A DNA stretch of 64,000 bases, taken from Lophium mytilinum (taxonomy: Eukaryota; Ascomycota; Dothideomycetes; Mytilinidiales; Mytilinidiaceae). The notes under the pieces are model-generated. The model did not search any database and was not told the DNA's origin. It saw only the letters and a program-made list of their open reading frames with translations. Numbering within the stretch: position 1 is the stretch's first letter; every line of letters starts with the position of its first letter. Position numbers and translations under genes: made by a program. The DNA lies in the NCBI GenBank assembly GCA_010093605.1, contig MU004197.1, positions 434,001-498,000 on the forward strand. The letters run 5' to 3'. This document shows, piece after piece, positions 1-64,000 of this stretch.

Positions 1-190
1 ACGCATGGCCTCCCAGCCCCCTCAATACCTCCGCGCTGAAAACTCTTCCTCTCGCCCTCCCGTCCTCATGTCCTACAACCTCCTCCTCCTCAACAAACCT
101 TCGAACCCATCAACCTCATCACCGTAAATCGCGGGCGCTTTACGACCTGTACTCCCCCTCAATCCTCGAATCGCGATTCTATCCTCCATC

Positions 191-2017
191 ATGGCTCAGT
201 CTCCGGAGACTACGCCCCTCAAACCCATCGCGCGCCGCTTCCATGGCTGCTCCAAGATCGACGAGTACGATATCATGAGCAAGCTTGGCGAAGGCACCTT
301 TGGCGAAGTCCACAAGGCTCGACAAGTCCGCACCGGTGCCATTGTCGCCATGAAGAAGATTCTCATGCATAACGAGAAAGACGGCTTTCCGATCACCGCC
401 TTGCGAGAGATCAAGCTACTCAAGATGCTGTGTCACGACAACGTCCTGAAGCTGGAAGAGATGGCCGTTGAACGCAAGAAGGCAGCGGGCAGGCAGCGTG
501 CTATTCTCTACATGGTTACTCCGTATATGGATCACGACCTTTCTGGCTTGCTCGACAACCCCGAAGTCCACTTTACAGAGCCCCAGATCAAGTGCTACAT
601 GCTGCAGCTCTTCAAGGGTCTGCAGTACCTACATGACAACCATATTCTCCACCGAGACATGAAGGCTGCGAACCTGCTCATCAACAATAAGGGACGCCTC
701 CAGATTGCCGACTTTGGACTTGCTCGCCACTACGAAGAGCCTGTGCCACGCAAGGGAATGGGCAACGGAAGCGCGAAGCGGGATTACACCCAGCTAGTTG
801 TTACGAGATGGTACCGCCCACCGGAGCTTCTCCTATCACTCCGTCGATATACGCCGGCCATCGACATGTGGGGAGCTGGTTGTGTTTTTGGAGAAATGTT
901 CAAGCGCAAACCTATCCTGGCCGGTACGAGCGATCTCAATCAAGCACACATCATCTTCGACCTTGTGGGAGCTCCAAACGACGAATCCATGCCTGGATGG
1001 CGAGACCTGAACGGTTGCGAGGGTGTCAAGCAGTTCCCTCCAAATCCGAACCCCAAGCTCGCTCATGTCTTCCGGGAACTGGGACCCTATGCCATTTCCC
1101 TTCTCAAAGCCCTTCTGACACTCGATTGGCGCAAGCGAATCAATGCCATCGACGCCATCGACCATCCGTACTTCAAGATGGATCCGAAGCCGATGCGCGA
1201 GGAGGATATCCCCACATTCGCCGATTCACACGAACTTGACCGTCGCAACACTCGCGGACAGCGACCGCTCCCTCCAGCACCAGCTGGCGGCGCTGTGGGC
1301 ATGCCTGATTGGAACGGTAATGGCCCGCCACCGACCAACGGCCCCTGGATGAACGGCGACCGTCGCGGCGGTGGACCTCAGGACCGCGGACCCCCAGGCG
1401 TTGGACCACCCCCAGGAGGCTTCAATCGGGGAGGAGGACCTTATGACAACCGTCGGGGCGCGTACGACCAGCGAGGCCCTCCACCTCCACCACCACGTCA
1501 CCAGCACCAGCCATATCGACCGGACAATCGCAATCAGGGCCTTCCGTATGACGACGCTCCCCCTCGTCACGGCAACCTCCCTCCACCACCGGATGGCAGA
1601 CACCCACTCCCGCACCCTCCTCCTCATAACTACGCTGGACCTGGCAATCGTGGTCCACCTCGACATGGCGACAACGGCGACAGATACGTCCCGCGCTACG
1701 ACGGCTCGCGCGATGATCGAGACCGCCACGACCGCCGCTCTCGCGAGTCTGACGATGTGCGCTCTCGGGATGATCGACGTGGTTCTCGAGACTCAGGCAA
1801 TTCGAGGGATGCGCAGAGCATGGAGCGTGGCAGACCACCAAGCCGGGATGATAGGGGAGGGTACAGGCCACCGAGTCGTGACGATCGGGCGCAGGGAGGA
1901 TATAGACCACCGCGCGACTACGGACGAGACATCAAGAGAAGCAGGACCCGGAGTCCAGACAGAGAGCGCGAGAATCAGAGAGAACGCGAGAGGGTCAGGG
2001 ACGTCTACAGACGTTGA
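191..2017 (+). CDS. BUR1: Bur1/CDK9-type serine/threonine kinase
   Basis: Intronless, 608 aa. The N-terminal ~330 residues form a complete CDK-type kinase: glycine loop GEGTFG (33-38), catalytic Lys55, the cyclin-binding helix PITALRE (67-73, the signature after which CDK9 was first named), HRD (154-156), DFG (174-176) and activation-loop Thr205 before RWYRPPE. The rest is a low-complexity Pro/Gly tail grading into Arg/Asp/Ser-rich sequence. By family knowledge Bur1/CDK9 phosphorylates the RNA polymerase II C-terminal domain and elongation factors in the nucleus with a cyclin-T-like partner. The start at 191 follows an A at -3 and puts the glycine loop at the usual distance. The RS-like tail suggests nuclear or RNA-processing localisation (inference). 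Confidence is high for the family; a CDK12/Ctk1 assignment is less likely given PITALRE. Confidence 0.95.
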
Positions 2018-2327
2018 TTTGGGGATGAGCAAGGAGGAATGATCTGGATATCAGATGGGGTGTCTCTTTGGTGCTTGTTGGTCAGTATTTGGCTCGGTGT
2101 TTGACGGCTGGAATCCGCTAGGGATCATGATATGGCATGTAGCAAGGCGTCCTGGCATCACGGCGGCATATCAGGACTTCTTTTGTAGGCGATCTTAGGC
2201 CTAAGATTTGTGCTTTTGAACTCGAGAAAGGTTATCAAGTCATTAGTTAATAATTCTTAACATTGTGTCAGACTTTCTGGAAGTCATGTAAGATGAAAGC
2301 TTTTCTTTTCCCTCCGCTCCTTTGTCC
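2018..2327. other. Convergent intergenic region
   Basis: About 310 bp between the kinase stop and the stop of the leftward zinc-finger gene. It presumably holds both 3' UTRs. I see no further gene or structured element. Confidence 0.5.
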
Positions 2328-2839
2328 TCAAGTGCCGTATCCAGCTTCCCCATGGAGCTTCCCACAATCCGTCTTGGTGCATATGCCACGCTTCCTATGA
2401 ATCTTGCACGCCTTGTAATGGCATCGAAGACGCGCTAACTTGCAAGGATCGCAGGGAAAAGCCCCATCGCAGCCTTTGCCGAGTTGGTGGCAGCTAACGC
2501 AGCATGGCTTCCGATTGGCATAGGGTTCGAAAGCCTTCTCAACGACTGGTTGGGATTTCGGTCTGTATACGAGATCCGTACGAAGGTTATAGGCGCGAAG
2601 ATTGTCATTCTCTTCCACCACACCATTGACATCCCCGATCATCGTTTCTCGGACGTTCTTGAGGACATCGTTCTCGATGCGCTAGAAGGGAACCTATATT
2701 AGCTTGAGGAAAGTGGAATGTGTGAGAGGAACCATCTAACCATCTTCTCCACCGCCTTGCGCAGTTCTGCGTTTTCAGCGACAGCATCTTCATACTTCTT
2801 GTTGAGAGCTTGGAATTCAGAGTGGGACAAGTTGGCCAT
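2328..2839 (-). CDS. Small coiled-coil protein with Zn2Cys6-CCCH C-terminus
   Basis: Two exons (2741-2839 and 2328-2681, intron 2682-2740 with GT...AG), 150 aa. The N-terminal ~75 residues are charged and heptad-like (predicted coiled coil). The C-terminus carries the exact spacing of a fungal binuclear zinc cluster: C94-x2-C97-x6-C104-x5-C110-x2-C113-x6-C120. It is followed at once by a CCCH finger, C125-x8-C134-x4-C139-x3-H143, ending in HGEAGYGT. An in-frame upstream ATG at 2866 would add nine residues; both have good contexts. Paralogues with the same C-terminus lie at 58.5 and 63.3 kb and a decayed copy at 25.2 kb. DNA or RNA binding is likely from the motifs, but Zn2Cys6 clusters usually sit at the N-terminus, so function is unknown. 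The intron call is supported because the relic keeps the same acceptor-exon junction. Confidence 0.8.
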
Positions 2840-3133
2840 TGTGAATGGATGGACGAGGATACTCATGGTTGTGAAAAGCTGATGTGAAGAGGAGAAGATA
2901 AGGACAAGGTCTTGAGGCTAAGTAGTTGAGATAGGGCATGTGGCCTTCTGCCAAGACTGGACCTCAGACGTGCGTCATGAATCTGTATTCCCTTCTCGTG
3001 CGTTAGCTCTGGAAGCTTCACTTTCACCTCACTTACTCTCCATATTCCACAAGTAAGTCTCACCACCAACATTGTCTATCCATATACCCTAACACGCATC
3101 CATCGACGGAAGTCTAAATCCTCATTCCTAGAC

Positions 3134-4109
3134 ATGGGGAGAAAAAGCTCCAGCTTCAACCTCGCCGAAGCGCGCAAAGGCTTCGACGAACTCCTTCGCC
3201 TGAAGCCAAACATACCCTTCGAACTGTGCGACACCTGCCAAAGCGCCGACAGCGACGAACCGCCGCATCCTCCGTGGCTATGCCTCCATCAAGACCCAAA
3301 GCAGTTTGAGCTGTCCGCTCGTGCCTACAAGGCACTGGCGAGAAAGCAAATCTGTGCCGAGTGCTCGCAGCGTCGCCACGTTCACAACCCACATTCGAGC
3401 TGCGATTGCCCGTACAAGTCTGAAGAGAAGCGCCAGCAGTTGAGAGAGAACAGAGAGAAGAGACTCGCGGCGTTAGTCAAGAAGGAGCAGGCTATCGCGA
3501 AGAGGTTCGCGGAGCGGAAGGCGAAAAAGAGAAAGCCCAGACGTAAGTCCTAATCCAAGCAGCACATGCGTTTGTGAAGTCCATATCCTAACTTCTCTGT
3601 CTCCAGGCGGAAAGAGGAAGGGTCCTCCTTTCGAGATCGAGCCCGCTCTGAGGGGGTTTCAAGCGGTCCTCCGAGTATACCCAGACCTAGTCTTCGAATC
3701 TTGCACTCTCTGCCAGCAGGATACTCACTCCTACTCCCCCCATCCCCCGTTGCTCTGCTCGCGCCAGACACCGGAGCAATTAAAGATGTCGCAACAATGC
3801 TGGAATAGATTGATGGATACGCAGCCATGTGGTCGCTGCAGAGGCAGTTACCGGGTTCAAGTGGCACACCAGTCGGCCGATTGCCCGTTCATAAGCCCAG
3901 AGGAACGTGAGCGCATCAAGTCAGACCAGAGGGCACAAAAAAATCTGCGGTTGCCGGCGGTCAAGAGCGCCCAGGCTAATGGAGAGTCTCCTCGTCAGGA
4001 AAGGGCAAGACGACGAGCGAGGAATGGAGGCGTTGATCATTCGGGTACCTTGGCAACACAACAGCAACCTGCATCCACGCAGCAACCTTTGCCGGCATCT
4101 CCCTACTAA
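3134..4109 (+). CDS. Protein of two duplicated Cys-rich modules, unknown function
   Basis: Exons 3134-3542 and 3607-4109 (64-bp intron, GTAAGT donor, CTAAC branch point), 303 aa. Each exon encodes one version of the same module: an acidic/hydrophobic lead (ARKGFDELLR / ALRGFQAVLR), then C-x2-C, a PHPP-x-LC segment, a second C-x2-C, and a CPY/CPF segment followed by a basic helix. The intron falls between the modules, so an exon-plus-intron duplication is likely. Six or more cysteines per module suggest zinc binding. The first module ends in a very basic Lys/Arg stretch that could be a nuclear signal. It is transcribed divergently from the zinc-finger gene at 2.3-2.8 kb with under 300 bp between them. 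I do not recognise the family; the start at 3134 has an A at -3. Confidence 0.75.
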
Positions 4110-5304
4110 CCAGGCGTTCAAACACGACCAGACCATGGGAGGCGCACATCAAAAGGTGCTTCCGGAGCTGCTCTTGCCGTTTGGCGCTCTCAACATCAGC
4201 GAGCCGATCGGCATGGAGATGGAGATGGAGTTGTAGATGATCGTGAAGGCGAGGCATACCTTTGGACGAGTTCAACAATTGACATTCTTTAAAGTGGCTC
4301 TTATCATGAGCTTCAACTGTGATGCTCTCAAAGCTAGCGATCCGACCGGCATGGAGATAGGGTTCTTGGCGACGGCAATTTCGGTGCGGAGGTGGGAATG
4401 AGATGCTTGTTGCATACAGTACTGAGGTATTGGATGTCATTGCGGGTAGGACACTGGTCTCTGCCTGCGACTTTGGGCTGCATCTTAGAGCTAGGTTCTA
4501 GTTCTGAATTAAGGAAATCGGATCACATATATCATTCCAGGGCACAGGTCTTTCCAAGCTAATGTGATAGGCATTTGTTTTTCGAAAGTGGAATGCTGCG
4601 AATGATTGGGAAAAAGATGTATATGACTTATCAAGCGCAGTGTTGCTCCCAAACTACTTCTTGATGGCCTCGTATACCCTTATGCCGATACTGGTCGCAA
4701 TGTCTCCATTCCGTTCCGCCTTTTACCTTTTCCCACTTTCCGCTGCTCAACATGCGGATATCGACTGAGCGCGGGGATATTCTCATTTTCCCATCAAGCT
4801 CTTGGACAAGAGAAATTAATTGATAATTCGCGTTGCTTACTCCAGCATAGTAAGCAAGCTCATGCTACGGAAGCTTCAGCCGTCTACCTCGTCGATTTAA
4901 TGTTGCTTGTTGCGAGTGGAGGGCATGGTGTTGTAATGTTGTTAGAATAAGATCAGTATTAGCGTCGGCCAAGGCGGGGGGTTATCTGCCCGACTTGGTG
5001 GATATATAGCCCGACATCATCCTCACATCCTTCCGAAAACTTTTAGGCCTCCGGTTTTCGTCCACGACGATCAAATATGCTGTCTGAAAAGGAAATTGCA
5101 CATCCATGGCGACAGAAACCTAGGGAATTAGTAAAGTATAAAGAGAAGGATTGATTTTGCTAGGGAGGGAGTACTTTTCATATATTCGCATTCGTCGCGA
5201 CTCTTTTCTCCTCCAGAAAAGCCATATGTTTCGAATTTTTTGCCAGTTCAATACAAACAATTTCTTCGAAATACACACCCTCATCTGCGTCTCTAAGTCT
5301 CATA
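4110..5304. other. Intergenic region
   Basis: About 1.2 kb. Open frames here on the minus strand (near 3976-4440) overlap the coding exon and show no recognisable motif. AT content rises toward 5.1 kb, consistent with promoter and 5' leader of the next gene. No RNA gene or mobile element seen. Confidence 0.4.
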
Positions 5305-6188
5305 ATGACCACTACCAAACCGACCCTAGCCTTTTTCGGCGCAACAGGCGGCTGTGCAGGCGCAGCTCTATCTGCAGCCTTGCGAGACAACTATGCCGCA
5401 ACAGCGCGTACGCAACCTCACCTACAGAGCGCTCCAAACTACCTAACACATATCCCTTAGTCGCACGCACCCCCGACAAACTCCGCACATTCCTGACCAC
5501 CGCCCACTCCATCCCCGCACCAACCCTCGACACCCTCCTCACAATCCACGCCGGCAACGTCCTGAAAGAAGTAGACGTCAAAAGAGCCCTCATTTCCCCA
5601 ACCTCCCCATCCCACCTCGTCGACACCATCATCTCCGGCATAGGGGGCGGGGGAGCCCACTTCCAAGCATCGCTGCGGAAGCCCGTCGGCATCGACAACC
5701 CCCACATCTGCGAGACAGGCGTAACGACGATTCTGGCGGCACTCGCTAGCCTCGCAAACGAAGGGATTAGCACTACTGCTAGCGGTTCGAAGCCGCTGCT
5801 GGTGGCGATTAGTACGCCTGGGGGCTGTCAGTCGGGCCAGAGGGATCTGCCGATTTTGTATTGGCCGGTGTTTTATTGGCTGCTGGCGGAGCCGTATACG
5901 GATAAGAAAGCGATGGAGAGGGTGATCTATAGCGCTGCTAAGAAAGGTAATAGCATCGGTGATTTCGTGATTATACGGCCGACGATTTTGATGGACGGGC
6001 CGGCTAGGGGATTAGGGAAGGTTAGGGCGGGGTGGGTGTGGGGGATTCGGGGTGTTGAGGGGAGGGAGAAGGAGTTGGGTCCTACGATGGGCTGGGCTGT
6101 GGGAAAGACAGATGTTGGGGAGTGGATATTTGCGGAGGTTGTTACAAAAGGGGGCTGGGGCGGGAAGTGTGTTACTTTGAATTGGTAA
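5305..6188 (+). CDS. NAD(P)-binding Rossmann (NmrA/atypical SDR-like) protein
   Basis: Exons 5305-5407 and 5461-6188 (53-bp intron), 276 aa. Splicing restores an N-terminal Rossmann signature, FFGATGGCAGAAL, followed by ARTPDKL, the usual second-strand basic motif for NADP preference. Unspliced, the frame upstream of 5461 reads through unrelated sequence, which supports the intron and the ATG at 5305. No classical YxxxK active site stands out, so it fits atypical SDRs that act as reductases, epimerases or redox sensors. It converges on the acyltransferase gene at 6367-7800, with 178 bp between the two stops; a shared role in a small secondary-metabolite step is possible but unproven. Third-position usage moves from C-rich to G-rich along the gene. 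Confidence 0.8.
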
Positions 6189-6366
6189 GGCTTTAGACTA
6201 CTCGTGGCGGGTGTTGGGGTTTTGGCTTAATAGGTAGGTAGAGGTTTAGATTCCCAGAATAGGTGATCTAGTTGCTGAAATAGATTGACAGTAGATGAAG
6301 CGGCCTTGGAGACATAGACGCAAATCTCTTAGCACGCATCTACAATAAGTAACTCGCAAAAACATC

Positions 6367-7800
6367 CTACTCCTCAATCCCCAACCCCTTCAAAAGCTCC
6401 CCCTTTACCTGCTCCAGCACCTCGGCCACAAACCCCTTCTCATAAAAACTCTCATTAAAACTCCCCATCAACCTCAACCGCCCCCTCCACGTCCATAAAT
6501 GCACCCCGATCTCCCGCGTCAACATCTCCGTCGCCAACCACCACTCCTCAACCTCCACCTTCTCCCCCCCGCCCTCTACCCCATACTCCTCCCGCACATA
6601 CTCCTCTACCCGCCCCAAACTACTAAACCCCGGCGTCTGCATCAACGGCCACCCCTCCAGCGGCTTCATCGCAAACATCCCCACCAACCCGGGCACATAC
6701 GCCCCCATGATATCAAAATACCGCACCGCCTGCCCGTCCGCCGTCGGCAGTTTCTCCATATCAATCGTATTCCCAGCATGCAGCTCCTGCGCTACCTCCG
6801 CCCACCCCTTGCGCTCCGGCCCCGCCGCCCCATCTACCCGCACCGGGAAGCCCGTCATGAACACCCCAACCGCGTACGCGTCGGTGCTGTAGGGGGTTGG
6901 AAGCGCTTTCCGCAGGTTTTTGGGCACGAAGCTCGCGAAGGAGGTGCTGGAGGCTGCGTGCTGGGGGTAGGTGCCCGTGACGCGGACGAGGCTGGCGTGC
7001 ACGGCGGTGGTGACGCTGATGCCGCGGGCTTTGCAGGCTGCGATGACGGCGGTGGTGGTGGCGGGGGTGAGGGTGAGAGGGGTGTTGAACGTGTTCGCTG
7101 GGAGAGCTTGTTCGGAATTTGGCAGCGTAGGCAGGCCGATGCTGGGGAGGCCGCCGACGAAATGGCTTATGAGTTCTTGGGCGGCCGTTTGAAGGTGTAC
7201 GGGGAGGGGGTGCAATGTTGCGGCGGGGCCGATTATAGCGTCGAGGCCGGGATTGAGGCAGGGTTGGAGCGTAGGGGCGTAGGCGTCTAGGTCTGCGGTA
7301 GGGCCGAGGGCGAGGACGGAGGAGAGGAGGGTTAGAAAGTAGTGGGTTAGCATTTGGGTTCCTATGCCGTCCATGCGCCAGTGGGCGATGTGGAAGAGAA
7401 CTTCGCGTGTGTCAGGGAAATAGTGGCATGTGACTGTAGGTGTGACGCCGAGAGTAGGGAAAATTTCGGTAGCACTGGTGTTTGAGTGCGTGAAAAACGA
7501 GGTTGAGATCCATTCATCTGGATCTAAGGGAGGAATGCTGAGAATCGGGGTAGAAGAGTCGTCTGGTTTGAGGAGTTTGCCGCCAAGACTGGGATGCAGA
7601 CGGCGAAGGAGTAGCCATGCGCGCTGTAGACAGAGTACATGATCGGGAACGGAGGCCGGCAAGCGTAGCTGTAGTACCGCGGCGATGGCCCAGTGCTGGA
7701 GTTTTGGAGGTAAGCCGCTGGGCGTAAGAGATTCGAAGAATATCTCTGCGTTGTCAAGAGGCCGGGTGCGGGAGTTGTCCGAGGCGATACTCCACGACAT
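6367..7800 (-). CDS. BAHD/Tri3-like acyltransferase
   Basis: Intronless, 477 aa, the usual length for trichothecene 15-O-acetyltransferase-like and condensation-fold acyltransferases. The catalytic HxxxD is seen as H140-WRM-D144-G. The C-terminal region (EEWWLATEMLTREIGVHLW) matches the family's style of bridging strand before a short amphipathic tail. Such enzymes move acyl groups from acyl-CoA to alcohol acceptors in fungal secondary metabolism; the substrate cannot be read from sequence. No signal peptide, so probably cytosolic. The neighbour on the other strand is an NAD(P)-binding enzyme. No polyketide synthase, NRPS or terpene cyclase lies within the window, so this is not a recognisable full cluster. 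Confidence 0.8.
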   Translation of the reverse strand: MSWSIASDNSRTRPLDNAEIFFESLTPSGLPPKLQHWAIAAVLQLRLPASVPDHVLCLQRAWLLLRRLHPSLGGKLLKPDDSSTPILSIPPLDPDEWISTSFFTHSNTSATEIFPTLGVTPTVTCHYFPDTREVLFHIAHWRMDGIGTQMLTHYFLTLLSSVLALGPTADLDAYAPTLQPCLNPGLDAIIGPAATLHPLPVHLQTAAQELISHFVGGLPSIGLPTLPNSEQALPANTFNTPLTLTPATTTAVIAACKARGISVTTAVHASLVRVTGTYPQHAASSTSFASFVPKNLRKALPTPYSTDAYAVGVFMTGFPVRVDGAAGPERKGWAEVAQELHAGNTIDMEKLPTADGQAVRYFDIMGAYVPGLVGMFAMKPLEGWPLMQTPGFSSLGRVEEYVREEYGVEGGGEKVEVEEWWLATEMLTREIGVHLWTWRGRLRLMGSFNESFYEKGFVAEVLEQVKGELLKGLGIEE

Positions 7801-7873
7801 CGTGACAATAGTTGGGATGAAGAAAGCGGTACTTAGATGTTTAGCGTCGTAAACTGGAGCGTCTATGCAAGAG

Positions 7874-7881
7874 TATATATA
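7874..7881 (-). promoter_or_regulatory. TATA box candidate for the acyltransferase
   Basis: TATATATA about 75 bp upstream of the ATG at 7800. Position and sequence fit a core promoter; there is no experimental support. Confidence 0.45.
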
Positions 7882-9706
7882 CCTGCGTATGCCGCGTTAC
7901 AACTAGGTTTTTTACTCGATAAGGATTCTATTACTTGTCGAGCGGTGGATTGATTCAGCCACAAGCTGACACTTGCTAACTATGACAAGGCCGATCGAGG
8001 CCTTATACGACCGATACGTCCCCTACCTGACCAGCGGTCAAAGGATGAGCATTAGGGCGGAGTGGATCGTGAAAATTCAGGATTAGTTAGACGAATTGAG
8101 TAGATCTGCCGCCCAGGCTGCAAAATTAGTACAGATTCATTCCTTTTGGGATAAGGAAGGTGGGAATGACAAGGAAGAGACGAAATGAGAATCAAATACG
8201 CCAGGACTGATCGAGTGAATCGTTAATAGTGAGTTCTTTTCGATTCGCCCATTAATCGGATTGAGGATGGGGACGGTTACTGACCTCTTGCGCTATATGC
8301 TGGGACTTCTTGACTTGGTACCGCCGAGGAAATCCTACAAGGATTCAGGATTTCCGGACGTTATAGCCCCGCTAAAGGGTTAGAAGGGGGGCCTGGGAGG
8401 CCTGGGTGGAATGCTCACCTATAGTAGCTCGCTTACCAGACCTAATGGTAGCCAATGCACGGGTCGACGCTAACCCCAAGGAGTTTCATTCCGCGCCACC
8501 AGAGCTTCAGCCCTGTTACTTAGGCCCTCTGCCCCACCTCTTTATCTGTACTTTTGGCCATTTTCTTCCATTCCTCACAAGCCTTCAGTGTCTCTTCGCA
8601 CGCGGCTCTATCGTATACTATTCCAGATTAGGTGTGATTCTGCGCGTCTGTAGCTTCATCCATTCACAACATTGGGCGTTGCGTAAGGAGCTGGGACAGA
8701 GATATAAGACCGGCGTTTACGTTGGGATAATCTGTGGACCAAGCAGATGAGGTGACAGCCCCGAAAAACCAATCATCCGCTCTCTAGATTCGTTCCCGTG
8801 ACAAGCGCAGAGAGTCTTCCGTTCAAGGAGATAGTTCCATAGAGGCTACTGAGCAACAGCCTAGTGCACAACAGCAATGGTTCAAAGCACTTGCTGCCCT
8901 GCCCTATGTTCGCTTGGACGGGAGAGTGAACAAAGAGTATGCTGGAGTGGCATGGAGGTCAAAATAGTCCCCCGCCTGGCGAAAGTGCTATGAATGAGCG
9001 GTGATGGATCTCTTCAACTCGACCCCATGATATCAAATCTTTAGATTCGGAGGAGAAAATATCTATACCTAGTTTCCATACACGTCAGCACAATCTGAAG
9101 TCGTAGTAGACCACCATCAAGCCTTGATGATGGCGCCCAAAACTCCCAACTCCATCGCCCACACGTCTTGATTGTTTGATCCAACCAACAACAAGCCCTC
9201 CACCATGGGCATCATGTGCGATTTATTTGGAAGTCAAGAGCGGAGGACAATCTCTCTGCCCTTCAAGTCTCCACAGGCCAGAGCTTTTATACCTGGCCAG
9301 CCGGCGACAGATCTTGAATCACATGATAAGCTGATGACCTAACCAGCGACCGCGGAGTTATGACAGCTCGCAAGACGCCCTGTGAGGAACCACGTGAGTA
9401 TCAGCTGGGACCGGGCCGAGTTAATGTCCGCTGGGGTATAAAACCTTCTCTTCCTCGGCTCTTAGAATGAGCCAGTAGGATTCAGGGTGGCTGGGTTGCA
9501 AAAAGGTCCGAACAACGAACATATGGGCGCTTGGTGTCTTCAACCCGCACCTTAAAATGATGCATGCTTGTGTAATCAGATGCCGAGCAGTTCCTCATGG
9601 AGTGCCGGTCTTTCGTTTTCTTGAGGTCTGTGGGCACCTCTGGTCCTATTGATGATCCTCGTGATACAAGGATGCTGGGTTCGATCTTTGAAAAGATGAA
9701 TGGGAT
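7882..9706. other. Gene-poor region with possible relic
   Basis: About 1.8 kb. Around 7980-8200 the plus strand reads like former coding sequence (LYDRYVPYLTSGQR then an acidic stretch) but has in-frame stops, so it may be a gene or transposon relic. A TATA-like GTATAAAA lies at about 9435 with no convincing gene after it. No RNA gene recognised. Confidence 0.3.
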
Positions 9707-10087
9707 TCATCTGCACTTGAACTCCATCCTCATCTGCTTGAGAAGAAGTATGCCCTGACTCCACAGACTAGAGCTGGTCGCCATTATCACCAATTGATGC
9801 AGGCTTCGACTGTCCCAACTTCCGATTTGAGGTTGTCTGGACGTTTCTGACACCACACCAACCACATTCCCCTCAGTCCAGATCTCGAGAAGGCGAACCA
9901 TGGGCTGTATCACGATACTGTTCTCAACAGCCCAGCCTCCACACACCCCAGCCATGATACTAGATGGATAGGTATTTGACTCCCATGCCCACCGCGTAAT
10001 ATCTGGGTTTTTCTCTCGCCGTCGACATTGACCCGCCGGCCATGCCACCAATGAGGCATTACCTAGGAACCAGAAGAGAACGAACAT
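9707..10087 (-). CDS. Hypothetical small protein, possible secretion signal
   Basis: A 126-aa frame starting MFVLFWFLGNASLVAW, which resembles a signal peptide with possible cleavage near residue 20. The rest has few cysteines and no motif I recognise. It could be a small secreted protein or a chance frame in a gene-poor stretch. Its composition does not clearly favour coding, and no intron or TATA box helps to decide. Kept at low confidence. Confidence 0.25.
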   Translation of the reverse strand: MFVLFWFLGNASLVAWPAGQCRRREKNPDITRWAWESNTYPSSIMAGVCGGWAVENSIVIQPMVRLLEIWTEGNVVGVVSETSRQPQIGSWDSRSLHQLVIMATSSSLWSQGILLLKQMRMEFKCR

Positions 10088-10945
10088 CTTATAGGCGAGG
10101 ATAGCGGAGTCGCACGTGAGGGACGTGATGGGATCCGTCAGGTGACTGCGTCACAGACGACGCCAGAGATTTGGGGGGAAAAAACTGTGTACCAGTGCCA
10201 TCGTTTTGAGAGATGAAACCGGTCCATTGAGCTGGATGAGCTAAGTTTCTGGGATTAGGAAAGGTGTCAGGTCGTGTTTGATCTTGAACCCATGGAGCGC
10301 TCTCTTTCAAGTCGATATGGCCCTGGGAAGAATAGAGTAGTAATTTTCTGTGGCCGTGATTTCTGTATGGTGTGAAGTCTAGACATGGGAATACAGGGTA
10401 TTATTTCAATTGAGGGCTTGCCATTTAGAGGCAGCGCCCCTCGAAGCCTCATTTATAACAAACTTTGAATCCCTTTCAACGTAAAAGGATGTAATGGAGA
10501 GAGAACGAAAGGGAAGAGGGATAACGACTAATAACATAGGAAAGTCTTTTGAAGTCATTTACTTGCCTACATTGATATGGAAGGTAAACGCACTCATGCG
10601 AGGTCTCACTAATCCGGGCTCCCACCCTAGACATTAAGGAATTTAATTGTCGAACGCTCCCTAGCTGTAGCAAACGATGCAGCTATAGCATACAGATGAA
10701 AATGAAGATTTGGTATACCATCCAGTTGACCGCCCGAACCAAACACCACATGTCCTTAACACCAATGCCCATTGAAACGCCAGATTCGATCGAGGACCTC
10801 TGCCTCTTGAAAAGACGCGACTTGAGTGTACATGCTCGCGCCTCTGGGGTTTTGTGGCTGACAATTGAAAGATGCCACGATGACACTTGAACCCCCATTC
10901 TCTTTGCGATGAAATAAGCACTGCACAGAAGACGCATCCTCATTC
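10088..10945. other. Intergenic region downstream of CENP-A
   Basis: About 860 bp on the 3' side of the CENP-A gene. Overlapping frames on both strands are short and unlike known proteins. Nothing else supported. Confidence 0.4.
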
Positions 10946-11579
10946 TCATCCCAGCCCTCCCCATGCACCTCTTATTCTCCGCGCCAATTGGATGTCTTTC
11001 TGCATGATCGTCACCCTTTTCGCGTGTATGGCACAGAGATTTGTGTCTTCGAAAAGATGTACGAGGAAGGCTTCGGCGGCTTCTTGCAAGGCCTGAATGG
11101 CTTGTGACTGCCATCGGTACTCTTGGTCCGGCGGTAGCAAGTCCAGCGCGATTTCGCGAACCTAACATACACGTTAGCATACTCCATCGACTACAAAGCG
11201 ACGAACAAAGAACAATTGTGTTATCGAAGGACTCGCAATGTCGACTCACCAGCCTCGAGAACGGTAATTTGAGTAGCAGCAGATCTGTACTCTTCTGGTA
11301 TCTCCGGATCTCTCGTAGGGCGAGCGTGCCGGGCTTATATCGCCGCTTCTTGGGGTAGGGTATCGGGTCCCCAGCTGTACGAACTCGTTAGCCGATATCC
11401 TCAACCTCATATTCTATGCCAGAATTGCACTGTATCAACATACGTTGTATATCCCCTCTCCTCTTTCCTACTGCTGACCCTCCGCCCCGCGCACCGCCTC
11501 TTGTCGAGCCACCTCTCCTTGCCATCATCCCCAGCCCCCCGCCGCGCGTCGGTCGTCCAGTCTGTAGTTTTGGTGGCAT
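10946..11579 (-). CDS. CENH3: Centromeric histone H3 variant (CENP-A)
   Basis: Three exons (11444-11579, 11250-11374, 10946-11161; introns 69 and 88 bp), 158 aa. The spliced product has a short Gly/Arg-rich tail, then the histone-fold start [20 protein letters not shown] and the H3 core: [47 protein letters not shown]. Features that set it apart from canonical H3 are the divergent tail (no ARTKQTARKS), the LPPDQEYRW loop-1 region replacing the TDLRF context, and the AWGGLG terminus. CENP-A replaces H3 in centromeric nucleosomes and seeds the kinetochore. An in-frame ATG at 11681 would lengthen the tail by 34 residues; the start at 11579 (MPPKLQ) is preferred. It is divergent from the derlin gene. 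Presence of the gene does not imply a centromere here. Confidence 0.93.
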
Positions 11580-12360
11580 TGATGTGGTATCGTAGCAGTA
11601 TGGTATTGAACGGCACGCCGCAACAACTTTCTCTTCGTGTATTGAAGACGCCTCGCGTTTCGTGGGTGGATCGAACTGCAATCGTGAGAACAGTCGCGAA
11701 AACGATTTGGTGAATGCGGTGGCTGGGACGCGCTTCGCTATGCGCCGGATGCGGTGCCGAGGCCGGGAGCTCGAATTAGACTGCGTGCGTTGAACAGGAG
11801 ATTGCTCTGAGCGCTGGGCAGTGTTTGCAGACGTGCGATCGATATTATGGATAGGTTGGTTGTGGCAGTCGGTGGATGTGGTGATAAAGACGCGGCGGGA
11901 TGTTGATTCTTTCGCGACGAGGGGCTGGGAATGGACAGGGCTGTTGGATCGCCTTAGTCATCCGCCAAGCCAAGACCAAATGCCAGGAACAGCTTGAAAG
12001 ATACTCCATAATGAATGAGCTGTCTATAAGATAGTATAGAGAGATATATACTTGATAGATGTTCCTCATGAAGGCCTTGCAATGCCCATATATATAAGTA
12101 TTAATATAGTAGCTGATTGCTGGCAACCCACAATCCATGGCCTGTGCGGGAGCACGGTGGAAGCGTCTACGTAGCCGTTCGGGAATGTCTCTATTTGTTT
12201 CACTCCACCACAGCCCGCCTCTTCTTCCTGCGACCTTTGAAACAACAAGGTGTCCTCTCGCTATTGCTTTCGTCCCAGGTCTCGTTCACTGGTATTTCTA
12301 CACTACGCCTTTGTCTCCCAACTCCCGCATCGCTCCGTACATACTTCCACTCAGTCCACC
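11580..12360. other. Divergent promoter region, CENP-A and derlin
   Basis: About 780 bp between two divergent starts. Contains short AT-rich stretches near 12010-12110 that could be promoter sequence for either gene. No other feature recognised. Confidence 0.4.
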
Positions 12361-13248
12361 ATGGCGGACATGCTCGGCGGCGGCGGCGGCGTCATGGGCC
12401 AGTTTCCACTAGAGCAGTGGTTTTTCGAGATGCCCGTATGCACACGATGGTGGATGACAGCGGCGCTGGGAGCGAGCGTACTGGTGCAGTGTCACATCAT
12501 CACTCCGTTCCAGCTCTTCTACAGCTGGAAGACCGTATTCTACAGAAGCCAGGTATACCTCTATTTTTAACCGCTCCATAACTCTACATACCTCTCAAAT
12601 ACGGGTACTGACCTGATCTCCTAGTACTGGCGTCTAATTACCACATTCTTCTACTTCGGCCCCCTCAGCCTTGACCTACTATACCATATCTTCTTCCTCC
12701 AGCGCTACTCGCGCCTCCTCGAAGAATCGTCCGGCCGCTCCCCCGCCCACTTCTCTTGGCTCCTCACCTTTGCTTCCGCCCTCCTCCTCTGCATTGCGCC
12801 TATGTTCAGCATGGCCTTCCTTGGCACCGCCTTGTCCAGCACCCTCATATACATCTGGAGCCGCAAGAACCCGGACACCATGCTCAGCTTCCTGGGCCTG
12901 CTTGTGTTTCGCGCGCCATATCTTCCATGGGTACTACTGCTCTTTTCGGTAATAGTGCATGGAACTGTGCCGAAGGACGAAATGTGTGGTATTGTAGTGG
13001 GACATAGTAAGTTCTGGATCGTAAGGTTGAAGATGGCTTGGGGGCTGACAAAGGCAGTCTGGTACTTTATGAACGATGTGTACCCACCGCTACACGATGG
13101 GCATTCCCCGCTAGACCCGCCCGCATTCTGGATCCGATTGTTCGACGGAAGGCCAGAGCCGCCACCACAAATAGAAGAGGACCAAGATACAGCTCCAGAG
13201 CCGATAGACCGAGATCTGCCGGCTGTACAGGTACCAGAAGTGCATTAG
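12361..13248 (+). CDS. DER1: Derlin (Der1-like ERAD protein)
   Basis: Exons 12361-12552, 12625-13006 and 13058-13248 (introns 72 and 51 bp), 254 aa. It starts with the family's QFPLEQWFFEMP-type segment, then four to six hydrophobic helices of a rhomboid-like fold. The derlin WR motif appears as YWRLITTFFYFG, and splicing of intron 2 creates GHIWYFMNDVYP, the conserved derlin loop. Derlins are inactive rhomboids in the ER membrane that help pull misfolded proteins out for proteasomal degradation with Hrd1 and Cdc48. Intron 2 is a multiple of three with no in-frame stop, so an unspliced form would also be open, but it would break the conserved loop. The C-terminal tail is acidic and proline-rich; no clear SHP box was seen. 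Confidence 0.92.
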
Positions 13249-14119
13249 CTTTGCTGAACCATTGCACGGAGTGAAAGGCGCAAGCAAAGCGAAGACATGA
13301 CTTTATATTGAGATACCCGGCGTTTGGCATCGGAAGAACGATTGTGTAGTATGAGAGCATGACGACAGTTGCATATAGGTAGGAGAATCAAAAGCATTCT
13401 TCAAAAAGGCATCTCAAGCCCCCGCAGCCCTATACTCACCCGGTGCCCGGCCCGCGAGCGAATGGAACGTGGGGACAGAGATCACGTGAGACACTGGGTA
13501 CTTCCTAACCGTAGATTCCTCTTATCATCAAATCAAAACACAGCAAAATGTTCACTACGGTCGCTTCCGATCCCTCAAGCATCAACTGAACTCACTCTAA
13601 ACGACCTCCTATACTTCTTCCCCACCACGTCATCCTATCTCCCAATACCCACCTCCCTCATCCATCTCCATCCCCGCCATACCAAGTCCCAGGCAAGTAC
13701 TCACCACCTAGCACTCTCGGAGCATTACCATCAACCAATCAAATTGCCCTCCTTGCACATGCCGGCAGTCAAAAACAGCAGTTGGATCTGCCACCATGCT
13801 AAGATTCCAGGATCGCCGCGGGAGCCAATCAGGCACGCGAAGCGGGCTTACCACTTTAGGCAGGCGGCGGCGATTGGGTTGCGATGGGAGTGCGGTTAAG
13901 CTTTCGGGATTGGAAGCTTGGAAGATGAATGCTTGTTCCTCGAAGGTGTTACTGGTGTTCGCGAAGGAGATAGGCGGGGATGAAAGAGGTATGATGTTTC
14001 AGGTAGAATCGTGTGTTGTGGTTCGTGTACTTATATCTATGAGCTCCTCCTCTTTGTTTCTGGGGATTCAACCAATCTATTCATATCTTTCAGTCGCTTT
14101 TGAAGTTCGCTCGTTCATC
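13249..14119. other. Intergenic region before the nuclease
   Basis: About 870 bp, pyrimidine-rich near 13560-13700. A CACGTG site lies near 13483. Short frames here look like chance. No RNA gene seen. Confidence 0.4.
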
Positions 14120-15187
14120 ATGGCACTCAAACACTTCTTGACCCTCCTTCTCACCACCACTCCCCTCGCTTCTGCCTGGGGCACCCTTGGTCACGACACT
14201 GTCGCCTATATCGCGCAGAACTTCGTCACCAGTGCTACAAAGTCATGGGCTCAAGGCATCCTCGACGACAATAGCTCCTCTTACCTCGCGTCTGTCGCGA
14301 CGTGGGCGGATACGTACCGGTACACTGCTGCTGGGAAATTCTCCGCGCCATATCATTTCATAGACGCAGAGGATAACCCACCAACGAGCTGCGGAGTCGA
14401 CTACACGCGTGATTGCGGGGAGAGCGGGTGTGTCGTCTCTGCCATCCAGAATTACGTACGTGCGACATCTCCCTCATCACATAGCTTATGATAATTGAAC
14501 TGCATCTAACGATCCCAACAGACATCACGCGTAGTAGACGACAGCTTGAGCACCACAGAAAGACAAATGGCCCTAAAATGGATCATCCATTTCATCGGCG
14601 ACATCCACCAGCCGCTGCACGACGAAGCCCTCGACGTCGGCGGCAACACTATCGACGTGACCTTCGAGGGCACGGACACCAATCTGCACCATATCTGGGA
14701 TAGCAATATCCCGGAGAAGCTGATCGGCGGATACTCTCTCACCCTAGCCTCGTCGTGGGCGAAGACCCTCACCGCTGAGATTAAGACAGGGGATTACAAG
14801 AGCGAGGCGAGCGGGTGGTTAGACGGCATCAGTCTTGACGATCCAGTGACCACCTCTATGAGCTGGGCGACGGAGGCTAATGCGTATGTGTGCAGCACGG
14901 TGCTCAAGGGGGGCGTGTCAGCGGTGTCGGGGAAGGAGCTGGATGGGAGTTACTACACTGCTGCGATTCCGGTGGTAGAGTTGCAGATTGCGAGGGCTGG
15001 GTACCGGCTTGCGGCGTGGTTGAATCTGATCGCGACAGGCAAGACGGGGTTGAAAGTTGCGGAGAGGCGGAGGAGTGTGAGGCCGATCCAGCCGGTGAGG
15101 GTGGAGTTGCAGGATTGGGCGAGGCCGTTGAGTGCGGCGCGGTTGGCGAGGTTGGCACACGGATATGATTGTGGGCATGAGCATTGA
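14120..15187 (+). CDS. Secreted S1/P1-type single-strand nuclease
   Basis: Exons 14120-14455 and 14522-15187 (66-bp intron), 333 aa. Residues 1-19 form a signal peptide ending ASA; the mature protein starts with Trp20, as required because its amino group binds zinc. All nine zinc ligands known from P1 nuclease are present at a constant offset of 19: W20, H25, D64, H79, H135, D139, H145, H168 and D172. The enzyme cuts single-stranded DNA and RNA and removes 3'-phosphates outside the cell, chiefly for nutrient recycling. The family also has two disulfides; CGVDYTRDC is visible. The start at 14120 is fixed by the signal peptide; the longer upstream frame is not coding. Third positions shift from C to G along the gene. 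Confidence 0.95.
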
Positions 15188-15923
15188 GTATATGATGGGT
15201 GCTTACGTTGGGGGAACACGAGGGTTTTCGACTGCACGAAGGCGGTCTTTCCTAAGTATATTTTTTGAGGGCTACGTTTCACATGAAAATCGGCAATGAT
15301 GCGCTTTGGTCATCAAATGAGTTAGCATTCGGCATATCTAAATCAAGAATTATCAGGTCTTGCCTTCTGCAGCTACCTTGTCGTTCCGAATTGCTATCTG
15401 TATATGAAGCACGTGATAAGCACCTACCACTTTCTGCTCCGATGCATCAATACCAGCCCCTTCTCCAACGTCTTCTGGAACGTTTCCTCCACAGTTTACG
15501 TATTATCCCACAGTAACGCATGGCGGGATCTTTCAGGCCGTTCGAACCACAGCATCGAGCCGGCTTCGGCCCGTCACAGTTATTAGAGGGGTAATCTCCT
15601 TATCTCATCCCACTTCCGCTGGACCCTTACTATGCAGCCCTTCAAATGATCCAACCAGGCACCAAAGTCTGCCTCAACAGTAAGTACCGTCGGGAGCGAT
15701 GTCAGGAAGCAATCGGCAGGGCATCGGTATAGCATCCGACGTCTCGCGGTCAACTCGGCTCCCTTCCGATCAGCGCGTGTAGTCGCGGAGCACGCGTCCG
15801 TCAACAAATCTTCATGAAATAATTTCGCTCTCAAATTTTACATTTCCTCGTCTTCATCTCTGTTCTCTTCTCTATCATTCTTTCTCCCCTAATTAATCGC
15901 GCATCTCCGCACCAACCTTCACA
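15188..15923. other. Intergenic region before rutA-like gene
   Basis: About 740 bp. It contains the likely pyrimidine-rich leader of the next gene just before 15923. Nothing else supported. Confidence 0.4.
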
Positions 15924-17003
15924 ATGGAAATCGGCGTCTTCATCCCCATCGGCAACAACGGCTGGCTCATCTCCACCGCCGCCCCCCAATACAAACCCTC
16001 CTTCGAACTCAACAAAGCCATCGTCCTGAAAGCCGAGAAGTACAACCTCGACTTCGCCCTCTCGATGATCAAGCTCCGCGGCTTCGGCGGCAAAACCGAG
16101 TTCTGGGACCACAACCTCGAATCCTTCACACTCATGGCCGGCCTCGCGGCCGTCACCTCCAAAATCAAGCTCTTCGCCTCCACCGCCATCCTCACGCTGC
16201 CCCCCGCGCTCGTCGCGCGCATGGCTACCACCATCGACTCCATCGCCCCCGGCCGCTTCGGCATCAACATCGTCACCGGCTGGCAGGAGGCCGAGTACAG
16301 CCAGATGGGCATCTGGCCGGGGAACGCGTACTTCGGCTACCGCTACGACTACGCGACCGAGTACGTGCAGGTGATGAAGGAGCTGTGGGCGAGCGGCGTG
16401 TCGGATTTCAAAGGGAAGCATTTCACGATGACGGATTGCAAGATGAGTCCAAGGCCTGTGCACCCGATTAGCATTGTCGCAGCCGGGCAGAGTGGGCGTG
16501 GGCTGGAGTTTGCGAGTGAGAATGCGGATTTTAATTTTGTGATGGGGCAGGGGATTAATACGCCGACGAAGGTGAGGGACGGGACGGAGAAGTTGGTGGA
16601 GGCGAGTGAGAAGGCGGGGAAGGATTGTGGTGCGTATGTGCTGTTTATGGTCATTGCGGATGAGTCGGATGAGAAGGCGCAGGCGACGTGGCAGGGCTAC
16701 CGTGAGGGTGCGGATGTGGATGCGTTGGCGTGGATGGCGGATCAGGGGAAGAAGGATGAGAAGGCGGATGGGAGCTCGACGGCGAAAACGATTAGTCTGC
16801 CGGAGGGAGCTGTCAATTTCAATATGGGAACGTTAGTAGGCAGCTATGAGACGGTAGCGGGGATGTTGGATGAGGCTGCGGAGATGCCAGGGACAAAGGG
16901 GATCATGTTGACGTTTGATGATTTTTTGGTGGGCATGGATAAGTTTGGGGAGAAGATTCAGCCGTTGATGAAGTGCCGGGCGAAGGTTGCGGGAGCTGCA
17001 TAA
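15924..17003 (+). CDS. rutA: RutA-like pyrimidine (uracil) monooxygenase
   Basis: Intronless, 359 aa, flavin-dependent bacterial-luciferase-like fold. It matches what I recall of Escherichia coli RutA almost word for word in long blocks: [59 protein letters not shown] and [16 protein letters not shown]. RutA opens the uracil ring using FMNH2 and O2 in the bacterial Rut pathway. No rutB-G homologue or flavin reductase lies nearby, so here it stands alone among fungal genes. The absence of introns and the very high similarity to a bacterial enzyme suggest transfer from bacteria (inference). Codon use is now like its neighbours, with the same C-to-G third-position shift, so transfer is not recent or the gene has adapted. 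Cytosolic; no targeting signal seen. Confidence 0.9.
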
Positions 17004-18287
17004 AGTATGTTCTATCTCGTTAGCCTCTAGGCATCAGTCATTTGACCAGGTGACCTCCTAGTCATTACGTGTTCCTGTGCTTTCTGTAGTATATAAGCCT
17101 ATCTCCCACCTCTTTCTTCGAACTCCAGGGAGAATCGACCGGGCTTTGAGCAAACGGAGAATGGATCAGCCTCCATGGGGTGTCTGTCTCCTAGTGTGGA
17201 GTGTCTTGACCAGGGAGATTATGGGAGCTTGGATGTGCCTCCGATCAAGAAGGCTTACAATCTCACCTCATGGAGTCCTGAGCGGTGTGGTGGACATCCG
17301 TCTATTATACCTTTTCATGATGGTTACCACCACCCCTATCTTTCTTCAATGCTCTACCTCTTCTCTGCCAACGACTCCCCTTCATATCACCAATTCCTAA
17401 CCCTCCCAGCCATCCTTTAACGACAGCACTCACCATACTCCCACCCCTACCGACTACTTAGGACTAGAACCGACGAGGTCCATCATCACCCCGCAGTACT
17501 CCACCCACCACTCCGTTGCAATTCTGCCTCTATGGTTTTGATCCTCCATGCAGCTGTGCCTGGTTCTTTGCTGATCCCCTCCCCACCCACCATGTGCATC
17601 TTGTCTTTCGATTTGATCACCCAGCCACTCCTCCACATTTGTTGATCCAATGTATTGTTTTGATCCCCCAACCCATTCCCCGATGCCACTCTCAATCTCA
17701 CAATCGAGCGAGCTTAAGTACTCCACCGACAGAAGTCTCGGAAGATGTCGGGCCGGTGCTGAGATTATGTGGAAGTCTCGTGACGGATCATTCAGTGCCT
17801 AAGGTTGGAGACGAGAAAAGAATTCGAGAGGGAAGAGGAAGACTCACGTGCCATTCACGGATCTCAGCCGGGCAGCGGGTATATAAACTTTTTTTGCTCG
17901 GGCTGGAGAATGCAGCGGAGTAAGTTTGGAGCCCTCTTGAGGGCGGTGGTTGAAAACCATGATGCAAGAGAGATATGGGTGTGGCGGAGGGGTGCAAACA
18001 TACGACGCGTGAAAGCTGAATGGTGCAGTGGTGTTTGCGGGAGCGGTTGTCGGGCACTTCGGGAGCGTGGTGATGGTGGTCGGTAGCGTGTAGGTCTGAT
18101 CATGGGTGGGTTGATAAGATGAGGGAGATGGATATGTCAAAATTCGGTACAAGGTGCAAGGAAATAGGTGGCTGGGTAGCCGTATTGGTTAGGCTCCTAG
18201 CCCCCTATGGCGCTGGCCATATAGCCACGGCTTCGCCCATAAATAGCTCGGAATGCAATCAATCATTATCACTTACGTCGTACCTAA

Positions 18288-18297
18288 GTCACGTGAC
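18288..18297. promoter_or_regulatory. Extended E-box palindrome GTCACGTGAC
   Basis: A 10-bp perfect palindrome around CACGTG, the core bound by fungal bHLH factors such as Cbf1 or SREBP types. It is not close to an annotated start, so the functional claim is weak. Confidence 0.3.
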
Positions 18298-18570
18298 CAA
18301 TTTCAACAGGATAGTACGAAAGTAGAGGTGTAGAGAAATGAGTAATATTGAGAGTGGGGATCACCATTGGTAGAGCGATGAGCTTACATGATCCGCAAGA
18401 CACGCCTCTCAGCTCCATGTAGGTGTTGGTTGACACGTTTTGCAATGCCGCCACTCTTCCCAATCCATCAGAAAAGTCCCAGGGCATCTTTGCTCAACCA
18501 AGAGACAATCTTCCCCAGAATCCATGAGGGGAAGTCATCGGATCTGTTGAACAAAATCACTGGCTTGAAA

Positions 18571-18594
18571 CCCGATCCCGATCCCGATCCCGAT
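18571..18594. repeat. Hexamer microsatellite (CCCGAT)x4
   Basis: Four perfect tandem copies of CCCGAT. It encodes PDPDPD in one frame, but no gene is supported there. Confidence 0.9.
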
Positions 18595-19566
18595 CTCCTG
18601 AATCGACCAAATGGTAAGTTAACGAGAGAAAGATGTTTTATATCACTTGTCTGCAGATCACGTGCCCCTCACGTGTCCTGGCAGCCTCATCTTAAGGCCA
18701 ATTATTTTCAGAGCATAGATCCCAAGGACCCTTCAGGATTGGCGAAGGATTCAGGCATCACGGAGTGTCCGGCCACGCGCTTCCAAATTCCTCGGCGAAG
18801 GTGGCGTTATGCAGGTACCCGCGGGCCATTTCGAGCACTAACAGCGAGCTAACTCTGCAAGGCTGGAAGTTCCGGACGCCTCAGTTCTGGCCCATGGGAA
18901 AGCCAAATGTAGCGGGCTGGGCCTATCGATAGTCAGATTACTGGTCCGAAATTTGGACGGTGTAGCTTGGATAGGTTTAGCTCGCCTCCTTATTTGGACC
19001 CCACTACCGGATTCCCATCCTCGCGCCAACAACACCATCGCGGTTCAGCTGCGAAGTGCAGACTAACAAGCGCCTCAACGACTTATGTGAGACCACATTT
19101 CTCCTTACCTGATGGCTATGGTCGTTTCTGCGGAAAAGTGGAGATGGAGGGTTCGCTTTCGACATCAGCGGTTCCATTCTCGCATCGCAAAAGCTTACTT
19201 GAACGGGCAAGCATGAACAGCAGCGAGATGTACCGGTACACTATAGTATTTTCCTTCTGGTGGTGCCGAGTTGCGCACCACCGTAGCCAGCCACACGTTT
19301 CTATTAGTACTTTGATAGGACTTAGATCTCACTTAGTCCTAGCCAAGACCCAAACGAGGCTTTTCGGCGTCTAGTTACGCCACAAATATTCTTCGTCCGC
19401 CTAGACTTACCGATCCCTGTTCCGCAGGCGTCATATATAACAACGCGATGCTCGCGATATCCTTCATGCTTCTCAGACCTCTGGATTCCTGACTGTCACT
19501 ACTCTTAGTCCTTCGGACAAACACGCTCGTTTCAAAATCGCACCTCAGGCGCGTTAGTCATTCATT

Positions 19567-21539
19567 ATGCCCCAATTCTCTTTCGCGCGCCTTGCAGCGC
19601 TTCTAGCTATCGTCCCGGTCTTTATTAATGCCTCTCCGACTTTCCGCAAGATCGGTCGAGCCCCTTCAACGGTGTCCTGCCCTAGCTCTGATGGTCAGAC
19701 TGTCACCATCGGCACTTCATCTTTCCAAATTACATGCGACTATGACTACTGGGGCGGAGATATCACTATGTCTTGGGAGACAACTCTGAGCAATTGTCTT
19801 GCTACTTGTAGTACCACGACTGGATGTGTTGCCATCTCATATAATGGGGGGGCCTGTTACATGAAAGATTCAGCTGATAATGGCCAATCCAACACTGGCG
19901 TTTGGGCTGCTAAAAAGGTTGCTACGCCTTCCAGCTCATCGGCTACCACTTCGTCGACCTCTTCGGCAACTACTACTTCATCTGCGTCCGTCGCGACGAC
20001 TACACCTGAGACGGTCTCTTGCCCAGAATCTGACGGGTTAGCATACACAGCGAAAGACGGCGCTACGTACTTAATCCAATGCTCAACGGACTTTTACGGA
20101 GGCGATCTGAGCGTATCATGGGAGTCAGATCTAGGCAGCTGTATTGAAGTGAGTGAGATAATCTCTGCGGGTAAGATTAGAAGCTGAATGGTGTCACAGG
20201 CCTGCGAAGCAACACCAGATTGTGTTGATGTCGCGTACCGCCCTGGTACTCCTGGTCCCTGCTATCTGAAGTCCACCTTTCGCACCCCAGTGTCGAATTC
20301 AGAGGTCTGGGGAGCAGTATTCGCGCCCGCGACGGCTTTGTCTACCATATCTTCAGCCGCATTATCGACCTCGTCAAGCAGTCCGACAACCTCTGTGTCT
20401 GCCAGTGCAACTTTGTGTCCGGTCCCAACGTGTTCTCCGCCAGCTGGACCTATTAGTCCTGGCACGATCATGGACCCAGGCTTCGAGACTCCCGGCACCA
20501 CTCCTGACTGGGCTCTTATTGATGGTCAATTGGCCGATACCGCAGGTGGATTCTACTTCGAGTATAAGAACGGCGATGTATACAGTGCCCATAGCGGTAC
20601 TCATTACGGACACCAGACCTTCGGCTCTAGGACAGACTGGGGCAAGTTTGGCACCACAATTCTAGACTTGACTCCATGCGCTCAGTACACCGTCACCTTC
20701 TGGGTCCTCAAGAATACCAACGCGCACGCTGTAATCAGCACCGAATCATGCTCACTAGATGCAGTACCTCTCGGTGGTCCGAGCTCTTACAAGCAGTACT
20801 CGTTCACTTTCACGGCGACTGGTACGACTGCCAATTTCGCTATTACGGGATCGTGCCCTGCATTTGACGGGGCTTGTGGACTTCTCTATGACGATTTCGA
20901 AATTGCTCCCGTCCAAGCCGCTGCAGCCACATCGACCACTTCAACGGCGTCGAGTACTCCCACTCCAACTCCTACTCCTACTGCAACACCGACACCTACG
21001 CCAACTCCAGTACCCAGTGGCTGCGGCCTGATCCAGGACATGGACTTCGAAACTCCCGGCACTTCTATAGACTGGACGGTGGTGCAGTCGATTCCCTCAA
21101 CCAACGGCGTCACCGTTGCCTTTGAGAACCGCGACAGCCCAGCTGGCACAGCCCAGCTGGCACAGCCCGCGGTGGCACTCACTACGGCTACCAGAGTATC
21201 TTCTCCGGCGGCGGCGGTCATTTCGGCACCACAATTACGAACCTCAACGTGAACACTCCGTACTCCGTTGCCTTCTGGGTCAAGAAGAATATCTATGCGG
21301 ACGTCTGGATCATGATCAACGGGATCAACGGGAACATCCGCATACCGCCTGCCTCTGCTGGAGGGTTGACCGATAGTACAGTTTGGTATCACCAATCATT
21401 TGTGACAATGGCCTTTAGTACTAGTGTAGTGATTGAGTTTGATACAACCTGCCCGGGGTATGATGGGCAGTGCGATGTGTATTGGGATGACTTCTCGGTG
21501 TACCCGGTGACGGGGGTGCCGGCTGGATGCCCGCACTAG
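19567..21539 (+). CDS. Secreted PAN-like/CBM-like protein, frame-disrupted
   Basis: Exons 19567-20148 and 20200 onward (51-bp intron). A signal peptide (LLAIVPVFINASP) is followed by two PAN/Apple-like Cys modules (about residues 36-115 and 150-240) with a Ser/Thr linker between. After that come two galactose-binding CBM4/9-like beta-sandwich domains, each opening with DPGFETPGT or QDMDFETPGT and closing with a YDDFEI / WDDFSV strand, joined by a PTPTPT linker. As written, the frame stops at 21252, part-way through the second CBM-like domain. A 14-bp tandem duplication at 21136-21163 causes the shift; the correct frame resumes and runs to 21539 (GVPAGCPH). The family is extracellular or wall-bound and likely binds carbohydrate. 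A tandem paralogue follows. Either the gene is newly broken or this is an assembly artefact. Confidence 0.78.
21136..21163. repeat. 14-bp tandem duplication inside coding sequence
   Basis: Two perfect adjacent copies of AGCCCAGCTGGCAC, followed by a third imperfect copy to 21178. One extra copy accounts exactly for the frameshift in the PAN/CBM-like gene. Confidence 0.92.
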
Positions 21540-21905
21540 AACGTCCCTCCCATTAGTCTATTTTCTACCATTACGTTTATGAGTATTCCTATATCAGCAT
21601 ATAACACATCCTACTTGTTGTCAGCATCTTGAACCTGTTTTCTGACAGCCACTTTTTATTCTAAACCGGTCTGCCCATCTCTTGCACAGGACTATGGGAA
21701 ACCTTCGCAAATTACGATTCGTCTGGAATGTGTTTAAGATTGGACAGGTAAAGTTGCCAGTCCCAGCTTTCGAAGACGTTACACCACGTCAACTCTCTAC
21801 GTCAGTGCTCCCACTCTCTCACGACGAGAACTTCTTCATTGCCGAACCATTTGCTTGTGTTGTTTTGGACCTTAGCCCACTTCTATCTCAACTGAACTCT
21901 ACATT

Positions 21906-23414
21906 ATGCCCGGAATTACATTCTCGCAAACCGTTGCTCTTCTAGTCATTGCGTTAACCTCCGTTTCTGCGTCGCCGACTCCTCACGAAATCCTCGATCC
22001 AACAACGTCTTGCCCAGCGTCCAACGGCCAGACCGTCAACATTGGCAGTTCTTTATTCGCTATTTCATGCAATTATGACTTTTACAGCGGAGACATGAGT
22101 AAAAGCCCCCGAAATTGGACTGTTTTCCTGATACTCACATTTTGGATTGCAGGTATGTCATGGGAATCCAGCCTCACCAAATGCCTCTCTACGTGTGACA
22201 TCACGCCGGGATGCATCGTAGTTTCATACACTGGTGGCGCATGCTACATGAAGAGCCGCAACAATGGCGGACAACCTGCAGTTGGGATTTGGTCCGCTCA
22301 AAAGGTCGCCAAACTTCCTTTCAGCGCGTCAAATGCGGCTTCCACCACTTTGAGCTCCTCGGCTTCTATAGCTAAGGCAAATTCGAGCCCTTCAACGCTC
22401 TCCTGTCCTGCGTCACATGGGTCGATGTACACTTCAGCAGGCAGCATCTTCAAGATAGAGTGTTACACGGATCACTTTGGAGGCGATACTAGACTCTCGT
22501 GGGAGTATAACCTTCAGAGTTGTATTGAGGTAAGCGAATAATATGATGCGCGCGCGTTCCAAACATGCAAACTAACCAGTGTACAGAGTTGTGATGCAAC
22601 GACAGACTGCATTGATGTCTCATACCGCCCTGGCTCTCCCGGCCCCTGCTACATGAAGTCTGCGGTGCTCAGCACTGGGACGAATCCGAACATATGGGGC
22701 GCTCTACGCAGTGGAATAGCTTCGAAGGTTTCTTCAGTAACCTCCAACTCAATAGCTGTACCCTCTTCGAGCTCCTCACCTTGGCCTTCTACATCATCCT
22801 CCACCTCTCCAAACTCGACGACGGTAATAACTTCAAGTCCCGCGGCCTCAAACAGTACGACATCTCCAATTTCTTCAAGCATAGCACCATCTCCATCACT
22901 GCCCTCCCCACCACCACCTCCAATCCCTTCAATAGGCTGCGGCATAATCCCAGACCCCGACATGGAAACCCCGGGCACAACCCTCGACTGGCACATCCTC
23001 AGCAACTTCACCACTAACTCCTCAACATCCGCCGGCTTCTACCGCACCCAAGCATCCACCGAAACCAGCCACAAAGGCCTCAACGTCTTCTACACCCTCA
23101 GCACCTCCCCGGACGACAGCGTAGCCTGGGGAACCACCATTTTGCAACTCACTGCGGGCATACGCTACACTGTCAGCTTTTGGGTACGGAAGAATGCGCC
23201 TGGGACGTCGGTGGTTTTTGTGGATGGGCTGCAAAGGGGAACGGTGCCGGCAGGTGGGGATTTACTGTGGCATCAGTATGAGGTGGGGTTTGCGGCTCAG
23301 GGGGAAAGGGCAGGGCTTGTTTTTGTGTCGGCGTGTCCGGGGTATGGGGGGTTTTGTGGGCAGATATTTGATGATTTTGCGGTTATGGTGGAAGGTGGTG
23401 TGTGTACGGCGTAG
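21906..23414 (+). CDS. Secreted PAN-like/CBM-like protein, tandem paralogue
   Basis: Exons 21906-22098, 22153-22529 and 22587-23414 (introns 54 and 57 bp), 465 aa. Signal peptide (VALLVIALTSVSASP), two PAN-like Cys modules in the same order as the upstream paralogue (SCPASNGQTVNIG, MSWESSLTKCLSTC, CIDVSYRPGSPGPCYMKS), a long Ser/Thr/Pro linker, and one CBM4/9-like domain (DPDMETPGTTLDW to IFDDFAVMVEGG). It lacks the second CBM-like domain of its neighbour. The position of intron 2 is shared with the neighbour's only intron, which supports duplication from one ancestor; intron 1 is private. Intron 1 is a multiple of three without a stop, but splicing gives the conserved GDMSMSWES. Probably extracellular or cell-wall associated, with carbohydrate binding inferred. 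Confidence 0.82.
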
Positions 23415-23616
23415 ATTGAGGACCTGGGTATTGCTACTTGGAAAAGTTTGAAATCGAGTGTCGGTGTCGTTGCTGGGCTTCAGTCGATCTGATCATTCTT
23501 TCATGCTACTCTTGATAATTGAATTGATAGGATTGGGACCCCTACACTTCTTTTGCGATCAAAATGATCTGATATTCCCAACCTCCAGCTCCCCGCAGCT
23601 TTCCGTCCGCTGACCG

Positions 23617-24705
23617 TTACGGCATCACCACGATCTTTACCGCGTCCGGTCTTACCACCGCCCGAATCGCCTCCTCCACATCCTCCAATGCAAAACGATG
23701 CGTAATGAGCTCTTCGAATCCTAACCTCTTCCCATGCTCCTCCGCAATCTCCACCGTCCTCTTATAGTTCTCCGGCTCAATCCCCACACTCCCAATAAGA
23801 CTTAGATTAAAATTAACAATCCTCACCGCATCAATCGGATACACCGCCTTGCCTGAGAAAAGTCCCACAATCAAGAACCTTCCATTCATTCCCAGCAGCT
23901 CAAACCCCTCTGGAAACGCCGCCGGTACACCCGCCGCCTCAATAACCACATCCGCGCCCCGCCCTCCCGTAATCTCTAAGATCTTCTTTCTCCTCTCTTC
24001 AACCGTTGTACTACTAACAGACAACACACACGTCGCTCCCAACCTCTCCGCCGCTCTTAACCTCACCTCCGGATCCCCAATCACAACCACAGACCGCGCC
24101 TTCGCCAGCCCCGCCAGCACCGTCATCGCCAACCCCACGGGCCCCGACCCCTGCACAACTATATCCGCTCCTGGCTTCAGCTCCCCCAGCCGCCCAAAGG
24201 CCCGTAACGCAGTGGGCATCGCGCACCCGAACGCAATAACACTCTCGGACGTCGTCCCCTCGGGGATCCTGTAATAAAAATGCTTCTCACTTAGCGTAGC
24301 GTACGTCCGATACGCCGCCGCATTCGGGCTCCCAGCCGGCACCGGCCAATTCAGCTCAGGACACTTCATAGGCGTGCTCGCGGCGCAAGCGGGGCAGGTG
24401 GCTAAGCTGCACGGGGTTGAGGGGCCCCAGTAGACGCGGTCGCCGAGGGCAAGGGAAACGCCGGCGCGGTCGTGGGTGATGGAGGTGCCGAGGGTGGCGA
24501 TCGTGCCGACGCCTTCGTGGCCGAATGAGATGGGGGCAGGGGGTGGGGGGTAGTCGCCGGTGAGGCGGTGGAGGTCGCTGCCGCAGACGCCGGCGTGGGA
24601 GACGCGGATGAGGAGGGAGGTTGGAGGGGGGGAGGGGGTGGGTTCGGTGGTGAGGGTTGTGGGGGTGTTGGGGGAGGTGAAGACGGCGACGGTTGTGGGG
24701 AGCAT
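23617..24705 (-). CDS. Zinc-dependent medium-chain alcohol dehydrogenase
   Basis: Intronless, 362 aa, the usual MDR length. Catalytic-zinc region GVCGSDLHRL with Cys41 and Asp44, GHEGVG with His63/Glu64, and a structural-zinc lobe with Cys99, Cys104, Cys107 and Cys115. The cofactor loop is GSGPVG (186-191), and VVIGDPEVR with an acidic residue after the second strand points to NAD rather than NADP. It oxidises or reduces an alcohol or polyol; sequence resembles threonine/sorbitol-type dehydrogenases, but the substrate cannot be fixed. Cytosolic. It faces the PAN/CBM paralogues with a 200-bp convergent gap and no obvious functional link. The coding strand is C-rich at the 5' end and G-rich in the 3' two thirds. 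Confidence 0.92.
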   Translation of the reverse strand: MLPTTVAVFTSPNTPTTLTTEPTPSPPPTSLLIRVSHAGVCGSDLHRLTGDYPPPPAPISFGHEGVGTIATLGTSITHDRAGVSLALGDRVYWGPSTPCSLATCPACAASTPMKCPELNWPVPAGSPNAAAYRTYATLSEKHFYYRIPEGTTSESVIAFGCAMPTALRAFGRLGELKPGADIVVQGSGPVGLAMTVLAGLAKARSVVVIGDPEVRLRAAERLGATCVLSVSSTTVEERRKKILEITGGRGADVVIEAAGVPAAFPEGFELLGMNGRFLIVGLFSGKAVYPIDAVRIVNFNLSLIGSVGIEPENYKRTVEIAEEHGKRLGFEELITHRFALEDVEEAIRAVVRPDAVKIVVMP

Positions 24706-25165
24706 GGTGGTGGTTTGGAGGTTGGATGAGATGATTTGAATGAGGAATGTAGATAAATGGGATTGGACGTTAAAAAGGTGGGGAGAGAGGGGGGATTAGA
24801 TATGACACTTCTGGGACGCTCAAGTAAAAATGAGGGTTCTTTGATGATGCTTGATATTTGATGGAAAAGAGATAGAAAATCATGGCCGGAATTCTAATGT
24901 CAATTCCGAACAGCGCCGGGAATCTAGAGCCGTGGGTATTGTGATGAGTAGCATCCTAGAAGGCCCTCCCATCTGAAATACTGTTCGAATGGGACCACGT
25001 TCATACAAACTGATTGCTTTTGCACGAAGAGAGGCATGGAAGTCGCGACAGAAGCCTTGGAGGTTGATTTCCGCTAGGCCACAAGGAGTCTAGCGAACAC
25101 TTCGACCCCATTCTTACTGAACTTTAGAGCTCTGGAAGTAACACATTATACCCAGCTTCTTCTAG
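24706..25165. other. Intergenic region upstream of the alcohol dehydrogenase
   Basis: About 460 bp. Likely promoter of the leftward dehydrogenase. The last ~50 bp may contain a faint remnant of exon 1 of the zinc-finger relic that follows. Confidence 0.35.
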
Positions 25166-25495
25166 CGCATTAAGAACAAGGGCATTAAGATTGTCCAAGA
25201 AACAATAATTGGGGATAGTATTGCTATAGTAGAAGAGAATAACAATCTTTACGCCTATATTAGTTGTACAGAGCTTGTATATAGACTTGTATCCTAATAG
25301 GTTATTAAGAAGGCTTTTAAACCCTATGCCGATCTGAAGCTATACTGCGTAAGTTGCTACTAATATAGTAAAGGCTGCGATAGTTTTCCCTATACATGAG
25401 CGGGTCTTTTATACTAGCACAAGGTATGCAAGATTTATTAAAAGCGTGGCATATGCACTAAGAATAATTGTAGGAAGCTTTATAGGGCACGCTAT
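25166..25495 (+). pseudogene. RIP-degraded relic of the Zn2Cys6-CCCH gene
   Basis: Plus-strand sequence in one frame aligns along its length with exon 2 of the 2.3-2.8 kb gene: QETIIGD versus RETMIGD, VEENNNLYAY versus VEENDNLRAY, KAFKPYADLK versus KAFEPYANRK, YCVSCY versus CCVSCH, and CKIY-KRGICTKNNC versus CKIHRKRGICTKTDC. The exon edge is kept too, as it starts right after a TTCTAG acceptor. It has several in-frame stops (for example at the position of CHQLG and in the zinc cluster), and most differences are C-to-T or G-to-A, leaving a very AT-rich stretch. This fits repeat-induced point mutation of a duplicate. Not functional. Confidence 0.85.
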
Positions 25496-27958
25496 ATATA
25501 TAAAAAATATGTAAAGATGGAGGAGCGGAGAGATGAAACGCATGCATTGATCTACAAGATCCAGCGGATGGCGGAGGTGGACTGGAGGGAACTTTCGGAG
25601 ATCATCGATTACATAACCACTTCAAGGACTCAAAACGGAACCCAAGGTCACACTCACTCCACATGTGAGTGTCATGATTGGTGTGTATGAGTACACGAGC
25701 ATGGATCATATTCGTCAGCTATTTTCGACCGCGACGCCGGGGTCTAGGCTAAGATCGTGGACGGTTCGAACGAGAGGGCTCAGCCACACATGAGTGTGCC
25801 GTTTCGTGATTTTTACACTCCAGCACACAGCAACCCTTCATGGTGATGTTTGCAATGTTGTTGCTTTGAGGCCCAGTGCAACAGAACCTAATAGTTGGAA
25901 GGATAGAGTTTCTTCAAAACCAACCCCACTCGACTTGAGAGGTAATAACAACCCCGTCTCGAAATCCCACGCACAGCCGTCCTCCATGAACCATGTTAAG
26001 TCGCAGAGTTGATTTGCGGCGCTCCAGAACATGTTCTCATTTCTTTCGGTATTTTGAGACCAAACCCAACAAGCATACATCGCAAGAAGTTTTATTGTGA
26101 AATGAGTCTGAGTGTTCCGTGCATCCACTCTAGGCATCCCAACTGGGTTCCAAACTCAATATGCAATGTAAGACTCGACACAGTATACATCCGGCTACCC
26201 TTTGGCTGACCAAGGATATGACAACCGCATTTCTCCTTACAGTAGTCCTGAACGAGCAAGAGTAAAGCCTACTAGTGCAAATGAAACATCCGTGTGCAAA
26301 ACCATGGCCTAAAGTGCCAGGCCATAAGGCTTGCGCACACCAGTTTACCACTCTTTGGGGTACCGCGCAGAGTTTCCAAAGTCTAAGTGCGATGTCAAGT
26401 TTCAAGCGTTGTAAATCAAACTGCTCCTTGACTCATTAGCTACTGATCAGCTAAGCTACTCCTCCCTGTGGTGCCCAGAGAGCAAGCATGGAGCGAGCCA
26501 GGAAGTGATCATATTCGTTGCCCAAACTCAGAAGCAAATACTGTAGTAGTGTAAAGAGGTATCTCTCAACATCCTAGCCTACACACCTGTTGCACGTGTT
26601 TTGTAGAGGTAAAGGAATCTGATCTCTAAGACGCCATGACATGTCTTGAATGATATAACCGAGACCAGAACCGTCTCCCCATCATTTGAAAAGCCAGCGT
26701 AGTTTCAAAACGCTAGCTTATAGCCTTCCCCATGTGCCTTCGGGAGGATCGGGTTTTCCTATTTTCCGGATCATGTAGATGCATGATTGGCAATTCTTGA
26801 AACACCTAGACTACCCACTGATTCCATGGTGTGTCCTTGCCGACTTTTGGTCGAGCTCACAGCACCCTCCATCATACGAAGGAGTTCGTTTCTTTTGATG
26901 CACAAGTGCTAGGCGAAATCGGCCTTGGCGTTGTGCAACAAAAGAACGGAACTCCTCCGTAAGTCCAGGCCAATCCGAGCATAGCCAAATAGAATCTCGA
27001 AGTAGGTTGATTCCCCAGCCCATAACCAGTCTTCATGAAGGGTTGAAAACGAGTTCATTTGATCTCCAACCTCCCAGACCATGACTCGATGGTTCACCAC
27101 AGCATGTTGAGGACAAGACCACACACCACACATGCTACATGCTCGGCCTTCCGGCAAGACGATGAACGAATCTCCAACCCCAGTGCGCAGCCACTCCCAT
27201 AATGAATGATTTGGTCAGGATTGACAAACCGCAGACCACAGCCAAACTGTATCATGGTCAACTGTCTCTGGTTCGATCTCCACCACTCCGAAGAGAAACA
27301 TTCCTACGTTGTTCCTGGGCTTTGGAACCCAACACACCCTCCATGGGTAGATACCATCTCCTAGTTGAGTCCCCTACCCACACCAGGTCTCTCCTCCCCA
27401 GTCCTTCCAGGACTGTTCTGCTCGCACTTGACGACCCCAACCACCCACTTCCCTCTGCCGAAAAAATGTTCAAGTACGTTGGCAGACCCTTCTTATATAC
27501 CCACTTACCATTGCCGTGCCCGGCATCTCGCAAGGCCGAGGATGCGAGGAAGTGATGTGGTCATGGCGAAAACCGGAGGGGTATGTGGCACGCGGTTACA
27601 CAAAAACGCATGTGAAGACGAAGAAGAGGAGCGATGAAGAGCATTGATTGGTCTACAGAATCTAGCGGTGAGAATAAATAGGAGTCTACCGAAAAGAGTC
27701 AAGAGCGGAATGAGAAACATGATACGATACTATGTCATGAGTCTGAGAACATGGATCTCGCGTTACATGGCCTTTACTCGTGATCGCTCGACGCCACTGT
27801 CAAGAGTAGCCCACCAAGATCAGATACACTAACCAAAAGGAGGTGGACGGGAAGAGACTTCCAGAGATCATCAGTGACCTTGACTTGAAACAGAGGTTGG
27901 CACATTAGCTTGGAATAACAAGGACGGTTTAGTACGACCGAGAAGGTAAAGAAGGCAC
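25496..27958. other. Gene-poor relic-bearing region
   Basis: About 2.5 kb without a supported gene. At 25515-25625 the plus strand reads KMEERRDETHALIYKIQR and AEVDWRELSEIIDYI. A decayed version of both pieces lies at 27610-27665 and 27828-27865, split by extra sequence, so an unidentified gene was duplicated and lost here. A copy of the dispersed repeat lies at 26342-26545. Other frames (25838-26137 and 26909-27157, minus strand) show no known motif. Confidence 0.45.
26342..26545. repeat. Dispersed ~200-bp repeat, copy 4
   Basis: Aligns by eye with 56841-57020: shared blocks include AGTTTACC, GCGATGTCAA, CTTGACTCATTAGCT/CTTGACCAAATGGCT, and the GTGGTG...GAGCAA end. Differences are mostly transitions. 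Confidence 0.7.
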
Positions 27959-29713
27959 TCACTTCCACGGGAACACTTTCAACCACGAAATTTTCGGGCC
28001 GTCGGCGTTTCCATCCTCGCCTTTCTCAAGATCCCTAGGGGCTGTAACTCGTGCGTGCGCCGGATGCATGTGACTTGTGCATTCCCCGAAGCACCTGTTG
28101 CATACCCACCATCTCACAGATCCGCCGCGCATATCAGTCTTACAGGTGCGGCACTCCAGCTCCCGCTCATTTTGTAATCCTACTCCTTGCGCATATTCTC
28201 TCAATTGATTTTTGTAGCGCTGCTCCCTAGCAGCTTGCAGCTCAACGTAATTTTTGTTGGCTTTTACATAGCATCCTGGGCAGATCCAGTGGTCCAGTGT
28301 TGATGCATCGGAAATCCAACATCGGCATTGCCGTTTGTCTATGGCAGTACGTCGTATCCCAGGACGAATCGATTTGAAGTAGCATTTGGTGCAGGTAGGT
28401 CTACAGAGTTGGAGATGGCGAACACCAGCTAGGCCGGGCATTTTCGCGGCTTGGGTGCAATCCTGTCAAGTGCTGATTAAGGAGCTGACTGATGAAGATT
28501 GCACGTGATCTAGAGTAACTTACGGCGCAAACTTGCTTGTTACAGTATTCGCAACAACTTTTCGTGTCCAAACTGCACGAGTATGCCTTGAGCTTGCGGA
28601 CTCGATGTTCATAGTCGCCGGCTGGGAAGACTGATTCGCGGACGCTCTTTGAAGTGAGACTTAGATTGATGAGGTCGTTGTAGTGGAGATTACTAGCAAT
28701 TGGCAGAAGCAGATGCTCGATGTTGAAGATGCTCTCAAGCTTAGGGTTTGAGATTTTGATACCGTTGTAGTTTGGAACGTACTTTAGCGGTTTCTCGAAT
28801 TCGATAGGTTTACACCCGCGGAGCTGACGTGCCACCTTTTTCGTAAGTCGATATAGAAATCGAGATCGACGGACGGCGGCACAAGCAAACCAGTACGGCG
28901 CTCCGAAGACAAACATTACGAACCACGCAAAGGGTCGATATGGGTTGAGAAGACTGTATTCGCGGATATCGCAAAAAATGCCGATATAGGCGATGAGCAT
29001 TTGGAAGACGCTGGCCTCAGTGTGAGTAAGCGATAAGGTCAACAGTCGTTGGGATACCTACATAACGACTACTCCTAGAATCCAAGGCAAAACGAAAGAG
29101 TGGCACCGATCATTGGCCGTTTCCCGAGACTTATAACTTGCTGCTAGGGCGAAGAAGCTGGGATAATCACCATGAACTTGCCAAGTATCCGCTTTTTTGC
29201 ATTTAGCCAGCGTAGCAGGCAGGTAACTCGCTTGCATGGCAGCGCCGATGATCATAACCAGAGCAAGCACTAGATCGACAAGCCCATACCAGAAAATCGC
29301 CCAACCCTTCCATACCAGGAGGAGGGTGAAGCCGAGGAAGGTCCACCCAAAAGCTGCCACACTCTTTTAAAGAATAAGTAAGAGACTTAAAAAGTGTGCT
29401 AGAGAGTTTCAGAAGATCCGAGACGAAGGACGGTCTAGTGATGACCTAGTGGATGCTAAGAAAGGAATAGGCTAGTACGTACCCCTGCGTACAGCAACTC
29501 CTGCGACAACAAGACGTTCTTGTTGTGTGGAGGCTTAGTAAGTTGATCATGTAGTTTTACCAGCTGGTAGTTATCTTTCGCAGCGAATGCTAATATCCCA
29601 ACCACAATGACTTCGCAGAACCGGAGAACGAGAATGCATCCCACCGTCCCCTTCGCACTAGCCTTGGGCATCTTTGCATGCCTACGGCTACCACATTTCA
29701 TCAAGAAACTCAT
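27959..29713 (-). CDS. Multi-pass membrane protein fused to F-box and Cys-rich region
   Basis: Exons 29483-29713, 29062-29363, 28524-29010 and 27959-28462 (introns 119, 51 and 61 bp), 507 aa. Residues ~20-190 contain four hydrophobic helices spaced like a MARVEL domain (GTVGCILVLRFCEVIVVG, WTFLGFTLLLVW, VLALVMIIGAAM, VFQMLIAYIGIF), with a fifth near 203-226. Residues ~277-305 look like an F-box (LLPIASNLHYNDLINLSLTS). The C-terminal 180 residues hold several CxxC pairs (CEYC, CTKC, CPGC, CRTC, CNRC), suggesting zinc ribbons. An F-box would recruit a Skp1-Cullin ubiquitin ligase; tethered to a membrane it could act on membrane substrates (inference). A GTGAGT donor just before the stop could add a short last exon. 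The fusion could also be two genes, but the frame is continuous across every junction. Confidence 0.7.
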
Positions 29714-30287
29714 GATGACTTCAGATAGGCAGATGAAACTGTCAATATGGCAAAGGTGTGAGCAAGAAACGATTAGGGTAAAAATGAAGTAAGATATAGC
29801 AAAAAGGTGCGTGAAATAGTTGCGGCGTTAGGTAAAAGATAGGGAAAGCAAAAGTGCAAGGCAGCAGGAAATTGATCTGAAGACTGGCCCTATAACTCGC
29901 TAGGCAGAGGTTGGACTGCAGAAAGCGGGCGCGAGGCTGAATGAGGCCGTTGTAGGAGTCCGCATCTCAGAGTCGCTTGCTGTGTGCCGATATCCGGGAA
30001 GAAGAAGGCCAGATTTGAATTCTAAATATAATTAGGGATATTATGATGTCGTGTTCGTACCGTCCTGATCACGATGGATTCACGTCAGGCAGACATGTAT
30101 CCGTGGTTGAACATTGGGACGGCGTGGGATGACCCCGCTGATACCTTACCGCGCTAAGCCCGTACGCGAGCACGATGCTGTGATAATGTGGGAATGATGT
30201 TGAAATACAAAATGCATTCGACCTCAATTACCTTTACTAGCAATGTCCTACAAAACATATGTTGTGAAAAGATGATTTTATCGGCCT

Positions 30288-30355
30288 AACATCAATTTGC
30301 ACCCAACATCATTTTCGCCTAAAACATCATTTTCCCGGTAAACATGCTTTCCTAC
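30288..30355. repeat. Tandem 17-18-bp repeats, left array
   Basis: AACAT recurs at 30288, 30305, 30323 and 30341 (spacing 17, 18, 18), with a shared AACATCATTTT core. A weaker unit lies upstream near 30269, and AACAT again at 30254. Confidence 0.75.
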
Positions 30356-30619
30356 CTCGCTTACATAAGCTGTATTATTTTCTATTACCTAAGCTTAAGC
30401 TTCGGCACCCTACATACTAATAGCCGGGGCACACCCTACCATGCATTTCCACCCCACCGCCCATAATATCGTGGGTATTAGACTGGTCTAGGGTAAACTT
30501 TCTAAATTAGGAATTATTAAGAAGGAATTAACCTAATAGCGTGGGTGTGGCAAAAGATACAGCATTACCGAGGGGGTAAAAGAGGGGTACCCAGGGATGC
30601 TTAGGAAATAACGCCTTAG

Positions 30620-30680
30620 AACATGATTTTAAGGTCGAACATGGTTTTAATTGTAACATGGTTTTCCAGCGGAACATCTA
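30620..30680. repeat. Tandem 17-18-bp repeats, right array
   Basis: AACAT at 30620, 30638, 30655 and 30673 (spacing 18, 17, 18), core AACATGGTTTT, in the same orientation as the left array about 330 bp away. Confidence 0.75.
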
Positions 30681-32929
30681 TCTAGTACAACACGCTTGTG
30701 AAACTCTACTATTTCAACACCATAGCTGCAGCAACGTGACGCCGGTATTGGATATCATGTTTCCAAGGCAGGCTTAGGGCACCATGCGCCGAAGATAAAA
30801 TCATGTGGGCATCATGCTGGCATGATCCTCGGTGCAAAATCATCACAATACGATGCTCGCGTATAGGCTTGGCGCGGTAAGGTAGTGCTGAGCCACACCG
30901 CCACAAATGCTGCGCCCCGAGTTTTAGCCAAGCCGGAGCCACAATCATCCGTCGAGGCGTGAAAACCTTCAATCTTCATCCAGCTTCTTCCATTTATCGC
31001 GAACAATAGCTCTAGGGCGGATGAGAGATGAACTTGACGGCTATGAAGCTTTCTATCATGGCTCTGGTCTACGGTGAGGTGCCCATGAACCCTCCTGAGT
31101 ACTACAAGACATCATATGGGGAAGTATCTGCCTTAACGGTCTTCATTCTCGTTTTCATAGAATCTCTACTTCGTTATTTACACATCCTTCATTACTTAGC
31201 CCTGTCATTGCTCCAAACCCGTTGTCGAACGTTGCGAAATGAAGTTTCACACGCTCAAACGCACCCTCGACGGAGGCAGAGTTCTTCGGCACTACGAACA
31301 AGCAACTGAACCGCCTATGCTCGCCTCGTATTACATCGTTAGAAGTATCAATTTTAGATTCAATATCGTCAGGTGAGCGTTTCGTCAATGCGCGAAGCAA
31401 CTCCCCAGCGACGATGGAAGGTGAACTCCATGACCATGAGCAATCGTATTTTCTATGACTAAGACCCCTCTTGTAACCTGTCCTGTCGGATATTCGGTTG
31501 AGAGATCGACATGAAATTGCAGGATCTGAAAAGCTGGTTCAAGAGTTTCGCTTTCGATTTCGGCTTGAAACTGAACGGTGCCGTTGATTGAAGTACAACT
31601 CCACGTATGTACATTAAGTTGCCTCGGACGAGGTGTAGGTGGTGGTGCGACAGAGACGTAGTAGCCTGGCACAGTCCAGAGCAAGTCTATCGCTAGTTCG
31701 CCGCGAAATTGTCCAGCAACTTACTCATCCCGCTCATCGAAGCGTTCTTCCAGGTATCAGACAGAGGTAACCACGAAAGAGCTGCGGACGGAATTACACA
31801 GCCATGCCTTTAGAGAGCAATCCCCAGGCTTTTTCTCCCCCGTACGGCCGATTCTAGAAAACGAATGAACTACCGGAGTCGGTGTCTGCCGCCGCAATGA
31901 AGAACTTAGAGTAGATGCCGCATGTGCAACATCTAGTCTGCCGGTTTCGATGCCCGGGTGCGGATTCGCTGTCTCTTTTGGTGCAACCAGTTGGATCCAT
32001 CCGTGTATCCGAGCAGTCTTCGATGGAAAGATATCGTTCTGGAACACGAAGGAGCTGGAGTCCTGAATTTCCATGCCAGGCTCAAGATTCTCGCGGCTGC
32101 GTAAAGGAGAGCGCACGTCGAGCTTTGGATTTACTCAGACGATGCGCGGACGATCTCGAGGGCTACGTCGAGGGAATGTGGCGGGTCTCGAAAACAGGTA
32201 CAATAACAGGTCGAGCAAGCTAGTCTCAGCAATGTTACTGAACAAGAAAACGTGAACCTAGGAATACAGCGAGTATCCAATTTCAACAAAAGCAATTACG
32301 AACATAGTACGACAGTATCAACGACAATTCTCGGAGAAGGCAGTAACTCGCAACCCAGCAACAATAGGAACAACAACTAAATAATCAAAGGGGAACCGTA
32401 AAAGCAGCAGAACAGGCAAAACTCTCTCGTTACATCGTCAAAAAGCAGGTTTCCGGTCAAGAACGACGCAGCAAACACAGGATGACCAATAGGAAAGCGG
32501 CACGACATGCGTTAGTCGTAGCGCCGGCGCCTAGTGACTGTACGCTTGTACGGCCGATGCGGGCCAAATGGACCCAGGACACATAAAAGAGCGCAAGGAA
32601 TGAAGCGTTCAATGGACATTGTAATTCTGGTGAAGAGTGGATCAGCGTAAAGGTAGGAGTTTCGGGGATGGAACGGACGGGAGGGGTGTTGTGGGGGGTG
32701 GGGTAGGTATGCTTATCGGACATGGACTAGGGACGCCTGACGGCGCTCTAGGCCATAAAGCGCTTGGCGTGCATATGCTCCGCCCCGTTGTTTCCAATGG
32801 GCTCCTCCTTGCTGCGCCAGCTTCATTCATCCCGGGGATTGTATCGACGGGGACGTTCGTCAACGTTGGTGATGTTTGTGATCGAGCTGCCGAGTTCAGA
32901 CTCAGTGCGGGATCCTTCGGGCTTGTGCT

Positions 32930-33560
32930 GTACCTCCACTATCCATCAAGATACCGACCTTACATTCAAGGACATACACGGCTTTATCGAGGCTCTCATG
33001 GCGAATATTGTGGTGTTCGAGAACCTTGCTCTTGTTCAAAAGTGTAGTAACCCAGAACGTTTCCGACTTCGCTTTTTAGTGCTCCAAGATCCATAACCTA
33101 AACATCACGAGGGTCACTTCTATCTGCGATTCACAGATCTTTCAGAGGACGAGGAAAAGTTGCCATACGTGGCGGTATCATATACCTAAGATCATGCCAA
33201 TTCACAAGGTACATAAGAATCAAACCTGACCTACCATATCACGCATTGCGAAGACGCCGCTCCGAACGACTATTCAAGCGGAAACAAACAATGGCCCATA
33301 TGTCCAGTCGATGTCCTTCATCGTGCAATGTCGTTTGCGACTAGGGAGCTTGAGCAACCTTCGTATATGGACTAAGCAGGAATTGATTTACTAGAGCAAT
33401 GCCGTGGATGTCGAAAACCAGTTCTACGTGATGCATACGATATATTCCAAAAGTGCTCATACAGTTGCTGTGTTGTCAAGTGTTGTATTGCAACAAGAGT
33501 GGATGGACGCTCTTGAAGCCCTCCACTAGCAAGAAAGATTGGCTGAATTCAGGCCGCAGG
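32930..33560 (+). pseudogene. Broken HET-domain gene relic
   Basis: A fossil paralogue of the intact HET gene that follows. Conserved pieces include DTDLTFKDIHG, RFRLRFLV, LRFTDLSE, YVAVSYT and VLHRAMSFA, in the same order as in the neighbour. It is interrupted by several breaks and is not a gene today. Its N-terminal part and HET-core region are recognisable; the C-terminal half is missing or unreadable. Confidence 0.8.
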
Positions 33561-34355
33561 CTGGTACGCTGTGAAGATGAAGAAACTCTCTTGGGAACTA
33601 AAAAAGGAACGACGTAAGTGGTTCCATCGCGTATGTGAGAACTTTAAAGCGTGTCTCTAACTAGTATTTGGAGAATCCGGTTCATTCAACTAGCATCTAG
33701 ACAATCGCTCAGGCTTCTATATTCAACAAGAAACCACTTCTCGGTCCTTCAAATTCTTCCTCCCGGATCGCCAACTGCTCGGCCACTTGTAACACTGTAA
33801 CAACGTCTGGGTCGAATCGGGTATCCGCTCGAGAAAGCCTCGCTCTTGGCGTGCATGAACTCCGCCACGAAGCCGTCTCAGCCTAGAACACCACGCTGCT
33901 TCAGCCTGTGTACACCAGCACCAACCTCATTACAAACGGCGTTCTTCGAGCCAGCTCACTTCTAACTCCAGTGTGTTCGCGTCTTGCTCGTGTGTCCTTC
34001 AGTGGAAGTGCGCGCACACGTGAGAAAGCCGACATCGCGAGGTGGTACCAGACGAGGCTGCAGCGCTTCCAGCCTCACGCAATCATTATTGACGCCATCT
34101 TCACACTACCAACTCTGGAGCTTTGAATCGAAAAGAAGTTGCACCCGGTTGCAGGCTCTAGTGGTATTTCGGACAGCTTCCGACCATCCCAAGGGACTAC
34201 CACTTCAGTATCTTATTAAGCGACTTGCTTCCGATATCGTGAGCTTCGCATCTCGTTGGCCGCCCTCTGACTCAACTGAGGTTCCTCGGACAGCGTCATA
34301 TCAAGCTGAAATCAAGCTATCTTGCTGTACCTGCACTTGCGACCGGATCCCAATC

Positions 34356-35900
34356 ATGCAACGAGATACGGCGCTCACGTTCGGGGACATTCATGGGTCT
34401 TTGGAGGCTTTCCAAGCTAGCGTGGACGAAATACAGAGACTTGCCATGGTTTTTGAACCTGATTCTATGGCGTCCTTTCAAGCTGGGGCCAACGGTGTCC
34501 CTAGCTTTACCCGACTCAAGGAAGCTACGAATGACCATTCGAGAAACTTTCGCCTACGTCATCTCGTCCCTCATGAAAAGCCAATGTCAATACCCGGACG
34601 CCAGGCGCCTCCTAACACTGGACGAGAGATACAGATACACCTCCGGCTTACAGATCTTTCGGAGTATGTACACTCGCAACCCTACGTTGCAGTCTCATAT
34701 ACCTGGGACCACGTCAAATCACACAAATTTGAAGACGGAGACGACCCTCTTCCGGAATACTATATTTGGACAGGAGAACACGCCTATCGCCCAGCAAAAT
34801 GCCACGTCGAAGTCCTTCATAGAGCTATGCGTTTTGCTGCTGCAAAGCTACCTCAGCCGCGAATTTGGATCGATCAAGAATGCATAGAACAGGACAATCC
34901 TGACGATCTTGAGAACCACTTGCAGATAATGCATAAGATATACTCTGAGAGTTCGTTTACTGTTGCGGTTTTGTCTTCGACAATCTCCACGCAAGGTCTC
35001 GTCGATGTTCTTGACGCATTCCTCCACCAGGATCCCGCTACTCTTCCATTTGCTTTTGGGACAATCGACCCAAACCGTCAAGCCAGGGAATTCCAATTGG
35101 CAGAGGCTAAACTGAGGGCACTCGACCCTCTCGACTTGGGACGTTGGCAAAATCTGTGCCCCGGGGTCGCACGTGACTATTTGGCCATAAGTAACCCAGA
35201 AGAGCACCAGAAGCTACTAAACACTCTTGACATATACCTTATCCTCAGACGTGTCCAGAGAACCTTCGATTATATCTCACAAGACAGATGGTTTAAGAGA
35301 ACGTGGACTTTTCAAGAGAAACACTGTGGATCACGTCTACATTTCCTGATTCCCATCGGCACGGCCATTCAATCGAAGAGACTAGAGAGAATCGGCGGAG
35401 ATATTTGCCTCGAGAAGCTTTTCCTTTCTCGGAAGATGTGGCGATGGAGCGACCACAGCTGGGAGAGCACACGAGGCCTTGCAAATCTGCTCGAAAACCA
35501 CTTCGCTCTCCCACCTTATGAACCACAGGGGACACTGCCACCACATTCACAAGCCGCATTAAGAACCGGCTCTAGTTCGAATCAGACTTTTTTCGGTGCT
35601 ATGCAAAAGACACACCAGGCTATGGAGACCTGCGATAACCTGGTTGTAGCTGATCGAATAGCCATATTTGCTAGCGTCAATAACTTCCCCACCCGACTAA
35701 AGTCTACGTTACTCAATCGAGAACGATACAGCTATAGCACGTGTATTCTGACCCTCGCTCTCAAGAACTCTGGATGGTTTGTCACCCACACCCTTGAACT
35801 GCAGCAGCCCTGGGGTCTTCTCAATATGACGCTGGAAGAGGCCCTTATCAACTTAGAATACTACTCAGGATATATGAACTGGACAGTCCCAGGTTGGTAA
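34356..35900 (+). CDS. HET-domain (heterokaryon incompatibility) protein
   Basis: About 514 aa from the ATG at 34356. The HET core is clear: YVAVSYTWDH (110-119), then VEVLHRAMRF and RIWIDQECIEQ (169-179), then MHKIYSESSFTVAVL, the usual order in this family. HET proteins trigger growth arrest or cell death when genetically different hyphae fuse; partners are highly variable. An in-frame ATG at 33984 would add 124 residues of unfamiliar, low-confidence sequence, so the later ATG, which matches where similarity to the broken upstream paralogue becomes clear, is preferred. A possible C-terminal exon in another frame (about 36029-36267, WGVATVSGRLYLRHFTS) could follow through an intron starting near 35893. 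Cytoplasmic by default; regulation unknown. Confidence 0.75.
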   Translation: MQRDTALTFGDIHGSLEAFQASVDEIQRLAMVFEPDSMASFQAGANGVPSFTRLKEATNDHSRNFRLRHLVPHEKPMSIPGRQAPPNTGREIQIHLRLTDLSEYVHSQPYVAVSYTWDHVKSHKFEDGDDPLPEYYIWTGEHAYRPAKCHVEVLHRAMRFAAAKLPQPRIWIDQECIEQDNPDDLENHLQIMHKIYSESSFTVAVLSSTISTQGLVDVLDAFLHQDPATLPFAFGTIDPNRQAREFQLAEAKLRALDPLDLGRWQNLCPGVARDYLAISNPEEHQKLLNTLDIYLILRRVQRTFDYISQDRWFKRTWTFQEKHCGSRLHFLIPIGTAIQSKRLERIGGDICLEKLFLSRKMWRWSDHSWESTRGLANLLENHFALPPYEPQGTLPPHSQAALRTGSSSNQTFFGAMQKTHQAMETCDNLVVADRIAIFASVNNFPTRLKSTLLNRERYSYSTCILTLALKNSGWFVTHTLELQQPWGLLNMTLEEALINLEYYSGYMNWTVPGW

Positions 35901-37539
35901 CCCAATCACTAGCGGCAGTACCATCTCGAGACGCGAGCTTCTGGGTACGAATGGCTTCCCACGTGGCTCTTTTGACCGAACTACATGGGCTATCACTCGA
36001 AGTTGTATACATCATCGAAACTACTATCAAGAACAGTGGGGAGTCGCAACTGTCTCGGGCCGGTTGTATTTGCGTCACTTCACCTCGCTTCAGCTTGATC
36101 CGCATCGATCACTTGCACAGAGTCAGCTGCTCTTCGCAGCCAAGTTTCCTCCATGTATACCAATCTGGCTAGCAACAGCTTGCATATGCATCTCGATCGA
36201 ACGGAAAATCTCCAAACGCCTCGTGCTTGGCATGCATGAGTCTCGCCACCGGCCTTTCAAGCTATGATGACAAGCTTAAGAAACCGTGCTTTCTTGGACG
36301 GCGGCGAAGGGCGTTGAAAGTTGTAATAGAGGTCAGAAGAAGACCACGACGACTTTGTCCGGCTCCACAGCACGATGGCCCATCGCTTCTTTCCTCTGCG
36401 ACTACTCCGTCACCGAAGACTGCAACGTACCGCGATTTGGGAGGATTATAGTGCGGAGAGTCTGCTGGCGCCACCGGCTGCCGGCCGCAGGTCGTGGTCG
36501 AGAGGTAGATTTCGGCGAGGAGGTAGAAACGGAGATGGTTTTTCGTGCCCTAAATGTGAGGAAGAGTTCGGAAGCTTCTCATTAGCAAGCTGCTGACATT
36601 GGTGGTAGGGGAAATCTTCTCAAGATGCTGGAAGGAGCTTCTAAGCCCGTCTGCAGCGTCACGCAAATCTAAGCTCTGCGCTCTCGATTCGTGCGACAAA
36701 CTCTGAGCATGGTGCTGTGCGCGCGAAGGCGCTTCGATGCGTTGCTCGGCGCCTCTCTGGAGACGGGATCTCAGGATGTCGTGAGGGTGCAACGACTGCG
36801 GACCGCTCCGGTAAGTGGTCGAGTGAGAATTGGGCGTCGCAAGCCAGATTGTGAACGGAGGGACGGAATGCCTAGAGAGGGATCCGCTGGAGCTCTTCAA
36901 CCAGAACACGTGTCCACGGATGACATCTCCCTCAAAACTACAATCGAGGTGGACGGGCGACGAGTGTGTTTGTGCGGCTGTCGCCGCGCTTACGTTGAAA
37001 TAGTTTCAAAGCAGGCCACCGTATAGTGAAGAGGAGACTTACTGTGAGTGAAGATGAAAGATCCTGATTAATAACAATGAAGACAGTGAGGAGGACAGCA
37101 GATTAGAGCCTATCGTCGTGGGAATGATAAAGAGAATCACACATGTAAAAAGTGACGCGTCGCGAGACGCATCGACGTGAAGCCGGGTTGCTTGCTTGGG
37201 AGATCTTCACCTTCACCCTGCAAGGTTCCACGGAAGCATGTCACAGACCTTTGAGTCTTCACAAGAAAGAGATTGTTTGGAGCGACTATAAGACTATGTA
37301 CCAAGTGAAACTAGACTTCTACCCTGCTTCCCACAACAGCTCTTCACCTCCGATGCATCAAGCAGCAACCCAAAAGCCGGATACGAACCTGCGTCGCGAG
37401 TGCGTGCTGTTAGCATGGTGAAGAGTAAAGAGAAGGAAGAGACTTACCAAAGGAGTGAAGAGAGCAGGCCACCATCCTCCTGGTGTCTCGCAGCGGGTGC
37501 CAACCACCCCCCGACCCGTCCACAATTGAGAAGACTGTG

Positions 37540-37893
37540 TTAGCAAAGCTCGAGGGACAACATACCTAGCAGCGGGGGCATGCCACTTGGAAAAGACACC
37601 AAGATGGCGGTCTCGCCAAGGAGGAACTTGCCAAAGGTCAAACAACCAATGAGCGAACCAAACAAGGCTGCCAGAGAAGGGAACTTGCCAAAGGTCAAAC
37701 AACCAATGAGCGAAACCGACCCCAGCACCATCAGGCGGACAAGTCCCTTGCGCACGAGGGTACCGATGGCGAAGCCTGTGAGACCAGGGCCCATCGTTGC
37801 TGCGGTCGAGGACAGGCGAGCTGGTCCACTTTTCGGTTCCTCGTGCGCGACGCGTCGCAAGCGACGCACGACCGACTGGCTTGGTGCAGGCAA
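37540..37893 (-). CDS. Hypothetical hydrophobic protein with internal repeat
   Basis: A 117-aa frame whose middle is hydrophobic and contains SLIGCLTFGKF twice, 19 residues apart, because the DNA holds a 35-bp direct repeat spaced 57 bp (a multiple of three). The N-terminus is basic and unremarkable. It could be a small membrane protein with a duplicated helix, but a second frame on the same strand is also open through the repeat, so the reading is uncertain. No homologue recognised. Confidence 0.22.
   Translation of the reverse strand: MPAPSQSVVRRLRRVAHEEPKSGPARLSSTAATMGPGLTGFAIGTLVRKGLVRLMVLGSVSLIGCLTFGKFPSLAALFGSLIGCLTFGKFLLGETAILVSFPSGMPPLLGMLSLELC
37623..37714. repeat. 35-bp direct repeat spaced 57 bp
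   Basis: Identical 35-bp copies start at 37623 and 37680, each opening GGAACTTGCC and closing ATGAGCGAA. Confidence 0.95.
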
Positions 37894-39021
37894 ACACCAG
37901 ACACGTACCAGAAAGATCTACTGTTCTACGAGATTGAGTGGCATGCAGGGTGGAAAAAGAAGGAGAAGGATGGAGAGTCGAAGGTTGGTCCTTGGGTTGG
38001 CGAGTTGATATAGGTTTGGCCCACTAGCGCCTTGGCAGATGACTCATCAGCGTGGGCCGTTTAAGGAGGGGACAGGACGATCAACAGGACTGCTTAAAAT
38101 GCCCCCAGGCGACACGGCGAGGAGTCTGCTTGGAGTTCTGCCAGTTTCCACAACATTCCATGGTGATATGGGGCCGACCAAGATATGCACGTGACTCCAG
38201 CAAGCCAATCACCCTACTTCGAGACTTCCTTAGGTACCCCCTAGAGGTGCCCTTTAGCAATCTGGCTCTGCCATTCACTCTCGCCTCCTCCTTCATCAAG
38301 CATCTGATCGTCCCAAGAATGGTCCTGAACATCGACTCTCCCGGATCACCGTCTTCATCAGGAGATTTTCCCAAATCCATCTTACTCGCTCCATGAACCA
38401 TCCGAATGCTTGGCTCCCTGGCAACAAGACACAACAAGCTCATTCCAGGGTATTCACGGCTCCATGGAGGTCGGCGCACGCCACTCTCGATGAGATCCAA
38501 GATATTGTATGGGCCCCGGAGCGAAAAGGGCTACTGATGCGCCGCTTGGCTAGCTGTTCCTCTTAAGTCTGGATCATCCTGGGTTCTCTAAGCGGGAGCA
38601 TATAGACGGAGTAGTACGCCTCTCAGAGCATCCGGAACCGTTGTAGCACGCGACCATGTCGTACGCTCAGAAACACAACGGAAGGAGTGAATATTGGCTT
38701 GAAAAAGATTGGGTGAGGTAAGGAATGAAATTTAGGACTCTTATCGGGAAACACAAGCGGAAGATTAACGAGGCGGCAAGTGACATGGCGGGTGAAAATT
38801 CCATACTCCAGTTTCTCGATCATAATTGCTGGATTGCTTACGAGGTTGTCTTTGACTTTTGGAAGACAAAATCTTGAAAAAACCTACTGTGGAAACACAT
38901 CGAGAACCCGGAAGGGAGATGTCACGTTCTGCGCGGGAGAAAACATCGCTTTTGATAGATTCTGTCTGTCAATAGGAGAGCTCAGAGCCTTCCATTAGCT
39001 CTACTCCACATGCTCTCTTAC

Positions 39022-40170
39022 TCAGAAACCCAACAATTTCGCGAGTCCGGCCGAGTGCTCGGGCCAATTAGGCAAATCCGTCTCGAAATATTCAGCCATA
39101 ATCTTTCCTCCATCACCATTTGCGATATCATCACCGAGATCTAGATTCCGCTTAGGACCAGTAGCAATAGCTCGGCCTAGTAATAGCAATCAGTATTAGC
39201 GACAAAGAATTCAAGCAGGGTTGAATCAGCTCACCGTTGACCGTCTTATCATCAGCAAACAACAAAGCAGCATCAACAACCTGCTGTACCTGCCCTGGCG
39301 GCGCGCCAATCAGCGTAAACAACTTCACCAAATCCGTCACGAGAGGCGTCTCTATAATCCACGGCGCAATGAGATTCACTCGGATTCCCTTGGCCGAAAG
39401 AAGGGGCCGGATGACGCGGAAGAGCCCACGCGCCGCATACTTGGACGAGGTGTAGCTGGCCATCACCGGGAAATCGAGATACGCGACCAGCGACGCAACC
39501 AGGATGAGAGCCGGAGGATCTACCGCGGGCACAGAACGCGGCAGCGAGGAGTACAGCTCAAACAGCTTCGACGTGTAGTACAAGCCGATGCTGTTGATCT
39601 TATAGGCCATGATATTCGGCGCTGGAGGGTCTGTATCTAGCGTGAATGGGGGCGCGGTCGGGTCAGACCATAGGTCTCCCGCCACGCCGGCGGAAGCGAC
39701 GACAATGTCGATGGCATCGTGATTTGGGGAGAACTTGACGGTCGCTTTGAAGGCGGCAATTTGGGACTCCCAGGATGTTACGTCCGTGGCGACGAACTGG
39801 ACGCTAATGGAATCAGATCACCGGAGCTGAGGGGTTTGGATGGTGTGCGATTTCGACATACTTCAGACCCTTGTCTTGGAGCGATTTCGTGTATTCATTG
39901 CCGAGCTTTTCGTTGATATCCGCAATCGTAACATAGGCCCTGGAATGACCTCGAATTAGTGCGAGGGACTCAGGGATAGCGGTATATCTTCATTGGATTC
40001 AATAAGACGATCTCAACACACCCTTTCTCTGCATACGACAGCACAATGGCAGCGCCAAGCCCTGATGCCCCGCCGGTTATTAGAACACTCTTGCCCTTGA
40101 GTGAATCACCGGACCTGGGAACGGCGACTTCCTCTGGGCTCAGATATGCAGAAATGGGTATAGCAGACAT
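39022..40170 (-). CDS. Short-chain dehydrogenase/reductase
   Basis: Four exons (40022-40170, 39862-39939, 39235-39803, 39022-39176; introns 82, 58 and 58 bp), 316 aa. Classical SDR: cofactor loop LITGGASGLGAAI, then the acidic ADI after strand two pointing to NAD, catalytic Ser in LVASLVAYLDF and Tyr/Lys in ASYTSSKYAARG. The spliced C-terminus (RAIATGPKRNLDLG, ending AGLAKLLGF) resembles 15-hydroxyprostaglandin-dehydrogenase-like fungal SDRs. It would oxidise or reduce an alcohol/ketone; the substrate is unknown. The splice calls are supported because each joins conserved SDR segments in frame. Cytosolic, upstream of a rhodopsin-like gene on the same strand with no sign of co-transcription. 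Confidence 0.9.
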
Positions 40171-40831
40171 ATTCTCGGTGATGTGGAAAGCTGGAAGGAT
40201 GAGGATTGAAGCGCGAGGCAGCGCGCGGAAGATACGACTATATATATAGACCGCGAGGGCCAGGCGGGTGAGGCGCCTTATTATGCCGTTACGGCCAAAT
40301 ACCTTCGCAGGCCCTGAATCGGTCCGCCCGCATCACGCATTGCAGCATGCCTGCATGCCTCGCTACTGTACGTGCCGCAATGCTGCGACACGCGCCATAG
40401 GCCACCCAAACCACCGGGCGGGGCTCAGGCTACTGTCATTCGAGACTTTCGTAGCTAATGCATGATACACGTTTTGTAGTTAATGACCGAGTGCCTTATC
40501 CTTGACGACCGATTCAGGTCCCCGTTGGCTAGTTCAGGTCCTCGCTGTCTAGATCAGGACCACGTTGTCTAGTGCTATCTGCACTGACGATCTTGTCTTG
40601 TCCCGACTGCTATCACTACAGGAATTTTAAATCGTGAACCCGATATTGTCAAACACGAGCAGACCAGGCTTCCTTTCCATTGAGCTTACAGTGAGTTTCC
40701 GACTTATCCGCACAAGGCCTGCCGGTAGCGCTGCGAAGCGATTCCCTATTCCATACGGATATACATATGCCTGGACTCCGTTTTGCCTGTGACACCTGAA
40801 ACTTGACGAACGATCATGTGATTCCAACCGA
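40171..40831. other. Intergenic region with a small tandem repeat
   Basis: About 660 bp: a TATATATA-type stretch near 40240 that may serve the leftward SDR gene, and a 20-bp repeat at 40513. No gene seen. Confidence 0.4.
40513..40572. repeat. Degenerate 20-bp tandem repeat, three copies
   Basis: Copies begin near 40513, 40533 and 40553, pattern TTCAGGTCC-CGTTG-CTAG, differing at several positions. Confidence 0.8.
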
Positions 40832-42183
40832 TTATATCATTTCCTCCACTTTCCTCTCTTTCTTATCCTCCCGGTCGTTGCTCACGCTGATGTCGTATGT
40901 GACCTTGATGCCGTCCATATTCTGCCCCGGTGCGCCATGTCCTGGTGGATGATGTCCCTCAATCGCAACGCTCCGTAGCATTCTCCTCTGGCTCGCCGTA
41001 TCCTCATCGCTGATATCACTGCGCTCTCCTCCTCCATGTACTGTTGTCTCCATTCCGCCTTTCGACACGTCGCGCAATCGGTAGCTTCCAGGAAACGGCC
41101 TCGGAGTATGGTCGTTCGTGTACGGGGAAGGGTCCTTTGAGCTGCCAAAGATCTTGTTGAAAAGCGGCTTCAGCGTGGCAACGGATCCGGCGATGATGCC
41201 AAGGCCAATCTCGACAACTGACCAGATCACAAGGTCTGCCAGTCCATCTACAAGGATACTGTTAGTCAATTCCGGCGATTCCCTAAGCGTAAACATCTTA
41301 CAGAGGTAGTCGTTTGCGTTTCTATAATTCGGAATGAACTTCAAGCGGATCAGAGTCGCGGTACTCGCCCTTTACGCAGTTATTGGTTAGCAACACTGAA
41401 CCAGCACCGGAGTTCTGAGACTGAACTTACACAGCGCCCATGCCCAAAACTAAAACGATGGAGATCTTAAGCTTCGTGCGCATTTGGATGTCATAGAGGA
41501 TGAACGCTGGCAGGACCGCGCATGTCCAATCTGTGAGGATATTCGTTCCCGATACCAGATAGGTGAGAGCTATGATGACATTGATGGAGCTGCATTTTCC
41601 TCCTTTGATCGTCTTGTCCCAGGTAAATGCCATGGGGCGACAGGAAGACCAGACTCCAACGTTCGAGATAATCGCCGCAATGATTGACAGTGCTATAAGC
41701 GTCCACAGAATCATCTTGAACAATTTGTTGGTCGTGATACGTAAAAGCGAGATGCAAATGGATGCTTTTATGGGAACCGTGCTCGTGATGAAGAATATTT
41801 GCCAGAAGGAGAAATACTATTCCCCGTTAGCAAGTAGGGAGGGAAAAACTCGAGAAGGTTAACGTACCATCACTCCGTCACGCATCTCTGCAGCAGAAGC
41901 ACCGTAGTTATGAACGCCGACTCCATGATATGCGGCGACCGTTGACATAGCAATCGTTAGAGCAAATAGCACCTGGATCAACCTTAGTTCTTTTGCTCTG
42001 CTAAATTAAAGCCTGTTTTGGATTGACGAGGGTACTTACCAGACCGGCGACCAACAAGTAGTCATCTGCACCTATAGCGCTTCGAGTAGCTCGAACATAT
42101 ATCCGTAAGGCCAGTGCAAGGGCAGAAATTGGGAAGAAGACAAAGTTTATCACCACAAGCGTCAATGCCTTCTCTTTGAGCAT
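40832..42183 (-). CDS. Fungal rhodopsin-like (SAT4/PTH11-type) seven-helix membrane protein
   Basis: Five exons (42040-42183, 41868-41972, 41431-41816, 41302-41369, 40832-41247; introns 67, 51, 61 and 54 bp), 372 aa. Seven hydrophobic helices with the family landmarks: first-helix LALRIYVRATRSAIGADDYLL, the GVGVHNYG extracellular loop, KASICISLLRI, a long loop with WSSCRPMAFTWD and GGKCSS, and NDYLYGLADLVIWSVVE before helix seven. The cytosolic tail (~120 aa) is polar and Ser/Asp-rich, a plausible regulatory region. These proteins are GPCR-like or transporter-like plasma-membrane proteins of ascomycetes; most have no known ligand. The last two introns are fixed by restoration of the conserved RLKFIPNYRNANDYLYGLAD region. 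Confidence 0.88.
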
Positions 42184-44973
42184 GATTGCCGTGAGGTGGA
42201 ATTTCGAGGTTGGGTGAGATGTAAGTAAAGCGAGAAAGGAAGCGCAAATAGGACTGGAAGAGGTCGATGGAAGTAAGGAGGTCGAGAGGCATGAGCGCCT
42301 TCAGGCCTCTTTGCGGAACAGAACTCTCCTTGGCGATGCGCTCCTAGGTTTTGATGATCTCACCACCCTGTGAACGAACAGGGTGATGGAACATGAGCAT
42401 GATGTGCAGTGAGCACTTCGCTTGGAATTGAGGCTGGCCCCACAGCCCCATATGAAGACCGTTGCGTGCAAAGCTTTCCAACAGGGACTCCAGAGAGGCC
42501 CGGCCTGGCGGAGGCACAGGGTAGTTTGGTGTCGGGAAAGCCATCATATGAAGCCATACCCCGAAAAAAGTCTAAACCTCTTGCCGGAGTGAACTCTGTT
42601 TTCGAACCTAGCATCTGAGGCGTTCCCTGTCAAAACGGCGGCATATAGATTTGGACGTATCGCTGTTTTCGGTCACACCGCCCATTCTCTTATTGGCGAC
42701 AGAGGCCCGCTCTTGGACGCCAACTCTTCGGAAACCGAGTATCCAGGGAGTTGGGTTGCGAACCCATTTCCCCTGCGCAGGGTCACCCGTTTGCGATGCT
42801 GGCGCGCCACATGCCTTACAGCCGAGTTGTCCATGCCCAGGAGTCAATCTGAGACCTGCCGATCGCTCCCACAACGGGCGCCCTCCAAGGATGAATCCTG
42901 CACGCAGCGGTAGTTCGGTGAGCGAACTCTTGGACCTAGGAATAGCGTATAGGACATGTGTTGGTATTGATGCAATGCCACTACACTTACGCAAGGAAAG
43001 GGCTTCATGTATTGGAAAGAATGCTTCGTTACCAGGGATCTAAAGAAGCAATCGAATTCGTAAAGAAAGGACTCTGACAGCCGACCCGCTGTCACGCTGA
43101 CTCGCGAGCCGACCCGCTTGTGGAGACAAGGTGGTGGCGGGCGGGTCGCATTCCCTGTTCCCCGTGGTTGGGTGTGTAGAGATGGTGGCATTGCTCCCTT
43201 GTTCCCCGTCGTGAGGCTTAAGGCTAGACCCCAAAATATCGATTTTTGGGACGATCCCGTCAAGGTCCGGGTCGTGCCCGAATGCACGGTACTCGGCAGT
43301 CCGAGTGTCGGCGGCAAGCACCCGTACCCGGGACTAAGATTTCGACAGATATGTACCCGTTCTTTCCAGTTGCTCCTTCACAGCTTCACAGAAGTAAAGA
43401 CTCTGATCGTAAATATCCAACAAGTTTTGTGAGAGTTGCTTCTCAATAGTGCAAATATGTATGTCCGAGAGAAAGCCGTCCTATACAAGATGTCCGACGC
43501 GTTGAATAGTACTAGTACAGGGGTCGGTATAACTACCTAGGATCGGAGCAATATCTTCGGCAGTTGGCGACGAGAAAACCTCATTTCAGGAGGAAGGCAT
43601 GAAAAGTAGCTACTGATGATGCTAGTTACAACGCACTGCAGGATCCTCTGTATGTATGCATTGTTGTATAGGCCTGACAGTTCTGCTTATATCAAGCGTG
43701 TATGTTTAGGTTTCTCATATATATCTAGGCGTGAGCGAGAAACAACGGAATGCCCCTGCATTTCCCCCTCCAAATCACCTACTCCGCGGAGCCAAAGGAT
43801 GTGGGGAATTCGGAGGCGTTATTCATGCACTTTCAAGACTAGCAGGGTCGCTCCTAGGAGACATTGTGTACTGTGGATTCACTGCAGGCCCCCCTAGATG
43901 GAAGCGGGCTAAGCCCAAGTACCGTGTTGACTCGGTCGAACAGAAGCCCACCCTGACACGCTATCTTAACCATAACTTTCCAGCGTATCACATCAAGTCC
44001 AACGGTTTGAGGTGCGGCCCGAAAGCGTCTCAGCGAGCCTGACACCTGGGCACGCTAGTCGATCCCCGAAACCGAAGAGCGCAAAAGGATCCGATACAGA
44101 TTTGTTGATTCGGAAAGCAATGCCTTCGAGAGTGCCCAACCGCCCAACTCGGGTTCCCTGGTTTCTCGTGCGTATCCACCATAGGAGTTGTCGGGGTTGG
44201 CTTTGACTCACTCATACGTCAACTAGATTCTCTCTAGGGTAGGCTGAGCCAGCATCGGAGGGCATCTCCAGTCGATCTGTTACCATCTCCGTACATGCTC
44301 GCGATGCTGGTCTTTGGAATCTTCTTTGGAATCTTCTGAGGATACCTTTCTGGATATCTTTTACACCTTTTTAGATACTCTCTCACCGCTCCTCTCAATT
44401 ACCTCCGGTTTCGTTGTAGTGGTAGGATGAAAGTGATGCAGAAAGCTCACTTAAAACACACCGTTAGAGCTATAATACAGGGATCCTGCTGTCAACATAG
44501 CAGTTCCTAACCGTTAGGGTGTCTAGCACGTGACTAGGACCTACATTAACCATGTACCTTGTCTTCGCAAACCCAGACACCTCTCTTCACACGCGATCTT
44601 CAGCCTACTGTGTACGCGTTCCAACCTTGCAACTCACCGCCAAAGTGGGACGGTCGGCAACTAGTCGGCAATTGAAAGCTCGGAGTTTGGGCCACTATCA
44701 CGCTGACAGGTTCAAGAGATCAACAAGCGCCTCGAGAGCGACGTCCGGATTCTCTCAGAGACATCGGCAATGCCATTGCCGAAGACATCGATCTCACTTC
44801 CATGATTCGTACATGCTTATCTGCTGATTTTGCTAGCATTTGACTCGAACGTCTCCTGGAAGGTGACGATCCCCTCCAAATAAGCAATGCAATGGCGAGA
44901 CTCGAACGTCTCCTAGAGGCAGCCATCCCCTCCGAATAAGCAATGCGATGGCGAGACTCAATCCGCTCTATCA
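42184..44973. other. Long gene-poor region
   Basis: About 2.8 kb. Frames of 60-157 aa on both strands have no motifs and overlap each other, so none is called. The 56-57-bp tandem repeat at 44842-44966 sits at its right edge. No transposon ends or RNA genes recognised. Confidence 0.4.
44842..44966. repeat. 56-57-bp tandem repeat, 2.2 copies
   Basis: Copies start at 44842, 44899 and (partial) 44955, sharing GACTCGAACGTCTCCT and ATAAGCAATGC-ATGGCGA. It abuts the 3' end of the SDR gene. Confidence 0.85.
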
Positions 44974-46112
44974 TCAGATGCCCAACCTCGCGCCTCCATC
45001 TACGCCCCGTTAGCCACCCATTCCAGACCATGCAGACACCAAAGAGGAACGACTCACCAATAATCACATTCTCCCCCGTCGAGTAGCTCGCCTTCGCTAA
45101 GTACAAATACGCCTCAGCGATATCCTCTGGCGTCGCTACGAAGCCCACCGGCAGCTTCGTGTTCGCAAACGTTTTCTGCTGCTGCTCCTCGCTCTGTCCT
45201 AGCTTGCCCCACAGCTCTGTCCTCACGAGTCCGGGGGTCACGACGTTGACTCGGATCCCTTTCTCGGCAAGGTCACCGGCTAGGCCTTTGGTCAACGAGA
45301 TGACGCCCCCGTTGAGCCCGCTGCCAGTCGCGGCGCCTTTGCCGGGCTTGAGGGCGGCAGTGCCGGAGGTGAGGGTTAAAGAGCCGCCGCGGTTGATGAT
45401 GTTGTGTTTCTTGACCGCTGGAACGAGACCTGTTAGCGCTGACTACCTACCTATACCTCGCGGACTGTAAGTCGGCAAAGATAGAAGAGAAGTAGAACAA
45501 AAAGGTACGATAACAAACGGAACAAGCATAGTAGCCGAAGAAGAATAAGAAGCATGGTAGAATAAGAAAGTAGAAAAGAAGTAGAAAAGCAGTAGAAGAA
45601 GAGTATGGAGAAAATCACCACCCACCCTTCCCGACCGTCACAGCCCCCCAAAACTTCACGCCAAAGAGATGTTTCGCATTCTCGAGATCCAGATCCTCTA
45701 GCGCCCCGCGGATGATTTTATCCACGCCGGAAAACACTACATGATCGACCGGCCCTAGCTTCTGCAGCAGTGCGACGAATGCGGCTTCATCGCGCACGTC
45801 ACCGACTTCACCAGAAGCATTAGGGGAGTCGAGGCGTTTGACAGCATCCTTGACGTGGTCTTGGTTGGATGAGATCACCGTGACTTTGGCGCCGGCGTCG
45901 AGGAAGGCGGAGGCGGCGCCGAAGCCGATGCTGCCTCGGGGGGTTAGTAGATATTTTGGGAGAGTTTAGGAGAAGAAATCTAAATTTGAACCACACTGAT
46001 AGGTTCTACATGGTAGATGATAAATTGATTTAGCGGCGAGAGGTACGTACCCAGATGTCCCGCCGACAACGATGACGGACTTGCCAACGAGTTTGTCTGC
46101 TGATTTGACCAT
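44974..46112 (-). CDS. Short-chain dehydrogenase/reductase
   Basis: Four exons (46051-46112, 45626-45930, 45058-45429, 44974-44999; introns 120, 196 and 58 bp), 254 aa. Splicing gives the cofactor loop VVGGTSGIGFGAA, a Rossmann second strand VTVISSNQ, GDVRDEAAF, and a C-terminus ENVIIGDGGARLGI typical of SDRs. The usual catalytic YxxxK is not obvious: the expected region reads GAATGSGLNGGVISLTKG, so Tyr appears replaced while Lys is kept. The enzyme may therefore be atypical or inactive as a classical SDR. Intron 2 is unusually long for this window, with a strongly pyrimidine-rich coding strand. The last exon has only 26 bp, so its call rests on the C-terminal match. Confidence 0.82.
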
Positions 46113-46578
46113 TTTGGGCGGCGCGTTTCTGTGTTAGCTAATTGTTGGGAGTGTATATTCAGAGGGGGTGGGCCGTGAGTGCTAATTATTTATGGTCGCT
46201 GAGGTTGGTGATGGCGGAATGGGTGATCTAATTTACGCGATTGAGGTTATGGCGTCAAACCCCGCAGGGATTTGAAATCAACCATCGAGACATAGGTTGA
46301 CGATATGAAGGTGATTTATTGTGTGTTTTCTTTTTCAAAGGGAGAGGTAGGTATGTCATAGCGTAACGAAGCTGACATTCTCGTCGTTGGTGTGCTAGTC
46401 ACGTGTCTAGGGCCTGACGTAGAGCATGCAAAAGACTAATGTCTAAACAAGGCGTCATGGGCTAAAATCATCTTCTCATTCTTCTTCCTGTCCTTACGGC
46501 TGGAAATGAGGGGTTAAATCGACGTGCGGAAAGCTATTTCAAGTTACGCTTAGCACAGATAAGTCACGTGCTCTTCAT
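46113..46578. other. Intergenic region
   Basis: About 470 bp between the SDR start and the 3' end of the permease gene. Contains a CACGTG site near 46400. No gene seen. Confidence 0.4.
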
Positions 46579-48432
46579 TCAACCCCACAGAATATTCAAC
46601 CTCCGCCATCCCCTAGCTTTAGGAACTTCTTCCTCAGGTCTGCTCACGATCTCGTCTAGCGCCGCACGTAAAGGCACATCATCTAGCGACAGTATCTTGG
46701 TCCTTTTGAGAAACTTCCAGCCGAAGTATGCTGTTAGTACAAGCGGTATATCCCTACACGGACGAGACGTGTTAGTACTGACTCCAACTTCATGCGTAGA
46801 CCAGAACTGAAACTCACAGATAGGCGGAGATGAAGGTAGCTTTATCCCAATTCCCCTTGATAAAGACCGTGAACCCTCCAGTCAGAAGGAAAATGATGCA
46901 AGACACCAGTGCAAACCAAGACGTGTAAGCTACATCATCGTCAGCATCGTTCACAAATAACGTAGAAGGAGTCTTACGAGTCCACCAATGATGCCACGGC
47001 AACTCCTCTCTCGCTATACCTTGCCGCTTCAATGCCTGGTGCAACCGAATATGATTCCAAGCAATGACGCTCCAGCTAATCAACACCGCAGACGCCGTGA
47101 GATCTAGGAACCAGTAAAAGACCGTCAGGGCGTTGTTCGAGAGACTCATGTATGCGAGGCAAGCGATCAGAGTCTGCGCGATAACAGCGACCCACGGAAT
47201 ACCCCATTTCGTAGTGAGCAAAAAGATACGCGGTGCCTGGTTCTTGAGCGCCAACCCGTATAAGATCCGGGTGCCAGCAAGCATACTCTGATTCCCAGCC
47301 GACCACGCGGAAGTGAGCACCACAGCGTTGATAATAGACGGAACAGCCTTGATCCCCGCGCGGGTCGCGGCCAATACAAAGGGACTCTGCGACGCGTTTC
47401 CAGAGTAGTTGTTCAGATCATCGTCAGTGCTCGGAACCACCATACCCACAATCAGAACCGCGAGGATATAGAAGATCGTCACCCTCGCAAAAACCCTCTT
47501 ACACGCTTTCGGAATATTCTGCCGCGGATTCTGCGTCTCAGCCGCCGCAACCGACAAGCTCTCAATCCCCGAAAATGAGTACACCGCGTTATTCATCACA
47601 GCCCAAAACCCCAGAAAGCGGCCCCAAGCCCCCGGGATCTCAAGGTACTGCGCAAACGGCCCCGGGTGGTTCCAATACCGGAACCCGATTCGTCCTTGCC
47701 CAGGAACCCCGCCGAGGTCAATCACCAAGCCCATAAGAATAATCCCCACAATCAGCATTATCTTCAAGATGGCGAGCCAGAACTCGATCTCGCCATACAC
47801 CCCAATGAAGATAATGCCCACCAGAAACGTGAGCACGATGAAGATGGTGATCCACAGCGCCGCGTACTTCTCGGTCCAGAACTGGATTAGCACGAGCGCG
47901 GCGGAGATCTCGGCGGGCACGGAGAGGTAGGCGCCGTACACGACGTTCCAGCCGACGGCGAAGCCCAACGCGGGGTCGAAGAGGAATTCGGCGTGGCGTA
48001 CGAAGGAGCCGGTGACGGGGAAGAGGGCGGAGGTCTCGCCGAGGGCGAATTGCACGGAGCAGACGACGGCGCCGATGAGGGCGTAGCCGAGGAGGGCGCC
48101 GAGGGGGCCGCCGGTTTGGAGAGCGCCGCCGAGGGAGAGGAAGAGACCTGTGCCCTGGGGGTGTGTTAAGAGGGTAGATGAGAAATTGTTTGGTTTTGCG
48201 TAATTGATGAGATAGACTTCGCACGTGACGATGTTTATATAGTGGAAGGGTAGAAAGAACTTACAATTGCGCCTGCTAGAGCTATCATCTGAATATGTCT
48301 CTGCTTCAAAGACCGCGATAGATTCTTCTCCTCTTGGTCCTCGACGATATGCTGTTTTTCGAAATCTGCATCGTCGAATTCCGCACCCCTGCTTGGCGCA
48401 AGCTCGATGCCATGATTGTCTAAATTGGCCAT
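46579..48432 (-). CDS. Amino-acid permease (APC superfamily, yeast AAT type)
   Basis: Four exons (48265-48432, 46978-48154, 46818-46929, 46579-46753; introns 110, 48 and 64 bp), 543 aa. The first splice joins RHIQMIALAGAI to GTGLFLSLGGAL, the family signature on helix one. About twelve hydrophobic helices follow, with the FSGIESLSVAAAETQNPRQN stretch of helix six and its loop. Splicing of intron 2 restores WWTPYTSWF, and intron 3 leads to the usual cytosolic tail (DIPLVLTAYFGWKFLKRTK). By family this is a proton-coupled plasma-membrane amino-acid importer; specificity is unknown. A longer unspliced frame to 48463 exists but lacks the conserved N-terminus. The coding strand is C-rich at the start and G-rich later. 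Confidence 0.93.
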
Positions 48433-48987
48433 TCTCGCGTCGGGGAAGGTTAAGACGAAACACTACAGCTTCAACATGCTGGACAGAACTTGTTGAAGTA
48501 GAGGAGGCTGAGGAAAAGAAGACGCGATGTCGTGATATCGCGGCGGAATAGCGGTGGTTCGCAGGATTATACCTTATTGCACCACCTGCCGTAGTTGGGA
48601 TAGCGTTAAGTCTAGCGAGCGATACTAGAACGACTATAGCTTACGCCCGGCAAGCCCTGCCAGAACCGGTGAAGTTAGAGTATGGCGTAGCCGTGATTGG
48701 ATGAAGTCGAGAAAATGGCTTGAATTAGTTACTCGCAATTTTTTTCGGGCGAAACGAAGGTGCGGTCAAGCTTAGTTATATGTTAAATATGCTTTCGCAC
48801 GAAAGATTTGAGAAATATATTATTGGTAAAAAGGCGAGCTCTTTTAGAGCTCTAGTGACCGAAAGCGAACCTTCCGTAAAGCTTGCGAGACTAGAAATGC
48901 GAGGATGACCGAAATGAGTAACCGTACCACGCAACTCCACACCCTCTACCACCCACTCTCTACAAAGGCAACCCCCAACAAACCCCT
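48433..48987. other. Intergenic region, permease promoter and laccase 3' side
   Basis: About 555 bp. The stretch near 48770-48860 is AT-rich. No extra gene recognised. Confidence 0.4.
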
Positions 48988-50847
48988 TTAAGCAGACCAA
49001 CGCCCGTCACGCCTCTCTTTGCCCTGCTTAACAACCAGCGACCCATACCCATCCGTGTTCGTGTTGAAAATAGTGGGGCAGTTCGCAGTCGCCTCAACAC
49101 TAGCCAAATTTCCCTTCACCGCGCCAGCACAATTCCCCTTCGCCTCCTTCCCGTTACTCCAGCAGAGCCACTGCCCTGCAGCCGGGATAGCTTGGCTCTT
49201 CTGTAGCTGCGTTGGGGCCTCAACCAGCGTAGCCGCCATGCCAGCCGCAAGATGCCAGTCGATGTGACAATGGAAGAACCAAACGCCAGGGTTGTCAGCT
49301 CTGAAACGCAGCACGAAGTAGCCTTTCGCGGGTACGACTGCGACGTCGCGTTTCATTGGTATAGTAGGGAAGTTCTTAGTGTTGCCATCCCAGACACCAG
49401 TGCCACGGGCAACGACTTGGTACTCGTGACCGTGCATGTGCATTGGATGAGGGTGCGACTCTGGGTTCGTGAGCACGATCTCGATGATACTGTTGGCAGC
49501 GAGGACGGAGGCGGCGGCACCGATACCGTAGGTTGCGGGGTTATTGGCATCGGGCCCGGTTGTGAGGGCTGTGTACAGAGAAGGTACTTCGGGCTCAACC
49601 CAGGGTTGTTGGGCAAGAGAGATACTGGAGGTTGTCAGTCTGGGAAGAAGTTTGGAGAGAATCAACGCATACCGTGATCCAATACCAGGATAGTTCTTCT
49701 GATTGATGTACCACTTGATTTTCTGATCCGGTGCTCCTAGTAACTTCTGGCCATCGAGTGGCTGCAGGGTAAAATCATCGAGAGTCGTGGATGGGGACAG
49801 TGAAGGATTGGAGATGACGGAGCCAAGCATCGGTAAAATGACCCCTCCCGACTTGTAGAGACATTTTCCGGTGTAGTCCGTTTTGAAGCCAGATGGAACT
49901 GAGTCGAACATATCGGTCGCCATCTTCACCAAGTACCCGACACTGTTCTTTGGGTTCGCCAAACCTTGAATCACGATATCGTAGCGTTGTCCAGCGCAGA
50001 TGGTGATGGCCGATGTTGTCTTTGGAACGACTGGGATATCGGATTAGGTTACTTGAGCCTTTTGATACACTGATGTAATGGAACTTACCGTGAACGCCGT
50101 CAATGCCAACAACCGTTATATCGTGGTTTTCTGTGAAGTTTGAGTACTTCAACCGCGTTGTTGAACAAGGGACAGCTTACGGAACTGAATGGACGAGCAG
50201 GAGAGAGCACCCATATTGACGATCCTGAGTAGGTATTTCTTGCCGGGTTCGAATGTGATATCCGGAGGCGTGGAGGAGTCATTGACCAGCATAGAGTCTG
50301 GAATGGGGAGAACGCCTGTAGGGTTATCAGGGCTCAAATACTTGTGCAGCAGCACGGGCATCTGTTCATGATACCAATCAGAGACGCTGAAATGAACTTG
50401 TTCATCAACTCCAAGGCTCTTCTCCCATGCTGGGTCGTGCACAATCATCTGGCCACGGAAACCGTCGGGGTATTGTCCTTTGTCATGGCTATGATACCAG
50501 AAGGTTCCGGCTGGGTAGGCCGTGAATTGGTATGTGTACTCGCCACCAGGTGGAATGGAGCACTGCGATACACCGACAGGGCCGTCGGAGGGACTAGTGC
50601 CAACTTGAAGCATGCCGTGGAAATGAATGGACGTGGTCTCGTTGCCGAGGAGGTTCCTGGCTTTCACAATAACGGTGTCGCCCAAGTCGGCCTCGATGAT
50701 TGGAAGGGGCCATTGCTTGTTCATGGCGATGACAGGACGCGAGAATCCATCTGGCGCAGCATTGACCCAAGTAATGTCGAAATTGTACGTGACAGTTTTA
50801 GCTAGACAGCTAACGAAGAAAGCAAAGAAGATAAGGATCGAAGACAT
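48988..50847 (-). CDS. Secreted multicopper oxidase (laccase/Fet3-like)
   Basis: Four exons (50181-50847, 50089-50130, 49673-50030, 48988-49624; introns 50, 58 and 48 bp), 567 aa. Signal peptide MSSILIFFAFFVSCLA, then three cupredoxin domains. All four copper motifs are present: HFHG (75-78), WYHSH (118-121), HPMHMHGH (415-422) and HCHIDWHLAAGM (474-485) with Met as the axial type-1 position, implying a moderate redox potential. The N-terminal domain (ITWVNAAPDGFSRPVIAMN, GQYPDGFRGQMIVHDP) resembles Fet3-type ferroxidases more than basidiomycete laccases, but there is no C-terminal membrane anchor. It likely oxidises phenols or pigment precursors outside the cell; ferroxidase activity is an alternative. 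The 13-codon exon 2 is fixed by NHDITVVGIDGVHVVP. Confidence 0.92.
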
Positions 50848-52319
50848 GGTTGAAGCCAGCAAACGAGAAAAGAAAGGAACAAAACGAGGTGCGATGTGAG
50901 AAAAAACCAAGCCTACAAGATCACCATGCAATTTATACCCCATTATCCCATTCCCTCAGTCCCCCCCATCGGCGATTTCCTGGCGCCGTTGACGGCATCT
51001 CTCCGGTCGTCAAGAGGTAGAGCTGAAGAATCCACCAGCAATAGCAGGCAAGGCGTGGTTAGCAGTAAGGCCAAGTTCCATAAGAAATATCGCGGCGAGG
51101 GCGAGCAAAGCCACATCCAGGAACCGGAAGGGACTGCGGCGAAGGATATGCCATGGGGATCCGTCATAGGAAGCCCCATGTCACTAGGGCTCACAATGCG
51201 TTTCTGGTAATTGGGCCATGGGTCGAGACATGCAGGTTGGGTGCAGAGATTCAATCTCCTTGGGACGAGGTACAGCATGCATCGGAAACTGAGACCGCTG
51301 CACAGATGTCTGTGCTTCCGATGAGGATCTTGAGTTACCACGGAGAAGAAAAGAAGACGTTGGATTGGTTCCGGGAAGTTTAAATCAGTAGCCGAGAGAG
51401 CGGCAAAAGATACCTGCGTCATGTTGAGTACCACAGCACGGCCTAATGCTGCGGCTCTGATTAATTTGGGCATCCTGATGGTTTGGTAGCGAATCCTGTG
51501 TTCCGTGAAGGACCCGATGGCGGGATGGGTCATTGAGTCTACATCCTTCGATTGGTGGTGCAAGATCGAGCAACTGGATTTCCACGCAAGGAAAAAAAGG
51601 CGACAGCACAAAATCAAGCTTTGGGATAAGCCTTTCCAGGTATATGGATGAGATGGATGAGATGGCGGAGATGGCGAGGAAAGGCGTTGATTAGTTCTCG
51701 TCGCGCGTCTCGGGAGGGGCTGCGGAACCGGGCCGGTCCAGCTGCAGATGCGCTTCAGATCTCATATTCCCGAAGACCCTGACAAGTCAACCTCACGTTT
51801 TTGACGTTGTGCATCTCGCCGATTGATTTTCAAGTCGGGGCCTAGATCATAGTGGGACAGTGGATAGGGCTTGATACCCAGCCGGCGGGATTGTTGCGCG
51901 GAGGTCGCAGCCACGAGCTGAATGTGAGCATTGGAGCGGACGAGTTGCGGAAAATCCGATGCGAATCTGCAACACAGCTCTTTGGGAAGCACCGATGCAA
52001 GAGGAGTGCTCGAAAGAGTTTAGGAGATATGCCTCTGTTTACAGGCACGCGTGTACGCGTCGTGATCCCCTGCGTCATAGATCAAGTTATGTCCGCTAAT
52101 CCCGCTGCCAACTTTCCACTGAAGCAGCAACAATACCCAGGAACTATCCTTATACTATACCAGATATGGGATAGAAGCTAGGTTAGATCAACGCGTCAGA
52201 AAGCTTAGGATTCCGGCTACCGATCTTTCTGCGTTTTATCTCCTGTTCCTCTCAACCTTGTCGTATCGTACATTCTACCCTGAACCAGGGCAACCACAAC
52301 ACTCACAAGCCTCGTTACA
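50848..52319. other. Divergent intergenic region
   Basis: About 1.5 kb between the divergent oxidase and CDF genes. Frames up to 224 aa on the minus strand near 50943-51617 show no motif and overlap the likely oxidase promoter. A GGATGAGAT-type short repeat lies near 51645. Confidence 0.4.
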
Positions 52320-54057
52320 ATGGTAGCCTCGCGCCACAGGGAGCTCACCTCGGCCCCTTCATATAGGAATACTGACAAGTATGACCGAGACGATGTGGAA
52401 GATGGTCGCAAAGCGTCGTCGCGACTACGCTTCCGAGATGCCATCGAAGCCACCATCGACATGCAAAGAGCGAAGGAGTTCAAGCAAAAACTCATTGATG
52501 GGATCAATCATGACGAACTAGAAAGCTATCGAAAAAGTGATGAAGAGGTTGGAGCCGTTTACATTCGGATGTCTGCGACTACTAACATAATCGCAGCTAA
52601 AAGATATCAAGAATAAGAAAGTACGCCATTTTTACGAAGACCAAAACGAACGACTTGACGATTGGATGGAAGTCGACACAGTCGTTAGGACGTTGGCGGA
52701 CGATGTTGTCGACAGCATGAACCCACGCGATCTGGATCACGACGGCGTCGCCGAGGCCGGAGGTCCGCTCCAAGGCAGCGGAGGAAACGTGGAATGTTTC
52801 TTGCCCGATGAAGTGCGCGAGAAAAGGCGGAAAGAAGCGCGGTCTGCGAGATTGGCTATCAATGTGAGACAATCTCCTTTCGGGCAGACCCACGTGACGT
52901 CCACTCACCCTTTCAGATCAATGTCGTGGCAAACATTCTTCTTCTGGCTGCCAAGTGCATTGCGGCTGGCTATTCTTCATCCCTTTCGCTCATTGCGTCT
53001 CTCGTCGACTCAGCTCTAGACCTGCTGTGCACGCTGATAATATGGAGCACGAATAAGCTGGTGGCTTGGAAATTGAAAAGCTTGAAGACCAAATTCCCGG
53101 TGCGTTGCTCATATATAACATTGACTAATAGTACACTGGATTAACGGGCGTTCAGGTTGGCCGACGTCGATTAGAACCAATAGGCATCCTAGTTTTCTCC
53201 ATCGTGAGTTCTTATTCCCGGCTTCCGAGACATGCGCTTATACCGGTTGTCAAAGATTATGGTCATTTCATTCATGCAGATTTTGGAAGAGTCTTTTGAG
53301 CAGTTACTCCCTAGTGGAAAGCACAAAGTGACTCGGCTACCGCCAGTTGCCATTGGCGCTATGGTCAGCACGATCGTTGTCAAGGGCATCATTTGGTTCG
53401 GCTGCATCCGGGTCAAGACCACCCAAGTTCAAGCACTTGCGCAAGGTAAGGACTGCCAGATCTAATATCTTTATTCGATGTTGATGATATTCCCAGATTG
53501 CAAGACCGACGTCTTCTTCAACACCCTCTCCCTTCTCTTCCCAGTGATTGGCTACCAACTCGATATATGGTGGCTTGATCCCGTGGGAGCCGCGCTATTG
53601 TCTCTCTTCATCATCTTCGATTGGGGCAAAACGTGCTTCGAGAACGTTTCGCGTCTCACTGGAGTCGCTGCACCGGAACGCATTGCTCGAAAGATGATGT
53701 TTCTGGCCTGGAGATTCGCTCCCGTGGTTGATGGCTACAAAGATGTGAAGACTTATCACGCCGGCGATGGAGTTTGGGTTGAGATGGACGTTCTGCTCGA
53801 TGAGCAAACACCGCTCAGGAAAGCGCATGACGTGGCAGAAACTTTGCAGTATTGTTGTGAAGGTCAGCGATGATATACTACTGAATTGCGACAAAGCTGA
53901 CGTGGAGTTCCTAGGTCTCGGAGAAGTAGATCGGGCGTTCGTATCTATGGATTGTATGTTCATATCATTTCCTTTCTTTTCTTACCTACGAAATCCCAAG
54001 CTTACAATTTTAGATGCATTTCAGGGCCCTTCTGGACACGCTACGGAAAATATCTAG
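52320..54057 (+). CDS. Cation diffusion facilitator (Mn-type CDF transporter)
   Basis: Eight exons (52320-52547, 52597-52863, 52917-53099, 53156-53203, 53256-53445, 53497-53862, 53915-53953, 54014-54057), 454 aa, the most intron-rich gene here (seven introns of 49-60 bp). A polar N-terminus of ~165 residues precedes six transmembrane helices. The metal-site motifs are DSALD (196-200) in helix two and DCKTD (306-310) in helix five; DxxxD in both is typical of manganese CDFs, while zinc members have HxxxD. The cytosolic C-terminal domain ends VDRAFVSMDYAF..., restored by the last two splices. It would export Mn2+ from the cytosol into an organelle or out of the cell. The splice chain is convincing because every junction keeps the family sequence in frame. 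Confidence 0.92.
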
Positions 54058-54103
54058 ACACGTAGTAGTTGTAAAATATCTAGACACGTAGTAGTTGTAA
54101 AAT
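54047..54103. repeat. 26-bp tandem duplication across the CDF stop codon
   Basis: Two adjacent copies of AAAATATCTAGACACGTAG plus TAGTTGT; the first contains the TAG stop of the CDF gene, so the second copy begins just downstream. Confidence 0.9.
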
Positions 54104-54449
54104 ATGTACTTATTACTCTTTAACCATTTATCGGGGCCCAAAAGAGAAGGCGAATTCATATTTCTTCGCTAGGATTCCACTTTTGCGCGCTGCGTTCCTG
54201 CCTTGAGATCTTTATGTGGACAAGGTGAGCTGCTCCTTCTCTAGCAAGCGCGCCTCTCCTCCTAAAATCTCCACCCTGCCCTTGGGAATACCTCGCTACG
54301 TTCCATCAACGCTCGGCCATCCTCAGCTCTTCCATCCTAGCTGCTATCGCTCAAGGCTCCTCCGAAATCAGCCTCTGGTACAGCATCACCTCCAAACCGA
54401 ATCGTTCTTGCAAATCTGAACTCCGTCCCAAACTCGCCACGATTCCGCA

Positions 54450-54824
54450 ATGATTATACCATTTTGGTGGCGCATTCGCCTACATAGGATTACGAAACGG
54501 GAGGAAGCTTTTGCTAGGAGGAGGAGAAGGCTTCAAGTCCAGGTACGTGCATATCCAACCCGGTCAACCCTGTTTTGACTTAGATTGGCACCTGGATTAG
54601 CCTTGATTCTCAGAAAGCAATCTTAGAGATCAATCTGAAGTTCCTACAAAGCTAACTAAAACGTGTAGGCGGAATGTCACCAACGAGACAACGTTCATTA
54701 CGAACGAAACTACGGTGATCACAGGTTACGGTCGTCTCCCAAGCTGTCTGGAGAGCTCCGAGTTCGAACACGAGGCGCGGCCAACCACCGACCATCCGAG
54801 TACTTTTCTGTTTCCGCATGGTGA
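54450..54824 (+). CDS. Hypothetical small basic protein
   Basis: Possible two-exon gene (54450-54542 and 54669-54824; 126-bp intron with GTACGT donor and CTAACT-type branch point), 82 aa. It begins MIIPFWWRIRLHRI and has an Arg-rich stretch. Good splice signals are the main support; there is no recognised motif and no homologue in the window. Could be a short-lived or chance gene. Confidence 0.3.
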
Positions 54825-55623
54825 AATTGGGGGCCTACGTTTGCTGGCATAAGGAAGGCAACATTCTGGTCAACGACGGCTGGGATTTCTGGAAACCTGT
54901 AGTCTCATTCGATGACCTGGAGCGAGTAGGATTTTGTGGAACCCTTGCCGTTGTTTCCCTACCTAAGTTCTTCCTATACCTCATTCATTGGGTCGACTCT
55001 TCAAACCTTCAATGCAATGATTCAAAATTCCAGAAAGCATCACGTGACCAGTGTTCATGAGCGCTTAGTCATCTGAATCTCAACCTCATTCCTCAGCTCT
55101 CCGCCTTTCCTTTCATCTCAGATCCAACAACACAGCTATCATACTCCCTGGTTTGGGTAACATCTCTTCACTTGTGAACTGTCTTCTTCCCTCTGCCGGT
55201 TTCTGAGAGAAATATCTCCACATACAAGGGGTTCCAAGTGGTGAGTCACTCCCGCGATTTGTTCTCCACAAAGCGCAGCCACATTCGTATATGTACAACT
55301 TCTCTCCAGAAAGAGTTTAAAACATTCTTGAAATGCTACAAAGCATTCTGTGCATTGCGATGACTCTTCGATATCCCGGCAAGCTGAAACCCGGATCAGG
55401 AGTAGTGCCATGAACCTTGCCTAGTAAAAGTGACCTGGAATACACAATATCAGCCACGAAGCTGTCTGGTTCTCTATAAAAGCTCATAAAACATCCTCCG
55501 TTTAATATTCGTAACATCTCGTCTCCCAATCTCTAACCCTGCTTCATTTCTCAGGAATCTAAATCCTTCTTATCCACCCCATCAACCTCCCAACCCATCC
55601 CACACCTCGCCCACCCCATCAAC
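54825..55623. other. Intergenic region
   Basis: About 800 bp with a GTCACGTGAC-like site near 55043 and a pyrimidine-rich leader directly before the next ATG. No gene supported. Confidence 0.4.
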
Positions 55624-56697
55624 ATGGCTCCCCAAATCACAACAGCAGAGGACCTAGAATCATACATCACCGCCCTCACCGCCACCGGCATCCCAACCGA
55701 GCCCTACAAATCCATCGACCTCCTCACCGGCGGCACCGCAAACTACGTGTGGCGCCTGACGATGCACTCCGGCGGCACTGTCATCGTCAAGCACGCCGAG
55801 CCCTTCGTCGCCTCAAACCCCTCTATGGCCTTCCCCGTCAACCGCATGGACTTCGAAGCCCGCGCGCTCCACTCCCTCCCACCCCTCCTCCTCGCCGCCG
55901 GCGCCCCCGCAAGGGTCCAGCCCGTCCCCCTCATCGAGTACGTCGCAGCCGACCACATGCTGTGGATCGCCGACGGCGGCCCGCGGCACCTGAAAGACGC
56001 GTATAGCGATCCAGCACTCGATGTGCCGGCGCTGGGTCGCGATATCGGAACGTGGCTCGCGACCCTGCACCTCGCGACGGCGTCAACGGATATCGGCGAT
56101 AATCGGACGGGGAAGTTTATCTATAGACACGCGTACCGCAATCTGCACACCGCGTTTGAGAAGTTTGGGTTTGATACGGCGTTGGCGGAGAAGGTGGATG
56201 CGGAGTTTGGGGCGCTGCTTGCGAGCGATGATGAGGTGGTTTGTCATGGGGATTTCTGGCCTGGGAATGTTCTTGTTGCGGATGATGGCGGGTTGACGAT
56301 CGCGGATTGGGAGATGGTGCGGAGGGGGTGTGGGGCGACGGATGTGGGGCAGTTTGCTGCGGAGGCGTTTTTGCTAGATCGGTTTAGGGGGTGGAGGGGG
56401 TTGAGGGGGGCCTTTCTTGGGGCGTTTATGCGGGCGCGCGGAGGGAAGGTGGATAAGGGGCTTTTGAGAAGGGTAGCGGTACATTGGGGTGTGCATATTG
56501 CGTATTGGCCGACGAGGGTTGAGTGGGGAAATAAGGAGGAGACGAGGGAGCTGGTTGCGATTGGGGTTAAGGTGCTGACGCAAGTGCTCGAGGAGGATTG
56601 GGAGGGGCTGGTAAAGGGGGAACTTTTCGATGGTCTCGAGGGCGTCTCGGACTTGTTTCGAAGATCCAAAGTCGATGTTGAGGTTCAAGTGGTGTAG
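55624..56697 (+). CDS. APH/choline-kinase-fold phosphotransferase
   Basis: Intronless, 357 aa. A kinase-like fold with ATP-binding Lys56 (VIVKHAE) and Glu79, the Brenner motif HGDFWPGN with catalytic Asp210 and Asn215, and the metal-binding Asp228 (IADWE). The fold covers aminoglycoside phosphotransferases, choline kinases, methylthioribose kinases and fructosamine kinases; sequence does not fix the substrate, and drug resistance should not be assumed. The start follows a long pyrimidine-rich leader with A at -3. The last ~12 codons (RRSKVDVEVQVV) and the stop lie inside a dispersed repeat, so the native C-terminus may have been replaced. C-rich at the 5' half, strongly G-rich at the 3' half. 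Confidence 0.88.
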   Translation: MAPQITTAEDLESYITALTATGIPTEPYKSIDLLTGGTANYVWRLTMHSGGTVIVKHAEPFVASNPSMAFPVNRMDFEARALHSLPPLLLAAGAPARVQPVPLIEYVAADHMLWIADGGPRHLKDAYSDPALDVPALGRDIGTWLATLHLATASTDIGDNRTGKFIYRHAYRNLHTAFEKFGFDTALAEKVDAEFGALLASDDEVVCHGDFWPGNVLVADDGGLTIADWEMVRRGCGATDVGQFAAEAFLLDRFRGWRGLRGAFLGAFMRARGGKVDKGLLRRVAVHWGVHIAYWPTRVEWGNKEETRELVAIGVKVLTQVLEEDWEGLVKGELFDGLEGVSDLFRRSKVDVEVQVV

Positions 56698-57020
56698 ATC
56701 AGACTACCTCTTGACCAGATGGCTGCTCAGCAGCCAGGCTACCCCCTACGATGGCGTCAGGTGAGCAGTACTTGAGTCAATCAGTGATGAATTCGTGTGC
56801 GCAGACTTTTAGTCTTGCACTGTAGAAATAAAAAGTTTGAAGTTTACCGCTTGTCGCCACTGCTTAGGGTACCCCCACAGGAGTTCAAAGATTCAAAGGC
56901 GATGTCAAATTCTAAAAAGTGCAAATTACGCTGCCTCTTGACCAAATGGCTGGTCAGCAGCCAGGCTAGCCCCTACAGTGGTGTCGAGTGAGCAACATTA
57001 GAACCAGGTAGTGAGAGATT
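56660..57020. repeat. Dispersed repeat, tandem copies 1 and 2
   Basis: Copy 1 starts in the APH-like coding sequence near 56660 and copy 2 about 227 bp later near 56888. Shared blocks: CGATGT, CCTCTTGACC, TCAGCAGCCAGGCTA and a GTGAGCA end. Further copies at 58160 and 26342. Confidence 0.85.
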
Positions 57021-57024
57021 CCGG

Positions 57025-58180
57025 TGTTATGGAATATCAAAGATCTCAGGAGGTTCTTTTTTACGGAGGGTGATATAGTCTGCATGGCTTTTGACATCTT
57101 GTCTTAATGATTTTGCGCCTTTAGGGGCACTCAAACGGTAGCATCGGCGTTTCAGAACTAACCCTAATCGAGCGTGATCCATACCTCTATGCGATTCCAG
57201 TGTTGTAGGAAGCTGCTATGCTCCGTGACCTAATACACGATGCGAGGCTTTTGACATCATGTCTTAATAATTTTGGCCTTTGTCAGGGCACTCAAACAGT
57301 AGTATCGGCATTCCTAAACTACCCCCAATCGAGTCTAATCCGCATCTCTATGCGATTCCTGTGTTATAAGAAGCTGCAATGTTCCTCGACGTAATATACA
57401 ACTCGAGGCTTTTAACATCGTCTCTTAATGATTTTAAGGCTTGTAAGGACACTCAATAAGTTGCATCGGCGTTCCAAAACCACCCCCAATCGAGTCTAAT
57501 CCACATCTCTATGCGATTCCAGTGTTGTAGGAAGCAGCTATATTCCGCATCCTAATATACAATGCGAGGCTTATAACATCGTGTGCAATAATTTAGGGCC
57601 TTACAAGGGCATTCAAACGGTGGCATCGGCGTTCCAGAGCTGCTTGCTATGGAGTGTAATCGGCATGTCCGCCTAAGTTCAGTCCCGTAGAAAGCTACTT
57701 TTGGCCCCAAGGTGATATGCGCTGCATAGCTGCTGACTTCGTATGTCCATAATTTAGAGCTTCCTGAGGGCACTCAAACGGTAGCATTGGAGATCCAGAA
57801 CTGCATGCTATGGAGTGTAATCGGCATGTCCGCCTAAATTCAGTCCTATAGAGAGCTGATTTTAGCCGCAAAGTGATATGCGCTGCGTAGCTTTTGACTT
57901 CGTATGTCGATGATTTAGAGCTTTTTGAGGGCACTCAAACGGTAATATTGGAGTTCCAGAGCTGCATCCTATAGGGTACAAACGACAGGTCCGCGTAATT
58001 TCATTTCTGTATAAAGCTTCTTTTGGCCACAGACCCACATATGCTTTTAGCTTTTAACTTCGTGTTTCGAAAATCTGGAGCTCTTTGAGGGCACTCAAAC
58101 GGTAGCATTGGAGCTCCAGAACTGCGTTCTTTGATGTCTAATACGTATCCTGGTGTAAATGAGGTCCCCTAGATAGTCTT
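57025..58180. repeat. 161-bp satellite, about seven tandem copies
   Basis: The anchor ACTCAAACGG or its close variants recurs at 57129, 57290, 57451, 57611, 57772, 57933 and 58093, i.e. every 160-161 bp. The first three units share CCCCAATCGAGTCTAATCC (type A); from the fourth on, units carry GGAGTGTAATCGGCATGTCC (type B). No unit encodes a stable frame, since the period is not a multiple of three. Confidence 0.95.
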
Positions 58181-58345
58181 AAGTTTCAAGCAGTGTAGAT
58201 TTGACTACCTCTTGACTAATTAGCCGCTTAGCAGTCAGAGTACCCCCTATAGAGATGTTAAGTAAGCAAAATAGAAGCCGAGTATTGATAGATCTGTGTA
58301 CCTAGACTTATAGGTCAGCAGTCCATGAGTTCACCAATCAAGATT
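58160..58345. repeat. Dispersed repeat, copy 3
   Basis: Same orientation as copies 1 and 2 and on the other side of the satellite: GTGTAG..GACTACCTCTTGAC, CCGCTTAGCAGTCAG, TACCCCCTA. Differences to copy 1 are mostly C/T and G/A. Confidence 0.8.
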
Positions 58346-58532
58346 TAGTATCATTTGCATAGGATATTGGAATCATTGTTCATTTCTAGCTCAGAGAGAG
58401 GGGCTCCCTAGGCTTTTGTGCACCTGTTTAGCACCGTTTGAGGTCCTCTGGCACGTTATCAGACCCCGGAAAACAACAACATTGACACCGCTCATAGCTC
58501 ATCGGGCCACCTCAGACGTCGTCAATGCTCCA
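58346..58532. other. Short gap
   Basis: 3' side of the following leftward gene; nothing recognised. Confidence 0.35.
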
Positions 58533-59393
58533 TCAATGCAACACCTTCTCCTTTCCGATAGACATGGCCATGCCGGCATCTCCGCAGTCGTAGCCCTCTT
58601 CGTTATGTACGAGATTGCAGTTCTTGCGCGTACAGCCATGGACGTAGTTGTGGTGAGCCTGGCATTGCTGATAGACGCAACGGCTGTTGGCTTCGGTACA
58701 GTGGCCGCATTGAACGCTACCATCGCAGACTATCCTGTCCTTGTAGCATAGGATGCACCTGAGCTTGCGGCCGGTGGGTGGTTGGCTGGCGACATTGTTG
58801 TAGTTGTCGTGAATGCTCATTGCCTCCAGCTGAGAGATAGCCTCTGGTACGAGTCTGGTGATAGCCTTGAGCTTCGCGTCTAACGCCTTGCTCTTTTCCT
58901 CCTCGGCACGAAGCTCGTTGTCGCGGGTGCCGACATACTCGGCGACGTTTCTCTGGAGCTCGTCGTGATCCTTCTGCAAGGCTTCGTACTTCTTGTGAAG
59001 CTCCATAGCCAGCTTATGTTGTTCTCTGAGCACTACAAGCTCTTTCTGCTGCGTCGAGATGCATCGCTCGCGCACTTCCGCAGTGCCTTCGGCCCAAGCG
59101 AGAAGCTCCAAAGCCTTTTTCTGTTGTTCCCTGAGCACAACAAGCTCTTTCTGCTGTGTCGAGATGCATCGCTCGCGCACTTCCTCAGTGCCTTCAACCA
59201 AAGCGAGATGGCGGCTTGCCACTTTGGCGACACATGCGTTTCGATCAGAATTGCTCTTCAGTACTTTCCACACAGGGTTCTGCATGCCGCCAATCTCTGC
59301 AACTTTCCAGAGGAGCTCCTGTTCCTCCATCGTCAAATAGTAGTGAATCTCTCCACACCCCTCGCAGTGAGTCTTGGGGTACTGATAAGTCAT
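58533..59393 (-). CDS. Coiled-coil protein with Zn2Cys6-CCCH C-terminus
   Basis: Intronless, 286 aa. N-terminal CxxC module (C10, C13) in CEGCGEIHYYLT followed by EEQELLWK, shared with the 63.3-kb paralogue. Residues ~60-190 are a coiled coil that contains a 35-residue tandem duplication (EVRERCISTQQKELVVLREQ at 71-90 and 106-125). The C-terminus has the exact Zn2Cys6 spacing C213-x2-C216-x6-C223-x5-C229-x2-C232-x6-C239, then a CCCH finger C244-x9-C254-x4-C259-x3-H263 and EEGY. Likely a zinc-dependent nucleic-acid-binding or scaffold protein that dimerises through the coiled coil (inference). The 172-bp duplicated segment lies just upstream of the start. Function unknown; the layout is unlike standard Zn2Cys6 activators. 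Confidence 0.82.
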   Translation of the reverse strand: MTYQYPKTHCEGCGEIHYYLTMEEQELLWKVAEIGGMQNPVWKVLKSNSDRNACVAKVASRHLALVEGTEEVRERCISTQQKELVVLREQQKKALELLAWAEGTAEVRERCISTQQKELVVLREQHKLAMELHKKYEALQKDHDELQRNVAEYVGTRDNELRAEEEKSKALDAKLKAITRLVPEAISQLEAMSIHDNYNNVASQPPTGRKLRCILCYKDRIVCDGSVQCGHCTEANSRCVYQQCQAHHNYVHGCTRKNCNLVHNEEGYDCGDAGMAMSIGKEKVLH

Positions 59394-59420
59394 CGCGACA
59401 GTCGGTGTTTGACTCGATGG

Positions 59421-59764
59421 TGGGTCGAGGTTGAAGTAGGCGTCGTGTGCGCGGCGACGTTGGTATTGCAGTGGGATCTCGCAGGAGTGGAGATGGAGTC
59501 CAGAAGTTTGGAGAGTGACTAGAGTGATGAGAGGAGAGTGACTTCGTAGCTGCGCGTGCTACTAGTTTGGTGTTGAAGTAAGGTACTCGCTGTGGGTCAA
59601 GGTTGAATTGGGCGGTCTTGTGTGCGGCGACGATGGTGTAGCAGTGAGGTTTCGCAGAAGAGAAGATGGAGCTTTGAAGTCTGGATACTGATGAGCGTGA
59701 TGAGAGGAGAGGGGTTTCGGAGCTGCGCGTGCAACTGCTTTGGTCTTGTAGTGAGGTGCTGCAA
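59421..59764. repeat. 172-bp direct tandem duplication upstream of zinc gene
   Basis: TGGGTCGAGGTTGAA at 59421 and TGGGTCAAGGTTGAA at 59593 start two diverged copies that share GCGGCGACG, GATGAGAGGAGAG and GTAGCTGCGCGTGC-type blocks. They cover the likely promoter and leader of the 58.5-59.4 kb gene. Confidence 0.85.
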
Positions 59765-60307
59765 GTGGCGCGTTGAGCTCAAGAGCTTGGAGCTTGGAGC
59801 TTGACAAAGTCGGCAGGCGTTATTTCACAGGCGATCGGAATAGGCTTTTCCCGATATGACGTCACTGCTGAGAGAGTCGAGTTTTCGGTAGTGCTGATAT
59901 AGCTGGAGCTGAGCGAGGTGAAATCGTCAACGCCATAACCCTAGGCCATGGAACGTGAAGACTTACGCTTAACCTAGCAGACTCCACCTTGGCTTCTACT
60001 CAGATATGCCTGGCCTTCCCCTGTACGCCGTTTGACTTGGGAGAAACGGTTAGTTCGTGGTATAGGTGGAAGTTAACGGGATGTCACCTGAACCATCGCC
60101 AGGCACGCGCAAGTCACGTGCTCGCCAACTCTTTAGCGCCTTGGCGACAATCTACTTCCAATATTAGACTCGCCTCTCTCGCAACTCCGTCCTTCCTCCA
60201 CCCTCCTCCATCAACTTTCGACCTTCTTCCTCTCCTCGGCATGTCACATTTATGGACCTTTTTTCCTTTCTTACTTGATGCTTCATAATGGCCGGCTTAT
60301 GTAGAGA
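59765..60307. other. Intergenic region
   Basis: About 540 bp; GTCACGTGCTC near 60115. No gene recognised. Confidence 0.4.
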
Positions 60308-60688
60308 TCAGAGCTCCGTCGAATGGCACCGCCTCAAAGACTGAGTGTCCCGGCACCTTGCACTGATTTGGCCCGGGTAAGGCACTCCGTACTTGGCCGA
60401 ACCATTGGAGAACTCCTCACACCTTTCACTGTTGTTTTGAAGCCTCTCAAGTTCTCGCGCAACATCATTCGGTTCTTCTCGTAAGCGGCCCATTCTTCTG
60501 TGTTTGGGGGCAACAGACACGGGAGTTTGCAGTCGCGGGATTTTCACGTTTTGCAAGGGATTGCGCATCCAGCCGGAGGCTTTCCAGTGGCATGTCTCTA
60601 CTGCCATAACGATCAGGTCGGGAGGTGGTTGATAGTCCCCTGCTGCGACACACCAGAAGGATGGTGGCGACACTAACAAGACTTTCAC
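60308..60688 (-). CDS. Hypothetical small protein
   Basis: A 126-aa frame starting MKVLLVSPPSFWCVAAGDYQ, with five cysteines spread along it (C13, C33, C89, C112, C120). The start is only weakly hydrophobic, so secretion is doubtful. The stretch PPPDLIVMAVETCHWKASGW looks protein-like. An upstream GTAAGT-like context suggests it could be part of a spliced gene. No family recognised; kept because no other gene explains the region. Confidence 0.3.
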   Translation of the reverse strand: MKVLLVSPPSFWCVAAGDYQPPPDLIVMAVETCHWKASGWMRNPLQNVKIPRLQTPVSVAPKHRRMGRLREEPNDVARELERLQNNSERCEEFSNGSAKYGVPYPGQISARCRDTQSLRRCHSTEL

Positions 60689-61200
60689 GTAAGTAGTAAA
60701 GGATCTGCCTTCTCTTCGTCTGCGATGTTGCTAATTTCCCCTCACTACCTTAGATCTTCAACTTGAACCAGGTAAGTGTTCCTCCAGTACATAGTTCCTC
60801 TGTCTATAATACATGCTGTTATCTTTAAACTCATTGAATCTTCTCTGCAATGTGATTGTATGCTGGCAGGCCTTCCGGTCAGTGAAACTTGTGTCTTCTC
60901 AGTTTCACTTGTTGATTCACGTCATAAACTCATAGCCGTGATCAGCATTATTGATTGACACGCACGCGCTCCAAGATTCTACCATGCGCAGCTCGACAAA
61001 GCGCGCCTTTAACAGAAAAGAATCGTTTCAAAGGTCAGTCACGAGGCTCAAAGTTGAGATATGTGGATGCATTTTGAATTTCTTAAGTCTAGTGTATAGT
61101 GTGTCATCCATGCCTTTGTCCTGTCTATCAGAATCCTGAGAAGCAGCTCAGGAACGCTGCAGGACAGCCACATCGAGAAATCTGTCCACCAACTCAGAGC
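60689..61200. other. Intergenic region
   Basis: About 510 bp, moderately AT-rich, no supported gene. Confidence 0.4.
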
Positions 61201-62037
61201 TCATCCCAGTCTGTCAGCTATATCAGCATCAGAAGTCCTACTTCCCAGGGCTTGGGATAACATCTTGTCGGGGGCAAGAGTCTTTGGGCGAAGGCCAGCT
61301 ATGTGAGGAGCGGCCTGAGGGTAGCCTGGAGAGGCCGCTGGGGGGCGTGAGAGGGGATGGAGCGCGGACCGGACAAGAGGAGTAGAAGTAGCCTGCGCAG
61401 TGATGTTTGGCATTGCGGACAGAAGTGAAGACCGCGCGGTAGGATGGCTAGCTGGCAGAGCTGTGGGGTCGAGGCCCTGGCGGTAGTTGGCCGCAGAGAT
61501 GACGCCAGGCACAGCCAACTCTTGGAGAGATTTGATATCTTCCAGGGCAGATTGGTGAAGTTCGACAAGGGCCTGATGACCTTGGACAAGGCTCCCGAAG
61601 CTTTGGAGAAGGCTCCCGAGGCTGGATCTGAGCTCTCTGACTTGTCTCTGGTAATACTGTATCGTGGCCTCATCCTCCTCGGCTCCCCGATTGTTGTCGC
61701 GGGCCTGCTGGCGCATTGCTGATACCCTACGTGCCTCCGTCGCGGATGCGAGGTCGAATTGGTTCTCGAGGTTCTCAAGGTTCGCAAAGTGCCTGGCTTG
61801 GTTGGCCATCTCGGTGGCAAGGCCTTCCATCTCTTTCTCTCTGTATTCCGTTTCGAGGCGATCGCCACACTCGCAGAGAGTTCGATGGTTAACGAGGAGA
61901 CGCTCTTCCAGCTCGTTGGCTTCTTTGTCCGAGTTGGCTGCTCGGATTCCTTCCAAGAACTCGCCAGTGCTCGTTAGCTCAGAAAGGCGTCCATCGCAGT
62001 GCCTACACACCCCAGCTTCAGGGCGCTCGTCCGACAT
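61201..62037 (-). CDS. CxxC/coiled-coil protein related to the zinc-finger cluster
   Basis: Intronless, 278 aa from the ATG at 62037 (AAAG before ATG gives a good context; the frame is open to 62142). The N-terminus carries C11-x2-C14 (VCRHCDGRLSEL) and C55-x-C57 (LCECGD), laid out like the CxxC...C...C start of the 63.3-kb protein and with the shared AAN segment after it. Residues ~58-175 are long, charged and heptad-like. The C-terminal ~100 residues are Ser/Pro/Ala-rich and disordered-looking. It lacks the Zn2Cys6-CCCH end. Possibly a truncated or diverged member that could heterodimerise with its neighbours; this is inference. Confidence 0.65.
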   Translation of the reverse strand: MSDERPEAGVCRHCDGRLSELTSTGEFLEGIRAANSDKEANELEERLLVNHRTLCECGDRLETEYREKEMEGLATEMANQARHFANLENLENQFDLASATEARRVSAMRQQARDNNRGAEEDEATIQYYQRQVRELRSSLGSLLQSFGSLVQGHQALVELHQSALEDIKSLQELAVPGVISAANYRQGLDPTALPASHPTARSSLLSAMPNITAQATSTPLVRSALHPLSRPPAASPGYPQAAPHIAGLRPKTLAPDKMLSQALGSRTSDADIADRLG

Positions 62038-62346
62038 CTTTGGAAGAGTTGCAAGGGATTGGCTAGGTTTGCAGCCGACGAATACAGGACCTTGCCGGTG
62101 GATGGGTTCTTGAGGAGGGGAGGTGTAGAGAACCTGGAGCAAAGAGGACTTGACGGCGGGGTTACTTCACATTTTCTTTGGCGCAACCTGGTCTAGTGAA
62201 TCAACTATGCCAGGTCAGGTGACATGGCCGAGCTTTGCCGCCAGTGCCCAGCAAAATTCAATCATCGGTTCCTCATCACACCTTTCTCTCTTCTCGACCA
62301 ACTTCTTTTTGCCCCCCACGCCCTTGTTTCCTCACTTCTCTGGGGG

Positions 62347-62438
62347 CAGTTGATGACCTTTATAGAGTCAGCTGTTCTCCCTTCTTTGGGAACAGCTGAT
62401 GATCTTTACAGAGTCAGCTGTTCTGCTCAGCACTAGTT
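62347..62438. repeat. 46-bp tandem repeat, two copies
   Basis: CAG(T/C)TGATGA(C/T)CTTTA(T/C) AGAGTCAGCTGTTCT occurs at 62347 and 62393; the three differences in this stretch are all C/T. Confidence 0.9.
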
Positions 62439-62452
62439 GCGAAGGGCAGTAC

Positions 62453-62636
62453 GTCGATCTCCTTAACGGTTTCGAACCGGGAGAGGCGTTTCGGGGTTTG
62501 TCGATCTCTAAAACGGTAGCGAACCGGAGAGACGCGCTTTGCGTTGATCTCCTCTCGGTGGCTGGACGGAGAGGCCACTCACAGCGACGCAGATCTCCTA
62601 ACGCTCAGTCCCTTGGAACGGTCGCAGCCGGAGAGG
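62453..62636. repeat. Degenerate 43-47-bp tandem repeat, four copies
   Basis: Units start at 62453, 62500, 62543 and 62588, each opening G(T/C)(C/T/A)GATCTC and carrying an ACGG...CCGGAGAG-type segment. Confidence 0.75.
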
Positions 62637-63314
62637 CTCTTCTCCTGCCCGGACTTCTTTTCGCTGCCTCGCAAAACGAGTGGTCTGTGGCTATCTCCTC
62701 AATAATTGGGTTAACTTCCTTCTTTCTCTGCGCAGCGACAGACGAGGATGCAAGGGCGCCTGAGAGGTCACAGTTCCTCCTTTGCATGGGGCTAAGCTGC
62801 CTTCGTTCTTCGAAGTAGCTTTCCCGCGGCATCGCCGTGTCCTTCGAATACTGCCGCTGTGTTCAAGGTTTTTCGCTGACTAGGTAAGTCAGGTATGTTG
62901 TCCCTCCCCCCCCAGCGCCGAGTTCGCACTTCTTCGCAGTGCTGGGGACCAGTAGCCTTCGGGCAAAGCTAGGACGAACTCATCTTGTATACAATTCACA
63001 ATCAATCCTCTACGTTCAAATATATCTGCCTCCTTGAGGTGATTTGGTGATGTCGTGATGTTTTTATTACTCGACCAGCGACGCCTGTGTTTCTCAATGC
63101 CCTCTTAACTCTTCGTGCTTCTAATCTCTAATAGCGCCTTACAACTTACATACTCCGAAGCTCATCCGACCATCTCCTCAGCGCAGGCAACAAATACCCC
63201 GCAACCTTTGATACACCACCTGGGTCCACACCTTCTACGCCACGAAAGCATTCTCCATCACTCTACATCCATCTTCGGATTAAGAACGATACCTACACAA
63301 TCCTTCACCCCAAC
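62637..63314. other. Promoter/leader of the 63.3-kb gene
   Basis: About 680 bp; the last 200 bp are pyrimidine-rich as in other leaders here. Nothing else recognised. Confidence 0.4.
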
Positions 63315-63911
63315 ATGCTTTCCTTCTCCACCGCCTTCTGTGGCGCCTGCGGTCAAACCCACTACGACATCTCCTCAGAGGCCGAGGTGAAGCTCTGGAA
63401 AGATCTGGAAGCTGCCAATGCCTCCGCCGACTCCCGCGCCGTCTCCGCCATCATCGCCATTCTCCGCGATTGTTCCGCGGCCAAAGACTGCCATGCCAAA
63501 CACACTATCCATCATGCGATCAGGCTCGAGGGTGAACGCATGAAGCTAGAGCAAGAGACGTTCGACCTGAAGGTGGAGATCAAGGATCTAAAGAAGGGAA
63601 ACGAGCGCCTCCCCAACGAGCGGTTTGATGGGCGGATGGAAAATCGAGACTTGGGCGGGAAGAAAGAGATGCTGGTTGGCGAGAAGGAGGAGGCGTCTCT
63701 GCCACGGAAACTGGTCTGCCAGGCCTGTTGCGAGAGCTCTGGAACGCGAAACAGCTTGTGTGATGGGAGGTACCCGTGTACCGAGTGTATGGCACAGGGC
63801 TATACGTGCTTCTACAAGAAGTGCTTCAAGACACGCAGCGGTGTTAGATGTAAAAGCTCTACGTGTACAATGTGGCACGGCGAGGAGGGGTATAGACATG
63901 GCGAGTTCTAG
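63315..63911 (+). CDS. Coiled-coil protein with Zn2Cys6-like and CCCH C-terminus
   Basis: Intronless, 198 aa. N-terminal CxxC module (C9, C12) in FCGACGQTHYDIS followed by EVKLWKD, and C53/C59 that may complete a zinc site. A helical region (~65-128) has coiled-coil character. The C-terminus repeats the family pattern: C135-x2-C138-x10-C149-x5-C155-x2-C158-x6-C165, then CCCH C170-x8-C179-x4-C184-x3-H188 and GEEGY. The loop after the second cysteine is four residues longer than in the two paralogues, so the cluster may fold slightly differently. Function unknown; zinc binding and nucleic-acid or protein contact are inferred from motifs. Good start context (ACATGC). Confidence 0.82.
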   Translation: MLSFSTAFCGACGQTHYDISSEAEVKLWKDLEAANASADSRAVSAIIAILRDCSAAKDCHAKHTIHHAIRLEGERMKLEQETFDLKVEIKDLKKGNERLPNERFDGRMENRDLGGKKEMLVGEKEEASLPRKLVCQACCESSGTRNSLCDGRYPCTECMAQGYTCFYKKCFKTRSGVRCKSSTCTMWHGEEGYRHGEF

Positions 63912-64000
63912 ACGGGGGTAGGACGTGGTCGTTGGTACGGGGACTATACAAACTGGATGTTGGGTAATTTGCAGCCCCAAACTCTACATAGTTCCGTTCG

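Follow-up and report, generated by a model that had tools for sequence, protein, structure and literature searches.

The 64-kb window analysed here (the whole 64,000-nucleotide stretch of Lophium mytilinum DNA) contains members of a locally confined family of coiled-coil-like proteins that end in a composite zinc unit, in which an apparent Zn2Cys6 cluster is joined to a putative CCCH-like knuckle. The family consists of 13 units together with relics and truncated relatives, all found in one stretch of 221 kb (C17:436-657 kb) in a genome of 43 Mb. The claim of an earlier note on this DNA that there is a local family with a fused C-terminal unit behind a coiled-coil-like part is thus borne out, for a family larger than the three genes that it had described. 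The component motifs are of known kinds; what is unusual is their fusion into one unit and the restriction of that unit to a single small region. The open reading frames of the window proteins A, B and C (Table 1) are present at the expected positions and free of internal stops.

Table 1. Features of the composite-unit family and its relatives in the window (positions of the window; aa, amino acids).
Feature	Position	Strand	Remarks
Protein A, 286 aa	58533..59393	-	N-terminal CxxC domain, coiled-coil-like middle, C-terminal Zn2Cys6 + CCCH-like unit
Composite zinc unit of A, C-terminal	58584..58769	-	Spacings 2-6-5-2-6-4-9-4-3 (Zn2Cys6 part exact)
C-x2-C-x3-H...C domain of A, N-terminal	59205..59375	-	
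Tandem repeat x2 in coiled-coil part of A	58997..59208	-	Shift 105 nt = 35 aa = five heptads; 89% identical
Protein B, 198 aa	63315..63911	+	Layout as in A; x10 in first Zn2Cys6 loop
Composite zinc unit of B, C-terminal	63705..63899	+	Spacings 2-10-5-2-6-4-8-4-3
C-x2-C-x3-H...C domain of B, N-terminal	63330..63518	+	
Protein C gene, two exons	2328..2866	-	Exon 1 (2866-2741) coiled-coil-like; intron 2740-2682; exon 2 (2681-2331) with unit, then stop
Composite zinc unit of C, C-terminal	2331..2513	-	Spacings 2-6-5-2-6-4-8-4-3 (Zn2Cys6 part exact)
Pseudogene relic akin to C	25159..25487	+	72% DNA identity over 341 aligned columns; internal stops
Neighbour protein, 278 aa from its ATG	61201..62037	-	CxxC and CxCG near start, coiled-coil-like, without composite unit

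The conserved end of A, B and C reads C-x2-C-x6-C-x5-C-x2-C-x6-C-x4-C-x8..19-C-x4-C-x3-H-x-E, with x10 in the first loop of B. The earlier note had called the Zn2Cys6 spacing exact in two of the three, which is correct for A and C; the second motif that it gave, C-x8/9-C-x4-C-x3-H, is present in all three (x9 in A, x8 in B and C), and the two halves, said to be joined within four residues, are separated by exactly four in each. Across the family, the spacings x2, x5, x2, x4, x4 and x3 are invariant (13/13), and all ten zinc-ligand positions are present in 11 of the 13 units, the copy at C17:504 kb lacking one ligand and the copy at C17:656 kb lacking two. The ten-ligand search pattern, which was drawn up after the family had already been seen, gives 11 matches across the six frames of C17:434001-688500 (254.5 kb; 352,551 residues); a chance origin of the motif is ruled out because the pattern never appears in 50 shuffles of those same frames. 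No Pfam model covered the composite unit as a whole in scans of family members, and it probably folds whole, as a single three-zinc unit.

Amino-acid change in the unit is selected against: dN is lower than dS in all 27 unit pairs with computable dS (non-independent pairs of about 60-70 codons each), dS being saturated in the remaining 51 of 78 pairs. The members are old, strongly diverged sister genes in a tight neighbourhood. A decaying array without present function, in which the open frames are remnants, might explain the relic in the window, a second relic near C17:500.45-500.62 kb and the ligands lost at C17:504 kb and C17:656 kb, but it is most improbable, given the retention of every ligand in 11 of 13 units despite such saturation and the consistent excess of dS over dN.

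Zn2Cys6 binuclear clusters have the spacing C-x2-C-x6-C-x5..12-C-x2-C-x6..8-C. All six cysteines of this part are present in 11 of the 13 units; the first loop is x6 in 11, x7 in one and x10 in one (B), and the spacing between the fifth and sixth cysteines is x6 in 11 and x8 in two. In a search with the unit profile, PUT3 matches at E 1.1e-5 and further Zn2Cys6 proteins match more weakly; Cys-rich knottins match it as well (E 0.014-0.063), and therefore Cys spacing inflates the profile scores. Eleven of the 13 members match Pfam Zn_clus (PF00172) at E<=10, and of ten members scanned singly, seven match it at E<=1 (two over the gathering cut-off, five under), the other three units matching no Pfam family at E<=1. 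To judge from these comparisons, the first half represents a diverged form of the fungal Zn2Cys6 cluster; the earlier note had named a merger of the profile with a known domain family as grounds against its reading, and for this half the profile does merge.

In Gal4-type clusters, the DNA-contacting basic residues sit in the loop between the second and third cysteines. The 11 six-residue loops of the family have K or R at positions 1 to 6 in 0, 6, 3, 6, 4 and 0 cases, respectively; the residue just before the third cysteine is basic in none of the 11, and the conserved basic pattern of Zn2Cys6 clusters is not found in them. This lack of conserved basic residues, the lengthened first loop of B, a layout mirrored with respect to ordinary zinc-cluster regulators and the lack of an activator domain in A, B and C (Pfam scans of the full-length proteins detect neither fungal_trans nor another regulator domain) would all accord with a unit that derives from a Zn2Cys6 cluster, has lost DNA binding and serves as a zinc-stabilised protein-protein interaction domain, in proteins that act as coiled-coil scaffolds or adaptors. 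Such a change of role is rather unlikely: K, R or H occupies loop position 4 in 8 of the 11 loops, and the C-D/P-G..PC..C core is retained as in DNA-binding clusters.

CCCH zinc fingers have the spacing C-x7..9-C-x4..6-C-x3-H. In the second half of the unit, the four ligands are complete in 12 of 13 members and x4 and x3 are found in 13 of 13; the first loop has 8 or 9 residues in five members (A, B, C, 556 and 559) and 10-19 in the other eight. Three residues past the first cysteine there is an aromatic residue or His in 11 of 13, which resembles CCCH fingers. Among 12 isolated second halves (the 656-kb member left out), one matches any CCCH model at E<=10, namely that of the C17:556 kb member (Nab2-like CCCH, E 9.7e-5), and the 62-aa unit of this member falls below the cut-off of both PF22683 and zf-CCCH_12 (PF25542), with 16.9 and 12.9 bits versus 27. 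No PDB sequence matches the CCCH-like half at E<=10. Kinship with the two proteins of the genome that exceed the zf-CCCH_12 (PF25542) cut-off was rejected, no such fusion being visible by eye in the stretches examined. The CCCH homology of the second half is thin, though the ligand spacing largely fits; the double identity put forward in the earlier note stands for Zn2Cys6 by profile and Pfam and for CCCH by ligand spacing, but does not extend to CCCH homology. The C-x4-C-x3-H end and the aromatic or His residue after the first cysteine resemble Nab2-like fingers, and TTP-like fingers as well, and might indicate RNA-binding proteins in which the CCCH-like half touches RNA on a structural platform formed by the Zn2Cys6-like half; with the single model match, the lack of a PDB match and a first loop of 8 to 19 residues, a spread that does not resemble a conserved surface for reading RNA, this is improbable.

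The N-terminal CxxC domain that the earlier note ascribed to the family is present in 9 of the 13 members, and a profile search finds none in C. The third gene of the note, at 2.3-2.8 kb, fits a two-exon model of C picked by eye from splice signals, with a 59-nt intron (GTTAGA...CTAG) whose donor is not strong; this structure appears to be the best reading of C. By a crude, home-made heptad score for which shuffles of A are the sole reference, the 95th percentile of the shuffles is passed by 12 of 17 ORFs, the exceptions being B, 505, 509, 559 and 563. In-frame tandem duplications of 35, 76 and 49 aa occur in the middle parts of A, 499 and 509, respectively. The neighbour protein had been thought to share the N-terminal layout, which is correct as to its cysteine motifs, but it is absent from the matches of the family N-terminal profile at E<=20; its middle has 30% identity (E 8.4e-6) to the coiled-coil part of the unit-bearing member at C17:504.3-505.3 kb, a kind of score that coiled coils inflate.

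A whole-genome search with five unit-containing queries gave matches at E<=0.001 on C17:436-657 kb only. A 36-residue tblastn match lies at C17:657234-657341 (E 4e-4), and C7:1691541 gave a weak match (E 1.63) with one stop. Two candidate dispersed copies were rejected: a Zn2Cys6 ORF at C2:608748, of which the unit profile covers the first half alone (positions 5-38), and C20:302438, where the N-terminal profile gives 6 bits, under inclusion. The 616-kb member, as the single-protein query of one search each, found no relative in prokaryote and viral collections at E<=1e-3. As far as these searches reach, the family is confined to one region of this genome, and it is possibly lineage-specific. 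Truncated members occur at C17:498, 565, 567 and 570 kb; neither the C-domain profile, run with filters off, nor tblastn at E<=0.05 detected C-terminal exons behind them. A repeat near B (62882-63065) was rejected as a mobile element: its three copies (85-100%) all lie at C17:496.9-507.4 kb, C19 and C13 carry two further copies that are short and weaker, and the repeat is read as a local segmental duplication.

Between family members lie A+T-rich blocks with RIP-type dinucleotide ratios, and the window contains a HET-domain gene. These surroundings, the restriction of copies, relics and truncations to one 221-kb region and the in-frame duplications in A, 499 and 509 might point to a gene array for recognition or conflict in which copies arise and are lost in place, whether its role lies in heterokaryon incompatibility, in drive or in protection from mobile DNA. 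Such an array is improbable, however, as dN is below dS in every scorable unit pair, without a sign of diversifying selection there, and a single nearby HET gene is commonplace in such fungi.

The layout of the family has precedents. PacX of Aspergillus nidulans, a nuclear protein of the zinc binuclear cluster type that has homologues in the Leotiomyceta and is thought to oligomerise, has 661 aa with an N-terminal coiled coil, a Zn2Cys6 cluster towards the C-terminus and about 190 residues beyond the cluster; Ume6 and Czf1 are further cases of a zinc cluster towards the C-terminus behind a coiled coil (PMC4832277). The family shares this order but differs in that its cluster is near the very C-terminus and its genes are multi-copy at one locus. 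In the PacX cluster, two Pro precede the first Cys and neither of the two residues ahead of the fourth is Pro (PMC4832277), whereas 0 of 13 family rows show this Pro pair ahead of the first Cys (by eye) and 9 of 13 members have Pro directly before the fourth; judged by sequence, the family appears to lack the features of a PacX orthologue. The term CCCH is not mentioned in the main text of the PacX paper (PMC4832277).

Proteins combining a zinc cluster with C2H2-like fingers, a category that merges C2H2, CCHC and CCCH fingers, are a recognised fungal class of dual-specificity factors, present in 140 of 191 fungal TFomes with up to 23 genes (Shelest 2017, PMC5415576). In its A. nidulans examples, two C2H2 fingers precede the cluster and, with one exception, the block is N-terminal; in the passages considered here, CCCH fingers are not counted separately (PMC5415576). 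The family resembles the class in having two unlike zinc motifs of DNA-binding type per protein and differs in having a single CCCH-like knuckle after the cluster, at the C-terminal end; by the standard of the class, the Zn2Cys6 half is accepted and the CCCH half enters by ligand spacing alone. With PUT3-type regulators (PF00172) the family shares the six-Cys core, but its basic loop is eroded, its cluster C-terminal and its presumed dimerising part ahead instead of behind, and eight of ten members scanned are under the Pfam cut-off. With Nab2-like CCCH (PF22683) and zf-CCCH_12 (PF25542) it shares the C-x4-C-x3-H end, weakly matched by C17:556 kb, and differs in that its first loop is long and variable and that the motif occurs once, joined to a Zn2Cys6 core. 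The family is a variant within known architectures, both coiled coil first with zinc cluster last and mixed zinc-finger proteins being precedented; because of PacX, Ume6 and Czf1 (PMC4832277) and the dual-specificity class (PMC5415576), the earlier note's "unlike any family" is too strong.

The best explanation, with about an even chance of being right, is that these are dimeric nuclear DNA-binding regulators with a three-zinc C-terminal unit, and that the truncated members are possible modulators. Six cysteines of the cluster would hold two zinc ions and the knuckle one more; the coiled coil would pair family members, so that paired units might contact short DNA half-sites in the manner of Zn2Cys6 clusters, with the knuckle bracing or widening the contact, and the N-terminal CCHC-like domain may bind partners. 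Members that have the N-terminal or coiled-coil part and lack the zinc unit could associate with full members and weaken their action; the pacX1 truncation, which keeps the coiled coil but not the zinc cluster and shows partial dominance (PMC4832277), is counted as a precedent for this explanation. Counting against the explanation are the poorly kept basic loop, the absence of regulator domains from A, B and C in the Pfam scans, the heptad score that B and four other ORFs do not pass, the knottin matches of the profile and the three units without a Pfam match. A bolder and quite unlikely extension is that a new three-zinc domain belongs to lineage-specific pairing proteins long held in one 221-kb neighbourhood as a combinatorial, self-antagonising set of full and unit-less members, diversified by in-frame coiled-coil duplication, possibly against mobile DNA or for recognition.

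The silent sites of these paralogues are largely saturated, and none was found outside one small chromosomal region. Should the proteins bind DNA as pairs and have natural partners in truncated form, the locus would be a compact model of in-place regulator diversification and self-inhibition; if they are not, it would be an example of a Zn2Cys6 cluster put to another use.

The three proteins that the earlier note had described as ending in a composite zinc-ligand unit, A, B and C, are present in the window at the places it gave, as a check of the reading frames confirmed, and belong to a family whose existence is well supported. The window corresponds to C17:434001-498000 (C17 is contig MU004197.1). 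Within C17:434001-688500, the part read in detail, 13 units lie in open frames, and members are named here by their C17 position in kb, variably rounded. The remainder of the contig was covered by whole-genome searches of the 43.2-Mb, 24-contig assembly. With five single-protein queries bearing the unit, these searches gave matches at E<=0.001 only on C17, from 436 to 657 kb. Weaker matches elsewhere comprised eight Zn2Cys6 places (E 0.001-0.23; two each on C12 and C2, one each on C7, C9, C11 and C3), all of which are also among the genome's Zn_clus places, as well as C20:302438 (E 0.018, two stops) and C7:1691541 (E 1.63, one stop). At least 150 Zn_clus places exceed the cut-off, a lower bound from scoring 150 of 281 candidates, and two of these 150 are family members. 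No comparable family or array was found in the open-access literature searched.

Coordinates of family members, relics and truncated relatives
Feature	Position	Remark
A	window 58533-59393 (-)	ends in unit
B	window 63315-63911 (+)	ends in unit
C	window 2328-2866 (-)	ends in unit
495.2-kb protein	window 61201-62037 (-)	without unit
13 units in open frames	C17 ~436, 493, 498, 499, 505, 506, 510, 557, 559, 561, 569, 617, 657 kb	
Relic	window 25159-25487	
Tail-only relic	near C17:500.45-500.62 kb	
ORF with Zn2Cys6 half only	C17:563.8-564.4 kb	upstream N-terminal-like piece behind in-frame stop
Degenerate cluster	C17:545.6 kb	
ORFs with N-domain, without unit	C17:498.4, 565.7, 567.7 kb	
ORF with coiled-coil-like part only	C17:570.8 kb	

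The unit has the consensus RKLxCxxC-x6-CDGxxPCxxC-x6-CxYxxC-x(8-19)-C-x4-C-x3-HxExGY, and all ten ligands are kept in 11 of the 13 copies; Ser replaces the first Cys in the 504.5-kb unit, and the 656.5-kb unit, which is probably decaying, lacks two ligands. The units differ in length at three points only, namely in the first Zn2Cys6 loop, with 6, 7 or 10 residues, in the interval between the fifth and sixth Cys, with 6 or 8, and in the first CCCH loop, with 8-19; the spacings 2, 5, 2, 4, 4 and 3 are identical in every unit. Because spacing is fixed across the join, the sequences argue for the Zn2Cys6 half and the CCCH-like half forming one folded unit. The unit profile matched PUT3 (E 1.1e-5), followed by two fission-yeast regulators (E 0.0046 and 0.0072) and, more weakly, LEU3 and CBF3 subunit B; a Zn2Cys6 origin of the family is well supported. 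Matches to knottins (E 0.014-0.063) warn that Cys spacing alone scores. A CCCH model was matched by one of 12 isolated CCCH-like halves, that of the 556-kb member (Nab2-like, E 9.7e-5; zf-CCCH_12, E 0.025; both also seen in the member's own scan), and no sequence of a solved structure matched this half at E<=10. The unit is likely to hold a third zinc site.

The N-terminal CxxC domain (N-domain; C-x2-C-x3-H-[YWFE]...L...C in 11 sequences) occurs in nine of the 13 unit-bearing genes and in some members without the unit; in the 505-kb gene it spans an intron, read by eye. It is taken as unnamed because member-by-member Pfam scans gave just two one-member matches (E 0.056 and 0.086) and its profile found nothing better than E 0.2 in the PDB. 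One N-domain used as a whole-genome query matched at three places, none of them outside C17. The best gene model for C has two exons and contains the coiled-coil-like part and the unit, without the N-domain. The middle parts grow by in-frame duplication, with shifts of 105 nt (A), 228 nt (499 gene) and 147 nt (509 gene); the shifts in A and the 509 gene equal an integral number of heptads, and that in the 499 gene does not.

Copies that lie farther apart on the contig tend to share less sequence identity (Mantel r -0.25, p 0.018, 10,000 permutations), as expected under local duplication. dS could be computed for 27 of 78 unit pairs (median dN 0.69, dS 1.96), all with dN<dS, and the other 51 are saturated. 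The 561- and 569-kb members are the closest pair by unit (54%), and their whole proteins share 39% identity over 274 aligned residues (dN 0.63, dS 2.34). A protein kinase gene adjoins the first member, and ordinary genes lie between members (amino-acid permease, multicopper oxidase, myosin, MINDY deubiquitinase, HSF, P5-ATPase). Two A+T-rich blocks inside the region (approximately C17:514-527 and 584-604 kb; TA/AT 1.4-1.9) have RIP-like dinucleotide ratios.

Other repeats were seen nearby: a tandem array at window 57086-58142, between an APH-like gene and A (unit approximately 160 bp, successive copies 77%); a tandem duplication directly upstream of A (59412-59760, shift approximately 173 bp, 79%); and a 184-bp sequence (62882-63065) with two more good copies near family genes (C17:502.9 and 507.2 kb), to which C19 and C13 have weaker matches of short length. 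Another small local family consists of two neighbouring ORFs for small, basic, Cys-rich proteins (window 3134-3553 and 3615-4016, +; 34% identical; no Pfam match over the cut-off) and a third weak relative at C17:273204-273386. Pfam identified a heterokaryon-incompatibility (HET) domain in an ORF at window 33966-35897 (+), with E 2.8e-19; taken with the genome's wealth of zinc clusters, this gene suggests a filamentous fungus.

The profile searches also recover their own seed sequences; beyond these, the independent additions above inclusion were 545.4 and 563.8 kb for the C-terminal unit and, for the N-domain, 565.7 and 564.5 kb. The truncated 567.7-, 570.8- and 495.2-kb proteins end in sequence resembling other members' linker just before the unit, as judged by eye from pairwise alignments.

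Factors combining a zinc cluster with C2H2-like fingers (C2H2, CCHC and CCCH merged) are recorded for 140 of 191 fungal TFomes (Shelest 2017, PMC5415576). DNA binding is the best guess at the family's putative activity. The order of coiled coil and then zinc cluster resembles that of PacX, a working nuclear regulator with its cluster towards the end, whose mechanism its own paper calls unclear (PMC4832277). Since a PacX version that keeps the coiled coil without the cluster is partially dominant (PMC4832277), it may be speculated by analogy that the truncated members are modulators.
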